Translations under genes and position numbers: made by a program | Notes under the pieces: generated by a model | The model's input: only the letters and a program-made list of their open reading frames with translations | Databases searched by the model: none | What the model was told of the DNA's origin: nothing | Source of the DNA: Pseudomonas denitrificans (nom. rej.) | GTDB taxonomy: Bacteria > Pseudomonadota > Gammaproteobacteria > Pseudomonadales > Pseudomonadaceae | DNA: 64,000 nucleotides | Reading direction: 5' to 3' | Assembly (NCBI RefSeq): GCF_008807415.1 | Contig: NZ_CP043626.1 | Location: 4,378,501 to 4,442,500, forward strand | Shown here: in pieces, positions 1 through 64,000 of the stretch | Layout of the letters: each line of letters begins with the position of its first letter | How positions within the stretch are numbered: position 1 is the first letter of the stretch

Positions 1-1
1 G

Positions 2-2026
2 CTCTCGGTCGGTGGATCGGCAAGCGTCACCAACAGCGCGGCGATCCTTGGAGGTTGGGGCCAGAGCACGGGTGTGTCTTTGGCCGGCGAGACCCAGGCG
101 CTGACCAATACCGGCTCCATCGGCGCCCTCAGCGACCGCGCGGTGCTGGGGGATGCCAACGGCCCGGATGCCACCGTAACCATTGATAACGACGGATCAA
201 TCGTCGGCGCAATCAACGCTGCTACTTCTCAGGTAAGCCTCGACAACCAGGGTTCCTGGACGCTGCGCAACTACGCCGACAGCAATGGAGATGGTGTCCG
301 GGACACTTGGGGGGTGGCGGTCAACAACCTCGGAACCGCTGCAGGCAACAGCATCGACAACAGCGGCACCTTGACCTTGGCCGCCCAGCCGAGCAGCGGC
401 ATTCAGACCTTCGACGCCACGGGTGCTTATCTGCCGCTTGGGCAGAGTGCGAACTCCCCAGTGCTGGGTGGCGCGGTACAAGGCCAGTTGCTGGGCGTAG
501 GAACCTTCACCAACAGTGGCCTGATTGACCTCACCGGGGGTAGTCATGCGGTGGGCAACGTATTGCTCATCAGCAACGCCCAGGTCGCCGGCAGCGCCGG
601 AACCGGTGTGTTTGTATCCAACGGAGGGCGCCTGTTGCTCAACAGCGAGCTCAACGAGGGCGGCCCGAACAGTCATTCGGACATGCTGGTGGTGGATTCC
701 ACCGCCACAGGTAGCGGAGGCTCCACCGGGCTGCTGGTTAGGAATGTCGGTGGACAGGGGGCCCTTACCGAGGGCAACGGTATCGCTGTGGTGAACCTGC
801 TGGACACGGCAGTGGCTGCCAGTGACGCCAATGCGTTCAGCCTGGCCCGCCGGGTCGTAGCCGGGCCCTACGAGTACCAGCTCTATCGTGGCGCGCCAGA
901 TGGTTCGGGCACCCAGACCTGGTACCTGCGCTCGGACATCGAGCCGACCCCGCCGACGCCACCCGATCCGCCCACTCCGCCGGAACCTCCGACTCCACCT
1001 GCGCCACCTGAGCCGCGCACGCCGAACTTCCGTCCCGAAGTCTCGCTGTACGGGGCGTTGCCGGCGCTGGCCCTTGTCTATGGCCGCACCATGGTCGATA
1101 CCCTGCACGAGCGCGTGGGAGAGGAGCGTCCGACGGCCTGGCAGGAGCCCCCGGCGGAAGACGAGGCGACCTAGGGGCCGTCGCTGGGTTGGGGCCGGGT
1201 GATCTACCGCAGCGGCAAGCAGGATGGCGACCGCAAGGACGCCGTGGGTAATACCCCCGAATACAACTACGACTTGACCGCCTTCCAGGTGGGCGCCGAC
1301 CTGTACCGCAAGGAGCGGGCCGATGGCAGCCATGACCAGGCGGGCTTCTCGCTGGGCATCGGCAGCATGGATGCCGGCGTCAGCCACTACACCGGCCGCA
1401 ACGCCGGCGATGACACGCTGCGCGCATACAGCCTGGGTGGCTACTGGACGCACTTCGGCCCGGAAGGCTGGTATCTGGATGGCGTCCTGCAGGTCAGTCG
1501 CTACGATATCGAAGCGCGCCCCAACGAGCTTGCCAAGCTGGAGACCAGGGGCTGGGGCTACACCGGATCGCTGGAGGGCGGATACCCCTACGAGGCGGAC
1601 AAGGATCTGTGGATCGAGCCCCAAGCCCAGGTGATCTACAGCTACGTCGATCTCGATGACAGCGATGATGTCGGTGCTGACGTGCGCTTCCGGGATGTCG
1701 AATCGCTGATCGGCCGCCTCGGCATGCGCATTGCCAAGGACTGGGAGACGGAAGGTAGCGACAAGAGTCGTCGTCGCACGCAGGGCTGGATTCGCCCTAG
1801 TGTCTGGCATGAATTCAAGGGGCAGCCCAAGACCGGGTTCTCCTCGCAGTCCGGCTACATCCCGTTCGAGGCGGATATTGATGGCACATGGTGGGAAGCG
1901 AACCTCGGCATAGATCACCAGGCCAGCGAGAAAGTGACTTTCACCGTCTCTGCGGGCTACCGCGAGGCCTTTGACGGCGACAGCCATGGGTACGACGCCA
2001 TGGTCGGATTCAAGTATCTGTTCTAG
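2..2026 (+). pseudogene. Autotransporter adhesin, 3' part, interrupted by in-frame TAG
   Basis: A single reading frame runs in from beyond the left edge. It encodes a passenger rich in Gly, Ala, Ser, Thr and Asn (many NSG/NxGS-type repeats, typical of beta-helix passengers), then a proline-rich linker at about 938-1020 made of PTPP/PEPP units, then a C-terminal beta-barrel (about 1175-2026) ending in Phe, as outer-membrane barrels do. The barrel opens with SLGWGRVIY, a usual start of the type V secretion translocator. A TAG at 1172-1174 lies in the same frame between linker and barrel, and the frame stays open on both sides. Without suppression the passenger would lack its translocator. Restart at GTG 1199 is unlikely because it has no good ribosome site and would lack a signal peptide. 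Substrate and adhesin type are unknown; the 5' end is outside the window. Confidence 0.85.
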
Positions 2027-2354
2027 AGACGTAGAGCGGGCCGTCAGGCGCAGGTTTGACGGCTAAGGCTCTCCACTCAGCTTATTCAGTGTCCGCTACT
2101 GGCCGATTGCTGCCCCTGGCGGGGCGTCTAGCGAACCCTAGCATGCGTGAGGTGTTTAGCCACGTATGCGAAAAGAGGACAGACTTATTTTCCACATGCC
2201 GCAGTGGGCACCGGGTCGCCCGATAACCCCCACGGAACCCGGCAATGACATTCTGGCCAATCAACATCAAAAGGCCACTTATTGGCCAGAAAAAGGCAGC
2301 GAACTGGCTGCCCGTGCTCTACCCTCGCTAGCAGTACCCAGGGAGCTCCACGGC
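2027..2354. other. Intergenic stretch with no recognised gene
   Basis: This stretch of 328 bases separates the broken autotransporter from the next gene. No convincing ORF, tRNA or terminator is visible. It is less G+C-rich than its surroundings. It contains a short run at about 2171-2191 (GAGGACAGACTTATTTTCC) that resembles sequence I have seen beside REP-associated transposases, but no transposase or paired copy is present, so I do not call a mobile element. The promoter of the next gene probably lies here but I cannot place it. Confidence 0.4.
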
Positions 2355-2825
2355 ATGAAGCCCACTCTACCCATCCTCGATATTTCCCCACGCCTGGGCA
2401 TTGGCCCGGTCTGCCTTGGCGACACGCGGGCCATGGCGCGGGACGCACTGGCCGCCGTGGGTTTCCCGCTGGAATCGTCCAACGGGCCGACGGATTACTT
2501 CTGCCAGGCGGCGATCCAGACCGAGTGCGACGAGCAGGGGTTCATCTGGTTCATCGGCCTGTCCCAGAGCGAGCAGTACCTCGCGCGCTACCAGGGCATG
2601 GATGTGTTTGCGCTGGCGGCTGGCGAGCTGTTCTCGCTGATCGCTGCGGCAGACGACTCCGGCGCGCACGAATTCAACGACTGCGAGTACCTGTTTCCGG
2701 GGCAGATCATCACGCTGTGGGACGCGGACGAGCAGTACGACCGCCAGGGCAACGAGACGCGCCCGGTCTGGGCTCAGGTCGGCATCGGCAACCCCGGTTA
2801 CGTCGAGGCGGTCTCGGCCCTTTGA
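2355..2825 (+). CDS. Hypothetical protein, 156 aa
   Basis: I do not recognise this family. The ATG at 2355 is chosen because AGGGAG lies about ten bases upstream; a longer upstream extension in the same frame has atypical composition. The product is acidic and soluble, with no signal peptide or membrane segment. It starts with a hydrophobic strand followed by an IGPVCLGDTR-like segment, which loosely recalls small SMI1/immunity-like or substrate-sensing folds, but this is a weak impression only. The gene stands alone between the autotransporter remnant and the hydrolase on the same strand, with 65 bases to the latter. Codon use fits the genome. Confidence 0.6.
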   Translation: MKPTLPILDISPRLGIGPVCLGDTRAMARDALAAVGFPLESSNGPTDYFCQAAIQTECDEQGFIWFIGLSQSEQYLARYQGMDVFALAAGELFSLIAAADDSGAHEFNDCEYLFPGQIITLWDADEQYDRQGNETRPVWAQVGIGNPGYVEAVSAL

Positions 2826-2890
2826 CCCGTGAGCGGACTTTGTGGCGCCAGGGGCTCTATGCTTGTCCTGCACGCTGACAAGGGAACTCC

Positions 2891-4345
2891 ATGCTGAACG
2901 CGAAACTCACCAGGGCGCTGCTCTGGCTGGTCATCCTCATCCTCGCCATCGCCGTGCTGGCGCTGGGACTGCGGGTCGCCGCGCTGCGCAACATCCCGCC
3001 GCTGGAGCCCTGGCACACCTGGGTGCCCGAGGACCTGCACAGCGACGCCATCGACCGCACCGACTGGGCCGGCTACCTGGCCGCCGAGGACAAGCTGATG
3101 CAGGCCATGCGCAAGGAGATGGCGGCCAGCCTGCAACCCTTCGAGCGCGTCGCCTACAACCGCTACTTCGACCAGAGCCAGGTCTACCCCGGCCACTTCA
3201 CCACCGACTGGAATCGCTCCTATGAGATGCGCCCTGCTGGCGAAGTGCGCGGCGCGGCGGTGCTGCTGCACGGGCTGACCGATTCGCCCTACAGCCTGCG
3301 CCACTTGGGCGAGCACCTGCGGCAGCAGGGTTTCGTGGTCATCGCGATCCGCATGCCGGGCCACGGCACCGTGCCGGCCGGGCTCACCGACGCGGACTGG
3401 GAAGACTGGATGGCCGCCACCCGGCTGGCTGTGCGCGAGGCCTCTGCACAATTGCCCAAGGGCGCGCCGCTGCTGATGGTGGGCTTCTCCAATGGCGGCG
3501 CGCTGGCGATGAAGTACAGCCTGGATGCACTGGGCGACCCGAGTCTGGCGATGCCGAAACAGGTAGTGCTGATCTCGCCGATGATCGGCGTCACCCGCTA
3601 TGCGCAGTTCGCCGGATTGGCGGGCTTGCCGGCGTTGTTGCCGGCCTTCGCCAAGGCGGCCTGGTTGAGCGTGTTGCCGGAGTTCAACCCGTTCAAGTAC
3701 AACTCCTTCCCCATCGCGGCGGCGCGCCAGACGGTGGAGCTGACCGACGCCGTGCAGGGCAGCCTGGAGAGCGCCAGCCGCAGCGGCAGCCTTGCGCGCC
3801 TGCCGCCGATCCTCACCTTCCAGTCGCTTGCCGACAGCACCGTCAGCACCCCGGCGGTGATCAGCAACCTGTACGACCGGCTGCCGGACAACGGCAGCCA
3901 GCTGGTCCTGTTCGACCTCAATCGCTCGCTGAACTACGGCCCGCTGCTGCGCCCGGAAATGGCCACACTCGGCGACCGTCTGCTGCCCGAGCGTCAGCGC
4001 AACTATGACCTGACGGTGATCTCCAACAGCCCGCAGAGCAGCCAGACCAGCGCCCTGCACACGCCGGCCCACAGCCAGCGACAGGAGAGCCAGCCGCTGG
4101 CAGCCAGCTACCCGCCGGACCTGTTCTCACTCTCCCACGTGGCACTGCCCTTCCCGCCCAACGACACCCTCTACGGCCAGCATCCGGCGGCCGGCGAAGA
4201 CTTCGGCATCCACCTGGGCACACTCACGCCGCGCGGTGAACGCGGCGTACTGATCGTCGGGCTGGACCTGTTCCAGCGGGTGACCTCCAACCCGTTCTAC
4301 GACTACCTCGTGCAACGGGTCGATCGGGTGTTGCCGTCGCGCTAG
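2891..4345 (+). CDS. Membrane-anchored alpha/beta hydrolase (esterase/lipase-like)
   Basis: The 484-residue product has one N-terminal membrane segment (about residues 7-30) and then an alpha/beta hydrolase fold, so the catalytic part probably faces the periplasm. HGLTDSP at 127-133 looks like the oxyanion-hole strand-turn. GFSNGG at 198-203 is the nucleophile elbow with Ser200. RMPGHGT at 154-160 is typical of monoglyceride-lipase-like members. The C-terminal third contains a long polar insertion before the expected His region. The substrate is unknown; a carboxylester is likely from the fold. The start has AAGGGA about seven bases upstream. The 3' end overlaps the small convergent ORF on the other strand. 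Confidence 0.75.
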   Translation: MLNAKLTRALLWLVILILAIAVLALGLRVAALRNIPPLEPWHTWVPEDLHSDAIDRTDWAGYLAAEDKLMQAMRKEMAASLQPFERVAYNRYFDQSQVYPGHFTTDWNRSYEMRPAGEVRGAAVLLHGLTDSPYSLRHLGEHLRQQGFVVIAIRMPGHGTVPAGLTDADWEDWMAATRLAVREASAQLPKGAPLLMVGFSNGGALAMKYSLDALGDPSLAMPKQVVLISPMIGVTRYAQFAGLAGLPALLPAFAKAAWLSVLPEFNPFKYNSFPIAAARQTVELTDAVQGSLESASRSGSLARLPPILTFQSLADSTVSTPAVISNLYDRLPDNGSQLVLFDLNRSLNYGPLLRPEMATLGDRLLPERQRNYDLTVISNSPQSSQTSALHTPAHSQRQESQPLAASYPPDLFSLSHVALPFPPNDTLYGQHPAAGEDFGIHLGTLTPRGERGVLIVGLDLFQRVTSNPFYDYLVQRVDRVLPSR

Positions 4346-4416
4346 CGCTTGCCGACGTCCAGCACGACGGCAATCAGGGTGACGGCGATGAACAGCAGAA
4401 TCAGCCAGGAACTCAT
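4342..4416 (-). CDS. Small hydrophobic membrane peptide, 24 aa
   Basis: This ORF encodes 24 residues: MSSW, then a hydrophobic stretch of about 16 residues, then a charged tail ending DVGKR. It would form a single transmembrane helix. A strong ribosome site (GGGGAG, eight bases before ATG) supports translation. Its stop codon overlaps the stop of the convergent hydrolase gene. It lies downstream of selB on the same strand (56 bases), so it could be co-transcribed with the selenium module. The function is unknown. Its good ribosome site and clean helix argue that it is real, but peptides this short are often false calls. Confidence 0.5.
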   Translation of the reverse strand: MSSWLILLFIAVTLIAVVLDVGKR

Positions 4417-4471
4417 TGGACCCACTCCCCGGTAGTGAACAGGGCTATCGAGGGGCGTGGGGAGGGGGAGT

Positions 4472-6394
4472 TCAGAAAGTTTCTTCAGCGGTCGACTGCG
4501 CCAGCGCAGAATCCTCTCTTACCCGCCGCTCATTGCCGAAACGGCGGGTGAAGCCGATGCGGTCGAAGTATTCCAGCAGCTGGATGCAGCGCTTGCGGCC
4601 GATGCCGATGCGGTCGCGGAAGGCGGCGGCGCGGATGATGCCGGCTTCGTCACGCAGGTGCAGCGCGTGGCCGGCAAGCTGGCGGACGGTCTGCTCCGGG
4701 TAGAACAGGTCTTTCACCACCTGGTGCAGCTGGCCAAGGCGGCCGAGTTTGCGCAGCAGCAGGCGCACGTCGCCCTCCTCCGCCTTCAGTTCGCGGGCGA
4801 GGTCGCGTACCCAGGGCGGGTCGAAGGCGCCGGCCAGCAGCAAGGGCCAGAGGCGTTCGCGCAGTTGTTCGTCGGCTTCGCCCAGCTGCACGCGGTGGTC
4901 AGGCAGGTGCAGCCAGGGGCCGCTGCTGTCGACTTGCCCCGGCGCCAGCAGGCTTTCCAGCAGGGCGATGAACACCGGTCGCTCCAGCTGCGAGAAGGCA
5001 TAGCGGCGAAGGCGGTCGCGGTCGGGGCCAAGCTCGTCGGGAGCTTCGGCGTGGAAGCGTTGCAGCGCATCGAGCAATTGCTGTTGCAGCGCGGACCAGC
5101 GTTCGGCGGAGAGCAGTCGCGCGCCGAGCCGGGTGTGGATTTCGACCGTTTCGCCGGGCAGCTGCCAGCCTTCGCGCGGGCGGTTGAACTGGCGCGCCAG
5201 CAGCGCGGGATCGAGGCCGTTGCTGGCGTGGGCCAGCAGGGTTGGCAAGGCGCTTTCCAGGCCTTCGCCCTGCAGGGCACGAAGTTGCTCCAGGCGCTCT
5301 GGGCTGCGCCGGTTGCGCGCGGGCGCGAAGGGGTCGAGCACGCGCCCGCCGCCGAGGGTGCGTTGCGCGGACTGGTCGCGCAGCACCAGGTGGTCGCCAT
5401 GCACGGCATGGCTGGGCGCATTCAGCACCAGTTGCGCGAAGGCACGCTCGCCGGGTTGCAGGCGTTCGCCTTCGAGCAGTGCGACGCGGCCGGTGACATC
5501 CTGCGCGCCGAGGTGCACATGCACCGGCGTCCAGTGGGCGAAGGTGCGGGTTTCGCTGGGCAGCAGGTTCAGGTCGATATCGATGCGCGTGGTGGGCGCA
5601 TGCAGTTCGCCGGCGATCAGCCAGTCGCCCCGGTGAATCTGTTCGAGGTTCAGGCGCTCGCCAGCGATGTTTACCGCCACGCGCTGGCCCGCGTGGGCCT
5701 GCTGCGCTTCGCGATTCTGTGCGTGCAAACCGCGCACGCGAGCGCGGCGGCCAGCGCTGCCCAGCAGCAATTCGTCGCCGACATTCACGGTGCCGGCAAA
5801 GGCTGTTCCGGTGACGACGACGCCGGCGCCGCTGACGCTGAAGGCGCGGTCCACGGCGAGACGGAAGCCACCGGTTGCGGTGCGCTCGCGGGTCTCGCGG
5901 GCGGCAGCGGCAAGAGCGCCACGCAATGCATCGACGCCCTCTCCACTGACGCTGGACAGCGGGAAGATCGGCGCGCCGGCGAGCGGTCCTGATGCCAACA
6001 GTTCGCGCACTTGCGCGGCAGCCTGTTCTACCCGTTCGCCCGAGACGCGGTCGGCCTTGGTCAGCGCGACCATGGCGCGACGGATGCCGAGCAGCTGGAC
6101 GATGGCGAGGTGTTCGCGGGTCTGCGGCATCACGCCGTCGTCGGCGGCCACCACCAGCAGCACCAGGTCGATGCCGCTGGCGCCGGCGAGCATGTTGTGG
6201 ACGAAGCGCTCGTGGCCCGGCACGTCGATGAAACCAGTGAGCGCGCCGTCGCCAAGGTCGGAATAGACGTAGCCGAGGTCGATGGTGATGCCGCGCTCGC
6301 GCTCGGCCGGGCGGCGGTCGCCCTCGATGCCGGTGAGCGCGCGCAGCAGTGAGGTCTTGCCGTGGTCGATGTGGCCGGCGGTTCCGACTATCAC
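4472..6394 (-). CDS. selB: Selenocysteine-specific elongation factor SelB
   Basis: SelB is the GTP-binding factor that brings Sec-tRNA to UGA codons marked by a SECIS hairpin. The 640-residue product starts at GTG 6394, giving [13 protein letters not shown] at the N-terminus with the P-loop at residues 7-14. DVPGHERF (switch II) and TKAD (guanine recognition) follow, then EF-Tu-like domains II and III. A long C-terminal region of winged-helix repeats (about the last 270 residues) binds SECIS RNA in this family. The start overlaps the selA stop (GTGA, four bases), showing translational coupling. A longer upstream extension in frame is the antisense-like 3' end of selA and is not used. All key motifs are intact. 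Confidence 0.95.
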
Positions 6395-7797
6395 GCCTCG
6401 TCCTCGGCCAGCAGCGGCAGTTGTGCGACGAAGCAGGGCTCGTCGTCGAGCTGGCGCAGGTCGAGCCAAAGCGCGTCGTCATCGATGCGGCCGAGCACCG
6501 GAACCGGTAGGCAGCGCAGGCGCTCTTCCAGGTCCAGCAGGGCGCGACCGCGCTGGCGCTTGGGCTGGTTCGGCCGCAGGCACAGCGCGGCGCTGGGCAA
6601 GCGCGCAACCGGTTGGGCGCCGCTGCCGATCATGCCCAAGGCATCCTCGGCGCTGACGCTCCAGCGCTCGCCCAGCAGCGCTGCCAAAGCAGGCGCCAGG
6701 CGCTGGGCCTGGACGCGGATGTCGGCCTGCGGGCGGCTGAGCAGGCGCAGGCTGGTGAGGCGTTCGGCGAGGCGGTCCGGATCGCGGTAGAGGTTGAGCA
6801 CGGCCTCCAACGCGGCGAGGGTCAGCTTGTCCACGCGCAGGGCGCGCTTGAGCGGGTTCTTCTTGATCCGCCCGATCAGTTCCTTGCTGCCGAGGATCAG
6901 CCCGGCCTGCGGGCCGCCGAGCAGTTTGTCGCCGCTGAAGGTGACGATGTCGGCGCCGTCGCGCAGGGCTTCCTGCACGGTGGGCTCCTTGGGCAGGCCC
7001 CAGCGGGTGAGGTCGACCAGGGTGCCGCTGCCCAGGTCCTCCAGCAGCGGCAGGCCGTGGGCGTGGGCGATCTGCGCCAGCTGCGGGGTAGCGACGCTGG
7101 CGGTGAAGCCCTGCACGCTGTAGTTGCTGGTGTGCACGCGCATCAGCAGGCCCGAGCGCGGGCCGATCACGGCTTCGTAATCCTTGGCGTGGGTGCGGTT
7201 GGTGGTGCCGACCTCGACCAGCTTCACGCCGGCGCGGGACATGATGTCGGGAATGCGGAAGGCGCCGCCGATCTCGATCAGCTCGCCGCGGGAGATGATG
7301 CCTTCCTTGCGCGCGCCCAGGCTGTTGAGCGCCAGCAGCACGGCGGCGGCGTTGTTGTTGACCACGGTGACGGCTTCGGCGCCGGTCAGCTCGCGGATCA
7401 GCCCGGTGATGAGGTCGTCGCGGTCGCCGCGCTTGCCGGTGGCCAGGTCAAATTCGAGGTTGAGCGGATAGCGCGCAGCCAGCGTGATCGCTTCGATGGC
7501 TTCCTCGGGCAGCAAGGCGCGGCCGAGGTTGGTGTGCAGCACAGTGCCGGTGAGGTTGAACACCCGGCGCACGCGGCTGGCGTGGTGCGCGGCGAGGCGC
7601 TCGCCAGCGCGGCCGGCGAGCACCGACTCTTCCAGTTCGATGGCGGCCAACTGGCCGTGACGGGCAGGATCGCGCAGTTCGTCGAGCAGGTCGCGCAGGG
7701 TCTTGAGCAGGGCCTCGCGGCCGTAGCGTTGCTGCAGCGGCTGGCAGGCCGGGCTGCGCAGCAGGCGGTCGATGGAGGGCAAACGTACCGAGGTCAT
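6391..7797 (-). CDS. selA: L-seryl-tRNA(Sec) selenium transferase SelA
   Basis: SelA converts Ser-tRNA(Sec) to Sec-tRNA(Sec) using selenophosphate and PLP. The 468-residue product has the usual length. It carries the N-terminal helical tRNA-binding domain (about 1-75), the HTNLGRA segment at 88-94, and the PLP-lysine motif [13 protein letters not shown] with Lys291. The gene sits between fdhE and selB on the same strand and overlaps selB by four bases. An inverted repeat separates it from fdhE. The gene for tRNA-Sec (selC) is not in this window. Confidence 0.95.
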
Positions 7798-7871
7798 GGA
7801 CGAACCTTGTGCAGGGGGCGATGGCTGGAGTCAGTCTAGAAGACCGACGCCCAGGCGGAAGCTATGCCTTT

Positions 7872-7953
7872 GTAGGATGCGGTGGAGCGCAGCGATACCC
7901 ATCGAGCCCTGTGCCGCGCCAGCATGGGTATCGCTGCGCTCCACCCATCCTAC
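7872..7953. repeat. Palindromic repeat, family A, copy 1
   Basis: Two arms of about 30 bases face each other: GTAGGATGCGGTGGAGCGCA on the left and its near-complement (TGCGCTCCACCCATCCTAC) on the right, around a short non-conserved centre. Further copies lie at 16321-16401 and 40888-40969, and a single arm at 54775-54805. The right end contains the stop codon of fdhE. Copies lie between genes, as REP-like elements do. It may act as a transcription barrier between fdhE and selA. Confidence 0.85.
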
Positions 7954-8881
7954 GAAGCGCCGCCCGGCGCCAGCAGGAGGTTCGGTGCGGTGCGCAGATA
8001 GCCGTCCTCGGCGAGACGGATATCCAGCGCGAGACTGGCCAGGTCGTCGGCCTGGGCCTCGGCGTGCTTGTCGTGCTGCTGGTAGAACTGCTTGAGGTAG
8101 GACTGGCAGCCGGGGCAGGTTTCGGCCTTGAGCGGCGCCTGGTCGCTCGCCACGCCTTCGCGCTGCAGCGAGTAGTAGGCCAGGCCCTTGCTCTCGGCGC
8201 AGTGGCTGCATTTGACGCGCACGTAGTGCCATTCGCAGGAGCACAGCGAGCAGGACAGGTAACGCAGCCCGGCATGCTTGCCCTGGCTGCGGATCATCCC
8301 CGCCACCGGCGGCGCGCCGCAGGCTGGACAGAGGGTCTGGCTGTCGGTTTCCGCCAGGGTGTCGTCGGGCAGTTGCAGCAGCCACTGGCTGAAGGCGACC
8401 TGCAGCACCGCACCGAGGAAAGGCACCAGCGCCGGCGGCAACAGGTCGAACTGGCCGTTGAGCAGGCCCAGCGCCCAGGCCTTGCGCTGGCCGGAATCGG
8501 CGCTGCGCAGGACCTTCAGTGCCTCGACCACGGCCGGGTTGGCGGTGGCTTCATAGGCGTCGAGGAAGGCGCCCAGCAATGGCAGCCACGCGCCTTCGCG
8601 TACCAGCACTTCGTAGGCCAGCGGCGGCATGCGGTGCTCGCGGCTGCGGGCCAGCGCGGCGGCGTCCGGCGATTGCAGGAACAGCTTGCGGTCGAGCAGC
8701 GCCTGCTGGGCTTCGCAGACGCCGGCGATCAGTTCGAGGTAGCCCTGCAGGGGATTGCCCGGTCCCAGTTCACGCAGGCGCGCGGCGCGGCGGGAGAACA
8801 GATCGGGGGACGGCAGGTTGAACAGCGGGGGATGTTGGCGGCAGCTTCGATCTGCCCGGGTTCGAGAATTCGGCCTGACAC
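7950..8881 (-). pseudogene. fdhE: Formate dehydrogenase accessory protein FdhE, one-base frameshift
   Basis: FdhE is a cytoplasmic rubredoxin-like protein needed for activity of the respiratory formate dehydrogenase. The GTG start at 8881 has AAGGAG six bases upstream and reads SGRILEPGQIEAAANIP. The frame is lost in a C run (five G on the plus strand, 8827-8831). Adding one C restores PLFNLPSPDLFSRRAARLRE and gives about 310 residues, the normal family length. The C-terminal part from 8630 is intact and holds the four Cys pairs (CPAC, CSLC, CSHC, CPGC) that bind iron in this family. The gene follows fdnI and precedes selA. Either a real mutation or a homopolymer sequencing error is possible. 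Confidence 0.85.
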
Positions 8882-8919
8882 GCAGGACTCCTTGTTGGGT
8901 TTGGAGCGGGGCCTGAGGA

Positions 8920-8996
8920 GCCCCTCTCCCTGACCCTCTCCCTGAGGGGAGAGGGGACTGTCCGTGCCGGCTGGCAATCCAGTGTCAGCCGGCATT
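8920..8996. repeat. CTCTCCC-type palindromic repeat, family C, copy 1
   Basis: The sequence CCCTCTCCCTGACCCTCTCC faces GAGGGGAGAGGG, and a second pair GTGCCGGCTG / CAGCCGGCA follows. The same two-part design occurs at 32121-32235 and, expanded, at 61386-61574. It fills most of the gap between fdnI and fdhE. No ORF is present. It is probably a non-autonomous intergenic repeat. Confidence 0.75.
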
Positions 8997-9016
8997 CATT
9001 TCAGCAGCGTTGCAGG

Positions 9017-9643
9017 TCAGTGCCCCTTGCCCTTGTCCACGTCCTTGAGCCAGGCCGCATGGTGCTTGCGCGCCCAGCCGCGGCTGACCCAGCCGTAGAG
9101 CATGGCGCCCATCGAGCCCTTCACCCAGATGCCGGCGTAGATGTGCACCAGGATGCTGCAGATGAGCACGAAGGCGGCAAAGGCATGCAGTAGCGAAGCG
9201 ATGCGGATGATGTCGATGCCGAAGAAGTGGCTGAAGTAGGCACGCCACATCACGAAACCGGTCACCAGCAGCACCAGCATGCACAGCAGCAGGGTCCAGA
9301 ACAGCAGCTTCTGCCCGGCGTTGTAGCGGCCGACTTCCGGGAGGTTTTCCTCGCGGTTGGTGACCACGTCTTTCCATTGCTTGAGCCACTGCACGTCGCG
9401 CTTCTCCACCAGGTTGTGGTGGGCGAAGCGGATCACCAGGCCGAGGAAGAACAGGAACATCGCCACCCCGAGGAAGGGGTGGAGGATGCGCGTCCACGGC
9501 CCGCCGCCGAACAGGTTGGTCAGCCAGAACATGGCCGGGTGGAACAGCGCCAGCCCCGAGAGGCCGGCGAGGAAGAACAGAATGGCCACCATCCAGTGGT
9601 TGCTCCGTTCGTTGGCGTTGTAGCGCTGGATATCTTTTTTCAT
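9017..9643 (-). CDS. fdnI: Formate dehydrogenase-N gamma subunit (cytochrome b556)
   Basis: FdnI anchors the formate dehydrogenase to the cytoplasmic membrane and passes electrons from the beta subunit through two b hemes to quinone. The 208-residue product starts MKKDIQRYNANERSNHWMV and has four hydrophobic segments. His residues in or near the helices (NHW near residue 16, RFAHHN, LLHAF) are candidate heme ligands, as known for this family. The ribosome site GGAGC lies eight bases before the ATG. It follows fdnH after 57 bases that contain a perfect stem-loop. No defect is seen. Confidence 0.92.
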   Translation of the reverse strand: MKKDIQRYNANERSNHWMVAILFFLAGLSGLALFHPAMFWLTNLFGGGPWTRILHPFLGVAMFLFFLGLVIRFAHHNLVEKRDVQWLKQWKDVVTNREENLPEVGRYNAGQKLLFWTLLLCMLVLLVTGFVMWRAYFSHFFGIDIIRIASLLHAFAAFVLICSILVHIYAGIWVKGSMGAMLYGWVSRGWARKHHAAWLKDVDKGKGH

Positions 9644-9667
9644 GTCGTCGGGCTCCTTGCTGCCCTT

Positions 9668-9695
9668 TTCCGCCCTCCCCGCGAGGAGGGCGGAA
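9668..9695 (-). repeat. Stem-loop between fdnH and fdnI
   Basis: Perfect 11-base arms (TTCCGCCCTCC and GGAGGGCGGAA on the plus strand) flank a six-base loop. No T-run follows on the coding (minus) strand, so it is not a standard terminator. It may stabilise or process the fdnH-fdnI mRNA and so set subunit ratios. This role is inferred. Confidence 0.6.
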
Positions 9696-9700
9696 GTCAG

Positions 9701-10633
9701 TCAGCGGGGATCACGCGGATCGTAGCCATGCACCGAAGGGTCGACCTTGTGCACCGGCGCCTGCGGGTCGGGTCCGTCTTCCTCGTCCTCTTCGACCCGG
9801 TTGGGGCCGATGCGGGTGTAGTGGAAGAACCCGGCCAGCACCACGCCCGCCATGGCCAGCAGGCCCAGCGGTTTGGTGAGGCCTTTCCACAGGCTGACCA
9901 TCGGGCTGATGGCCGGCTTGTCGGGCAGGCCGGCGTACAGCGAGGGCTGGTCGTTGTGGTGCAGCACATACATGACGTGCGTGCCGCCCACACCTTGCGG
10001 GTCATACAGGCCGGCGTTCTCGAAGCCGCGGGACTTCAGGTCCTCGATGCGCTCGGCGGCGTGTTCCTTCATGTCCTCCTTGGTACCGAAGACGATGGCG
10101 CCGGTCGGGCAGGTCTTCACGCAGGCCGGCTCCATGCCCACCGCCACGCGGTCGGAACACAGGGTGCACTTGTATGCCTTGTGGTCCTTCTGCGAGATGC
10201 GCGGGATGTTGAACGGGCAGCCGGTGATGCAGTAGCCGCAACCGATGCAGTGGTCCTGGTTGAAGTCGACGATGCCGTTGGCGTACTTCACGATCGCGCC
10301 GGGGCTCGGGCAGGCCTTCAGGCAGCCGGGCTCCTCGCAGTGCATGCAGCCGTCCTTGCGGATCAGCCACTCCAGGTTGCCGGCCGGGTTCTCATGCTCG
10401 GTGAAGCGCATGACCGTCCAGGACTGGTCCGTGAGGTCGATGGGGTTGTCGTAGGTCCCGTGGTTGTGGCCCACCTCGTCGCGCAGCTCGTTCCATTCCG
10501 AGCAGGCGACCTGGCAGGCCTTGCAGCCGATGCACTTGGACACGTCGATCAGCTTGGCCACTTCCTGCTCGTGCCGCACCGAGGGTGACGGCAAGGTCGT
10601 GGCGGAGCGGGCGTAGATGTCTTGACTACTCAT
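9701..10633 (-). CDS. fdnH: Formate dehydrogenase-N beta subunit (iron-sulfur protein)
   Basis: FdnH carries electrons from FdnG to FdnI through four [4Fe-4S] clusters. The 310-residue product shows the expected ligand sets: [38 protein letters not shown] and a CTLC...CVKTCP set. A single C-terminal transmembrane helix (about residues 255-275, [16 protein letters not shown]) anchors it on the periplasmic side. It starts eight bases after the fdnG stop, so the two are co-translated. The sequence is intact. Confidence 0.95.
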
Positions 10634-10641
10634 GCTTCACC

Positions 10642-13600
10642 TCACGCCTTTTCCACGTTGACGAGGAAGGACTTGAACTCCGGCGTCTGCGTATTCCCGT
10701 CGCCCACGAAGGGGGTCAGGGTGTTGGTCAGGTAGCCGTTGCGCGCAACCCCGGAGAAGCCCCAGTGCAGGGGGATGCCCACGTGGTGCACGGTCTTGCC
10801 GTTGACCTGCAGCGGACGGATGCGCTTGGTCACCACCGCCACCGCCTTGATGAAGCCACGGTTGGAGGAGACCTTCACGCGGTCGCCGGCCTTGATCCCG
10901 AGCTCCTTGGCCAGCGCCTCGCCGATCTCGACGAACTGTTCCGGCTGGACGATGGCATTCAGACGGCAATGCTTGGTCCAGAAGTGGAAGTGCTCGGTGA
11001 GCCGGTAGGTGGTCGCGGCGTAGGGGAACTCGTCGGCCTTGCCGAACAGCTCCATGTCGTTCTTGAACACCCGCGCCGCCGGGCTGCTGATCGCCTGCGG
11101 GTTCTTGTGCAGCGGGTTGACGCCAATCGGCGTCTCGAACGGCTCGTAGTGCTCGGGGAACGGGCCCTCGGCCATCTTGTCGACAGCGAAGAAACGCGCC
11201 ACACCTTCGGGGTTCATGATGAACGGGTTCATTCCCGCTTCCGGCGGTACGTCGGCCTTGTAGTCGGGCACGTCGGTGCCGCCCCAGGCCTTGCCGTTCC
11301 ACCACACCAGACGCTTCTTCACCGGGTCCCAGGGCTTGCCGCTGACGTCCGCGGAGGCGCGGTTGTAGAGGATCCGTCGGTTGGCCGGCCACGCCCAGGC
11401 CCAGCCCAGGGTCTGGCCCATGGCGTACGGGTCGCTGTTGTCGCGGCGGGCCATCTGGTTGCCCAGTTGCGTCCAGGAACCGGCGAAGATCCAGCAGCCG
11501 CTGGCGGTGCTGCCGTCGTCGCGCAGCAGCGCGAAGGCCGGTAGCTGCTCGCCAGCTTTCGCCAGGACCATGCCGTTGTTCGAGTCGACGAGATCCGCCA
11601 GTGCCTTGCCGTTGTACTCCTTGGCCACCTCTTCCGGGCTCGGTTCGTCTGGCCGCAGGTACGGCCAGTCCAGACCCAGGATCGGGTCGGGGAAGGCGCC
11701 GCCATCCTTGCGATAGGCCGCCTGCAGGCGATGCAGCAGGCCGCTCATGATGGCGATGTCGGTACGCGCTTCACCCGGCGGCTCGGCGCCCTTCCAGTGC
11801 CACTGCAGCCAGCGCCCGGAGTTGACGATGGAGCCGTCTTCCTCGGCGAAGCAGCTGGTGGGCAGGCGGAACACCGTGGTCTGGATGGCCTTGGTGTCGA
11901 CGTCGTTGTGCTCGCCGGCATTGCGCCAGAACTCCGAGGTCTCGGTGGCCAGCGGGTCCATCACCACCATCCACTTCAGCTTGGCCAGCGCGGCGCTGAC
12001 CTTGGCCTTGTTGGGGAAGGAGGCGATAGGGTTGAAGCCCTGGCAGAAGTAACCGTTGACCTTGCCCTGGTACATCATGTCGAAGTAGCGCAGCACGTCG
12101 TAGCCGGCGCCGGGCATGTCCAGCTTCGGCAGCCAGTCGTAGCACCAGTTGTTCTCCTTGGTCGCGGCCTTGCCGAACCAGGATTTCATCAGGCTGACGT
12201 GGAACTTGGGGTAGTTCTGCCAGTAGGACAACTGCCCCGGGCGCAGCGGTTTGCTGGTGCGCTTGGTGATGAAGGCGTTGTAGTCCTGCTCCGCATCCAT
12301 GCCCAGGGTCAGGTAGCCGGGCAGCGAGTTGGACAGCAGCCCCAGGTCGGTCAGGCCCTGGATGTTGGAGTGGCCGCGCAGGGCGTTCATGCCGCCGCCG
12401 GGCATGCCGATGTTGCCCAGCAGCAGCTGGACCATCGCGCCGGTACGGATCATCTGGGCGCCCACCGAGTGCTGGGTCCAGCCCAGGGCGTACATGATGG
12501 TCATGACCTTGGTCGGCGCCGCGGTGGTGGAAATCTCTTCCCACACCTTGAGCATCATGTCCTTGGGCGTGCCACAGATGTTGCTCACCACGTCCGGCGT
12601 ATAGCGGCTGTAGTGCTGCTTCATCAGGTTGAACACACAGCGCGGGTGCGTCAGGGTCGGGTCGACCTTGGCGAAACCATCCTCGCCCAGCTCGTACTGC
12701 CAGGAGGACTTGTCCGGGTAGGTGCGCTTCTCCGCGTCGTAGCCGTTGAACAGCCCGTCGTCGAAGCCGAAGCCTTCCTTCACGATGAAGGAGACGTCGG
12801 TGTAGTTGTGCACGTATTCCTTCTGGTACTTGTCGTTTTCCAGCAGGTAGTTGATCAGACCGCCGAGGAAGGCGATGTCCGTGCCGGTACGGATGGGCGC
12901 GTAGTAGTCGGCCACCGAAGCGGAACGGGTAAATCGCGGGTCGACCACCAGCAGGCGCGCCTTGTTGTGCGCCTTGGCTTCGGTCACCCACTTGAAGCCG
13001 CACGGGTGCGCTTCAGCGGCGTTTCCGCCCATGATCAGAATCAGATCGGCATTCTTGATGTCGGTCCAATGGTTGGTCATGGCTCCACGGCCAAACGTCG
13101 GGGCAAGACTTGCCACCGTCGGGCCGTGTCAGACACGCGCTTGGTTGTCGAACGCCAGTACGCCGAGAGAACGAACCACCTTGTGGGTGATGTAGCCCGC
13201 TTCGTTGGAAGACGCCGACGCGGCCAGGAAGCCGGTGGTCAGCCAGCGGTTCACCGTCTGGCCCTGGGCGTTCTTCTCGATGAAGTTGGCGTCGCGGTCT
13301 TCCTTCACCAGCTTGGCGATGCGGTCGAGCGCCTCGTCCCAGCCGATGCGCTTCCACTCGCTGGAGCCCGCCTCGCGGATTTCCGGATACTTCAGGCGGT
13401 TGGGGCTGTGGACGAAGTCCAGGAGGCCTGCGCCTTTGGGACAGAGCGTGCCGCGGTTGACCGGGTGATCGGAATCACCCTCGATGTGGATGATGTTCTG
13501 CGCGACGTTCTTGGCCGCGTCACCCTGGCTGTACAACAGGATGCCGCAACCGACCGAGCAGTACGGGCAGGTGTTGCGGGTCTCGACGGTGCGCGCAAGC

Positions 13601-13718
13601 TTGAAGTGGCGGATCTGGTCGGCGAATGCATCCGGGGTGCCATCCCGAGTGCCGCCAGGCTCGATCCTCCAAGGCCCACGGCGCAGACCTTGAAAAATTG
13701 CCGACGGTTCATATCCAT
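10642..13718 (-). pseudogene. fdnG: Formate dehydrogenase-N alpha subunit, selenoprotein, with a one-base frameshift
   Basis: FdnG is the periplasmic molybdopterin subunit that oxidises formate. The start at 13718 follows AGGAG by seven bases and gives a Tat signal (NRRQFFKV) within MDMNRRQFFKVCAVGLGGSS. The frame breaks in a C run (GGGG on plus, 13634-13637); adding one C restores PDAFADQIRHFKLARTVETR and then the cluster motif CPYCSVGCG. Further on, an in-frame TGA at 13129-13131 (context ARV-Sec-HGPTVASLAPT) is the selenocysteine codon, as in other FdnG. The remaining 824 codons are intact, with FGRGAMTNHW and MGGNAAEAHP. Corrected length is about 1025 residues, normal for the family. The frameshift would cut translation before the Sec codon unless it is a sequencing error. 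Confidence 0.88.
13099..13118 (-). promoter_or_regulatory. SECIS hairpin of fdnG
   Basis: Counting U of the UGA (13131) as 1, bases 14-33 fold as CGG(bulged U17)GGCA, loop AGUCU, UGCCCCG. The bulged U at 17 and the loop G23-U24 are at the positions known to be needed for SelB binding in E. coli fdhF. The stem pairs 14-33, 15-32, 16-31, 18-30, 19-29, 20-28 and 21-27. The hairpin is seen in the sequence; SelB binding is inferred. Confidence 0.85.
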
Positions 13719-13849
13719 CGTGCGTCTCCTGATCAGGCAGCGTACGTCCGGGACATGGCCGGACCCTTGCTGCTTAAAAGATAGCCAAGCGGACGCAATG
13801 CGCCAGCTTTGAGCGGGGCAGACCATGCACGCCGGGGATTCGCGGCGCA

Positions 13850-13863
13850 TTGACGCGCGTCAG
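13850..13863 (-). promoter_or_regulatory. ANR/FNR-like box upstream of fdnG
   Basis: TTGAC-GCGC-GTCAG matches the ANR/FNR palindrome (TTGAT-N4-ATCAA) with changes and has the same TTGAC arm as the box before nrdD. It lies about 130 bases before the fdnG start. No clear -10 element could be placed with confidence, so the assignment is tentative. Confidence 0.35.
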
Positions 13864-13871
13864 TACGTCAC

Positions 13872-14060
13872 TCAGAACGGACTGTTGAGTACCCCCAAAT
13901 GGGCAACGGGCGGGTAGGCGCAGGAGATACTCTCGCCGTCGGGGCGGCAGGCGGATTGCGCGCGATCCGGCTGGAGGGATTCGTGCAGCCCGAGCAGGGC
14001 CACGCCGATGAGAGCAGCGAGCAGGTAATGGCGCGCGTGTCTTGTTCTTATCGCTTTCAT
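13872..14060 (-). CDS. Small hypothetical protein with N-terminal membrane segment, 62 aa
   Basis: The ATG at 14060 follows GGAGG by five bases; an ATG 15 bases earlier would bury that site. The product begins MKAIRTRHARHYLLAALIG with a hydrophobic helix (about residues 12-28) and then a short polar domain with two Cys (SACRPDGESISCAYPP) that could form a disulfide outside the cytoplasm. I do not recognise the family. It lies upstream of fdnG on the same strand, 153 bases away, and is divergent from fadH. Confidence 0.55.
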   Translation of the reverse strand: MKAIRTRHARHYLLAALIGVALLGLHESLQPDRAQSACRPDGESISCAYPPVAHLGVLNSPF

Positions 14061-14251
14061 GACGACCTCCGTCACTTCAGCCTGCGATCGGGGCCTTGCA
14101 GCCCTGCCATGGGTTTCAGTCTGGAACCTTTGGCGCTCCTGTCAACCGAAGCGCTTGACCGAAATGCCCGAACGGCACGGCAGCCGGGCCGTTAACCACC
14201 CCACCGCCGGCCCGTTAGGGTGGCAGGACCTGATTGCCCAAGAGCGCTTCC

Positions 14252-16276
14252 ATGTCGTCCGCCGCCTCGCCCTACCCTCACCTGCTCGCCCCGCTCGACC
14301 TGGGCCCGATTCAACTGCGCAACCGCGTGGTGATGGGCTCGATGCACACCGGCCTGGAAGACCGCCTGTGGGACTTCGGCAAGCTTGCCGCCTACTACCG
14401 CGAGCGGGCCCGCGGCGGCGTCGGGCTGATCATCACCGGCGGCTTTGCGCCCAACCGCGAAGGCTGGCTGCTGCCGCTGGGCAGCAGCCTCACCAGCGGC
14501 CTGCAGGTGCCGGCGCACCGGCGCCTGACCCAGGCGGTGCACCGCGAGGGCGGGCGCATCCTGCTGCAGATTCTCCATGCCGGGCGCTACGGCTATCACC
14601 CGCTGGTGGTCTCGGCCTCGCCGGTGAAATCGCCGATCAGCTGGTTCGCCCCGCGCGAGCTGTCCGAGCGCGGCATCCTGCGCACCATTGCCGCCTTCGT
14701 GCGCTGCGCGAAGCTCGCCCACGCCGCCGGCTACGACGGCGTGGAGATCATGGGCAGCGAAGGCTACCTGCTGAACCAGTTCCTCTGCCCGCGCACCAAC
14801 CAGCGCGAAGACCGCTGGGGCGGCGACCTGGGCAATCGCATGCGCCTGCCGCTGGAGATCGTCCGCCGCACCCGCCGCGCGCTGGGCGAGCGCTTCGTCA
14901 TCAGCTACCGCCTGTCGCTGCTCGATCTGGTGGAAGGCGGCAACAACTGGGACGAGGTACGCACCGTTGCACGCGCCCTCGAAGGCGCCGGCATCGACCT
15001 GCTGAATACCGGCGTCGGCTGGCACGAATCACGGGTGCCGACCATCGTCACCTCGGTGCCGCGCGCGGCCTTCGCCGAAGTCACCGCGCGCCTGCGTCGC
15101 GAACTGCGCGTGCCGGTGATCGCCAGCAACCGCATCAACACGCCGGAAGTCGCCGAGCGCCTGCTCGCCGAAGGCCACGCCGACCTCGTTTCCATGGCCC
15201 GGCCGCTGCTGGCCGATCCGCAGTTCGTGGAAAAGGCCGCCGCCGGCCGCGCTACCTCGATTAACACCTGCATCGCCTGCAACCAGGCCTGCCTGGACCA
15301 CGCCTTCGCCAACCGCCGCGCCAGTTGCCTGGTCAACCCCCGTGCGGCGTTCGAGACCGAACTGCGCTACCGCAAGGCACGCGTCCACAAGCGCATCGCG
15401 GTGATCGGTGCCGGGCCGGCCGGGATGTCCGCCGCCTGCGTCGCCGCCGAGCGCGGCCACCGGGTGACGCTGTTCGAAGCTGCCGGGGAGATCGGCGGGC
15501 AGTTCAACCTGGCCAAGCGCGTGCCGGGCAAGGAGGAATTCCACGAGACGCTGCGCTACTTCGCCGTGCGCCTGGGCGAACTGGGCGTCGAGGTGCAGCT
15601 GGGCCGGCGCATCCGGCGCGGCGAACTGAGCGGCGAGTACGACGAGGTGATAGTCGCCACCGGCATCCAGCCGCGCACGCCGTCGATTCCGGGAATCGGC
15701 CACGCCAAGGTGCTCAGCTACCTCGATGTGCTGCGCGGCACTGCGGTGGGCGAGAAGGTCGCGCTGATTGGCGCCGGCGGCATCGGCTTCGACGTCGCCA
15801 GCTTCCTGCTGAGCGAACGCAACGGCCCGCAGCCGCTGGGCGAATGGCTGGGCCAGTGGGGCATCGACCTGGACAACGCCACCGGCGGCGGGCTGATCCC
15901 ACCGGTCGCCGCCAACCCACACCGGCAGCTCTGGCTGCTGCAACGCAAGGCCGGCCAACCCGGCGCCGGACTGGGCAAGACCAGCGGCTGGGTGCACCGC
16001 GCGCACCTCAAACATCACGGCGTGCGGATGATCGGTGGCGTGGAATATTTGCGCATCGACGACGGCGGGCTGCACCTGCGCATCGACGGCCAGGAGCAGT
16101 GCCTGGCGGTGGACAACGTGGTGATCTGCGCTGGCCAGGAACCGCTGCTGGACCTGCAACCTACGCTGGCGGCGCAGAACCTGCGCTACCACATCATCGG
16201 CGGCGCCAGCGTGGCGCGGGAACTCGATGCCAAGCGGGCGATCCGCGAGGGTGCGGAGCTGGCGGTGCGGTTGTAG
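14252..16276 (+). CDS. fadH: NADPH-dependent 2,4-dienoyl-CoA reductase
   Basis: FadH reduces 2,4-dienoyl-CoA during beta-oxidation of unsaturated fatty acids. The product (674 residues from ATG 14252) has an N-terminal Old-Yellow-Enzyme-type TIM barrel binding FMN, with LHAGRYGYHP near residue 110. The [4Fe-4S] cluster motif CIACNQACLDHAF follows, then ASCLVNPRA as in E. coli FadH. The C-terminal half has a first dinucleotide fold at IGAGPAGM and a second at IGAGGIGFD for FAD and NADPH. An ATG 18 bases upstream is possible but less likely. The gene is divergent from the small ORF at 13872. It is intact. Confidence 0.92.
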   Translation: MSSAASPYPHLLAPLDLGPIQLRNRVVMGSMHTGLEDRLWDFGKLAAYYRERARGGVGLIITGGFAPNREGWLLPLGSSLTSGLQVPAHRRLTQAVHREGGRILLQILHAGRYGYHPLVVSASPVKSPISWFAPRELSERGILRTIAAFVRCAKLAHAAGYDGVEIMGSEGYLLNQFLCPRTNQREDRWGGDLGNRMRLPLEIVRRTRRALGERFVISYRLSLLDLVEGGNNWDEVRTVARALEGAGIDLLNTGVGWHESRVPTIVTSVPRAAFAEVTARLRRELRVPVIASNRINTPEVAERLLAEGHADLVSMARPLLADPQFVEKAAAGRATSINTCIACNQACLDHAFANRRASCLVNPRAAFETELRYRKARVHKRIAVIGAGPAGMSAACVAAERGHRVTLFEAAGEIGGQFNLAKRVPGKEEFHETLRYFAVRLGELGVEVQLGRRIRRGELSGEYDEVIVATGIQPRTPSIPGIGHAKVLSYLDVLRGTAVGEKVALIGAGGIGFDVASFLLSERNGPQPLGEWLGQWGIDLDNATGGGLIPPVAANPHRQLWLLQRKAGQPGAGLGKTSGWVHRAHLKHHGVRMIGGVEYLRIDDGGLHLRIDGQEQCLAVDNVVICAGQEPLLDLQPTLAAQNLRYHIIGGASVARELDAKRAIREGAELAVRL

Positions 16277-16320
16277 CCGCCAAGGTTCGGCGCCCACCGA
16301 CATGCCCGGTGCTCTGCAAC

Positions 16321-16401
16321 GTAGGATGGTGTGGAGCGCAGCGATACCCATCAATTCCTAGCCCGGACAGCATGGGTATCGCTGCGCTCCACCCATCCTA
16401 C
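16321..16401. repeat. Palindromic repeat, family A, copy 2
   Basis: GTAGGATGGTGTGGAGCGCA faces TGCGCTCCACCCATCCTAC around a variable centre, as in copy 1. It lies between the convergent fadH and SRPBCC genes, where it could serve as a two-way terminator structure. Confidence 0.85.
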
Positions 16402-16434
16402 TCAGTGCCTGTTCTGTGATCGGTGAGCTAGCGA

Positions 16435-16836
16435 TCACCCCTCCAGCAACACCTTGATCGCCTGCAGGTCACGCTCCACCCACTGCGCGTCGCGCTCGAA
16501 GGTGGCGTCGTCCATCTGTGGCTGGCGCAACAGCGTGAGTTGCAGCTCGCAGCCTTCGGCATTGGCGATCAGTCGCAACGGGATGTGGATGGCCGGCGCC
16601 TGCTCGGGCAGCACGTCATGGTCGAGCACGCCGAACGCGTTGCGCGGCGTGAAGCGCACGCGCAGGGGGCCCTGGGGTGTCTGCGCCAGCCAGAGATCAC
16701 CTTCCAGCGGCTCGATGGAGCTGCACAAGCCTGAAGCCCAGTAAGGGAAGTTCGTCGGGTCGGCGAGGAACTCGTAGGCGGTGTCGCGCGGCCGCTCGAT
16801 GCGGACGCTCAGCACGCGGGAAGCACGGGTGGCCAT
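16435..16836 (-). CDS. SRPBCC-family protein (START-like fold)
   Basis: The 133-residue product starts at ATG 16836, eight bases after GGAGG; an ATG 15 bases earlier lies upstream of that site and is unlikely. The pattern IERPRDTAYEFLADPTNFPYW is the usual N-terminal strand-helix of the SRPBCC/polyketide-cyclase fold that forms a hydrophobic ligand pocket. No catalytic motif is recognisable and the ligand is unknown. It is divergent from the YdcZ-like gene at 16963. Confidence 0.75.
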   Translation of the reverse strand: MATRASRVLSVRIERPRDTAYEFLADPTNFPYWASGLCSSIEPLEGDLWLAQTPQGPLRVRFTPRNAFGVLDHDVLPEQAPAIHIPLRLIANAEGCELQLTLLRQPQMDDATFERDAQWVERDLQAIKVLLEG

Positions 16837-16962
16837 GGTCGGGACCTCCATCGGGGCGGGAGCGATGCTCCAGTCTGGTGCATACTACGCGGCTGACTAT
16901 TCTCGATCGACCGCTGGCCAGCCCTTCGCTGCCCAGCTTTGCGACCCTTTCCGGAGTTTCCC

Positions 16963-17412
16963 ATGCCTACGCCACCCTGGTGGTTGTTCGTCCTTCCGCT
17001 GATCGCCGGCGCCTGCCTGCCCCTTCAGGCCGGCATCAACGGCCAACTGGCCAAGCAGGTATCCAGCGTGCTGGCCGCCGCGCTGATTTCCTTCTTCGTC
17101 GGCATGCTCGGCCTGCTCGCGCTGACCCTGGCCAACCGCGAATTCCCCAGCCTCGCAGCGATGCGCGGGATGCCCTGGTGGCAGTGGTGCGGCGGCTTCC
17201 TGGGGATGTTCTTCATCTTCATCGCCGCCTTCGCCGCACCGCGCGTCGGCGCGCTGATGTTCATGGTGCTGGTGCTCGCCGGCCAGCTGGGCATGGCACT
17301 GGCGCTGGACCACTTCGGCTGGGCCGGTTTCAAGGAAGCGCCGGTGAGCACCCTGAAGATCGCCGGCATGGCCGCCATCGCGGTGGGCATCTGGATGATC
17401 CGCAAGGGCTGA
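16963..17412 (+). CDS. DMT-superfamily membrane protein, YdcZ/DUF606 type
   Basis: The 149-residue product starts at ATG 16963 (GGAG six bases before). It has five hydrophobic helices and LQAGINGQLA near residue 20, which is characteristic of the YdcZ (DUF606) family of small transporters. The substrate is unknown. Only 50 bases separate it from idi downstream on the same strand, so the two may be co-transcribed. Confidence 0.8.
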   Translation: MPTPPWWLFVLPLIAGACLPLQAGINGQLAKQVSSVLAAALISFFVGMLGLLALTLANREFPSLAAMRGMPWWQWCGGFLGMFFIFIAAFAAPRVGALMFMVLVLAGQLGMALALDHFGWAGFKEAPVSTLKIAGMAAIAVGIWMIRKG

Positions 17413-17462
17413 AAACCATCCGTCTACTCTGAGCACGGATGGCTCGCCCGCAGGAGATTTCC

Positions 17463-18002
17463 ATGACCGATATCCAGGTGATCCTGGTCGACGAACACGA
17501 CAACCCGACCGGCACGATGGAAAAACACCAGGCCCATCATCTCGGGCTGCGCCACCGTGCCATTTCGGTCTACGTGTTCAACCGCGCCGGTGAACTGCTG
17601 CTGCAGCGCCGCGCGGCGGGCAAGTATCACTGTGGCGGACTGTGGAGCAATACCTGCTGCGGCCACCCTTACCCCGATGAGTCCGCGAAGCACGCTGCCG
17701 AACGCCGGCTGCGCGAGGAGATGGGCGTACAGGTCGAGCTGCGCAAGCTGTTCGAGTTCAGCTATCGCCTGGCGTTGGCCAACGGCATGACCGAGCACGA
17801 GTACGGCCACCTGTTCGGTGCCGTCGATGAGCAGCCACCGCACCCCGATCCACAGGAGGCCGACGACTTCCGCTACGTCGCCCTGCCCGATCTGGAAGCC
17901 GAGATGGCCGCGCACCCGGAGCGTTTCACGCCCTGGTTCCTCATCTGCTACCCGACCTTCAGGGACTATCTGCGCGATAACGGCGGAATCGACGCTCTGT
18001 AG
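17463..18002 (+). CDS. idi: Isopentenyl-diphosphate delta-isomerase, type I
   Basis: Idi interconverts isopentenyl and dimethylallyl diphosphate, the C5 units for quinones and other isoprenoids. The 179-residue product starts at ATG 17463 (AGGAG six bases before). It is a NUDIX-fold enzyme: LWSNTCCGHPYPDE carries the catalytic Cys, and HAAERRLREEMG is the NUDIX-like helix. The later MTEHEYGHLF supplies the family's metal-binding and catalytic Glu. Pseudomonas uses the MEP pathway, which makes both isomers, so Idi is not essential there and is patchily present. Confidence 0.92.
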   Translation: MTDIQVILVDEHDNPTGTMEKHQAHHLGLRHRAISVYVFNRAGELLLQRRAAGKYHCGGLWSNTCCGHPYPDESAKHAAERRLREEMGVQVELRKLFEFSYRLALANGMTEHEYGHLFGAVDEQPPHPDPQEADDFRYVALPDLEAEMAAHPERFTPWFLICYPTFRDYLRDNGGIDAL

Positions 18003-18092
18003 AACGCCGCTCTGTTCGTCGAAAGGCCAAGCAAATCTGCGCGCCGACCACTATGATGCGCGCCTTCGCGCCACCGCTACCGACTTGCCGCC

Positions 18093-18494
18093 ATGAGAAA
18101 ACCACCGCTGATTGCCAACGCCGAACTGGACCGCCTGGAAACCTGGGCGAAGTACACCTCGGGCCTGTGCAAGGACTGCAACGCCACCTGCTGCACCATG
18201 CCGGCGGAAGTGAACGTCAACGACCTGATCCGGATCGGCGTGGTCGACGAATTCGAGCGCGACGAACCGGCGAAGAACATCGCCAAGCGACTGCTCAAGG
18301 AAGGCGTCGTCGAGCGTTTCAACCAGAAGAGCGGCATCTTCACCCTGACCCGCACCAGCAACGGCGACTGCTACTTCCTCGACCGCAAGACGCGCCTCTG
18401 TAGCGTCTACGCCAAGCGCCCGGACACCTGCCGCAACCACCCGCAGGTCGGCCCGCGCCCCGGCTACTGCGCCTACCGCAAGAAGACGGCCTGA
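18093..18494 (+). CDS. YkgJ-family cysteine cluster protein
   Basis: The 133-residue cytoplasmic protein has the family's Cys pattern: CKDCNATCC near residues 26-34 and then GDCYFLD, RLCSVY, DTCRNHP and GYCAY. The pattern suggests binding of an iron-sulfur cluster or zinc. The family has no settled function; some members are annotated as Fe-S oxidoreductases. It lies alone between idi and the MATE gene on the same strand. Confidence 0.85.
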   Translation: MRKPPLIANAELDRLETWAKYTSGLCKDCNATCCTMPAEVNVNDLIRIGVVDEFERDEPAKNIAKRLLKEGVVERFNQKSGIFTLTRTSNGDCYFLDRKTRLCSVYAKRPDTCRNHPQVGPRPGYCAYRKKTA

Positions 18495-18559
18495 TCACGG
18501 CCGGCTGAAAGCACGGGGCTCCCGGCTCGCTATACTGCGCGCCAGCTCAGGAGCCCCTC

Positions 18560-19909
18560 ATGAATTCCCTGCTCGAAGCCTGGCGACATTCGCCGACCCA
18601 TCGTCGTGTCTGGGCGCTCGCCGCGCCGATGATCCTCTCCAACGTTTCCGTGCCGCTGGTCACCCTGGTGGACAGCGCGGTCATCGGCCACCTGCCGCAT
18701 GCGCACCAGTTGGGCGCCGTCGCGGTTGGCGGCGGGCTCTATACCCTGCTGGTCGGCGTGCTGGGCTTCCTGCGCATGGGCACCACCGGCTTCGCCGCCC
18801 AGGCGGCCGGGCGTGAAGACGGCGGAGCCTTGCGGCGGATTCTCGGCCAGGGCCTGCTGCTGGCGCTGGGCCTCGCCCTGCTGCTCAGCCTGCTGGCGGT
18901 GCCGCTGACCGGCCCCGCGCTTGCGCTGATGCGCCCGTCCCCGGAGCTGGATGTGCTGGCCCGCGAGTTCTTCCACATCCGCCTGTTCGGCCTGCCGGCG
19001 GCACTGGCCACCTATGCGCTGGTCGGCTGGTTCCTCGGCACGCAGAACGCCCGCGCACCGTTGGCGATCCTGCTGACCACCAACCTCATCAATATCGTCC
19101 TCAGCCTGTGGTTCGTGCTGGGCCTGGGCTGGGGCGTGGCCGGCGCGGCAAAGGCCGCGGTAACCGCGGAATGGGGCGGCGCGCTGCTCGGCCTGGCATT
19201 GACCCGTGGTGCGCTCAGGCGCTTTCCCGGCCTGCCGGACTGGTCACGCCTGCGCGCCTGGGCCAGCTGGCGGCCGCTGCTGATGGTCAACCGCGACATC
19301 TTCATCCGCAGCCTGGCGCTGCAGGGCGTGTTCTTCCTGCTCACGGTGCAGGGCACGCGCCTGGGCGACGCCACGGTGGCGGCCAACGCGCTGCTGCTCA
19401 ACGGCCTGATGGTCACTGCCTACGCCCTCGACGGCCTCGCCCACGCCGTGGAGGCGCTGTGCGGCCATGCCATCGGCGGCCGCGACCGCACCGCGCTGCG
19501 CCGCTCGCTGGTGGTCGCCTGCGGCTGGTCGCTGATCGCCAGCCTGCTGTTCGTCGTCTTCTTCACCTTCTTCGGGCACCTGTTCATCGCCCTGCAGAGC
19601 GACATCCCGGAGGTGCGCGCCACCGCCGACCAGTACCTGCCCTACCTCGCCTGCCTGCCACTCATCGGCATGTGGAGCTACCTGCTCGACGGCCTGTTCA
19701 TCGGCGCCACCCGCGCCCGCGAGATGCGCAACGCCATGCTGCTGGCCTGCGCCGCCAGTCTGCCGCTGGGATTCGTCCTGCAGGGCTGGGGAAATCACGG
19801 ATTGTGGCTAACCTTCCTATGCTTCATGTTGCTGCGTGCGCTGGTCCTAGCCGGCTACGCGTGGAAGCTGACACGCCAAGACGCCTGGCAGGCGCCTGCC
19901 AGCCCCTGA
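18560..19909 (+). CDS. dinF: MATE-family efflux transporter, DinF type
   Basis: The 449-residue product has about twelve membrane segments in two MATE halves. The N-terminal half has LAAPMILSNVSVPLVTLVDS, typical of the DinF branch, with an acidic/aromatic membrane core that in this family couples Na+ or H+ to drug export. The ATG at 18560 follows AGGAG by about six bases. It precedes the GGDEF gene by 17 bases, so co-transcription is likely. Substrate unknown; SOS control, known for E. coli dinF, is not supported because there is no lexA neighbour. Confidence 0.85.
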   Translation: MNSLLEAWRHSPTHRRVWALAAPMILSNVSVPLVTLVDSAVIGHLPHAHQLGAVAVGGGLYTLLVGVLGFLRMGTTGFAAQAAGREDGGALRRILGQGLLLALGLALLLSLLAVPLTGPALALMRPSPELDVLAREFFHIRLFGLPAALATYALVGWFLGTQNARAPLAILLTTNLINIVLSLWFVLGLGWGVAGAAKAAVTAEWGGALLGLALTRGALRRFPGLPDWSRLRAWASWRPLLMVNRDIFIRSLALQGVFFLLTVQGTRLGDATVAANALLLNGLMVTAYALDGLAHAVEALCGHAIGGRDRTALRRSLVVACGWSLIASLLFVVFFTFFGHLFIALQSDIPEVRATADQYLPYLACLPLIGMWSYLLDGLFIGATRAREMRNAMLLACAASLPLGFVLQGWGNHGLWLTFLCFMLLRALVLAGYAWKLTRQDAWQAPASP

Positions 19910-19926
19910 CCTGTTGAGGAGACGCC

Positions 19927-20970
19927 ATGCCGGCTTGTCCCATTCCCGTTGACGAAACCCTGCGTCAGCAGACCCTGGATGAGATGAACCTGCTCGACAC
20001 CCCGGCCGAGCACTACCTGGATACCCTCGTCCAGCTGACCCAGGACCTGGTGAAGGTCGACACCGTGCTGATCAGCCTGATCGACCAGGATCGCCAGTGG
20101 TTCAAGGCCCGCGTCGGCCTGGACGCCACCGAGACCACGCGCGACGTGTCCTTCTGCGGCTACGCGATCCTCGGCGAGGACACCCTGCTGGTGCCCGATG
20201 CCACCCTCGACGAACGCTTCGCCGACAACCCGCTGGTGCTCGGCCCGCCCTACATCCGTTTCTACGCCGGTCGCCCGCTGCGCGCCGGCAATGGCCAAGC
20301 CATCGGCACCCTGTGCATGGTCGACCCGCGGCCGCGCAGCATGACCGAGGCGCAGCAGGCCAACTTCCGCGACCTTGCCACCCTCGCCGAGGGCTACCTG
20401 CAATTGCGCACACTGATCCAGAGCAACCGCGACCTGCGCGTGGAAATGGACCGCGAGCAGCGCAAGGCCCTGCTCGACCCACTGACCCAGTTGTGGAACC
20501 GCGGTGGCCTGCTCGCCTTCCAGGACCGCGAGTGCCGCCTGGCGCGGCAAAACCACGTGCAGTTGGGCGTGATCTACGCCGACCTCGACCACTTCAAGGC
20601 GATCAACGACCAGCACGGCCACGCCGCCGGCGACCAGGTGCTCTGCGAATGCGCCCGCCGCCTGCGCGCCGCGCTGCGGCCGGACGACCTGCTGGTGCGC
20701 CAGGGCGGCGAGGAGTTCGTCGCCCTGCTCAAGGTGAAGGACGGCGAGGAACTGCAGCGCGTCGCCGAGCGCGTGCGCGAGCTGATCGGCCACGAGCCGG
20801 TGCAACTCCCCTGCGGGCCGCTGCCGGTCAGCCTGAGCATTGGCTGCACCCTGCTGGCAGGTGAAGAGCCTGTCGACCAGGCGCTGGAACGCGCCGACGG
20901 CGCGCTTTACAGTGCCAAGCAGGCCGGGCGCAACCGGGTGAACTTCAGCGCGCCGCCGGCCTCAGCCTGA
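19927..20970 (+). CDS. Diguanylate cyclase with GAF sensor domain
   Basis: This 347-residue soluble protein would make cyclic di-GMP from two GTP. Residues about 20-165 form a GAF domain (DVSFCGYAIL, FYAGRPL, IGTLCMVD). A short helix leads into a GGDEF domain (about 180-340). The active loop is GGEEF at 260-264, a permitted variant, with the metal-binding Asp in DLDHFKAIND. RPDD at 251-254 is an intact allosteric I-site five residues before the loop. There is no membrane segment, so it senses a cytoplasmic ligand that I cannot name. Confidence 0.92.
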   Translation: MPACPIPVDETLRQQTLDEMNLLDTPAEHYLDTLVQLTQDLVKVDTVLISLIDQDRQWFKARVGLDATETTRDVSFCGYAILGEDTLLVPDATLDERFADNPLVLGPPYIRFYAGRPLRAGNGQAIGTLCMVDPRPRSMTEAQQANFRDLATLAEGYLQLRTLIQSNRDLRVEMDREQRKALLDPLTQLWNRGGLLAFQDRECRLARQNHVQLGVIYADLDHFKAINDQHGHAAGDQVLCECARRLRAALRPDDLLVRQGGEEFVALLKVKDGEELQRVAERVRELIGHEPVQLPCGPLPVSLSIGCTLLAGEEPVDQALERADGALYSAKQAGRNRVNFSAPPASA

Positions 20971-21002
20971 CCAGAAGCAAGGCCCCAGCAGAGGACCCAC
21001 TC

Positions 21003-21458
21003 ATGGCCCAAGCCATCGCCGCGTACCTGCACTACCTGTCGATCTTCATCCTGTTCGCCCTGCTGGTGCTGGAGCACCAGCTGTTCCGCCTGCCGCTGGA
21101 CCTGTCGCGGGCGCGCAGCCTGGTGATAGTCGACCTGGCCTACGGCGCCTGTGCCGGCGTGGTACTGCTGACCGGCGCGGCACGTGTCGTCTGGTTCGCC
21201 AAGGGCACGGATTACTATCTGCACAACAGCCTGTTCCACGCCAAGATCGGCCTCTTCGTGCTGGTGGCGCTGCTGTCGATCCTGCCGACCATGACCTTCC
21301 TCAACTGGCGCAACGAGCTCAAGGCTGGCCGCGTTCCAGTGCCCAGCGAGCGCCAGGCGAAGCTGGTGATCATGACCATCCGCGTGGAGCTGCTGGCGCT
21401 GCTGATCCTGCCGCTGCTGGCGACCCTGATGGCGCGTGGTTTTGGGATGATCGGCTGA
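21003..21458 (+). CDS. DUF2214-family membrane protein
   Basis: The 151-residue product has four hydrophobic helices and HYLSIFILFALLVLEHQLF near the N-terminus, with conserved His and Glu in the first helix that are typical of the DUF2214 family. GAARVVWFAKG and FHAKIGLFVLV match the rest of the family. His residues in the helices could bind heme or metal, but no function is known. It starts 32 bases after the GGDEF gene on the same strand. Confidence 0.8.
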   Translation: MAQAIAAYLHYLSIFILFALLVLEHQLFRLPLDLSRARSLVIVDLAYGACAGVVLLTGAARVVWFAKGTDYYLHNSLFHAKIGLFVLVALLSILPTMTFLNWRNELKAGRVPVPSERQAKLVIMTIRVELLALLILPLLATLMARGFGMIG

Positions 21459-21570
21459 GCCGCCGGACTGACTGGCCGCTTTCCTACAACCAGTACCGAG
21501 CAATCCGATACAGTCGCTCCGCTGATCCGTGGATGCTCCTGCGCAGCTTCGACTGCCGCAGGACCTCCAC

Positions 21571-22242
21571 ATGCCTTCCCGCCCCTCCAGCCGCCCACTG
21601 TGGCGGTGGCTCCCCTCGCTGGCAGCCCTCGTCCTGAGCGGCTGCGCGAGCGACGAATTCACTTTCGAAGCCGACCTGCCGGGCGATTTCAGCCTGGTGG
21701 GTAATGCGCGCTATTCGCCACCCGAGGGCAGCCACTGCAATTCCCCGGCGAAAGACGACCTCACGCAACGCCTCTTCGCCACGCCCGGCCACGGTGAACG
21801 CCCCTACCGGGTCAGTTACCAGGTGCCGCTGAGTCTGAGCAGCGACGGTTGCAGGCGCGAGCTCCGGCACATCCTCATCGAAATGGACGGCGAATCGGCC
21901 ACCCACCCCCTGGACGCCGTGCAACCCGATATCAGCTTCGCCAACCTGGCTGTCCGCAGCCAGCTCTCCGCCGGCAGCGCCGGAATGCCGAAAAAGGGCG
22001 CACGCATCTTCGACGGGCGCTGCCGCTGGCTGTTGCCGGACTCACCGGACGGCGAGCGCCAGTTGCAGTGCCGCGCCTCGGACATCGACGGCAACTGGCT
22101 CGCCGGCAGGCCCGGCGGCGAACTACTGCGCGACGAACTGCCCGGCCGCATCGTCCGGCTGGCCATCGGCGTGGCGCCGGACATTGCCGCCTCCGCCGAG
22201 CCTCGCGGCACTCAGGCGCTGACGGCCGACTCCAGCAACTGA
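21571..22242 (+). CDS. Putative lipoprotein of unknown function
   Basis: The chosen ATG at 21571 follows AGGA and gives a 223-residue product with a signal peptide ending in the lipobox LVLSGC, so Cys near residue 24 would be lipidated. The mature part contains several further Cys residues and a charged region without known motifs. The 3' end overlaps the convergent acetyltransferase gene by 31 bases. I do not recognise the family. Confidence 0.7.
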   Translation: MPSRPSSRPLWRWLPSLAALVLSGCASDEFTFEADLPGDFSLVGNARYSPPEGSHCNSPAKDDLTQRLFATPGHGERPYRVSYQVPLSLSSDGCRRELRHILIEMDGESATHPLDAVQPDISFANLAVRSQLSAGSAGMPKKGARIFDGRCRWLLPDSPDGERQLQCRASDIDGNWLAGRPGGELLRDELPGRIVRLAIGVAPDIAASAEPRGTQALTADSSN

Positions 22243-23063
22243 GCCAGCCTGCGGCGCAGGGCCGGCAAGTCCGGCGCCGCCGGTTGCAGGTGGAAACGCT
22301 CGCGCAGGACGTCCAGCAATTCGTCGGCATGCTCGATCGAGCGCTGCTCGACTTCGCCGTCCGCACCACGCCGGCTGAATTGCCCGTTGAACAGCGACAG
22401 CCGCGCGCCGCCGTCGCTGAGCGCCACGCGCAGGGAGTTGCGGAACACGCTCTGCGGGTAGGTCGAGGTGTACCAGTTGCGCATGCCGTAGTCGGCCCAA
22501 TGCTGCGGCTCGAGGGTGAAGCGGTACAGCGTCTGCCAGCCGGATGCCGAGCGCGTTGCCATCTCCAGTTCCTCATCCGCCGAACCACTGACACGCCAGC
22601 CTCCTGGCAGCTCTTCGTTCACCCGCAGCGGCAGGGCTTTGGGCGAAGCAGGGCCGCCGAAGCCGATATCCACCAGGTGCGGCCCTTCGGCCAGATCGAT
22701 GCGCAGCAGCAGGTGCGTCTGCGGCGTCAGCGGCGCATCCGCCGGAAGGCCCCAGCGCACCCGCGCCACCAGCAGGGTCACACGGTAATCCAGGCTGGCC
22801 AGCAGGCGGGCGAACAGGCTGTTCAACTCGAAGCAGTAACCGCCGCGCTGGCGCTCGACGACCTTGGCGAACACCGCCTCCGGCTCGATCAGGATGGGCT
22901 GGTCCAGCAGCACGTCGAGGTTCTCGAAAGGCAGGTGATGCAGCGCGGCGACGATCAGCCGGTCGAGGTTTTCCAGCGTCGGCGCTGGGCGCTCCGGCGA
23001 CAGGCCGAGGCGGGCCAGGGTCGCGTCGAGCTGGGCAGCGCTGAAGGGGGTGAGTGGGGTCAT
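22212..23063 (-). CDS. Arylamine N-acetyltransferase
   Basis: Arylamine acetyltransferases move an acetyl group from acetyl-CoA to arylamines or hydrazines. The 283-residue product has the full catalytic triad: Cys77 in RGGYCFELN, His117 in QTHLLL and Asp132 in VDIGFGG. The N-terminal LPFENLDVLL is also typical. The length matches bacterial NATs. It is upstream, on the other strand, of the lipoprotein gene and overlaps it at the 3' end. The physiological substrate is unknown. Confidence 0.92.
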   Translation of the reverse strand: MTPLTPFSAAQLDATLARLGLSPERPAPTLENLDRLIVAALHHLPFENLDVLLDQPILIEPEAVFAKVVERQRGGYCFELNSLFARLLASLDYRVTLLVARVRWGLPADAPLTPQTHLLLRIDLAEGPHLVDIGFGGPASPKALPLRVNEELPGGWRVSGSADEELEMATRSASGWQTLYRFTLEPQHWADYGMRNWYTSTYPQSVFRNSLRVALSDGGARLSLFNGQFSRRGADGEVEQRSIEHADELLDVLRERFHLQPAAPDLPALRRRLAQLLESAVSA

Positions 23064-23085
23064 GCGAATCTCCTTTCGCGAAGCA

Positions 23086-23580
23086 TCAATGGCGGTGGGC
23101 GGCGGTCGGTTCGGGGATCACCAGCGGGCCGCAGTGCTCGTCGCTGACAATCACTGCCAGCAGGCGCGCAGGCTCGCTGGCGCTGGGGTTCTCGGCGAAC
23201 AGGTGCAGCTCGCGGCTGGGCTCGAACCAGGTCTGGCCCGCGCGGTAAGTCTGCGCCGGCAGGCCCTGCATCTGCGAGCGCACCTGACCACTGAGCACGA
23301 TGGCGGTCACCGCGCCGGGATGGCGGTGCGCCGGGGTGTAGCCGTTGGGCGGGAAGTCCACCTGCAGCGTGGTCACGACCTTGCCGGGCATGTCGGCCAG
23401 CGGCTCGCAGGACAGGCGCTTCACCTGAGTGCTCGGCCGCGCGCCAGCTGAAGCCCCGGCATGGCTTTGCGCCAGGCTCACCAGCGGCCGCGACCAGGGC
23501 TGCCAGAGCAATGCGCCGGCACTGAGGGCAATGACCAGCACCAGACCGGCCCGGGCCTCATGCCCCGAGACGAGGCTCAT
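23086..23580 (-). CDS. Cupin-domain protein with N-terminal membrane segment
   Basis: The start at 23580 overlaps the stop of the upstream epimerase gene (ATGA). The 164-residue product has one hydrophobic segment (about residues 11-28) and then a small cupin domain with the metal motif TPAHRHPGAVTAIVLSG. The His residues of this motif bind metal in the family. The C-terminal strand-turn pattern AGQTWFEPSRELHLFAENPS completes the barrel. It is probably a periplasmic or membrane-anchored cupin of unknown activity. Confidence 0.8.
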   Translation of the reverse strand: MSLVSGHEARAGLVLVIALSAGALLWQPWSRPLVSLAQSHAGASAGARPSTQVKRLSCEPLADMPGKVVTTLQVDFPPNGYTPAHRHPGAVTAIVLSGQVRSQMQGLPAQTYRAGQTWFEPSRELHLFAENPSASEPARLLAVIVSDEHCGPLVIPEPTAAHRH

Positions 23581-24317
23581 GCCGGCACCCCCGCCAGGCG
23601 GAAGCCCGGCTGCCAGCCCAGGCGATGTCGCGCCTTGGCCGAGCTGACTTCGATGTCCTGTTCGGCGATGTTGTAGGCGCCGTGCGCGCCCCACTCCAGC
23701 GCCAGCAGGGCGGCGCGGGCGGCATCGTCCACATGCACGGCCAGCCTCGGGTCTGCCGCATCGGCTCCCGTACCCGGCCCGTAGAGTCGGCCGTAACGCA
23801 AGACGATGCCCTCCATCGGCCGCGCACCGAGCACCGCCTCTTCGAGCGCGGCGACGCCGCCGACACTGATGGCGCGCGGGCCTTCGGCGCCCAGGTCCAG
23901 CGGTTGTTCCTCATGCAACGGCAACTCGCCCGGCACGTAGGCCCAGGCGATGCTCTGCGCCACCATGCGCTCGACGCCAGCGGCGCGAGCTGCTGCCACG
24001 AGGTTGGCAGTACCTTCGCGGCGAACCCGCGCGTTGCGCGGTTGGGCGGCGGGCATCAGGGCAGGGTCGAGGCCGGCGGGCAGGTCGGTGAGTTGGTGGA
24101 TCACCCAGCGCGGCTGGAACTGCCGCATGGCGGCACTCAGGGCTTGCGCGTCATAGACATCCAGCACCAGCGACCGCGCTCCCGCGGCCTCCAGAGCGGC
24201 GGCTCGCTGCGCGGAGCGACTGATTGCCAGCACCTGGTAACCACGCTCCAGCAGCAGCGGCAGCAGGCGCTGGCCGATGGCACCGCTGGCTCCGGCGAAG
24301 AAGACTTTCATGCACAT
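23577..24317 (-). CDS. NAD-dependent epimerase/dehydratase family protein
   Basis: The product (246 residues from ATG 24317, GAGG five bases before; a second ATG six bases on is also possible) has a Rossmann fold with the NAD(P) motif GASGAIG near residue 10. AYVPGELPLHEEQPLD and VLRYGRLYGPGTG match extended short-chain dehydrogenases of the SDR family. The usual Tyr-xxx-Lys pair is not obvious: the Ser-Ile-Ala-Trp-Ala-Tyr segment contains the Tyr but no Lys at +4, so it may be an atypical member. The stop overlaps the start of the cupin gene, so the two are co-translated. Confidence 0.8.
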   Translation of the reverse strand: MCMKVFFAGASGAIGQRLLPLLLERGYQVLAISRSAQRAAALEAAGARSLVLDVYDAQALSAAMRQFQPRWVIHQLTDLPAGLDPALMPAAQPRNARVRREGTANLVAAARAAGVERMVAQSIAWAYVPGELPLHEEQPLDLGAEGPRAISVGGVAALEEAVLGARPMEGIVLRYGRLYGPGTGADAADPRLAVHVDDAARAALLALEWGAHGAYNIAEQDIEVSSAKARHRLGWQPGFRLAGVPA

Positions 24318-24499
24318 GGGGACCTCGAATCGGGCGGCTGGGACATGTCGCCACTCTAGTGGTGCAATGCCCCACCCCACAGAGCCAAGATCATTCAGAA
24401 CGACTGGGACATGATTGCCGAACCTTGATCCATGTCCACGCAATGTCACGCTCATCGTCTATAACAAACGGCTCACTACCCCGATCCCTAGGAGTCGCC

Positions 24500-25060
24500 A
24501 TGAGCCAAGTCTTCGATGTTGCCGTTGTCGTCGGCAGCCTGCGCAAGGAATCCCTGAACCGCAAGATCGCCAAGGCATTCGCCGCATTGGCGCCGGCCAA
24601 CCTGAAGCTGGAAATCGTGGAGATCGGCGACCTGCCGCTGTACAACGAAGAGCTCGACGTGGGCACCCCGCCCGCCAGCTACACCGCCTTCCGCGAGCTC
24701 ATCGCCCGCGCCGATGCGGTGCTCTTCGTCACCCCCGAGTACAACCGCTCGGTGCCCGGCGTGCTGAAGAACGCCATCGACGTCGGCTCGCGCCCCTACG
24801 GCAAGAGCGCCTGGAATGCCAAGCCCTGCGCCGTGGTCAGTGCCTCGCCGGGCGCCATCGGCGGCTTCGGCGCCAACCACCACCTGCGCCAGTCGCTGGT
24901 GTTCCTCAACATGCCCGTGCTGCAGCAGCCCGAAGCCTACCTGGGCGGCGCCGGCGGCTTCTTCGATGAATCCGGCAAGCTGTCGGAGAAGACCGAGCCC
25001 TTCCTGAAGAGCATCATCGATGCCTTCTCCGGCTGGATCGTGCAGAACCAGCCACGCTGA
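24500..25060 (+). CDS. NADPH-dependent FMN reductase (ChrR/azoreductase-like)
   Basis: This 186-residue flavodoxin-fold protein starts at ATG 24500 (AGGAG five bases before). VGSLRKESLNRKIAKAF near residue 10 binds the FMN phosphate, and TPEYNRSVPGVLKNAIDVGS is the conserved flavin-contact segment of the FMN_red family. Relatives reduce quinones, chromate or azo dyes with NADPH; the true substrate here is not known. It is divergent from the epimerase gene. Confidence 0.88.
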   Translation: MSQVFDVAVVVGSLRKESLNRKIAKAFAALAPANLKLEIVEIGDLPLYNEELDVGTPPASYTAFRELIARADAVLFVTPEYNRSVPGVLKNAIDVGSRPYGKSAWNAKPCAVVSASPGAIGGFGANHHLRQSLVFLNMPVLQQPEAYLGGAGGFFDESGKLSEKTEPFLKSIIDAFSGWIVQNQPR

Positions 25061-25217
25061 TCTGCCCAGGCGCCGGCATCCGCCGGCGCTTTCCCCCCGC
25101 CATTCTGAGCAGCCCGTCGCAGGCCGCTGCGACACCCGGCATTGGCCATCATTGCGGCTGGCTCCACGCCCCTTCTCACGCCAAGGTTCAGGCCCGCTTC
25201 CCGCGCCCGGACCGTCG

Positions 25218-25973
25218 ATGCTGCGCCACCTTCTGTTGCACTTCCTTGCCCTCACCCTGCTCGCCGGCTGTACTTCGCCGCCGGTGAAGAAGGACGTCGA
25301 CGGTGTGGGCTTCAGCTCCGGGCAGATGCTGCAGAACGACGCCAACCGCGCCGCCAACCTGGCCATGCGCGATAACCTGGACAGCCTGTCGCTGCTGCTC
25401 GACAAGCTCTACAAGCGCAACCCGCGGGAATGGAAGAAAACCGGCGCTGCCTCACGCGATGCAGCCCACCAGCAGGTGATGGACGCCATCCGAAACCAGC
25501 AGCCGCTGCCCGGCCTGGGCGGCAGGCAATCGGTGGCTGCCCTGCCCCTGGCCTTCGACGCGGAGTTCCAGGGCGACCGTGCCGGAGCGCTGATCTACGG
25601 GCTCGGCAGCATGCTCTACGAACTGTATGGCGACACCGATACCCAGCACCTGCTCAGCGGGCTGAACTCGCAGATGACCGCCAATGCGGCCTGGAACATC
25701 GAGGTAGCGGCCTGGCTGCTGGCCAGCCGCACCGACGAGCAGGGCCAGCCGCTGCTGTTGTCCAACGAGATCAGCGCCGCCGGCCGCAACCTGTCCTTCG
25801 AGCGCGAGTTCGGCCGCATGATCGGTCGGCTGGAGTTGCTGGCACAGATGACCCACGAGAGCCTGCGACGCAGCGGGATCAACTACGTGCAGGGCATCCT
25901 TGCCGCACCAATCCTCGGCCTGGTGCAGTTCGTCCCGCTCAACGCCGCCAGCGCAGCGACCACGGCCCAGTGA
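25218..25973 (+). CDS. Putative lipoprotein of unknown function
   Basis: The ATG at 25218 gives 251 residues with a signal peptide and lipobox LLAGC (Cys near residue 18), so it is probably an outer- or inner-membrane lipoprotein. The mature protein is helical, with a long amphipathic region, and has a hydrophobic C-terminal segment (GILAAPILGLVQFVPL). I do not recognise the family. It is convergent with cbpM, with four bases between the stops. Confidence 0.72.
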   Translation: MLRHLLLHFLALTLLAGCTSPPVKKDVDGVGFSSGQMLQNDANRAANLAMRDNLDSLSLLLDKLYKRNPREWKKTGAASRDAAHQQVMDAIRNQQPLPGLGGRQSVAALPLAFDAEFQGDRAGALIYGLGSMLYELYGDTDTQHLLSGLNSQMTANAAWNIEVAAWLLASRTDEQGQPLLLSNEISAAGRNLSFEREFGRMIGRLELLAQMTHESLRRSGINYVQGILAAPILGLVQFVPLNAASAATTAQ

Positions 25974-25977
25974 GTCG

Positions 25978-26280
25978 TCAGTCCTCCAGCAGGCGCGCCA
26001 GGCGCTGGCGCAGGTAACGGTTCTCCGCGCGCAGTTCGTCCACCTCGTCCAGCAGGCGCAGCGCCAGGGCGATGCCCGGCCAGTCCAGCTCGAACTCGCG
26101 GCGCAACCGGACCGCGCGGCGCACCACGCTGACCGCCTGGTAATCGAAGACCCAATGCCCGGCGCGCTGTTCGCGAGGCTCCACGATACCCACCTCGACG
26201 ATCTCGACGAGCACGTCGCGGGGGAGGTTCACCGACTGGCAGAGCTCGTCGAGGTCCACCACCATCACTGTCGTCGTCAT
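25978..26280 (-). CDS. cbpM: Chaperone modulator CbpM
   Basis: CbpM binds the J domain of CbpA and blocks its activity. The 100-residue product starts at 26280 and overlaps the cbpA stop by four bases (ATGA), showing translational coupling. It has a MerR-like helix-turn-helix pattern ([21 protein letters not shown]) followed by a C-terminal coiled helix ([19 protein letters not shown]), as in known CbpM. The two genes form the usual cbpA-cbpM pair. Confidence 0.92.
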
Positions 26281-27245
26281 GCGCGTTTACCCCAATCGGC
26301 ACGGGGGTCGAAGGCCGCCTTGGCAGCCAGTTCTTCCCAGAGTTTGCGGGTCGCTTCGTCTGCCGTCTTCGGCATCACCACCTTGAGCACCGCATAGAGA
26401 TCGCCAGCGGCGGCCTCTCCCTTGTTCGGCAGGCCCTTGCCCTTGATGCGCAGGCGCTGGCCGGCCTGGCTGTTGGCCGGGATGCCGAGGTTGATCCGCC
26501 CGCCCAGAGTGGGCACTTCCACCTTGGCGCCGAGCGCCGCTTCCCACGGCGCCACCGGCACGGTGACGACGAGGTCGCGGCCGTCGACGTCGAACACCGG
26601 GTGCGGCACCAGGCGGATAGCCAGGTACAGGTCGCCCGCCGGCCCGCCGTTGATACCCGGCGCGCCCTGCCCCTTGAGGCGGATGCGTTCGCCGTCGGCG
26701 GTGCCCACGGGGATCTTCACGTTCAAAGTCTTGTTCTGCGGCGGCAGCTTGCGGCCGTATTCGTCGTAGCTGGGCAGGCTGAAGCTGATCGGCCGGCTGT
26801 CCCCGGAAAGGGTTTCCTCGAGGAACAGCGGGACCTCCATCTCCACGTCCTGGCCACGGTGGACCTGCGGCTGGCGCGCACCGCCGAAGCCACCGTGGGA
26901 GCCGCCGGCGCGGCCGCCGAAAATCTGCTCGAAGAAGTCACTGAAGTCCTGCTCGTGCCCCGGCGACGGGCCGTCGAAACCACCGCGCGGCTGCCAGCCG
27001 GGCGGCGCCTCGAACTGCGGCCCCTGCGCGCCGTACTTGCGCAGTTCGTCGTACTCGGCGCGCTTCTCCGGGCTCTTCAGCACTTCGTAGGCCTCGGAGA
27101 CTTCCTTGAAGTGCGTCTCGGCGTCCGGCTCCTTGCTGACGTCCGGGTGGTACTTGCGCGCGAGTTTGCGGTAGGCGGTCTTGATCGCCTTCTCGTCGGC
27201 GTCGGGCTCGACCCCGAGCGCGGCGTAATAGTCCTTGAATTCCAT
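26277..27245 (-). CDS. cbpA: DnaJ-type co-chaperone CbpA
   Basis: CbpA is a DnaJ analogue that stimulates DnaK and binds curved DNA. The 322-residue product has an N-terminal J domain with [10 protein letters not shown] (HPD at about residues 37-39), then a Gly/Phe-rich linker (about 75-130, including [14 protein letters not shown]), then two beta-sandwich substrate-binding domains with [13 protein letters not shown] and [12 protein letters not shown]. There is no zinc-finger domain, which separates CbpA from DnaJ. Length is slightly greater than the E. coli protein because of the linker. A sigma-32-like promoter lies upstream. Confidence 0.93.
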
Positions 27246-27374
27246 CGGTAACGGTCACTCCTCACATGCGTTGGACCTGTCGGCGCCTGGGACACGGGGA
27301 ATTCGCGCGGGCAGCCGGAGCCGCTGCGCGCACTGCGAGGCGAACAGGTGGAAAAAACGGGCTTCTGCGACAAC

Positions 27375-27403
27375 AGATGGAGTCGCGGCGCCGGCTTTTC
27401 AAC
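27375..27403 (-). promoter_or_regulatory. Possible heat-shock (sigma-32) promoter of cbpA
   Basis: On the minus strand GTTGAAA, a 14-base spacer and CTCCATCT resemble the sigma-32 consensus (CTTGAA and CCCCATnT, spacing 13-15). It lies about 130 bases before the cbpA start. The match is good but the consensus is short, so the assignment is tentative. Confidence 0.4.
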
Positions 27404-27509
27404 ACTGCCTGCAAGCCTAGACGCTGATCGTGCATCGCGGCCGCCGGGACGCCTTGATACCGGTCATGGCATAGTCGTCTTCCGGATTAATCGCCTACTC
27501 GGACAGGCC

Positions 27510-28939
27510 ATGACCGCGCCCTTCGATTCGTTCCGCCAACCGCTGGACCCGAGCCATGAACTGCCGATCTACCGCCAGCTCTACGAGCGCTTCCGCGATG
27601 CCATCAGCCGTGGTGCGCTACGCCCGGGCGAGCGCGTGCCGCCGGTGCGGGGGCTGGCCGGCGAACTGGGCGTGGCGCGCGGCACGGTGGAGCTGGCCTA
27701 CCAGTTGCTGACCAGCGAGGGCTACCTGCTGGCGCGCGGACCGGCGGGCACCGTGGTCTCGCCTCAGCTGGCGGGACGCACCAGCTCCGCACCACCGGTG
27801 CCGGTCGAGCCCGCGACGGTCGAACGCAGCCTGCCCGGCCTGATCGCCCACGGCCCGACCCTGCGACCGTTCCAGCTCGGCGTGCCGGCGCTGGATGCCT
27901 TCCCCCGCGCACTCTGGGCGCGCCTGTGTGCGCGGCGTCTGCGCCAGCAGAGCGCGTCCATGCTGGCCTACCCGGAGCCCTGCGGTTACGGGCCGTTGCG
28001 CGAGGCCGTCGCCGGCTACCTGGGGATTTCCCGCGGCATCGTCTGCGCCCCGGAGCAGGTATTCATCTGCGCCGGCTACCAGGGCGCGCTGGACCTGATC
28101 AGCCGCACCCTGCTCGAACCCGGCCAGCGCTTCTGGCACGAAGACCCCGGCTACCCGCGCGGCCGCGAACTGCTGCGCCGGGCCGGCGGCGTGCCCGTGC
28201 CCATCGCGGTGGACGCCGATGGCCTGCGCGTGGAAGACGGCATCACCCGCGCGCCGGAGGCGCGCTTTGCGCTGGTCACGCCGTCGCAACAGAGTCCCAC
28301 CGGCGTTGCGCTCAGCCTGCCGCGCCGCCTGGCCCTGCTGGACTGGGCGGCCAGCAGCGGCGCCTGGATAGTCGAGGACGACTACGACAGCGAGTACCGC
28401 TACGCCGGCTTCCCGCTGCCGGCGCTGAAGAGCCTCGACCGCGCCGGCCACGTGCTCTACACCGGCACCTTCAGCAAGGTGCTCTACCCCGCCCTGCGCC
28501 TGGGCTATCTGGTGGTGCCGGCGCATCTGGTGGAGGACTTCGTGCGCACCCAGCAGGTGTTTTCCTCCGGCTGCGCGGAGCTGCTGCAGGCGACCCTGTG
28601 CGACTTCATGCAGGAAGGCCACTTCGCCCGCCACCTCAAGCGCACCCGCACGCTCTACGCCCGGCGCCGCCAGTGGCTGCGCAGCGCGCTGGAGGAGCGC
28701 CTGGGCGAGCGCCTGCGCTTCGCTGACACCCCGGCGGCCTGCACCTGATCGGCGCGCTGGACCAGGACGACCTCGCCGTCGCCCGCCGCGCCCATGCCGA
28801 AGGCCTCGGCCTGCAGGCGCTGAACGCGTGGTGCGTCGAGGCCAGGCGCGAGCCGGCGCTGATCATGAGTTTCACCAATGTCACCGACGAGCACCTTGCC
28901 GGGCGCCTGGCAGAGCGGCTGGCGCCCTTGCTCGGCTGA
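27510..28939 (+). pseudogene. MocR-type GntR/aminotransferase regulator, one-base frameshift near the 3' end
   Basis: MocR regulators join a GntR winged helix to a PLP-binding aminotransferase-like domain. The ATG at 27510 gives an HTH of about residues 15-80 (LRPGERVPPVRGLAGELGVA). The PLP domain has VEDDYDSEYRY and TGTFSKVLYPALRLGY with the PLP-lysine Lys323. At 28729-28732 a C run lacks one base: the frame as read ends TPAACT, but one extra C restores TPGGLHLIGALDQDDLAVAR and continues to a stop at 28937-28939. The restored length of about 476 residues is typical. The loss removes about the last 65 residues. It lies upstream of nrdD on the same strand; its target is unknown. Confidence 0.82.
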
Positions 28940-28996
28940 TTCCGGGAGGTGTGCCGGTCAATACCTCCGATGGCAAAAATTGACTGACGCTCGACG

Positions 28997-29036
28997 TTGA
29001 CCGAGGTCAATTTTCCTACGGGCAATGCCGTTAGAT
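28997..29036 (+). promoter_or_regulatory. nrdD promoter with ANR/DNR-like box
   Basis: TTGAC-CGAG-GTCAA (28997-29010) is a perfect palindrome that matches the FNR/ANR-type operator TTGAT-N4-ATCAA with a symmetrical T-to-C change in each half. A -10-like TTAGAT follows at 29031-29036. If the box centre (29003.5) is at -41.5, transcription would begin near 29045, which fits the -10 element. This is the arrangement of a class II FNR-activated promoter, so oxygen-limited induction of nrdD is inferred. Confidence 0.7.
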
Positions 29037-29040
29037 TCCC

Positions 29041-29086
29041 ACAACATCTTGTTGTCTTGAATAACTCGGGACACAGCATGTTGTGG
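29041..29086 (+). promoter_or_regulatory. Pair of NrdR-like boxes before nrdD
   Basis: Two similar imperfect palindromes, ACAACATCTTGTTGT (29041-29055) and CACAGCATGTTGTG (29072-29085), have centres about 30.5 bases apart. This is close to three helical turns, as known for NrdR repressor sites before ribonucleotide reductase operons. The first overlaps the predicted transcription start, consistent with repression. The sequence symmetry is seen; NrdR binding is inferred. Confidence 0.65.
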
Positions 29087-29096
29087 AATTAAGCCA

Positions 29097-31114
29097 ATGC
29101 CCCTGACACGGACCGCCCCTCTTCCCGCCAGCCTGCGCAAGCGTAACGGCAGCTCCGCCGCCTTCGACCCGAGCAAGATCGAACGCGCCATCGCCGCCGC
29201 TGGCGAGGCCAGCGGCGAGTTCACCGCGCCCCACGCCGGAGAGCTGACCCGTCGCGTGCTGGCCCGCCTGCCGGCCCGGAACGACCTGGACGTGGAGCAG
29301 GTGCAGGACGTCGTCGAGCGCGCCCTGATGGAAGCCGGACACTACCCACCGCCCGCGCCTACATCGTCTACCGCGAACGCCACGGCCGCCTGCGCCGCGA
29401 GCGCAAGACACTGGTGGACGTCGCCGCGTCGATGAACGAATACCTGTCGCGGGAGGACTGGCGGGTACGCGCCAACGCCAACCAGGGCTATTCCCTGGGC
29501 GGGCTGATCCTCAATGTGTCCGGCAAGGTCACCGCCAACTACTGGCTGGACGAGGTGTACAGCGAAGGCATCGCCGTCGCCCACCGCGAAGCCGACCTGC
29601 ACATCCATGACCTCGACATGCTCGCCGGCTACTGCGCCGGCTGGTCGCTGCGAACCCTGCTCAGCGAAGGCCTGAACGGCGTGCCGGGGCGGGTCGAGGC
29701 CGGGCCGCCGAAGCACCTGTCCAGCGCGCTGGGGCAGATGGTCAACTTCCTCGGCACCCTGCAGAACGAATGGGCCGGGGCCCAGGCCTTCAGCTCCTTC
29801 GATACCTACCTGGCGCCCTACGTGCGCAACGACAGCCTGAGTTATCAACAGGTGCGCCAGGCGCTGCAGGAGTTCATCTACAACCTCAACGTGCCCTCGC
29901 GCTGGGGCACCCAGACGCCCTTCACCAACCTGACCTTCGACTGGGTCTGCCCGGAAGACCTGCGCGAGCAGATTCCCTACGTCGGCGGCGTGGAAATGCC
30001 CTTCGCCTATGGCGAACTGCAGGCCGAGATGGACCTGATCAACCGCGCCTACATCGAAGTGATGCAGGCCGGCGACGCCCACGGCCGGGTGTTCACCTTC
30101 CCGATCCCGACCTACAACATCACCCACGACTTCCCCTGGGACAGCGACAACGCCACGCGCCTCTTCGAGATGACCGCGCGCTATGGCCTGCCGTACTTCC
30201 AGAACTTCCTCAACTCGGACATGCAGCCCAACCAGGTGCGCTCCATGTGCTGCCGCCTGCAACTGGACGTGCGCGAGTTGCTCAAGCGCGGCAACGGCCT
30301 GTTCGGCTCGGCAGAGCAGACCGGTTCGCTGGGTGTGGTGACCATCAACTGCGCGCGCCTGGGCTACCGCCATCGCGGTGACGCAGCCGGCCTCTACGCT
30401 CAGCTCGACTACCTGCTGGAGCTGGCCTTCGACAGCCTGGAGGTCAAGCGCAAGGTCATCCAGCAGCACATGGATGCCGGGCTCTACCCCTACACCAAGC
30501 GCTACCTGGGCACCCTGCGCAACCACTTCTCCACCATCGGTGTGAACGGCCTGCACGAGATGCTGCGCAACTTCACCGACGACCGCGAAGGCCTGCACAC
30601 CGAGGTCGGTCGGCAGATGGCGCTGGCGCTGCTGGACCATGTGCGGGCGCGTCTGGTGCGCTTCCAGGAAGACAGCGGGCACCTCTACAACCTGGAAGCC
30701 ACGCCGGCCGAAGGCACCACCTACCGCTTCGCCCGTGAGGACCAGAAGCGCCACCCGGACATCCTCCAGGCCGGCACGCCGGACGCGCCCTACTACACCA
30801 ACTCCTCGCAGCTGCCGGTGGGCCTCACCGATGATCCGTTCGAGGCGCTGGAACTGCAGGACGCCCTGCAATGCAAATACACCGGCGGCACCGTGCTGCA
30901 CCTGTACATGGCCGAGCGCATCTCCAGCGCCGAGGCCTGCAAGACCCTGGTGCGCACCGCCCTCGGACGCTTCCGCCTGCCTTACCTGACGGTGACGCCG
31001 ACCTTCTCCATCTGCCCGGTACACGGCTACCTCGCCGGCGAACACGAGTTCTGTCCGCGCTGCGACGAAGCCGCGCTGCAGAAAGCCGCCAGCAGGAACT
31101 GCTGCAGCAGCTGA
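29097..31114 (+). pseudogene. nrdD: Anaerobic (class III) ribonucleotide reductase NrdD, catalytic part, one-base frameshift
   Basis: NrdD reduces ribonucleoside triphosphates without oxygen. The N-terminus (from ATG 29097) is an ATP-cone domain (LRKRNGSSAAFDPSKIERA). The frame is lost in a C run (CCC at 29345-29347); adding one C restores HYPTARAYIVYRERHG and joins the long downstream frame. That frame has the reductase core (VGGVEMPFAYGEL, SMCCRLQLDVREL, TINCARLGYRHRG) and a C-terminal zinc motif CPVHGYL...CPRC. Corrected length is about 672 residues. The protein stops soon after the zinc motif, so the glycyl-radical domain is not in this ORF but in the separate ORF at 31169. The frameshift may be real or a sequencing error. 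Confidence 0.87.
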
Positions 31115-31168
31115 GCCCCTTCTCTTTCATCCCCGAAAATTCATCCCCGCAAAAAAAGGAGCACCACG

Positions 31169-31315
31169 ATGACCGCGAACCAACTGCCCGAAAGCCAGCG
31201 CCAGCGCTGCGAGGTGTGGACCCGCGTGATGGGCTATCACCGCCCGGTGACGGCGTTCAACGCCGGCAAGCAATCCGAGCACCGCGAGCGCCGTCACTTC
31301 CGCGAGACGCGATGA
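31169..31315 (+). CDS. Separate glycyl-radical domain of anaerobic ribonucleotide reductase, 48 aa
   Basis: This small ORF has a strong ribosome site (AAGGAG, about six bases before ATG) and its stop overlaps the nrdG start by ATGA. The product contains CEVWTRVMGYHRP and AFNAGKQSEHRER, which match the glycyl-radical fingerprint (RVxGY and FNxGK) at the C-terminus of class III ribonucleotide reductases. The Gly of VMGY (about residue 21) would carry the radical after activation by NrdG. The ORF lies 54 bases after nrdD and is in the same frame, with only the nrdD TGA between. It probably pairs with NrdD as a separate subunit; a split by mutation is the alternative. Confidence 0.8.
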   Translation: MTANQLPESQRQRCEVWTRVMGYHRPVTAFNAGKQSEHRERRHFRETR

Positions 31316-31340
31316 GCAGTGCGCTCAGGGTCGGGGCCTG

Positions 31341-32009
31341 GTGCCCCTGACCACCCTCGACTACCCCGGCCTGCTCGCCTGCGTGCTGTTCTGCCAGGGC
31401 TGCGCGTGGCGCTGCCGCTATTGCCACAACCCGGAGCTGATCCCGCCGCGCGGCGAAGCGGAGATCCCCTGGGACGCCATTCTCGCCTTCCTCCGGCGAC
31501 GCCAGGGCCTGCTGCAGGCCGTGGTGTTCAGCGGCGGCGAGGCGACGCTGCAGAACACGCTACCGGAAGCCATGGCCAGCGTGCGCGAGATGGGTTTCCG
31601 CACCGGGCTGCACAGCGCCGGCATCCGCCCGGAGGCCTTCGCCCGCGCGCTGCCCCATGCCGACTGGATCGGCTTCGACGTGAAGGGGCTGGCCGAGGAC
31701 ATGGACGCTACAACCGGCGTGAAACGCAGCGGACAGGCCAACTGGCGCAGCCTGGAGCTGTTGCTGGAGAGCGGCGTGGGCCATGAGTGCCGCACCACCG
31801 TGCACTGGCAGCTGTTCGACCTGGAGCGCCTGCGTCAGCTGGCCACGCGGTTGCGCGGGATGGGTGTGGATAACTTCGTGGTGCAGTTGGCCCGCAGCGG
31901 CCGGCAGCTTGATCCCGGCCTGATCGCCACACCCGCGCCCCATGGCGCGCCCGATCTGTGGCGGGAGCTGCATGCGCTGTTCCCTTCATTCGAACTGCGC
32001 GACGTCTGA
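31341..32009 (+). CDS. nrdG: Anaerobic ribonucleotide reductase activating protein NrdG, 5' end frameshifted
   Basis: NrdG is the radical-SAM enzyme that makes the glycyl radical. The readable frame from GTG 31341 (VPLTTLDYPG) contains the cluster motif CAWRCRYC (CxxxCxxC) and GGEATLQ, and is otherwise intact. The likely natural start is ATG 31312, which overlaps the stop of the glycyl-domain ORF; from there MSSALRVG continues into the readable frame only if one G is added to the GGGG run at 31333-31336 (giving RVGGLVPLTT). Corrected length would be about 232 residues. As read, the first ten residues are lost and translation may restart at the GTG. Confidence 0.85.
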   Translation: MPLTTLDYPGLLACVLFCQGCAWRCRYCHNPELIPPRGEAEIPWDAILAFLRRRQGLLQAVVFSGGEATLQNTLPEAMASVREMGFRTGLHSAGIRPEAFARALPHADWIGFDVKGLAEDMDATTGVKRSGQANWRSLELLLESGVGHECRTTVHWQLFDLERLRQLATRLRGMGVDNFVVQLARSGRQLDPGLIATPAPHGAPDLWRELHALFPSFELRDV

Positions 32010-32024
32010 GCTCCCGTGTTCCCC

Positions 32025-32095
32025 TGTAGGAGCGGGCCATGCCCGCGATAGGCCCGCCACCGCCGAGGAACATCGCGGATAAATCCGCTCCTACC
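32025..32095. repeat. REP-like palindrome, family B, copy 1
   Basis: TGTAGGAGCGGGCCATGCCC faces ATCCGCTCCTACC across a variable centre. The same design occurs at 59086-59138, and a relative (GCAGGAGCGAGCTTGCTCGC) at 35149-35215. It lies in the 350-base gap between the convergent nrdG and speA genes. Confidence 0.8.
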
Positions 32096-32120
32096 GGATA
32101 GATCTGTGCTCGGATCGGCC

Positions 32121-32235
32121 CTCACCCTAACCCTCTCCCAGAGGGAGAGGGGACCGTTCGGTGCCGGATGAAACCACAGCGTCAGCCGGCACGATTTGCT
32201 CCCTCTCCCTGAGGGAGAGGGCTGGGGTGAGGGGG
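32121..32235. repeat. CTCTCCC-type palindromic repeat, family C, copy 2
   Basis: CTCACCCTAACCCTCTCCC begins the element and GAGAGGGCTGGGGTGAGGGG ends it, with an inner GAGGGAGAGG and the pair GTGCCGG / CAGCCGGCAC between. The design is shared with 8920-8996 and 61386-61574. With the neighbouring REP and the speA terminator, it makes up the gap between nrdG and speA; no gene is present there. Confidence 0.78.
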
Positions 32236-32304
32236 AAAGCACAATCACCGAACTACCAGGGAAAGACAGTTGCTCCTACGCTCGGCTCACCACCACGGCA
32301 ACGG

Positions 32305-32337
32305 AAAAAAGCAAAAGCCCCGCCGAAGCGGGGCTTT
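32305..32337 (-). terminator. Intrinsic terminator of speA
   Basis: A perfect stem (AAAGCCCCGC, loop CGAA, GCGGGGCTTT; 32314-32337) is followed on the minus strand by a run of six T (plus-strand A at 32305-32310). It lies 23 bases after the speA stop. A classic rho-independent terminator. Confidence 0.9.
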
Positions 32338-32359
32338 CATCACGCGGACTGCGGACCTG

Positions 32360-34273
<1,914 letters not shown>

Positions 34274-34562
34274 GCGGGGTGGTCTCCTCAGATTGCGCGA
34301 ATGTGTGCAGGCGCCCGCCCGGCGTGCTGTTGAGTCGTCAAGGCCTGGTGGAGTAAACCTAGCCGGGCCTCGTGACGTTGCCGTGTTGACCGCCGGGCTT
34401 GGCGGTAAGTTTAGGAAAATCCGACGACACGCCCAGGGCGCGCCGATAAATCTCCCATCTAGGGAAAGGGCTTGCCGGCGAAGCGCTCCGCGCGCATCGC
34501 CTGGAACCCGTTCTCGACAGGGGAGAGTCGCCTGTCAGTTGAGACAGACGGCGGAGGACGGC

Positions 34563-34934
34563 TCAGCCGCCGGATTTCTTCGCCTTGAGGCCGCGTTTGG
34601 TCAGCTCTTCGAGCAGCAGGTCGACGTGGTCGCCCTGGATCTCGATGATGCCGTCCTTCAACGCGCCACCCGTGCCACAGCGCTTCTTCAGCGCGGTGGC
34701 CAGGTCCTTCAGCGCATCGGCCGCCAGCGGCACGCCGGTCACCGTGGTCACGGTCTTGCCACCGCGGCCCTTGGTTTCCCGACGCACGCGAGCGATGCCA
34801 TCGCCGGCCGGAATCTCGGCCTGCTTGCAGATGCACGCGCCAATGGGCTGATTGCAGTCCGGGCAATGCCGGCCGGAATCAGTGGAGTAGACGAGCCCGC
34901 CGAGGGCGGACAGGGAGGATGCTTTCTTGACCAC
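34563..34934 (-). CDS. SUI1/YciH-type translation initiation factor
   Basis: The 123-residue product is a bacterial eIF1-like (SUI1) protein. It has an N-terminal zinc-binding-type motif (CPDC...CICK) that many proteobacterial YciH carry, then the SUI1 domain with KGRGGKTVTTVTG and LKKRCGTGG. YciH is thought to check initiation fidelity. It lies 289 bases upstream of the speA start on the same strand. Between them is a short stem (ACCGCC/GGCGGT near 34386-34405) but no gene. Confidence 0.88.
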   Translation of the reverse strand: MVKKASSLSALGGLVYSTDSGRHCPDCNQPIGACICKQAEIPAGDGIARVRRETKGRGGKTVTTVTGVPLAADALKDLATALKKRCGTGGALKDGIIEIQGDHVDLLLEELTKRGLKAKKSGG

Positions 34935-35148
34935 CGGGCGTTTCCCCAGGATTGGCCTCTTCGGGCCAGGTCAACGAATGGCCGGCTGGCGCCGACCGCG
35001 ACGCCCCACTCAGGCAGGGGCTGCGCAATTCCCGGCGGAGGACCCTGCCGGAAAGGTCGCGCAATTTAGCAGCATTGAAGGCAAATGCTAAGAGCGAAAA
35101 TGCGTCATTGATCGGCAGTTTGGCGACATGCCGGCGCAGCAGGGTTGT

Positions 35149-35215
35149 TGCAGGAGCGAGCTTGCTCGCGAACAAGCCCCGCTGCGAAGCCATTCGCGAG
35201 CATGCTCGCTCCTAC
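35149..35215. repeat. REP-like palindrome (GCAGGAGCGAGCTTGCTCGC type)
   Basis: GCAGGAGCGAGCTTGCTCGCG faces CGCGAGCATGCTCGCTCCTAC. It resembles the family B elements but with GAGC instead of GGGC. It occupies the gap 34935-35243 between yciH and the NUDIX gene; the rest of that gap holds no ORF or other signal I can name, though the yciH promoter is probably there. Confidence 0.78.
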
Positions 35216-35243
35216 GAAGAGCAGCCCGCAGTGGGTTGGAGGA

Positions 35244-35783
35244 TCAGAAACTGACCAGGTACTTGCGCAGCGCCGCCAGCGAATCCGGGCAGTAAGGCGT
35301 GCCCGCCTTGGCCTCGGCCAGCGCCTGGTGCGGGTCGATGAATTTCGCTTCCAGCACCTCTTCGGGCTGCAACTTCAGCGGCGCATCGGACACGGCAGAG
35401 AACACCGCGCACCACAGGCGATTGTCCGGCTGGTCGAAGAAGAAGGTGCCGTGGGCGCGCAATTCGACGCCAGCGATGCCCAGTTCCTCTTCCAGCTCGC
35501 GAGCGGCGGACTCCGCGTAGCTCTCGTCGGCCTGCACCATGCCGCCGGCGGCCGGGTCCCAGTAGCCGGGATAGACCGCCTTGCTCAGGGTGCGGCGGTG
35601 CACGCACAGCTCACCGGCTGAGTTGAACAGCAGGATGAAGGTGCCGCGGCCGATCAGCCCGCGCGCGCGCAGTTCGGCGCGCGGCAGGCTGCCCAGCAGC
35701 TGGTCGTCTTCGTCGACCCAGGCGATCTTCTCGGCGTCCGAAGCCGCCCGGTGGGCGGCTTCCTTGTCGCTGATGGCGGCCAT
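35244..35783 (-). CDS. NUDIX hydrolase, YfcD-type
   Basis: The 179-residue enzyme has a complete NUDIX box (GGMVQADESYAESAARELEEELG, about residues 79-101, GX5EX7REUXEEXG pattern) that binds Mg2+ and cleaves a nucleoside diphosphate linked to X. CVHRRTLSKAVYPGYWDP before it is typical of the YfcD/IDI-like branch. The substrate is unknown. It begins three bases after the stop of the DUF2333 gene (stop at 35787), so both are in one operon. Confidence 0.88.
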   Translation of the reverse strand: MAAISDKEAAHRAASDAEKIAWVDEDDQLLGSLPRAELRARGLIGRGTFILLFNSAGELCVHRRTLSKAVYPGYWDPAAGGMVQADESYAESAARELEEELGIAGVELRAHGTFFFDQPDNRLWCAVFSAVSDAPLKLQPEEVLEAKFIDPHQALAEAKAGTPYCPDSLAALRKYLVSF

Positions 35784-35786
35784 GGA

Positions 35787-36851
35787 TCAGCCCTGGGCCA
35801 GCAGCTGACGCAGGTCGATGATCGCGGCGTTGGCGCGGGAGATGTAGTTGGCCATCACCAGCGAGTGGTTGGCCAGCACGCCGAAGCCGCTGCCGTTGAG
35901 GACCATCGGGCTCCACAGCGGCGCCTCGGCGGCTTCCAGCTCGCGGATGATCTGGCGCACGCTGACAGTGGCGTTCTTCTTCGCCAGCACGTCGGCGAAG
36001 TCCACCTCGATGGCGCGCAGGATGTGCGACAGCGCCCAGGCCTGGCCGCGGGCTTCGTAGAACACGTTGTCGATCTGCATCCAGGGGGTTTCCTGGATCA
36101 CTTCCTCGACTTCCGGCGCCTGGCCAGGGGTGACCGGCTGCATCGGCGTGATGTTGGTGTTCAGCTTGACCCGGCCGACGCTGGCCGAGAGGCGCTGGGA
36201 CAGCGAGCCCAGGCGGGTGGAAACGTCACCCAGCCAGTTGTTCAGGCTGTCGGCGCGGGCATAGAACTGCGCGCCGGCCGGGTCGGCGGAGAGACGGCCC
36301 AGGTAGCGGTCCAGGGACTTGATGCCCTCGGCGTATTCCGACTCGGAGGACGGCAGCGCCCAGCTCTTGTTGTCGAAGTTGAAGCGCGGCTCGGCGCGTG
36401 CCAGGTCGGCGTCCTCGGTGGACTGCGACTGGGAGCGGGCGAAGTCCTTGCGCAGCGCGCGGGACAGATCGCGCACCTGGACCAGGGCGCCGTATTCCCA
36501 GCTGGGCATGTTGTCCAGCCAGACGCCCGGCGGGAAGATGTCGTTGGAGAGATAGCCGCCCGGCTTGTTCAGCAGCGTGGCGACCACTTCCTTGAGGGTT
36601 TCCACCGTGGTGTAGCCCACCACCATCTGCCGGCCGGCACGCTCGGCGGCGGCCTGGGCGTTCTGCTGCACGGGGAAGAGGTCCGGCTCCTGGCTCCAGT
36701 ACCAGCCGATCGCGCCGCAGATCACCAGGTAGACGCCCAGCAGACCGCCGAGCACGCGGCCCAGCCAGGGGCCGCCGAAGTAGGCGCGCGCGTCGTCCAC
36801 CGAGTCGTTCACGCGGTCACGCACGGAGCCGCGTTTCTTCCAGTTCCACAT
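35787..36851 (-). CDS. DUF2333-family membrane protein
   Basis: The start at ATG 36851 follows AAGGA by seven bases; the longer upstream frame is not coding. The 354-residue product begins MWNWKKRG, then has one membrane helix (about residues 30-52, GGLLGVYLVICGAIGWYW). The rest is a helical domain presumed periplasmic, and matches the DUF2333 family, which is conserved in Pseudomonas and relatives. Function unknown. It is the first gene of a two-gene unit with the NUDIX gene and is divergent from gcbA. Confidence 0.85.
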   Translation of the reverse strand: MWNWKKRGSVRDRVNDSVDDARAYFGGPWLGRVLGGLLGVYLVICGAIGWYWSQEPDLFPVQQNAQAAAERAGRQMVVGYTTVETLKEVVATLLNKPGGYLSNDIFPPGVWLDNMPSWEYGALVQVRDLSRALRKDFARSQSQSTEDADLARAEPRFNFDNKSWALPSSESEYAEGIKSLDRYLGRLSADPAGAQFYARADSLNNWLGDVSTRLGSLSQRLSASVGRVKLNTNITPMQPVTPGQAPEVEEVIQETPWMQIDNVFYEARGQAWALSHILRAIEVDFADVLAKKNATVSVRQIIRELEAAEAPLWSPMVLNGSGFGVLANHSLVMANYISRANAAIIDLRQLLAQG

Positions 36852-37138
36852 GGCAAGTTCCTTGATGTCCCGAATTCGAAGATAGCTTGGACCCGCAACC
36901 GGCCCAGGGTGCCGGGATTTTAGGCCGCTGTGCGCAAGCATGCCGCACGCAGGCGGGTCGGCGCAGCCTACCCTGCGCATGGTGCTGGTTAATGCTGCGA
37001 AATACAAAGCTTCGGATGTTTGACCGAAGGCACTGTTATTGCCATCAAGGATTGGTAGCATAGGGCCATCACTGTGTATCACGGCGGAAACATTTTCGCC
37101 CCGCAGGCCGCCGGTACGGCTCTATAAAGAAGCGCGCG

Positions 37139-38749
37139 ATGACCGAGCTCGACGATCCATCCCTCGACCGCCTCAAGCATCATTTCGCCCAGCGGGTGAT
37201 CCACCAGGCCCGGCACCTGCTGGAAGTCTGGCAGCGCCTGTCGCGCTCGGAGTGGAACAGCGCCGGCACGGCCGAGCTGGCCGAAGCCTGCCTGCGCCTG
37301 CAACGCTATGCCGAACGCTTCGAACAGGCCGAGCATGCGGACCTGGCCAAGGCCATCGACCAGTGTCTGCGCGCTGTGCAGGACAACCGCGGGCGTCTTT
37401 CCAGCGAGCTGATCACCGAACTCAACCGCCTGATGCAGCGCCTGTCGCGCACCGGCCTGCGCCACGGCGACCAGTTCGAGCAGACCAACCTGCCACCGCT
37501 GCGCAAGCCGGTCTACCTCGCCCTGCAGGACCAGGAACGCGCCGAGCGACTGGCCCAGCAGCTGGAATTCTTCGGCATGGCCGCGCAGCCGTGCGAGCAC
37601 GCCAACGCCTTCCGCGCCGCCATGGCCGACCGCCATCCGGCGGCCATCGTGATGGAAATCGACTTCGCCAACGGCCAGGGCCTGGCGCTGGCCGACGAGG
37701 CCCAGGCCGGTCTCAAGCAGAAGCTGCCGGTGCTGTTCTTCAGCCACGAAGAAACCGACACCCCGACCCGCCTGGCCGCTGCCCGCGCCGGTGGCCAGGA
37801 CTTCTTCAGTGGCGCGCTGGACGCCTCCGGCCTGCTGGAGAAGATCGAGACGCTGACCCGCGTGGCCCACTACGAGCCGTTCCGCGTGCTGATCGTCGAC
37901 GACTCCCGCGCCCAGGCCGCGCATACCGAGATGGTCCTCAACAGCGCCGGCATCGTCACCCGCGCCCTCACCGCGCCGCTGTCGGTGATGACCGAGCTGG
38001 CCGAGTTCCAGCCGGACCTGATCATCCTCGACATGTACATGCCCGAGTGCCTGGGCACCGAGCTGGCCAAGGTGATCCGCCAGCACGAGCGCTATGTGAG
38101 CGTGCCGATCATCTACCTGTCCGCCGAGGACGACCTGGACAAGCAGCTCGACGCCATGAGCGAAGGCGGCGACGACTTCCTCACCAAGCCGATCAAGCCG
38201 CGCCACCTGATCGCCACGGTGCGCAACCGCGCCGCCCGCGCGCGCAGCCTGAAGGCGCGGATGGTGCGCGACAGCCTCACGGGCCTGTACAACCACACGC
38301 ATACCCTGCAGCTGCTCGACGATGCCCGCTTCCGCGCGCGCCGCGAGGAGCGTCCGCTGACCTTCGCGATGCTCGACATCGACCACTTCAAGCGGGTCAA
38401 CGACACCTACGGCCACCCCATGGGCGACCGGGTAATCAAGAGCCTCGCGCTGTTCCTCAAGCAGCGTCTGCGCAAGACCGACCACATCGGCCGTTACGGC
38501 GGCGAAGAGTTTGCCGTGGTACTGCCGGACACCGACGCCGCCTCGGCGCACAAGGTGCTGGAGGAAATCCGCCAGCGCTTCGCCGAGATCCATTACCCCG
38601 CGCAGCCCCACGACCTGTCCTGCACCTTCAGCTGCGGCATCGCCGAGCTGGGCGAAGAGATGGACATCAAGACCCTCGCCAAGCAGGCCGACGAGGCGCT
38701 GTACACCGCCAAGCACGGCGGCCGCAACCGCGTCGAGGTCTACAAGTAA
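37139..38749 (+). CDS. gcbA: Diguanylate cyclase GcbA: two REC domains and GGDEF
   Basis: In P. aeruginosa GcbA makes c-di-GMP and promotes early surface attachment. The 536-residue product has a helical N-terminus (about 1-110, perhaps Hpt-like), a degenerate receiver (about 124-240), a good receiver (248-365) with LIVDDS and phosphoacceptor Asp298 in LIILDMYMP, and a GGDEF domain (about 370-536). The active loop is GGEEF (454-458), the Mg site is LDIDHFK and RKTD at 445-448 is an intact I-site, so feedback control is likely. No HTH is present. It is a single gene divergent from the DUF2333 gene. Confidence 0.9.
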   Translation: MTELDDPSLDRLKHHFAQRVIHQARHLLEVWQRLSRSEWNSAGTAELAEACLRLQRYAERFEQAEHADLAKAIDQCLRAVQDNRGRLSSELITELNRLMQRLSRTGLRHGDQFEQTNLPPLRKPVYLALQDQERAERLAQQLEFFGMAAQPCEHANAFRAAMADRHPAAIVMEIDFANGQGLALADEAQAGLKQKLPVLFFSHEETDTPTRLAAARAGGQDFFSGALDASGLLEKIETLTRVAHYEPFRVLIVDDSRAQAAHTEMVLNSAGIVTRALTAPLSVMTELAEFQPDLIILDMYMPECLGTELAKVIRQHERYVSVPIIYLSAEDDLDKQLDAMSEGGDDFLTKPIKPRHLIATVRNRAARARSLKARMVRDSLTGLYNHTHTLQLLDDARFRARREERPLTFAMLDIDHFKRVNDTYGHPMGDRVIKSLALFLKQRLRKTDHIGRYGGEEFAVVLPDTDAASAHKVLEEIRQRFAEIHYPAQPHDLSCTFSCGIAELGEEMDIKTLAKQADEALYTAKHGGRNRVEVYK

Positions 38750-38810
38750 CTCCCGCCGCCGGTCCGGCGCGGCGCTCTGCCGCGCCATTTCCCGACCGGA
38801 TGCTGGCACC

Positions 38811-38839
38811 GTGTCATCAGCCAGTAACGAAACTGCAAT
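38811..38839 (+). promoter_or_regulatory. Pho box with three half-sites before ctpL
   Basis: GTGTCAT, CAGTAAC and CTGCAAT are spaced by four bases each (CAGC and GAAA), so they repeat every 11 bases as in PhoB sites (CTGTCAT and CTGT(A/C)A(C/T)). Each matches its best consensus form at six of seven bases. The third repeat ends 44 bases before the ctpL ATG. It fits phosphate-starvation control of this receptor. Confidence 0.7.
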
Positions 38840-38883
38840 AGGTTCAGGGCTCGCCGTTTTTTCGCTGTCGGTCGAGACCTGCC

Positions 38884-40851
38884 ATGCGCCTCAAGCTGCT
38901 CACCAACCTCAACACCTTCCTGCTCCTGCTCGTCTGCCTCGCGCTGGGCGCCACCCTGTGGTGGTCGCAACGCGCCCTGGAGCGCCCGTTCACGCTGATG
39001 GACCGCTACCTGGAGCTCTCCCAGGGCTTCGAGCGCAAGGTCGCGCAGAACATCCAGGCGTACCTCGCCAGCGGCGACGCGCTCAAGCAGAAAGCCGCCC
39101 AGCAGGGCCTGGACGAACTCGCCCAGGAGCTGCCGCAACTGCCGGACAGCCTCAGCCAACTGCTCGGCCAGAGCCTCGACGAACTGCGCCAGTTCAGCGG
39201 CAACCAACTGCTCGCCGCCGGCAAGCTTGCCGGCGACCCGCAGGGCCTGCTGCTGCAGGCCGAGCGTGACCTGCTGGCCGCGCTGGACCAGCTCGGCACT
39301 TACGCCGACGCCAGCCAGAACCCTGCCGCCGCCGAGTACCGCACCCCGCTGCTGCAAGCCGGCCTGCACCTGACGCGCCTGGCCCACGCCCGTGCCAAGC
39401 TGGTGGAGAGCGGCAACCCGGCGCTGGCCGAAGACATCCAGCGCGAGCTGGAAACCCTGCGTCAGTTGGCCGAGCGCATCGACGCCCTGCCCCTTCTCGG
39501 CGTGCTGGAGCAACAGGCCTCCGCCTCCGACGACTTCGCCGCCATGATGGGCCTGGAATCCCAGCCGGCTGCCCAGGCGCAGAGCGAGGACCGTGGCGTC
39601 ACCCTGAAGCGCGACCTCGCCAGCGTGCTGCGCCGCTACCCGGACGAACTGAATCGCACCCGCCAGCTGATCGCCCAGCGCCAGGAGCTGGCCAACGCCA
39701 CCGCCCAGCGCCTGGGCGCCGTGCAGCAGGCGCTGGCGACCCTGGAGCCGCAGGTGCGCGAGGAGCGCTCGAAGATCCAGACCCAGGTGCGCATCATCCA
39801 GGGCGCGCTGATCGCCCTGATTCTCGCTACCGCGCTGCTCATCGACACCCTGCAACGCCGCCTGGCGCGCGTGCTTGGCCAACTGGTCCCGGCGCTCTCC
39901 ACCTGGGCCCGTGGCGACTTCGCCAGGCCCATCGCCCTGGCCACCCGCACCCGCGACCTGGTGGAACTGCAGGAATCGCTGAACCGCCTGCGCGACTTCC
40001 TCGGCACCCTGGTCGGCACCATCCACCAGCGCGCCGAGGAAGTCGCCGGCAGCAGCCGCGCCCTGGCCGAGCTCAGCGGCGGCCTGCACGCCGGAGCCGA
40101 GCGCCAGGCAAGCGATACCGGGGAAATCCGCGACGCGCTGGGCAACATGGAAGCGGCGATCCAGCAGGTGGCCGGCGACGCCAGCCAGGCCGCTTCGGCC
40201 AGCCACGCAGCCGGTACGGCCGTCGAGCAGGGCCAGCAGGTGATCGGCAACAGCCTGAGCGGCATGCGCGCGCTGGTGGACGAAGTGCAGAGCAACGCCC
40301 AGGCCATCGAGAACCTCGCCGAGGAGTCGGCCACGATCGGCAACGTGCTGGGGGTGATCCGCTCCATTGCCGACCAGACCAACCTGCTGGCGCTCAACGC
40401 CGCCATCGAGGCCGCGCGGGCTGGCGAACAGGGCCGCGGGTTTGCCGTGGTCGCCGAGGAAGTGCGCTCGCTGGCCCTGCGCACCACCGGCGCCACCGAG
40501 GAAATCCAGCAGCTCACCGCGCGTCTGCAGCAGGCTGCGCGGCAGTCGGTGGAGGCGATGCGCAGCCAGGTCGAGCACGCGGAAGTCACCGCCAACCAGG
40601 CCGGCGCCGCCGAGGGCGCGCTGGACGAAGTGGTCGGCGCCATCCGCACCATCGCCAGCATGGCCGAGCGCATCGCCGAAAGCTCCGCCCAGCAGAGCGG
40701 CGCAGTGAGCGAAATACGCTCGCACAGCGAACGCATCCACGAACTGGGCAGCGAGAACCTGCGCCTGATCGGCCAGGGACGCAGCCAGGGCGAACAACTG
40801 CAGGAACTGGGAGGTGCGTTGCACACCGCCGTGCGGGCGTTCCGTGTCTGA
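38884..40851 (+). CDS. ctpL: Methyl-accepting chemotaxis protein, CtpL-type phosphate receptor
   Basis: The 655-residue product has two membrane helices (about residues 7-27 and 302-325) around a helical periplasmic sensor domain. A short HAMP-like linker (about 326-375) follows, then a signalling domain with the hairpin motif [20 protein letters not shown] ([19 protein letters not shown], near residue 500). From memory, P. aeruginosa CtpL is the inorganic-phosphate receptor in the same place (next to gcbA), and an upstream Pho box supports this. Its periplasmic domain would bind a phosphate-loaded partner or ligand; this is inferred by synteny. The sequence is intact. Confidence 0.87.
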
Positions 40852-40887
40852 CGACGTCATACGCCCGACGCCTGGGATCAGGCATTT

Positions 40888-40969
40888 GTAGGATGGGTGG
40901 AGCGCAGCGATACCCATCAATCGCCGTGCGCAGGCAGCATGGGTATCGCTGCGCTCCACGCCATCCTAC
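40888..40969. repeat. Palindromic repeat, family A, copy 3
   Basis: GTAGGATGGGTGGAGCGCAG faces CTGCGCTCCACGCCATCCTAC. It separates the convergent ctpL and speB genes and may stop transcription from both. Confidence 0.85.
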
Positions 40970-41017
40970 GTCCGGTTTTTCCTGTACGCGCAGGCGCTGG
41001 GGCAGTTCAAGGCGGAG

Positions 41018-41980
41018 TCAGCGCTCGCCAAGCTTGTGCCGCGCCGCGTACAGGCAAACCATCTCCATCGCCAGGGTCGCTCCGGCCAGCGCGGTGATTT
41101 CGGCGTTGTCGTAGGGCGGCGCGACTTCCACCACGTCCATCCCCACCAGGTTGATGCCACGCAGCGCGCGGAGGATTTCCAGCGCCTGGTGCGAGCTCAG
41201 CCCGCCACAGACCGGCGTACCGGTACCCGGTGCGAAAGCCGGGTCGAGGCAGTCGATGTCGAAGGTCAGATACACCGGGTTGTCGCCCACCCGTGCGCGA
41301 ATACGCTCGGCGATGGCCTGCGGCGTGTTGCGATGCACCTCGCGGGCGTCCAGCACCTGGAAGCCCATCACATCGTCGTTGGTGGTGCGCAAGCCGACCT
41401 GCACCGAGCGCGCCGGGTCGACCAGACCTTCACGGGCGGCGTGGTAGAACATGGTGCCGTGGTCGATGCGCTGGCAATCCTCGTCCGGCCAGGTGTCACT
41501 GTGGGCGTCGAAGTGGATCAGCGACAGCGGCCCGTGCTTCTTCGCGTGGGCCTTGAGCAGCGGGTAGCTGATGAAGTGGTCGCCGCCCAGGGTCAGCAGC
41601 GCGCAGCCGGCATCGAGAATGCGCGCGGCGTGGGCTTCGATGACGTCCGGGGTTTCCTGCGGCACGCCGTGGTCGAAGGAACAATCGCCGTAGTCGATCA
41701 CCGCCAGGTGGTCGAAGGGGTCGAATTCCCAGGGGAAGTGCCGGGCCCAGGCCATCTGTACCGAGGCGGCGCGGATCGCCCGCGGTCCGAAGCGGCTGCC
41801 GGGGCGGTTGGTGGTGGCGGTGTCGAAGGGCACGCCGCTGACCACCAGGTCGACGCCGCGCAGGTCGCGGCTGTAGCGGCGGCGCATGAAGCTGGTAATG
41901 CCGGCGTAGGTGGATTCGGCGGCGGTGCCGTAAAGGCTGTTGCGGGTGATGGCCTGGTCGTTGTCTTGGGCGAGATCCAT
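41018..41980 (-). CDS. speB: Agmatinase (ureohydrolase)
   Basis: SpeB hydrolyses agmatine to putrescine and urea using two Mn2+ ions. The 320-residue product carries the family metal motifs GGDHF, HFDAHSDT (binding Mn through His and Asp) and FDIDCLDPAFAPGTGTP. The substrate loop PGSRFGPRAIR is also conserved. It is closest to E. coli SpeB in the motif spacing, though Pseudomonas also has guanidinobutyrase and guanidinopropionase of the same fold, so the exact substrate is not certain. It lies 107 bases downstream of the polyamine-binding-protein gene on the same strand, which supports a polyamine role. Confidence 0.85.
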   Translation of the reverse strand: MDLAQDNDQAITRNSLYGTAAESTYAGITSFMRRRYSRDLRGVDLVVSGVPFDTATTNRPGSRFGPRAIRAASVQMAWARHFPWEFDPFDHLAVIDYGDCSFDHGVPQETPDVIEAHAARILDAGCALLTLGGDHFISYPLLKAHAKKHGPLSLIHFDAHSDTWPDEDCQRIDHGTMFYHAAREGLVDPARSVQVGLRTTNDDVMGFQVLDAREVHRNTPQAIAERIRARVGDNPVYLTFDIDCLDPAFAPGTGTPVCGGLSSHQALEILRALRGINLVGMDVVEVAPPYDNAEITALAGATLAMEMVCLYAARHKLGER

Positions 41981-42037
41981 GGCTTCCTCATTTTTTAGTT
42001 ATCGGTTGGTCACGGTGATTCAGGGAACGTCCGCTAC

Positions 42038-42073
42038 GTAGGGCGGATAACGCTGGCGCGTTATGCGCCCTAC
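42038..42073. repeat. Short palindromic repeat GTAGGGCGGATAAC type
   Basis: GTAGGGCGGATAACG faces CGTTATGCGCCCTAC around a short loop. It lies between the polyamine-binding-protein gene and speB. On the plus strand it is followed by an A run. This resembles a common Pseudomonas intergenic repeat; only one copy is in this window. Confidence 0.7.
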
Positions 42074-42086
42074 AAAAAACGGCTCC

Positions 42087-43178
42087 TCAGCTACGGGTAC
42101 GGAACGCCGACCACAGCCGGGTGCGCTCGCGTTGCTGTTTCAAGGTCAGCAATTGCTCGCCGAACAGCTTCTGGCGCACGGCCGGCGCCGGGTATATGTC
42201 CGGGTCGCTGGCGACATCGGCATTCAGCAATGGCGTGGCCTTCAGGTTGGCGTTGGCGAAGTACAGGGTGTTGGTCAGCTCGGCGATGGAATCCGGGCGC
42301 AGCATGAAGTCGATGAAGGCGCGGGCTTCCTGCGGGTGTGGCGCGTCCACCGGGATGGCCATGGTGTCGAACCAGATCAGCGTGCCCTCCTTCGGAATCC
42401 GGTAGATCACCTCGAACGGCTTGTTCGCCTGCTTCGCCTGCGCAGCGCCCATCAGCGCGTCGCCGGTGTAGGTCAGGGCCACACACAGCGTGCCGTTGGC
42501 CAGGTCGTTGATGTGCTTGCCGCTGGCGATGTAGCGCACGCTGGGCTGCAGCTTCTCCAGCAATTGACGAACTTCGGCCAGGTCGGCCGCGTCGGTGCTG
42601 TAGGGCGACTTGCCCAGGTAATTCAGCGCCACGCTGATGACTTCCTGCGGCGAGTCGATCAACGAGATGCCGCAGTCGGCCAGGCGGCTGGCGTACTCGG
42701 GCTTGAACAGCAGGTCGAGACTGTCCAGCGGTGCGTCGGGGATGCGCTTGAGCACTGCGTCCTTGTTGATCGCCAGGCCCACGGTGCCCCAGGTGTAGGG
42801 CACGCCGAAGCGGTTGCCGGGGTCGATGGCGGCCAGCTTGGCGAGCAGGTCCGGGTCGAGGTTGGCGAAGTTCTTCAATTGCGCGTCGTTCAACGGCTGC
42901 ACGGCCTTGGCCTGGATGGCGCGGGCCAGCCCGCTGCTGGCGGGGAACACGACGTCGTAGCCGCTGCGGCCGGTCATCAGCTTGCTGTCGAGCACCTCGG
43001 CGCTGTCGAAGGTGTCGTATTTGACGCGGATGCCGGTTTCCTTCTGGAAGCGTTGCAGGGCATCGGCGCCGACGTAATCCGCCCAGTTGTAGAGGTTGAG
43101 CACCCGCTCCTGCGCCTGCAGGGGCATGGCCAGGGCCACGGCCAGCGCCGTGAGAGAAGCCCGGAAGAACGCACGCAT
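42087..43178 (-). CDS. Polyamine ABC transporter substrate-binding protein (PotF/SpuD-like)
   Basis: The chosen start ATG 43178 follows GAGG by eight bases. The 363-residue product has a signal peptide (about 22 residues, ending MPLQAQE). The mature protein has the PotF/SpuD N-terminal LNLYNWADYVG and the conserved lobes GYDVVFPASSG and PYTWGTVGLA. This family binds putrescine, spermidine or agmatine in the periplasm. No permease or ATPase gene follows, so it may deliver to a transporter encoded elsewhere. It is divergent from the LysR gene, with a shared operator region. Confidence 0.87.
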   Translation of the reverse strand: MRAFFRASLTALAVALAMPLQAQERVLNLYNWADYVGADALQRFQKETGIRVKYDTFDSAEVLDSKLMTGRSGYDVVFPASSGLARAIQAKAVQPLNDAQLKNFANLDPDLLAKLAAIDPGNRFGVPYTWGTVGLAINKDAVLKRIPDAPLDSLDLLFKPEYASRLADCGISLIDSPQEVISVALNYLGKSPYSTDAADLAEVRQLLEKLQPSVRYIASGKHINDLANGTLCVALTYTGDALMGAAQAKQANKPFEVIYRIPKEGTLIWFDTMAIPVDAPHPQEARAFIDFMLRPDSIAELTNTLYFANANLKATPLLNADVASDPDIYPAPAVRQKLFGEQLLTLKQQRERTRLWSAFRTRS

Positions 43179-43229
43179 GATCATCGCCTCAGGTTGTTGT
43201 GGTTATGCGGCGAGCATGGGGCGGGCTTT

Positions 43230-43260
43230 ACTTTGTAAAAATACAAAGTTAATTACTTTG
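43230..43260. promoter_or_regulatory. LysR-type operator between polyamine-binding gene and LysR gene
   Basis: A perfect palindrome ACTTTGTA-AAAA-TACAAAGT (43230-43249) lies in the 114-base gap. A further half-site TTACTTTG follows at 43253-43260. It contains the T-N11-A pattern of LysR sites. It is positioned to act on both divergent promoters. Confidence 0.7.
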
Positions 43261-43292
43261 GCATTTCATCATGACAATGTTTGGAGACGGCC

Positions 43293-44201
43293 ATGCTCAG
43301 CCAATTGCGCGACCTCGACCTGCAACTGCTGCGGCTGTTCGTCACCGTGGTGGAATGCGGCGGCTTCAGCGCCGCGCAGGGCGAGCTGGGGCTGAGCCAG
43401 CCGAGCATCAGCATCCAGATGGCCAAGCTGGAGACGCGCCTGGGCTACCGCCTGTGCGAGCGCGGCAAGGGCGGCTTTCGCCTGACGCCCAAGGGCGAGC
43501 ACCTGCTGCAATCGACGCGGCGCCTGTTCCTCGCCATCGAGGGCTTCCGCGACGAGGCCCGCGGTGTCGCCGACAAGCTGCTCGGCGAGGTACGCATCGG
43601 GCTTTCCGAAGGGCTGGACGTGGAAGTACTGGCGCAGCTGTCCGGGGCCATCCGGCGCTTCCGCCAGCGCAATGAAGCCGTCAGCCTGGAACTGATCACC
43701 GCCACACCCGCCGAGCTGGAGCGCATGCTACTGCAGGACCGCCTGCACCTGGCAGTCGGCTATTTCGCCGGGACCCAGGCGGCGCTGGAACATGTCGAGC
43801 TGTTCAGCGAACCCCAGGGTCTCTACTGCGGCGCCGGGCACTCGGCCTTCAGCGAGAAGAAACCGACCCGCGACTCCCTCGCCGACGCCGACCAGGTCCT
43901 GCACCCCTACCGCTTCATCGCCGCCGACGAGCCGCTGCAAACCAGCCGCAGCAGCGCGCGCTGCGAGCAGGTGGACGGCAGCCTGGCCTTCATCCTCTCC
44001 GGCGCGCACATCGGCTACCTGCCCAGGCATGTCGCCCAGCCGTGGATCGAGCGTGGCCAGCTGCGCGAACTGCTGCGCGGCGAACTGGGCTTCGACGTGG
44101 CCTTCAGCCTGACCCGCCACCGCGGCCGCCACCCCGGTGACGCTGAGCAGGCCTTCGTCAGCGATCTGTTGACAGCCTTCGGCCAGCACGCGGCCGATTG
44201 A
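43293..44201 (+). CDS. LysR-family transcriptional regulator
   Basis: The ATG at 43293 follows GGAG by six bases. The 302-residue product has an N-terminal winged HTH (RDLDLQLLRLFVTVVECGGF ... ELGLSQPSISIQMAKLE) and a LysR effector domain in two lobes (LLGEVRIGLSEGL, LHLAVGYFAG). It is divergent from the polyamine-binding-protein gene and so probably controls it and speB. The effector is unknown, perhaps agmatine or another guanidine or polyamine compound. Confidence 0.9.
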   Translation: MLSQLRDLDLQLLRLFVTVVECGGFSAAQGELGLSQPSISIQMAKLETRLGYRLCERGKGGFRLTPKGEHLLQSTRRLFLAIEGFRDEARGVADKLLGEVRIGLSEGLDVEVLAQLSGAIRRFRQRNEAVSLELITATPAELERMLLQDRLHLAVGYFAGTQAALEHVELFSEPQGLYCGAGHSAFSEKKPTRDSLADADQVLHPYRFIAADEPLQTSRSSARCEQVDGSLAFILSGAHIGYLPRHVAQPWIERGQLRELLRGELGFDVAFSLTRHRGRHPGDAEQAFVSDLLTAFGQHAAD

Positions 44202-44346
44202 CGCAGCGGCGTCACGGGAACCGGGACTCGTAGGCGCAGTCCCACAGCGTCTATCACTTCTTGTGACAGCTGATCCGGCAACGCCTCGGGCCGCGCCGGA
44301 AGCTTTCCGCTATCATGCCCGCCACCCTGTAGTCCGCGAGATGTCC

Positions 44347-46200
44347 ATGCGCCGCCTGCTCACCCTGCTTCTGCTCCTGGTCGCCCTGCCCGCTTCCGCC
44401 GGCCTGTTCGACAAACCCGCCGACAAGGGCGGCTTCGCCGTCGGGCAACCGGCCAAGGGCGACTTCCTGCCGGTGGCCGAGGCCTTCCGCGTCAGCGTCG
44501 AGGACAGCGACAGCCAGCAGGTGAAGCTGCGCTTCATCAACGCCGATGGCTACTACCTCTACCAGCACCGTTTCAGCTTCAAGGTCGAGCCCGCCGACAG
44601 CGGCGTGAGCGTCGGCGAAGTGAAGCTGCCACAGGGCAAGCAGCACCACGACGACTACTTCGGCGACACGGTGGTCTACTACGCCATCACCGACATCGAC
44701 GTGCCGCTGGTGAACCCGCAGCACAAGCCCTTCACCCTGGTCGTCAGCTACCAGGGCTGCGCCGACAAGGGCCTGTGCTATGCGCCGGAAACCACCCGCC
44801 TGCAGATCGCCGACGGCCAGGCCGCCAGCGTGGTGACCGGCCCCGCACCTTCCGCCGCTGCCAAATCCTCCGCCACTTCGGCCAACCCGCTGGCCAGCCT
44901 GCTGGGCGACCACGAGCAGGGCAAGATCAAGAAACTCGGCCGAGCGCTGGCGATCTTCTTCCTGCTGGGCCTGGCGCTGACCTTCACCCCCTGCGTACTG
45001 CCGATGCTGCCGATCCTCTCCGGCGTCGTGCTGCGTGGTCGTCCGGGCGGCATGCGCGGCCTGGCGCTGTCGCTCGCCTATGTGCTGCCGATGGCCGCCT
45101 GCTATGCGGTGCTCGGCACCCTGATGGGCCTGTTCGGCGCCAAGCTCAACCTGCAGGCAATGCTGCAGTCGCCCTGGGTGCTGATCCCCTTCGCGGCGTT
45201 CTTCGTGGTCTTCGCCATCGCCATGTTCGGTGCCTTCGAGCTGCGCCTGCCGGGCTTCGTGCGCGAGCGTCTGGACAAGATGGCCAACAACACCCGCGGC
45301 GGCTCCATCGCCGGCGCGGCGACCCTGGGCGTGCTCTCCAGCCTGCTGGTATCGCCCTGCGTCACCGCCCCGCTGGCCGGCCTGCTGCTGTACATCAGCA
45401 GCACCGGCGATGCGGTGGGTGGCGGCCTGCTGCTGTTCTCCCTGGGCCTGGGCATGGGCACGCCGCTGGTGATCTTCGCCGTCGGCGGCGGCGCGCTGCT
45501 GCCCAAGAGCGGCGCCTGGATGAACGGCGTGCGCAACGTCTTCGGCGTGATGCTGCTGGCCGTGGCCATCTGGATGCTCGACCGCATCGTCTCCGGCCCG
45601 GTCTCGCTGACCCTCTGGGGCACCCTGGCCGGCGGCATCGCCCTGGCCATCGGCACCCTCGAACTGGGGCCGAAGAAGCCCCTGCAGCGCCTCGGTCAAT
45701 TGCTCGGCCTGATGCTGCTGGTTTACGCCGTGGCCGCCTGGACCGGCGCCCTGCGCGGCGAATCCGACCCGCTGCACCCGCTGGGCCGCAGCGGCCCCGG
45801 CCTGCATGCGGGCCCGCCGACGTCCACCCCCGGCGACTGGCAGAACATCACCACCCCGGCGCAGCTCAACGCCGCGCTGGCCAGCGCCCAGGCCGCCGGT
45901 CGGCCGGTACTGCTGGACTGGTACGCCGACTGGTGCATCAGCTGCAAGATCATCGAGCGCCAGGTACTGCCGGCGCCGGAAGTGCAGTCGCAACTGCCCG
46001 GCTTCGTCCTGCTGCGCTTCGACATGACCGCCAGCACCGAGGAGCAGCGCGCCCTGCTCGACCGCTACAACCTGTTCGGCCCGCCCGCGCTGCTGTTCTT
46101 TTCGGCAAAAGGCGACGAATGGAGCGACCTGCGCATCATCGGCGAGACCGACGCCGCCACCCTCGCCGACCGCCTGAAACAGGCTGGAACGCGCTCCTGA
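44347..46200 (+). CDS. dsbD: Thiol:disulfide interchange protein DsbD
   Basis: DsbD carries electrons from cytoplasmic thioredoxin to periplasmic DsbC and cytochrome c maturation. The 617-residue product (start 44347, after GAG/GA site; an ATG six bases before is possible) has a signal peptide, an alpha domain with Cys pair CADKGLC, eight membrane helices with PCVLP and PCVTAP (the two redox Cys), and a C-terminal thioredoxin domain WYADWCISCK. All six redox Cys are present. From memory the PAO1 counterpart is DipZ. A single transcription unit upstream of aroQ. Confidence 0.95.
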   Translation: MRRLLTLLLLLVALPASAGLFDKPADKGGFAVGQPAKGDFLPVAEAFRVSVEDSDSQQVKLRFINADGYYLYQHRFSFKVEPADSGVSVGEVKLPQGKQHHDDYFGDTVVYYAITDIDVPLVNPQHKPFTLVVSYQGCADKGLCYAPETTRLQIADGQAASVVTGPAPSAAAKSSATSANPLASLLGDHEQGKIKKLGRALAIFFLLGLALTFTPCVLPMLPILSGVVLRGRPGGMRGLALSLAYVLPMAACYAVLGTLMGLFGAKLNLQAMLQSPWVLIPFAAFFVVFAIAMFGAFELRLPGFVRERLDKMANNTRGGSIAGAATLGVLSSLLVSPCVTAPLAGLLLYISSTGDAVGGGLLLFSLGLGMGTPLVIFAVGGGALLPKSGAWMNGVRNVFGVMLLAVAIWMLDRIVSGPVSLTLWGTLAGGIALAIGTLELGPKKPLQRLGQLLGLMLLVYAVAAWTGALRGESDPLHPLGRSGPGLHAGPPTSTPGDWQNITTPAQLNAALASAQAAGRPVLLDWYADWCISCKIIERQVLPAPEVQSQLPGFVLLRFDMTASTEEQRALLDRYNLFGPPALLFFSAKGDEWSDLRIIGETDAATLADRLKQAGTRS

Positions 46201-46274
46201 TCACAGTTTTATTGCAATGGTTTTGCCGTAATCGGCTGGCAACATGCTGACATCTACGGCAAAACCCGCATGAC

Positions 46275-46304
46275 TGGACAGTCACGCCGGCTTTCCGGCA
46301 TAGT
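46275..46304 (+). promoter_or_regulatory. Possible sigma-70 promoter of aroQ-accBC
   Basis: TGGACA (46275-46280), an 18-base spacer and CATAGT (46299-46304) resemble a -35/-10 pair. It lies 46 bases before the aroQ start. The match is moderate. Confidence 0.35.
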
Positions 46305-46349
46305 CCCGCCCTATCTTTTCCCGCCAAGAACAAGGACTACCGCATCCAG

Positions 46350-46793
46350 ATGGCGACCTTACTGGTACTGCACGGGCCCAACCTCAATCTGCTGGGCACC
46401 CGCGAGCCCGACAAGTACGGCTCCGTCACCCTCGAGCAGATCAACCAGGACCTGGAGCGCCGCGCCCGCGAGGCCGGCCACCACCTGATGCACCTGCAGA
46501 GCAATGCCGAGTACGAACTGATCGACCGGATTCACGCCGCGCGCAACGAAGGCGTGGACTTCATCCTCATCAATCCGGCCGCTTTCACGCATACAAGTGT
46601 CGCTCTACGTGACGCATTGCTCGCAGTGAGCATCCCATTCATCGAAGTGCACCTCTCCAACGTGCACAAACGTGAACCTTTCCGGCATCACTCCTACTTT
46701 TCCGACGTGGCGGTAGGGGTGATCTGCGGTCTGGGAGCCACAGGCTACCGCCTGGCCCTGGAATCCGCCCTCGAACAACTTGAACGCCCGTGA
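46350..46793 (+). CDS. aroQ: 3-dehydroquinate dehydratase, type II
   Basis: AroQ turns 3-dehydroquinate into 3-dehydroshikimate in the shikimate pathway. The 147-residue product has the type II motifs: [16 protein letters not shown] with the active-site Tyr23, [10 protein letters not shown], and [17 protein letters not shown] with catalytic His. It precedes accB by 24 bases; the aroQ-accB-accC order is common in Pseudomonas. Confidence 0.96.
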
Positions 46794-46817
46794 CCTCACC
46801 TGGGAGAGCGAACACTG

Positions 46818-47282
46818 ATGGACATCCGTAAAGTCAAGAAACTGATCGAACTGCTCGAAGAATCCGGTATCGACGAACTGGAGATCAAAGAGGGCGAAGA
46901 GTCCGTACGCATCAGCCGTCACAGCAAGACCGCCGCCCAGCCGATCTACGCTGCCGCCCCGGCCTACGCTCCGGCCCCGGCCGCAGCTCCCGTCGCCGCT
47001 GCCGCTGCTGCCCCGGCCGCGGAAGCCGCCCCGGCTGCCCAGAACCTCGCCGGCGCCGTACGCTCGCCGATGGTCGGCACCTTCTACCGCGCAGCCTCGC
47101 CGACTTCCGCCAACTTCGTCGAAGTCGGCCAGAGCGTGAAGAAAGGCGACATCCTCTGCATCGTCGAAGCCATGAAGATGATGAACCACATTGAGGCCGA
47201 GACCAGCGGCGTGATCGGTCAGATCCTCGTGGAGAACGGCCAGCCGGTCGAATTCGACCAGCCCCTGTTCACCATCGTTTAA
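46818..47282 (+). CDS. accB: Acetyl-CoA carboxylase biotin carboxyl carrier protein
   Basis: AccB carries the biotin that is carboxylated by AccC and used by AccA/AccD for malonyl-CoA. The 154-residue protein has an N-terminal helical segment, a Pro/Ala-rich linker (about 41-75) and the C-terminal biotinyl domain with [13 protein letters not shown]; Lys120 is the biotinylation site. It is followed by accC after 17 bases. Confidence 0.97.
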
Positions 47283-47299
47283 ACCGCGGGGAACCTGCG

Positions 47300-48649
<1,350 letters not shown>

Positions 48650-48676
48650 GCCTGCCCTGCTCCGCCTCGCTCCACC

Positions 48677-48797
48677 ACAAGGGCTGCCTCCGGGCGGCCC
48701 TTGTGCTTTGCGGCCCCTGCACGCTGGCATGGCAGGGTGCCGTGCAGTAAGCTTGCCGCCTTTATCTGCGGGCCGCCCAGGCGGCCCGTTGTCTTTT
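48677..48797 (+). terminator. Terminator region after accC
   Basis: Two stem-loops lie here. ACAAGGGC...GCCCTTGT (48677-48704) has no T run. CGGGCCGCC-CA-GGCGGCCCG (48769-48788) is followed by TTGTCTTTT and looks like a true rho-independent terminator. It ends the aroQ-accBC unit before prmA. Confidence 0.75.
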
Positions 48798-48832
48798 CCA
48801 GCTCCATCCCGGCACGATCGAGGTACCGCCCC

Positions 48833-49711
48833 ATGCCCTGGCTTCAAGTCCGACTCGCCATCACCCCGGATCAGGCGGAAACCTATGAAGATGCGCTGCT
48901 GGAAGTCGGCGCCGTCTCCGTGACCTTCATGGACGCCGAAGACCAGCCGATCTTCGAGCCGGATCTGGGCACCACCCCGCTGTGGAGCCACACCCACCTG
49001 CTCGCGTTGTTCGAGGCCGACACCGACGAAACCTCGCTGATCGCCCATCTGACCCTGCTTACCGGCGGCGCACTGCCAGAGCACCAGATCGAGCGCATCG
49101 AGGACCAGGACTGGGAACGCAGCTGGATGGACAACTTCAAGCCGATGCGCTTCGGCCGCCGCCTGTGGATCGTCCCCAGCTGGCACGAGGCTCCGGAGCC
49201 GGAAGCGGTGAACCTGCTGCTCGACCCGGGCCTGGCCTTCGGCACCGGCACCCACCCGACTACCGCGCTGTGCCTGGAATGGCTCGACGGCCAGGAGCTG
49301 GCCGGCCAGCAGGTGCTGGACTTCGGCTGTGGCTCGGGCATCCTCGCCATCGCCGCGCTGCTGCTGGGTGCTGAGCAGGCGGTCGGCACCGACATCGACC
49401 CGCAGGCGCTGGAAGCTTCTCGCGACAACGCCTCGCGCAACGGCATCGACCCGGCGAAATTCCCCGTCTACCTGCCCGCTGATCTGCCCAAGGCGCAGGC
49501 GGACGTGCTGGTGGCGAACATTCTGGCCGGTCCGCTGGTCACATTGGCAGAGCAGCTCACCGGGCTGGTGAAGTCCGGTGGCCTGCTGGCCCTTTCGGGC
49601 ATCCTCGCCGAGCAGGCCGAGGAAGTACGCGCCGCCTACGCCGACGCCTTCGACCTCGACCCGACCGCCGAACGCGATGGCTGGATCCGCATCAGCGGCC
49701 GCCGCCGCTGA
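48833..49711 (+). CDS. prmA: Ribosomal protein L11 methyltransferase PrmA
   Basis: PrmA methylates ribosomal protein L11. The start at ATG 48833 ([10 protein letters not shown]) is chosen because it matches the family N-terminus; an upstream frame extension covers the terminator. The 292-residue product has an N-terminal L11-binding domain and a class I methyltransferase fold with [17 protein letters not shown] (SAM-binding) and GTGTHPTT before it. [10 protein letters not shown] is the catalytic-type NILAxPL motif. Confidence 0.96.
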
Positions 49712-49771
49712 GTGCCCGCCGTACGGGGCTTGAGTTAGACTAACCGCCAGATTTTTCCGCCGGACCGCCGC

Positions 49772-51382
49772 ATGAGCGAAAGCTTCATCACACAGTGCCC
49801 CCATTGCCAGACCCGTTTCCGCGTCAACTCGGCGCAACTGGGCGCGGCCAGCGGTGCTGTGCGCTGCGGAACCTGCCTGAAGGTCTTCAGTGCGCCGCAG
49901 AACATGGTCGGCGAGCCGACCCAGGTTCCGGCGCCGGCTGTCACGACGATACCGCCCGCTGCAGCCCCGAAACCTGCCCCGGCAGCGGAGCCGGTCGCGC
50001 CGCCTGCGCCATCGAAAGCCCCGGAGCCGATCGCAGCCGCGCCCGTTCCCGCGCCGGCCTTCAACACCTTCACTCCCGAAAAGCCCGCCGCACCGAGCGC
50101 TCCTGGCACCGCCACCCTCGGCTGGCCGCTGGCACCCCACGCCGCGCGGCACTCCAGCGATGTGGCGGAAAAGCCCGCCGTCGCCGAGCAGAAGGTAGAA
50201 GCAAAACCGGCACCGGTTACCGAACCTGCCTCGGCCGTCGCCGCGACCACGGTGATCGCCCCGGCAGCGACCGTGACCAGCGAGCCACCCAAGCCTGCTC
50301 CTGCACCGGCCGCCGGAAAAAAAGACGAGACGCTGTGGATCCACGACGATCTCGATCTGGACAGCCTCAACCTCGACGAGGAACTGGCCAAGCTCGACGA
50401 GTTCGAGCTGTCCCAGGAATTCCTCAGCATCGACCGTGCGCCGCGCCCCAGCGAAGCCCTGCAGACTCGCCAGGAAGAGAAGCGCGACCCGCACGACGAG
50501 CGCTGGGCCGAAGCCCTGATCGAAGAGGAACAGAACGGCGCAAGTCGCACTTCCCGTCAGGAGCCCAGCTTCGGCCGGCTGCCCATCGAGGAACCGGAGG
50601 AGCCGCCCGCCAGCGCGCGCCTGGTGGCCGACAAGGAATCCGAGCCGGAGGAGCCCGAGGAAGAGCCGGAGCACGAACCGCGCATCGACCCGGCCCCCCT
50701 TCGCGTCGAGAGCGACGACGAGAAACTTCCAGCCTTCAGCGCCCGCCGTGATGACGATGAGCCTGACGATGAAGACGAGGAGCCGCCGCTGGCCGACCAG
50801 CGCGGCGACCATCGGCGCGCCGATCCAGGCCTTGGCAATGATGGCCTGAACGACCTCAGCGACGAACCCCTGCAGCTCGACTGGCAGAAGCCGAAGAGCC
50901 GCTGGGGCCGCCGACTGTTCTGGCTGCTGCTGGTATTGCTGGCCCTGGCCGGTCTCGCCGGCCAGTACATCGCCTATCACTTCGACGAACTGGCCCGCCA
51001 GGACCAGTACCGCCCCTGGTTCGCCCAGGCCTGCCCGGAGCTGGGTTGCACCCTGCCCTCCAAGGTCGACGTGGAGCAGATCCGCAGCAGCAACCTGGTG
51101 GTGCGCAGCCACCCGGACTTCAGCGGTGCGCTGGTAGTGGACGCGATCATCTACAACCGCGCCAACTTCTCCCAGCCCTTCCCGCTGCTGGAGATGCGCT
51201 TCGCCGACCTGAACGGCCAGCTGATCGCCAGCCGCCGCTTCAAGCCCAGCGAGTACCTCTCGGGCGAGCTGGCCGGGCAGAGCGAGATGCCGCCGCAGAC
51301 GCCGATCCACATCTCCCTGGACATCCTCGATCCGGGTCCCAAAGCGGTGAACTACAGCCTGAGCTTCCACTCGCCGGAATAA
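49772..51382 (+). CDS. Zinc-ribbon and DUF3426 membrane protein
   Basis: The 536-residue product starts with a zinc-ribbon (TQCPHCQTRFRVNSAQL ... VRCGTCLKVF) of the MJ0042/zf type. A long low-complexity Pro/Ala- and then acidic-rich region follows (about residues 50-365). One membrane helix (about 382-403, GRRLFWLLLVLLALAGLAGQY) separates it from a C-terminal DUF3426 domain on the far side. Function unknown; the fusion is standard in the family. It lies 60 bases after prmA and may be co-transcribed. Confidence 0.87.
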   Translation: MSESFITQCPHCQTRFRVNSAQLGAASGAVRCGTCLKVFSAPQNMVGEPTQVPAPAVTTIPPAAAPKPAPAAEPVAPPAPSKAPEPIAAAPVPAPAFNTFTPEKPAAPSAPGTATLGWPLAPHAARHSSDVAEKPAVAEQKVEAKPAPVTEPASAVAATTVIAPAATVTSEPPKPAPAPAAGKKDETLWIHDDLDLDSLNLDEELAKLDEFELSQEFLSIDRAPRPSEALQTRQEEKRDPHDERWAEALIEEEQNGASRTSRQEPSFGRLPIEEPEEPPASARLVADKESEPEEPEEEPEHEPRIDPAPLRVESDDEKLPAFSARRDDDEPDDEDEEPPLADQRGDHRRADPGLGNDGLNDLSDEPLQLDWQKPKSRWGRRLFWLLLVLLALAGLAGQYIAYHFDELARQDQYRPWFAQACPELGCTLPSKVDVEQIRSSNLVVRSHPDFSGALVVDAIIYNRANFSQPFPLLEMRFADLNGQLIASRRFKPSEYLSGELAGQSEMPPQTPIHISLDILDPGPKAVNYSLSFHSPE

Positions 51383-51603
51383 CCCGGCGAGTAGCTCAAA
51401 GCGCCTGAGAGCGCCAGTTCCGCTCGTCTTCCAACCTGGGGTACTAAGCCCGGGATTGTTCAGAATTTATCCAAAATCGCCTTTATCCGGTCATCGAGAG
51501 CGGGTATCATGCCCTCCCTTTTTTGCTAGCACCGGTGGCAGGCCCCGAAAGCACCCGCGAGTCTCGTAACGCGCGGCGCCTCGGTGTTCCCGCCCCATTG
51601 ACC

Positions 51604-52611
51604 ATGGAAAACCAGTCGGTGGTACGCATCGGCTCCTACACACTGCCCAACAGACTGATCCTGGCCCCGATGGCCGGCGTCACCGATCGTCCGTTCCGCC
51701 AGCTTTGTCGCCGCCTCGGCGCCGGCATGGTGGTTTCGGAGATGGTCACCAGCGACGTCCGCCTGTGGAACAGCCGCAAGTCGCGCCTGCGCCTGCAGCA
51801 CGACCACGAGGATCAACCACGTTCGGTGCAGATCGCCGGCGGCGACCCGCAGATGCTCGCGGAAGCCGCACGGTGCAACGTGGAGCTCGGCGCCCAGATC
51901 ATCGACATCAACATGGGCTGTCCGGCGAAGAAGGTTTGCAACAAGGCCGCGGGTTCCGCGCTGATGAAGGATGAACGGCTGGTGGCCGACATCCTCGAAG
52001 CGGTGGTCGCGGCGGTAGAGGTTCCCGTCACCCTGAAGATTCGCACCGGTTGGGACCGGTCGAACAAGAACGGTGTGACGGTGGCGCGGATCGCCGAGCA
52101 GTCGGGCATCCAGGCGCTGGCGGTACACGGCAGGACCCGCGCCGACCTCTACACCGGCGAGGCGGAGTACGAAACCATCGCGGCGATCAAGCAGGCGGTT
52201 TCGATTCCGGTCTTTGCCAATGGTGATATCGATTCACCGCGCAAGGCACGGCAGGTGTTCGAGCAGACGGGCGTGGATGCCCTGCTGATCGGCCGCGCCG
52301 CCCAGGGCAATCCCTGGATCTTCCGCGAGATCGATCATTACCTGAGCACCGGCGAGCTGTTACCGGCGCCGAGTCTGCACGAGGTACAGAGCATCCTGCT
52401 CGAGCACCTCGCTGCATTGCATGCGTTTTATGGGGAGGAAATGGGTGTGCGAATTGCCCGCAAGCATGTGGGCTGGTACCTCGCAACCCTACCGGGAGCG
52501 GCGGAGTTCCGTTCCCAGTTCAATCGTTTGCAGGACACGGATGCACAGAGCGCCAGCGTCAGGCAGTTCTTCGCCGAGCGCCACAATAACGGAGAAGGGG
52601 TGGCCGCATGA
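51604..52611 (+). CDS. dusB: tRNA-dihydrouridine synthase DusB
   Basis: DusB reduces uridine in the D-loop of tRNA using FMN and NADPH. The 335-residue product starts at ATG 51604 and has [17 protein letters not shown] and the catalytic motif [15 protein letters not shown], with the active Cys in [12 protein letters not shown] and [11 protein letters not shown] are FMN-binding. A -10-like TATCAT near 51509 and a 90-base leader precede it, but no firm promoter is called. It overlaps fis by four bases, as in many gammaproteobacteria. Confidence 0.95.
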
Positions 52612-52928
52612 CAACGATGACCGAGACATTAGTGAGTGGAATGACACCCGTGAGCGACAACGCCAACCTTAAACAGCACCTGACCACTCCGACGCAGGAG
52701 GGCCAGACCCTCCGCGACAGCGTGGAAAAGGCACTGCACAACTATTTCGCCCATCTCGAAGGGCAGCCGGTCACGGACGTATACAACATGGTGCTTTGCG
52801 AAGTCGAAGCGCCGCTGCTGGAAACCGTCATGAACCACGTGAAGGGTAACCAGACCAAAGCCTCCGAACTGCTGGGGCTGAACCGCGGGACCCTGCGCAA
52901 GAAACTCAAGCAGTACGATCTTCTCTGA
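52608..52928 (+). CDS. fis: DNA-binding protein Fis
   Basis: Fis bends DNA and controls growth-phase genes. The 106-residue product has the family core [20 protein letters not shown] and the C-terminal helix-turn-helix [20 protein letters not shown]. The start ATG overlaps the dusB stop (ATGA), so fis is translated by coupling to dusB. Length is typical of Pseudomonas Fis. Confidence 0.97.
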
Positions 52929-52936
52929 CAGGTGGC

Positions 52937-52978
52937 AGGCGCGGGCCCGCGACCTCGAGGTCAGCCGGGCCCGCGCCT
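52937..52978 (+). repeat. Long perfect inverted repeat after fis
   Basis: AGGCGCGGGCCCG (52937-52949) and CGGGCCCGCGCCT (52966-52978) are perfect 13-base arms, with an inner palindrome GACCTCGAGGTC in the loop. No T run follows on the plus strand. It lies in the 87-base gap before purH and may form a structured 5' leader or transcription barrier. Confidence 0.75.
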
Positions 52979-53015
52979 GACACGCGAAAAGCCCGAAGCC
53001 TTTGTGGAAGCCGTT

Positions 53016-54623
53016 ATGACCGACCAAACCACCCGCCTGCCCGTCCGCCGTGCGCTGATCAGCGTTTCCGACAAGACCGGCGTCGTCGATTTCGCCCGTG
53101 AGCTGGCAGCCCTTGGCGTGGAGATCCTTTCCACCGGCGGCACCTACAAGCTGCTCAAGGACAACGCCATCGCCGCCGTGGAAGTGGCCGACTACACCGG
53201 CTTCCCGGAAATGATGGACGGCCGCGTGAAGACCCTGCACCCGAAGATCCACGGTGGCATCCTCGGACGTCGTGACCTCGACGGCGCAGTGATGGAAGAG
53301 CACGGCATCAAGCCGATCGACCTGGTGGCGGTCAACCTGTACCCGTTCGAAGCGACCGTGGCCAAGGCCGACTGCGACCTGCCGACCGCCATCGAGAACA
53401 TCGACATCGGCGGCCCGACCATGGTCCGCAGCGCGGCGAAGAACCACAAGGACGTTGCCATCGTGGTCAACGCCGGTGACTACGCCAGCATCGTCGGCGC
53501 CCTGAAGGCCGGTGGCCTGACCTACGCCCAGCGCTTCGACCTGGCCCTGAAGGCCTTCGAGCACACTTCGGCCTACGACGGCATGATCGCCAACTACCTG
53601 GGCACCATCGACCAGGCGCGCGACACCCTGTCCACCGAAGACCGCGGCGCCTTCCCGCGCACCTTCAACAGCCAGTTCATCAAGGCGCAGGAAATGCGCT
53701 ACGGCGAGAACCCGCACCAGAGCGCGGCCTTCTACGTCGAGGCGAAGAAGGGCGAAGCCAGCGTCTCCACCGCCATCCAGCTGCAGGGCAAGGAACTGTC
53801 GTTCAACAACGTGGCCGACACCGACGCCGCGCTGGAGTGCGTGAAGAGCTTCGTCAAGCCGGCCTGCGTCATCGTCAAGCACGCCAACCCGTGCGGCGTG
53901 GCCGTGGTTCCGGAAAATGAAGGCGGCATCCGCAAGGCCTACGACCTGGCCTACGCCACCGACACCGAGTCGGCCTTCGGCGGCATCATCGCCTTCAACC
54001 GCGAGCTGGACGGCGAGACCGCCCAGGCAATCGTCGAGCGCCAGTTCGTCGAAGTCATCATCGCCCCGAAAATCTCCGAAGCTGCCCGTGCCGTGGTCGC
54101 TGCCAAGGCCAACGTGCGCCTGCTGGAGTGCGGCGAGTGGCCGGCCGAGCGTGCGCCGGGCTGGGACTTCAAGCGCGTCAACGGCGGCCTGCTGGTACAG
54201 AGCCGCGACATCGGCATGATCACCGCCGATGACCTGAAGATCGTCACCCAGCGCGCCCCGAGCGAGCAGGAAATCCACGACCTGATCTTCGCCTGGAAAG
54301 TCGCCAAGTTCGTGAAATCCAACGCCATCGTCTACGCCAAGGCGCGCCAGACCGTCGGCGTCGGCGCAGGCCAGATGAGCCGCGTGAACTCCGCCCGCAT
54401 CGCCGCCATCAAGGCCGAGCATGCCGGCCTGGAAGTGAAGGGGGCGGTCATGGCTTCCGACGCCTTCTTCCCGTTCCGCGACGGCATCGACAACGCTGCC
54501 AAGGCCGGTATCACCGCGGTGATCCAGCCGGGTGGTTCGATGCGCGACAACGAGGTGATCGCCGCCGCTGACGAAGCCGGCATTGCAATGGTCTTCACCG
54601 GCATGCGCCACTTTAGGCATTAA
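53016..54623 (+). CDS. purH: Bifunctional AICAR transformylase / IMP cyclohydrolase
   Basis: PurH does the last two steps of IMP synthesis. The 535-residue product starts at ATG 53016; the longer frame from GTG 52932 covers the inverted repeat and is not used. The N-terminal domain (about 1-200) is the cyclohydrolase with [12 protein letters not shown], and the C-terminal domain is the transformylase with [13 protein letters not shown] and KHANPCGVA. The length is normal. Confidence 0.97.
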
Positions 54624-54627
54624 CCGG

Positions 54628-54651
54628 GACGGCCGCACTGTAGCGGCCGTC
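54628..54651 (+). terminator. Stem-loop after purH
   Basis: GACGGCCGC, loop ACTGTA, GCGGCCGTC form a perfect 9-base stem directly after the purH stop. There is no strong T run, so it may be a weak or factor-dependent terminator. Confidence 0.5.
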
Positions 54652-54774
54652 TGCTGCGTTGCGGACGACTTCGCCAATGCTCATTGCCAATAGGCAACTC
54701 CGCTTGTCGAAGCCGTCCGCGCCTTGCATCCAGCCACTCCATTGCGCCCTCGCACAGGCTGGAAAAAAGCTCTC

Positions 54775-54805
54775 GTAGGTTGGGTGGAGCGAAGCGATAC
54801 CCAAC
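54775..54805. repeat. Single arm of repeat family A
   Basis: GTAGGTTGGGTGGAGCGAAG matches one arm of the family A palindromes (7872, 16321, 40888) but the second arm is missing. It lies in the purH-purD gap (54624-54841), which holds no ORF. Confidence 0.7.
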
Positions 54806-54841
54806 AATCCGGCAAAGCCGGAACTGTTCAGGAGAACTCCA

Positions 54842-56131
54842 ATGAACGTACTCATCATCGGCAGCGGCGGTCGCGAGCACGCGCTGGCCTGGAAGGTCGC
54901 GCAGGATTCGCGCGTGCAGAAGGTCTTCGTCGCGCCGGGCAACGCCGGCACCGCCACCGAAGCCAAGTGCGAGAACGTCGCCATCGACGTGCTGGCCCTG
55001 GAAGAACTGGCCGATTTCGCAGCGAAGAACGTGCAGCTGACCATCGTCGGCCCCGAGGCGCCGCTGGTCAAAGGCGTGGTGGACCTGTTCCGCTCGCGCG
55101 GCCTGGACATCTTCGGCCCCACCGCCGGCGCTGCCCAGCTGGAAGGTTCCAAGGCCTTCACCAAGGACTTCCTCGCACGCCACCAGATCCCCACCGCCGA
55201 CTACCAGAACTTCACCGAAGTCGAGCCGGCGCTGGCCTATCTGAAAGAGAAAGGCGCGCCCATCGTGATCAAGGCCGACGGCCTGGCCGCGGGCAAGGGC
55301 GTGATCGTCGCCATGACCCTGGCCGAAGCCGAGGAAGCCGTGCGCGACATGCTCGCCGGCAACGCCTTCGGTGACGCCGGATCGCGCGTGGTGATCGAAG
55401 AGTTCCTCGACGGCGAGGAAGCCAGCTTCATCGTCATGGTCGACGGCCAGAACGTGCTGCCCATGGCCACCAGCCAGGACCACAAGCGCGTCGGCGACGG
55501 CGACACCGGCCCGAACACCGGCGGCATGGGTGCCTACTCCCCCGCTCCGGTGGTAACTGCCGACGTGCACCAGCGCGTGATGGACGAAGTGATCTACCCG
55601 ACCGTGCGCGGCATGGCCGAGGAAGGCAACGTCTATACCGGCTTCCTCTACGCCGGCCTGATGATCGACAAGAGCGGCAAGCCCAAGGTCATCGAGTTCA
55701 ACTGCCGCTTCGGTGATCCGGAAACCCAGCCGATCATGGTCCGCCTGGAATCGTCCCTGGTCCTGCTGGTCGAGGCCGCCCTGGCCAAGGCGCTGGACAA
55801 GGTCGAAGCCACCTGGGACCCGCGTCCCACCGTAGGCGTGGTGATCGCCGCCGGCGGCTACCCGGGCGACTACGCCAAGGGTGACGCTATCTTCGGCCTG
55901 GACGATGCCGCCCAGCTCGACGGCAAGGTCTTCCACGCCGGCACCGCGCTCAAGGACGGCCAGATCGTCACCGCCGGCGGCCGCGTACTGTGCGCCACTG
56001 CCATCGGCCCGACCGTCTCCTCGGCCCAGGAACAGGCTTACCGTCTGGCCGAGAAGGTCCGCTGGAACGGCAGCTTCTACCGCAAGGACATCGGTTATCG
56101 CGCCATCGCCCGCGAGCGCGGCGAGGGCTGA
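54842..56131 (+). CDS. purD: Phosphoribosylamine-glycine ligase PurD
   Basis: PurD joins glycine to phosphoribosylamine in purine synthesis. The 429-residue product has the N-terminal LIIGSGGREHALAWK, the ATP-grasp domain with IVIKADGLAAGKGV and FNCRFGDPETQP, and a C-terminal domain. Ribosome site AGGAG lies eight bases before the ATG. The 218-base gap after purH contains a stem-loop and a repeat arm; the two genes could still be one transcript. Confidence 0.97.
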   Translation: MNVLIIGSGGREHALAWKVAQDSRVQKVFVAPGNAGTATEAKCENVAIDVLALEELADFAAKNVQLTIVGPEAPLVKGVVDLFRSRGLDIFGPTAGAAQLEGSKAFTKDFLARHQIPTADYQNFTEVEPALAYLKEKGAPIVIKADGLAAGKGVIVAMTLAEAEEAVRDMLAGNAFGDAGSRVVIEEFLDGEEASFIVMVDGQNVLPMATSQDHKRVGDGDTGPNTGGMGAYSPAPVVTADVHQRVMDEVIYPTVRGMAEEGNVYTGFLYAGLMIDKSGKPKVIEFNCRFGDPETQPIMVRLESSLVLLVEAALAKALDKVEATWDPRPTVGVVIAAGGYPGDYAKGDAIFGLDDAAQLDGKVFHAGTALKDGQIVTAGGRVLCATAIGPTVSSAQEQAYRLAEKVRWNGSFYRKDIGYRAIARERGEG

Positions 56132-56197
56132 TCCGACGGGTGGAGGCGTCCCCCGTCGGACGCCTCCTCCACACCGGTTCCGGCGTGCACGGGTGGA

Positions 56198-56226
56198 TTA
56201 CGGCCTTCAGCACACTTGGCTATAAT
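56198..56226 (+). promoter_or_regulatory. Sigma-70 promoter of retS
   Basis: TATAAT at 56221-56226 is a perfect -10 element. TTACGG at 56198-56203 with a 17-base spacer is a moderate -35. The start codon GTG lies 31 bases beyond the -10. Confidence 0.65.
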
Positions 56227-56256
56227 CCGCCCACTCACTACCGAAGGGACTTCGCC

Positions 56257-59064
56257 GTGCGTCGGCTCTGGACTGCCACAGGACTCCTCGTCAGCTTGCT
56301 GCTGGCCGCTCTGGTCTGTCTTCCGACCTATGCGGCAAGCCAGGAACCCGGCTGGTCCCAGCTCCACGACAGTGACGCCCGCCTGCAGCTGCAGGACGTG
56401 ATCTCCCCGCGCTACCGCACCCTCTTCAGCCCCCTCGACATCAGCGACCTGCACGCCCCCGCCGGCCCCGGCGCGACCTGGCTGCACTTCCGCCTGCCCG
56501 CCAACGACGAGCCACAGCAGCTGCGCCTGTTCGCGCCGAGCCTGGACAGCTTCGAGATGTTCATCCTCGACGGGCAGAAAGTCCTCGAACAGAAGAGCGC
56601 CGGCAACCTCTCCCCGGTGCAGCGCCCCCTGCTCAACAGTGATCTGGTGATCCCCCTGCGCACGGCCGCCGAGCCGCTGGATCTCTACCTGCGCCTCGCC
56701 TCGACTCTGCCGCTGCGCCCGAACATCAGCATCGAGGCCGCCGGCCAGCCGAGCAACGACCAGCGCCCGCTGCACTTCGGCGTGCTGATCGGCTGCCTGG
56801 CCATGCTGCTGCTCTACAACCTCGTGCGCTTCGCCTACACCCGCGTCGCCAGCGGCCTGTGGCTGGCCGGCGTGCATGCGAGCCTGCTTCTGGCCTGCCT
56901 CAACCTGTTCGGCCTGCTCAGCCCCTGGTACGGCAACAGCCAGTCGCTGCAGCCGATGATTGCGCTGGGTTGCCTGGTGGTGACGCTGATCTGCGGTCTT
57001 GGCTATACCGCCAGCTTCTTCCGTGACCTCACCCCGCGCCTGCCGCTCAAGCGCCTGCTGCTGGGTGGCACCGCCGGGCTGGTGGTGCTGTGCGTGGCGC
57101 TCAACCTGGTACTCGACCTGTCCATCAGCAGCCTGGTCTACGGGCTGATCACCCTGGTGACCCTGAGCATTCTCGGCGTGGCGGTCTACTACTGGATTCA
57201 CGCTTACCGCCCGGCGCGCCTGTTCGCCATCGGCATGGGCCTCTTCGTGGTGGTCTGGTGCCTGAGCCTGCCGTCGCTGCTGGGCTACGTGGCGACCCGG
57301 GCGGAATGGCTCGGCAGCGGCCTGCTCGGCCTCTCGGCAGTGGTCGGCTTCCTGCTCAGCCTGGCGCTCGCCGAGCGCCAGCGGAAAATCCAGAACGACC
57401 AGTTCGCCGCCAGCCGCCAGCGCGCCGCCAACGTCGCCGAGCTGAAGGCCAAGGGCGACTTCCTGGCCAAGATCAGCCACGAGATCCGCACCCCCATGAA
57501 CGGCGTGCTGGGCATGACCGAGCTGCTGCTCGGCACCCCGCTCTCGGCCAAGCAGCGCGACTATGTGCAGACCATCCACAGCGCGGGCAACGAGCTGCTC
57601 TCGCTGATCAACGAGATCCTCGACATCTCCAAGCTGGAGTCCGGGCAGATCGAGCTGGACGAAGTGCAGTTCGACCTCGGCGCGCTGATCGAGGATTGCC
57701 TGGCGATCTTCCGTGCCAAGGCCGAGCAGCAGAAGGTCGAGCTGATCAGCTTCACCCAGCCGCAGGTGCCACGCATCGTCAGCGGCGACCCGACGCGCCT
57801 GCGCCAGGCCGTGTTGAGCCTGCTGGACAACGCCTTCAAGCAGACCGACGAGGGCGAGATTCTCCTCGTCGTCGCCCTCGACGGCCCGCCCGAGCGTCCG
57901 CGCCTGCGCATCGCCGTGCAGGACAGCGGCCGCCCGCTGGACAGCGCCGACCGCCAGGCCCTGCTTACCGCCGAACTGCACAGCCGCGACTTCCTCTCCG
58001 CCACCCGCATCAGCAGCCGCCTCGGCCTGATCATTGCGCGCCAGCTGATCCGCCTGATGTCGGGGGAGTTTGGAATAGAGAGCGGCATCGAGAGTGGCCA
58101 CAGCGCCGATGGCGCAGGCAACCTGCTGTGGCTCAGCCTGCCGCTGGACCCGCAGCAGATCGACCAGGCCGGCGCCGACCTCGACAGCCCGCTGCAGGGC
58201 GCGCGCCTGCTGGTGGTGGACGACAACCAGACCTGCCGCAAGGTGGTGGTGCAGCAATGCAGCGCCTGGGGCATGAACGTCAGCGCGGTGTCTTCGGGCA
58301 AGGAAGCGCTGGCCCAGCTGCGCACCAAGGCGCACCTGCGCGAATACTTCGACGTGGTCCTGCTGGACCAGGACATGCCCGGCATGACCGGCATGCAGCT
58401 GGCGACCAAGATCCAGGAAGACCCGAACCTCAACCACGACATCCTGCTGATCATGCTCACCGGCATCAGCAACGCGCCGAGCAAGATCATCGCGCGCAAC
58501 GCCGGGATCAAGCGCATCCTCGCCAAGCCGGTGGCCGGCTACACGCTCAAGGCGACCCTCGCCGAGGAACTCTCCCGCCGTGGCCCGAGCGGCGTGAGCA
58601 ACTACCTTTCGCCAGCCAGCGAGCCGGCTTCAAACGTGCCGCCCAGCGACTTCCGCATCCTCGTCGCCGAGGACAACAGCATCTCCACCAAGGTCATCCG
58701 CGGCATGCTGAGCAAGCTCAACCTGCAGCCCGATACCGCCAGCAACGGCGAGGAAGCCCTCGCCGCGATGAAGTCCACCCAGTACGACCTGGTGCTGATG
58801 GACTGCGAAATGCCGGTGCTCGACGGCTTCTCCGCCACCGAGCGCCTGCGCGCCTGGGAGGCCAGCGAACACCGACCGCACACCCCGGTGGTGGCGCTCA
58901 CCGCGCACATCCTCAGCGAACACAAGGAACGCGCGCGACTGGTCGGCATGGACGGCCACATGGCCAAGCCGGTGGAGTTGTCGCAACTGCGCGAACTGGT
59001 GGCCTACTGGGTCGGCGAACGCGAGCGCCGCCTGCGCCAGCAGAGCGACGCGCTGCCTTCCTGA
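56257..59064 (+). CDS. retS: Hybrid sensor kinase RetS
   Basis: In P. aeruginosa RetS blocks GacS and so switches between acute and biofilm lifestyles. The start is GTG 56257, seven bases after AAGGGA; no ATG fits. The 935-residue product has a signal peptide, a periplasmic 7TMR-DISMED2 domain (about 35-160), seven membrane helices (about 170-370), a HisKA region with [11 protein letters not shown] (His408), an ATPase domain (about 520-630), and two receivers with Asp704 ([11 protein letters not shown]) and Asp849 ([10 protein letters not shown]). The ATPase G-boxes look degenerate, which matches RetS acting mainly through binding. The partners GacS and LadS are not in this window. Confidence 0.94.
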
Positions 59065-59085
59065 TTTTTCCCAGCACCTGCTCTC

Positions 59086-59138
59086 CCTGTAGGAGCGGGC
59101 CATGCCCGCGATCGCGCCCATGGGGCGCTCCTACAGGG
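59086..59138. repeat. REP-like palindrome, family B, copy 2
   Basis: CCCTGTAGGAGCGGGCCATG faces CATGGGGCGCTCCTACAGGG with almost perfect outer arms. It lies just after retS and may end its transcription. Confidence 0.85.
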
Positions 59139-59268
59139 AGCGTCGGCACCAACCAGTGCGATCGGCGAGCAAGAACCAACGCGCGACTGCCCCGCCGCAA
59201 TGCCACCCGCCGCCCCAGCCGCTATGCTTTGCCCTGCCGCGCCCTCTCAATCCGGACGAGTCGTTCCC

Positions 59269-59862
59269 ATGCAAGTGATGTTCAGCGTGTACCTGAAGAT
59301 GCTGGTGCTCTATAGCCCCTTCTTCGTCCTGTCCTGCTTCATCAGCCTCAACCGTGGCTTCGCCCCGCGCGACCGCAAGCGCATGGCCTGGCGCGTAGCC
59401 CTGGCGGCGCTGATCGCCAGCGTGCTGCTGTACCTGTTCGGGCGCTACATCTTCACCCTGTTCGGCATCACCGCCGACGCCTTCCGCATCGGCGCGGGCA
59501 GCGTGCTGTTCATCTCTGCGCTGGGCATGGCCCAGGGGCGCTCGGCGGTGCAGGCGGACAACGTGCAGCAGGACGTCACCATCGTCCCGCTGACCATCCC
59601 CATCACCGTCGGCCCCGGCACCATCGGTGCGCTGCTGGTGATGGGTGTGAACCAGGACTGGGAGCACAAGCTGTCGGCCCTGGCGGCAATCTTCCTCGCC
59701 TGCCTGACCGTCGGCGTCACGCTCTACCTCTCGGACAAGATCGAGAAGGTCCTCGGCGAACAGGGCCTGATGATCGTCAGTCGCCTGATGGGGCTGTTCG
59801 TCTGCGCCCTCGCCGCGCAGATCATCATGACCGGCGTGCGCGGCTACTTCCTCCCGCAATGA
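59269..59862 (+). CDS. MarC-family integral membrane protein
   Basis: The start at ATG 59269 gives 197 residues (the upstream frame covers the gap after retS). Six hydrophobic helices are visible, with [20 protein letters not shown] typical of the MarC family. The family is not a proven efflux system; its function is unknown. From memory, PAO1 has this gene between retS and the urea transporter genes. Confidence 0.85.
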
Positions 59863-59869
59863 CGCGCTC

Positions 59870-59913
59870 CTTTGGTGAGCGCCGCGCACCAAAGGGCGTT
59901 CGGCGCACCAAAG
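59870..59913 (+). promoter_or_regulatory. CTTTGGTG/CACCAAAG half-sites upstream of urtA
   Basis: CTTTGGTG (59870-59877), CACCAAAG (59887-59894) and CACCAAAG (59906-59913) are three copies of one 8-base motif, the first inverted. They lie about 75-118 bases before the sigma-54 element. The motif shares GCACCA with the NtrC consensus. A role as NtrC enhancer is inferred; the arrangement is not the standard one. Confidence 0.35.
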
Positions 59914-59987
59914 CTGCGCACTGAAAAACCTCACCATTACGACAGAAAATCGCGTGCAGCCCATCTGCGCCAAGGCTTTTGCCTGTT

Positions 59988-60003
59988 TGGCACGGATGCT
60001 GCG
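59988..60003 (+). promoter_or_regulatory. Sigma-54 promoter of urtA
   Basis: TGGCACG-GATG-CTGCG matches the RpoN consensus TGGCACG-N4-TTGCW, with the invariant GG and GC ten bases apart. It lies 95 bases before the urtA start. Urea-transport operons are often under NtrC/RpoN nitrogen control, so the call is well supported. Confidence 0.7.
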
Positions 60004-60098
60004 ATGGCAGCTTCGATCCCGCGCGGGATCGCCCCATTTCCGGGGAAGCTGCCGCACCGGCAACTCCCCGCCCCTGGATAGCCAAGGAGGCTGCCGCG

Positions 60099-61367
60099 AT
60101 GAAACGTCGTCCGCTGTTGAAAAGTACGCTGGCCATGAGCGCCCTGCTGCTCACCGGTCTGTTCCCGTTCAGCTCCCAGGCCGCCGAGACCATCAAGGTC
60201 GGCATCCTGCACTCGCTGTCCGGCACCATGGCGATCTCCGAGACCTCGCTCAAGGACATGGCGCTGATGACCATCGACGAGATCAACGCCAAGGGCGGGG
60301 TGAACGGCAAGAAGCTCGAAGCGGTGGTGGTCGACCCGGCCTCGAACTGGCCGCTGTTCGCCGAGAAGGCGCGCCAGTTGCTGACCCAGGACAAGGTCGC
60401 GGTGGTCTTCGGCTGCTGGACCAGTGTGTCGCGCAAATCCGTGCTGCCGGTGTTCGAGGAGCTCAACGGCCTGCTGTTCTACCCGGTGCAGTACGAGGGT
60501 GAGGAAATGTCGCCCAACGTCTTCTACACCGGTGCTGCGCCGAACCAGCAGGCCATCCCGGCGGTGGAATACCTGATGAGCGAGGACGGCGGCGCCGCCA
60601 AGCGCTTCTTCCTGCTGGGCACCGACTACGTCTACCCGCGCACCACCAACAAGATCCTGCGCGCCTTCCTGCACAGCAAGGGCGTGGCCGACAAGGACAT
60701 CCAGGAGGTCTACACGCCGTTCGGCCACAGCGACTATCAAACCATCGTCGCCGACATCAAGAAGTTCTCCGCCGGCGGCAAGACCGCGGTGATCTCCACG
60801 GTCAACGGCGACTCCAACGTGCCGTTCTACAAGGAGCTGGCCAACCAGGGCCTGGAAGCCACCGAAGTGCCGGTGGTGGCCTTCTCCGTGGGTGAGGAAG
60901 AACTGCGCGGCATCGATACCAAGCCGCTGGTGGGCAACCTTGCCGCGTGGAACTACTTCGAATCGGTGAAGAATCCGGAGAACAGCAAGTTCGTCTCTGA
61001 CTGGAAGGCCTACGCCAAGGCCAAGAACCTGCCCAACTACAGCACCGCCGTGACCAACGACCCGATGGAGGCCACCTACGTCGGCATCCACATGTGGGCG
61101 CAGGCCGCGCAGAAAGCCGGCAGCACCGATGTCGACAAGGTCCGCGAGGCCATGGGCGGGCAGACCTTCAAGGCGCCGTCGGGCTTCACCCTGACCATGG
61201 ACAAGACCAACCATCACCTGCACAAGCCGGTGATGATCGGCGAGATCGAGGACAACGGTCAGTTCAACGTGGTCTGGAAGACCCCCGAGCCGATCCGCGC
61301 CCAGCCGTGGAGCCCGTTCATTCCGGGCAACGACAAGAAGCCGGATTACGCGGTGCGCAGTAACTGA
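60099..61367 (+). CDS. urtA: Urea ABC transporter substrate-binding protein UrtA
   Basis: UrtA binds urea in the periplasm for UrtBCDE. The start at ATG 60099 follows AAGGAGG by eight bases. The 422-residue product has a signal peptide with a paired Arg (MKRRPLLKS), then a Leu/Ile/Val-binding-type fold with VGILHSLSGTMAISE, VFGCWTSVSRKSVLPVFEE and PVQYEGEE. These motifs are specific for the UrtA branch. The start of an operon with urtB and urtC. Confidence 0.95.
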   Translation: MKRRPLLKSTLAMSALLLTGLFPFSSQAAETIKVGILHSLSGTMAISETSLKDMALMTIDEINAKGGVNGKKLEAVVVDPASNWPLFAEKARQLLTQDKVAVVFGCWTSVSRKSVLPVFEELNGLLFYPVQYEGEEMSPNVFYTGAAPNQQAIPAVEYLMSEDGGAAKRFFLLGTDYVYPRTTNKILRAFLHSKGVADKDIQEVYTPFGHSDYQTIVADIKKFSAGGKTAVISTVNGDSNVPFYKELANQGLEATEVPVVAFSVGEEELRGIDTKPLVGNLAAWNYFESVKNPENSKFVSDWKAYAKAKNLPNYSTAVTNDPMEATYVGIHMWAQAAQKAGSTDVDKVREAMGGQTFKAPSGFTLTMDKTNHHLHKPVMIGEIEDNGQFNVVWKTPEPIRAQPWSPFIPGNDKKPDYAVRSN

Positions 61368-61385
61368 TCCGGAGCGGGCCCAGAG

Positions 61386-61574
61386 CCCCTCTCCCTAACC
61401 CTCTCCCTGAAGGGAGAGGGGACCGTATGGCGCAAGATCAAGCCCAGGCGTCAGCCGGCTCGGACAGTTATCTCCCTGATGGGAGAAAAGCAGTCAGACG
61501 CAGGATGAGGCCAGAAGTATCTGGCGGCACGGACAGCTCCCTCTCCCTTCAGGGAGAGGGCTGGGGAGAGGGGA
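61386..61574. repeat. CTCTCCC-type palindromic repeat, family C, expanded copy in the urtA-urtB gap
   Basis: CCCCTCTCCCTAACCCTCTCC at the left and GAGAGGGCTGGGGAGAGGGG at the right bound a 189-base element. It contains further CTCCCT/GGGAGA blocks, and GTCAGCCGGCT as in the other copies. It fills the 242-base gap between urtA and urtB, which holds no gene. It may weaken transcription of urtB onwards. Confidence 0.75.
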
Positions 61575-61609
61575 CATTAGCCCACACCCGCCTCTCAGGG
61601 AAAACCGCC

Positions 61610-63196
61610 ATGCCCACTGCCTTGCTCCACCTGCTCCGCCTCTGCGCCATGACGCTAGTCGCGCTGCTGCCGCAGCTCGCCTTCGCCGGCCCCGCGCAGG
61701 ACTTCGCCAGCGCCGACAACGACGCCCGCGCCAGACTGCTCGAACAATGGGCCGCCGCGCCTGATGCCGATCGCCTGCCGTTGCTGGAAGCTATCCAGTC
61801 CGGCCGTCTCGCCGTCGATGCGCAGGGCCGTGCCTTCCTCCTCGGTGACGCAGGGCAATACCAGCCCGCGGATGGCGGCGCCGCGCCGGTCGGCGAGCCC
61901 GACAAGCTGCGCCTGAACAACCGCCTGCGCGGCCTGGTGAACACCGCCATGGCCAGCCACCAGCTGGTCGCCGACAGCGTCGAAGTGCGTCTTGAAGCCG
62001 CCCGCCAGCTGCAGAAGAGCGCCCGCCCGGCGCAACGCACGCTGCTCGAATATCGCCTCAACGAAGAATCCAACGACGGCGTAAAAGCCGCCCTGCAACT
62101 GGCCCTGGCCAACCTGCAGCTGGCCGACCCGGCTCCGGCGGTGCGCCTCTCCGCCGTGCGCCTGCTGGGCGAGTCCGGCGACCCGCAGGCACGCACTCGC
62201 CTGGAGAATCTGCTCGATCCCGCCGTCGAACCCGACGATTCGGTACGCACCGCCGCCGCCACCAGCCTCGGCCAGGTCAAGCGCCGGCTGCTGATGGGCG
62301 ACCTGCTCGGCCAGGCCTTCAGCGGCCTGTCGCTGGGCTCGATCCTGCTGCTCGCCGCCCTCGGCCTGGCGATCACCTACGGCCTGCTCGGGGTGATCAA
62401 CATGGCCCACGGCGAGATGCTGATGCTCGGCGCCTACTCCACCTATGTGGTGCAACTGCTCTGCCAGCGCTACGCGACCGGCCTGCTGGAGCTGTACCCG
62501 CTGCTCGCCCTGCCGGTGGCCTTCCTGGTCACCGCGTGCATCGGCATGGCGCTGGAGCGCACGGTGATCCGCCATCTCTATGGGCGCCCGCTGGAAACCC
62601 TGCTCGCCACCTGGGGCATCAGCCTGGTGCTGATCCAATTGGTGCGCGTGCTGTTCGGCGCGCAGAACGTCGAGGTGGCCAACCCGGCGTGGCTGTCCGG
62701 CGGCATCCAGGTGCTGCCCAACCTCGTGCTGCCGTGGAACCGTATCGTCATCATCGGCTTCGCACTGTTCGTGCTGGCACTCACCTGGCTGCTGCTCAAC
62801 CGTACACGGCTGGGCCTGAACGTCCGCGCCGTCACCCAGAACCGCAACATGGCCGCCTGCTGCGGCGTGCCCACCGGCCGCGTGGACATGCTCGCCTTCG
62901 GCCTCGGCTCGGGCATCGCCGGCCTCGGTGGCGTGGCGCTGTCGCAGGTTGGCAACGTCGGCCCGGACCTGGGCCAGAGCTACATCATCGACTCCTTCCT
63001 GGTGGTGGTGCTCGGCGGTGTCGGCCAGCTCGCCGGCAGCGTGTTCGCCGCCTTCGGCCTGGGCGTGGCGAACAAGATCCTCGAACCGCAGATCGGCGCG
63101 GTGCTGGGCAAGATCCTGATCCTCGCGCTGATCATCCTGTTCATCCAGAAACGTCCGCAGGGGCTCTTCGCTCTGAAAGGGAGGGTCATCGATTGA
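61610..63196 (+). CDS. urtB: Urea ABC transporter permease UrtB
   Basis: UrtB is one of the two membrane subunits. The ATG at 61610 gives 528 residues: a signal-like N-terminus, a soluble domain of about 200 residues that is presumably periplasmic (typical of UrtB), and then a LivH-like permease with GVINMAHGEMLMLGAY and VRAVTQNRNMAACCGV. The last TGA overlaps the urtC start (TTGA). Confidence 0.93.
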   Translation: MPTALLHLLRLCAMTLVALLPQLAFAGPAQDFASADNDARARLLEQWAAAPDADRLPLLEAIQSGRLAVDAQGRAFLLGDAGQYQPADGGAAPVGEPDKLRLNNRLRGLVNTAMASHQLVADSVEVRLEAARQLQKSARPAQRTLLEYRLNEESNDGVKAALQLALANLQLADPAPAVRLSAVRLLGESGDPQARTRLENLLDPAVEPDDSVRTAAATSLGQVKRRLLMGDLLGQAFSGLSLGSILLLAALGLAITYGLLGVINMAHGEMLMLGAYSTYVVQLLCQRYATGLLELYPLLALPVAFLVTACIGMALERTVIRHLYGRPLETLLATWGISLVLIQLVRVLFGAQNVEVANPAWLSGGIQVLPNLVLPWNRIVIIGFALFVLALTWLLLNRTRLGLNVRAVTQNRNMAACCGVPTGRVDMLAFGLGSGIAGLGGVALSQVGNVGPDLGQSYIIDSFLVVVLGGVGQLAGSVFAAFGLGVANKILEPQIGAVLGKILILALIILFIQKRPQGLFALKGRVID

Positions 63197-64000
63197 ACCA
63201 GCCACTTACCGTGACGGCCGCGCAGAAGGCCGGCCCGAAACTCACCGCCGGGCTCGTCGGCGCCGCCCTCGTCGTGCTGCTGATCCTGCCGCTGCTGCAC
63301 CTGCTGCCGGAGAACCACGCGCTGCACCTCTCCGCCTACGGGCTGACGCTCACCGGCAAGATCCTCTGCTACGCCATAGTCGCGCTGGCCCTGGACCTGG
63401 TCTGGGGCTATGCCGGCCTGTTGTCGCTGGGCCACGGGCTGTTCTTCGCCCTCGGCGGTTACGCCATGGGCATGTATCTGATGCGCGAGGCGGCCGGCGA
63501 CCAGTTGCCAGCCTTCATGACCTTCCTCTCCTGGACGGAGCTGCCCTGGTACTGGGCCGGCACCCAGCATTTCCTCTGGGCACTGTGCCTGGTGGTGCTG
63601 GCGCCCGGCCTGCTGGCGCTGGTATTCGGCTTCTTCGCCTTCCGCTCGCGGATCAAGGGCGTGTACTTCTCGATCATGACCCAGGCGCTGACCTTCGCCG
63701 GCATGCTGCTGTTCTTCCGCAACGAGACGGGCTTCGGCGGCAACAACGGCTTCACCAACTTCCGCAGCATCCTCGGCTTTCCGATCACCGCGCCGGGCAC
63801 CCGCGCGGCGCTGTTCATCGCCATCGTCCTGCTGCTGGCGGCGAGCCTGGCCATCGGCTTCGCCCTGGCGCGCAGCAAGTTCGGCCGGGTGCTCACCGCC
63901 CTGCGCGACGCCGAGAACCGCCTGATGTTCTGCGGCTATGACCCGCGCGGCTACAAGCTCTTCGTCTGGACCCTGAGCGCCGTGCTCTGCGGTCTCGCCG
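63193..64000 (+). CDS. urtC: Urea ABC transporter permease UrtC, 5' part
   Basis: The likely start is TTG 63193, which overlaps the urtB stop by four bases and gives the N-terminus MNQPLTVTAAQKAG; a GTG at 63211 is the alternative. The LivM-type permease has GYAGLLSLGHGLFFALGGYAMGMYL, YFSIMTQALTFAGMLLFFRN and LTALRDAENRLMFCGYDP. The gene runs off the right edge. urtD and urtE presumably follow outside the window. Confidence 0.93.
   Translation, partial: MNQPLTVTAAQKAGPKLTAGLVGAALVVLLILPLLHLLPENHALHLSAYGLTLTGKILCYAIVALALDLVWGYAGLLSLGHGLFFALGGYAMGMYLMREAAGDQLPAFMTFLSWTELPWYWAGTQHFLWALCLVVLAPGLLALVFGFFAFRSRIKGVYFSIMTQALTFAGMLLFFRNETGFGGNNGFTNFRSILGFPITAPGTRAALFIAIVLLLAASLAIGFALARSKFGRVLTALRDAENRLMFCGYDPRGYKLFVWTLSAVLCGLA

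Follow-up and report, generated by a model that had tools for sequence, protein, structure and literature searches.

A probable two-piece class III ribonucleotide reductase, whose glycyl-radical subunit is proposed to act in trans and to have mobile spare copies

In the parts of PMC8683613 available to us, YfiD and Y06I are the sole validated spare parts of glycyl radical enzymes, restoring pyruvate formate-lyase (PFL) that oxygen has cleaved, and spare parts for other enzymes of this kind are named as a possibility only. Among ribonucleotide reductases (RNRs), the class II enzyme of P. aeruginosa is encoded by two consecutive ORFs, NrdJa and NrdJb, according to excerpts of PMC4009431; NrdJb is not radical-bearing, as far as the available sections of PMC9669993 and PMC5704485 go. 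Cultured phages carry nrdD genes in pieces, and the portion seen of PMC3653736 ascribes these to introns, inteins and homing endonucleases. We found no account in the open-access literature of an NrdD split as described below, or of phage-borne NrdD-type radical domains; prior notice is possible in subscription papers, including the 1999 H16 and Pseudomonas papers.

The window (the whole 64-kb stretch of Pseudomonas denitrificans (nom. rej.) DNA that was analyzed) carries on its forward strand an nrdD body at 29097..31114, in which reading frames and profile matches identified an ATP-cone, a barrel and a zinc motif, and no glycyl-radical domain. In an alignment of 22 rows, both fused and split, the active-site motif M-C-C-R (30245..30256) showed no variation, and neither did C534, H537, C547 and C550 of the zinc motif CPVHGYLAGEHEFCPRC that closes the body (31013..31063). 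Sixteen residues separate this motif from a TGA stop (31112..31114). The first in-frame ATG after it, at 31169, lies 54 bases downstream behind an AAGGAG ribosome site (31156..31161) and opens a 48-codon ORF (31169..31315) which, from its Pfam match and conservation, we call the free-standing glycyl-radical subunit (GRD). It contains Cys14 (31208..31210), a marker of free-standing GRDs by comparison with fused NrdDs, the motif RVMGYHRP (31223..31246), and Gly33 of N-A-G-K (31265..31267), the radical glycine predicted by homology. On the same strand, nrdG (31312..32009), for a radical-SAM activase of the NrdG2 type, starts inside the GRD stop codon at the ATGA of 31312-31315. This layout, with NrdD ending before its radical domain and a separate small ORF coupled to nrdG, had been claimed in the initial annotation and was read directly from the sequence; the corrected NrdD length given there, about 672 residues, agrees with 29097-31111.

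In profile searches, Pfam NRDD (PF13597, 562 positions) matched the body with its positions 2-530 (567.6 bits) and the small ORF with positions 531-562 (35.8 bits, E 5e-9), the break point coinciding exactly with the split between body and GRD. NF006126 scored 1028 bits on the body over positions 100-650 of 684, with the GRD fitting its last part, and TIGR02495 (NrdG2) scored 204.5 bits on 31341-32006 against a cut-off of 131. Barrel and zinc platform, glycyl-radical motif and NrdG partner of a class III enzyme are thus all present. Window NrdD reads RSMCCR, with MCCR in place of SCCR (a mark of the NrdDh4 subgroup of RNRdb2), and the fused rows share MCCR; the meaning of this active-site motif is treated in the available part of PMC4493059. 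No Pfam family besides NRDD matched the window GRD at E up to 1, and no solved chain matched its 48 residues by sequence at the same threshold.

The only match in the 64 kb to TTGAY-N4-RTCAA, which we take to be the Anr/Dnr (FNR-type) consensus, is the putative box TTGACCGAGGTCAA 5' of nrdD (28997..29010), and the same or a similar box stood 5' in the five relatives inspected (L028, L029, L030, L040 and L046). Two inverted repeats (29041-29055 and 29071-29084, together 29041..29084), found by pattern match, are candidate NrdR boxes. Compared with three relatives, the window copy has single-base frame breaks near 29344 (nrdD) and near 31332 (nrdG). These leave the split itself untouched, and the nrdD body is an intact single ORF in relatives such as L028.

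The suggestion that the split might be normal in the genus was borne out, and the pattern reaches far beyond it. A GRD was present in 21 of 56 relatives (14 of 24 genomes of the same genus, counting that of the window itself; 4 from the family outside the genus; 3 from the order outside the family), and all 14 same-genus matches were split. Close relatives in which NrdD runs through into the radical domain, the case that the initial annotation had named as telling against it, were not found among these 56; 20 of the 21 matches were split, and the single fused one (G040) is a distant NrdD of 37% identity. The GRD protein is identical in six of the 14 same-genus genomes, and that of the window, whose single-contig genome lies near P. 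nitroreducens, is identical to the one in strain TX1 of that species. Over 42 Pseudomonas-type GRD cores, pN/pS was 0.082/0.588 = 0.14, and the ORF is under purifying selection. Its presence in 14 of 24 genomes, the six identical proteins and this ratio make it more than a chance ORF.

In genomes of named species, scanning turned up at least 588 relatives, and 78 of the best 80 were split, the others being a fused NrdD in a Maricaulis MAG (L107) and a GRD with no body in its stretch (L102). Pooling all loci gave 121 split, 14 fused, 13 GRDs without an adjacent body, and 9 loci in which the script found no GRD. The 121 include two pairs with equal gap, length and tail, one of them from the same record, while the motif used for counting missed two split loci in which it diverges to RSMGFIRP (L133, L180) and, for a similar reason, one fused locus (L181). 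The GRD model matched 22 of 397 Pseudomonadota genomes, 15 of them at E < 1e-14 (14 split and one fused, G402); NRDD itself matched in 50 of 299 genomes of the phylum, 41 of 338 of the class of G402 and 37 of 369 of the window's class. These sequence surveys suggest that a two-piece NrdD is widespread, occurring in many members of a large group of proteobacteria. Seven split bodies (L034, L037, L055, L056, L071, L073 and L089) lie in ORFs of about 590 residues in which the match begins near query position 130, so that the N-terminal ATP-cone is apparently absent from them.

All 120 split, all 13 unlinked and all 14 fused GRDs counted had the radical glycine, as did 79 of the 80 viral ones. Over distinct cores, a cysteine stood within seven residues before RVMGY in 82/82 split, 12/13 unlinked and 59/60 viral GRDs and in 4/14 fused ones; the other ten fused NrdDs have threonine at this site, and the four with cysteine include a nested family (L174-L176). 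The body tail after the zinc motif has a median of 16 residues. We considered a redox role for cysteines of this tail, but since just 41 of 113 distinct tails contain one, such a role is not general.

On a body tree of 28 rows, thinned from 122, at least four changes between the fused and split states were needed (4-5 over bootstraps), which speaks against the fused state having been lost just once. A preliminary tree of 35 rows, in which long branches met, gave three changes. Two fused groups were placed outside or apart. The family L174-L176, whose nested position next to a split row has a support of 95/93 and which retains the leader and cysteine of a free GRD, is for these reasons most likely a re-fusion. 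Two further fused loci (L107, L182) fall within the split part of the tree, though less well supported, and could be either re-fused or surviving fused forms. The wider set of 14 fused relatives is probably a mixture of the older state and re-fusions.

Labelling of the small ORF in RefSeq is uneven across records, in agreement with the view that it is under-annotated. The genes are split on plasmids of Thiothrix, Azospira and Bradyrhizobium, in whose records RefSeq labels the small ORF nrdD, and a Cereibacter record, whose gene table is incomplete by its own account, lists no gene for it. Cupriavidus necator pHG1 encodes a 676-residue body with a computed mass of 76.19 kDa, a 66-residue GRD and nrdG. 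Siedow et al. in 1999 reportedly gave 76.2 kDa for NrdD of the H16 nrdDG system, which would be the body without the GRD. In the portion of the literature available on C. necator H16 NrdDG, the published evidence on dNTP synthesis is genetic only. Plasmid pAt1 of Allochromatium tepidum has a GRD labelled nrdD (L024, 2460-2645) and no NrdD body anywhere on the plasmid; searching it whole returned one match, restricted to the end of the NRDD profile. The neighbours listed for this GRD are a zinc-finger-containing protein and a DUF4942 protein.

Linkage to the body is not universal in bacteria. In one genome (G293) the GRD and nrdG lie about 9 kb away from the body, and in three others (G529, G672, G696) GRD and body are on different contigs. 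Five genomes have an operon-linked GRD and extra, unlinked copies: G501 (L149), G682 (L151), G517 (L155), G986 (L157) and G447 (L159 and L160). A second match in G599 (L153) resembles a fragment of a different NrdD, lying where its contig begins, and was not counted as a spare. Mobile-DNA genes lie near three of the six extra copies, namely a recombinase (L149), RecT (L157) and a relaxase (L159). The neighbours of L151 gave weak phage-family matches only, and the stretches around L155 and L160 gave no telling match. Bacterial and viral copies share sequence features: the lineage mark RQPVECWTRVMGYFRP is common to bacterial L154 and L155 and viral L281 and L287, and GRDs of the FNIGKKSEYAER type are common to bacterial L148 and L149 and viral L269 and L271.

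Scanning viral contigs with the GRD alignment identified 169 stretches that encode a GRD relative. We examined the best 80 of these 169, and none had an NrdD body or a convincing nrdG. Weak nrdG matches (26-36 bits) in eight loci (L188-L190, L193, L194, L196, L198 and L232) were not counted, since the nrdG query, an ORF taken from stop to stop, itself overlapped the GRD, and the matches are short ORFs that cover the GRD, or run against it, in a different frame. When 49 of the viral records behind these 80 stretches, none of them at least 90% complete, were searched whole, each gave one match, at the end of the NRDD profile, and no body. Neighbours included genes for terminase (L191, L245, L256), portal (L198, L237), major head protein (L236), tape measure (L210), tail fibre (L226, L234), lysozyme (L249, L261), thymidylate synthase (ThyA) with DNA polymerase A (L263), and DNA polymerase A (L239); several further neighbours matched nothing. 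A second scan took the unlinked alphaproteobacterial-type GRD of L149 as query and gave 25 loci, one of them on a contig already seen; 24 had no body in the stretch, and one (L277) did. The radical glycine was present in 27 of 27 viral matches of this second set. Scanning for bodies, with two short patterns that possibly miss divergent ones, gave four viral loci: two also have a GRD (L295, on the contig of L277, and L296), L294 runs to the end of its contig, and no GRD is seen in L297. One viral GRD (L213, near 817-933) has alanine for the radical glycine (N-A-A-K). Viral cores gave a pN/pS of 0.26 with pS near saturation, and just 58 of the 80 viral GRDs had an SD-like motif.

We found no free GRD in 50,697 cultured-phage records, in which the weak matches were below 60% identity and nearly all annotated as full NrdD. 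Columns 110-157 of the profile phrog_4132 (179 positions, no function in PHROG) matched the window GRD and each of the five viral GRDs compared with it. Several viral loci had features of their own. A Cys-rich stretch such as DCGGCACYTPGL lies right before the GRD in eight ORFs (L204, L212, L219, L237, L243, L246, L252 and L267) and may be a small metal-binding module. In L233 (1886-3007), the GRD has a gene of the reverse-transcriptase family (phrog_1423) about 2 kb away. The gene order in L296 is body, nrdG and a divergent GRD-like ORF of 115 residues. In L297, a viral contig of 314 kb, NrdD matches are spread over two long ORFs, of 1198 and 581 residues, whose frames differ, and nrdD may have received an insertion.

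Taken together, we propose with a probability of about 0.78 that these loci encode a two-piece class III RNR whose radical subunit acts in trans and has mobile spare copies; its exchange, and its use by phages, we infer. That the enzyme consists of two pieces is well supported by the sequence comparisons, and action in trans is strongly suggested by the unlinked and mobile copies. The idea of a replaceable unit acting in trans gains in likelihood from the free GRDs on viral and plasmid DNA, and the lone GRDs of viral contigs suggest that the radical part can be supplied or replaced apart from the enzyme.

We weighed this proposal against four other explanations. The split could be an assembly error or a decaying pseudogene of the window genome, as the two single-base frame breaks in its nrdD and nrdG might indicate, but this is scarcely credible given that relatives with intact body ORFs share the split and that the small ORF is conserved; their shared split also rejects a local frameshift as its origin. 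Equally hard to believe is that TGA read-through or selenocysteine recoding joins body and GRD into one protein. The window frame is indeed open from the stop to the GRD except for the TGA. Across the 121 split loci, however, the GRD is in relative frame 0, 1 or 2 of the body in 38, 49 and 34 cases, so that the frames differ in 83; the body stops are TGA (89), TAA (24) or TAG (8); and the gap runs from -26 to 415 nt. This variation excludes recoding as a general mechanism, and in four genomes body and GRD are apart. Every GRD of the 121 starts with ATG, and 115 have an SD-like motif.

A more serious alternative, though one we regard as unlikely, is that the GRD, although a chain of its own, stays in the enzyme for good, assembling once with NrdD and never being exchanged, the split being neutral history. 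The position of the GRD directly after nrdD in 121 loci (median gap 40 nt), mostly before nrdG, suits a fixed stoichiometry, and the re-fused forms indicate that separateness is not always needed. Lone viral and plasmid copies, and second unlinked copies in five genomes, would however be hard to explain if a free GRD could not enter the enzyme. It is also conceivable, but rather improbable, that phage GRDs interfere with the host enzyme by occupying NrdD or NrdG or by serving as decoys. They arrive without the other enzyme parts, and that of L213 lacks the radical glycine; yet 79 of 80, and all of the second set, have it, the core pN/pS is 0.26, albeit with pS near saturation, and some phage GRDs are near ThyA and DNA polymerase genes, where a supply of dNTPs would help.

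In the two-piece enzyme that we propose, NrdD would provide the catalytic barrel and zinc platform, and a separate protein of about 48 residues the glycyl radical, which NrdG, a radical-SAM enzyme, would generate on it. The GRD would dock in the place of the C-terminal domain of an ordinary NrdD, bringing Gly33 beside the active-site cysteine. The modelled NrdD fold matches class III NrdD structures, but because the model was made as one continuous read-through chain, with fused rows among its input, it presupposes docking in part, and pLDDT was below 50 in the MCCR/finger-loop stretch (275-301). As a chain of its own, the GRD could act in trans, having its own ribosome site, loci away from nrdD, and additional copies on plasmids and on phage-like and viral DNA. 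The most likely use would be repair: oxygen would cleave the chain at the radical glycine, and a cheap 5-8 kDa subunit would be swapped instead of a 76 kDa enzyme. Phages may supply a fresh subunit and so keep the host enzyme running in an anaerobic or fluctuating infection. Both exchange after oxygen damage and phage support of host dNTP synthesis are argued by analogy with YfiD and Y06I. We would give even odds to the broader idea that the glycyl radical is a mobile, interchangeable part shared by bacteria, phages and plasmids, and that a phage GRD alone restarts or sustains host dNTP synthesis.

If so, this would be a viral "radical swap" on a host enzyme without a radical domain of its own. 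An enzyme central to anaerobic life would be built from two pieces in many proteobacteria while databases label each piece as the whole enzyme, and a recombinant large chain made as annotated would come without its radical. The question of spare parts beyond PFL, raised in PMC8683613, becomes directly testable, radical loading and oxygen repair could be studied in a natural two-chain system, and an unnamed phage protein family (phrog_4132) would gain a function, though its profile is longer than most GRDs found here.

The closest enzymes are the ordinary class III NrdD/NrdG systems (PF13597, NF006126/PRK08270; structures from T4, T. maritima, P. copri and S. thermophilus), which share the barrel, zinc platform, fold and adjacent NrdG2-type activase. 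They differ from the window system, in which the radical domain is a separate protein, the GRD has an extra leader and Cys14, and the body has an extra tail. The same-chain radical domain of NrdD is here a separate ORF in 121 loci and unlinked in four genomes, and because it sits in a separate chain we name the system a split variant and not an ordinary NrdD. NrdJa/NrdJb is likewise an RNR from two ORFs but of another class, and the split nrdD genes of cultured phages are interrupted complete genes, whereas the viral GRDs encode the radical domain alone. The PFL spare parts YfiD/GrcA of E. coli and Y06I of phage T4 are, like the GRD, small free glycyl-radical proteins, one of them phage-borne. 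Membership of the GRD in their family was rejected, since it has no Pfam Gly_radical match and only NRDD at E up to 1; it may work like an autonomous glycyl radical cofactor without belonging to that family. The partner of YfiD and Y06I keeps its own radical domain, whereas the bacterial NrdD body described here has none, so that the GRD, unlike those spare parts, would be obligatory.
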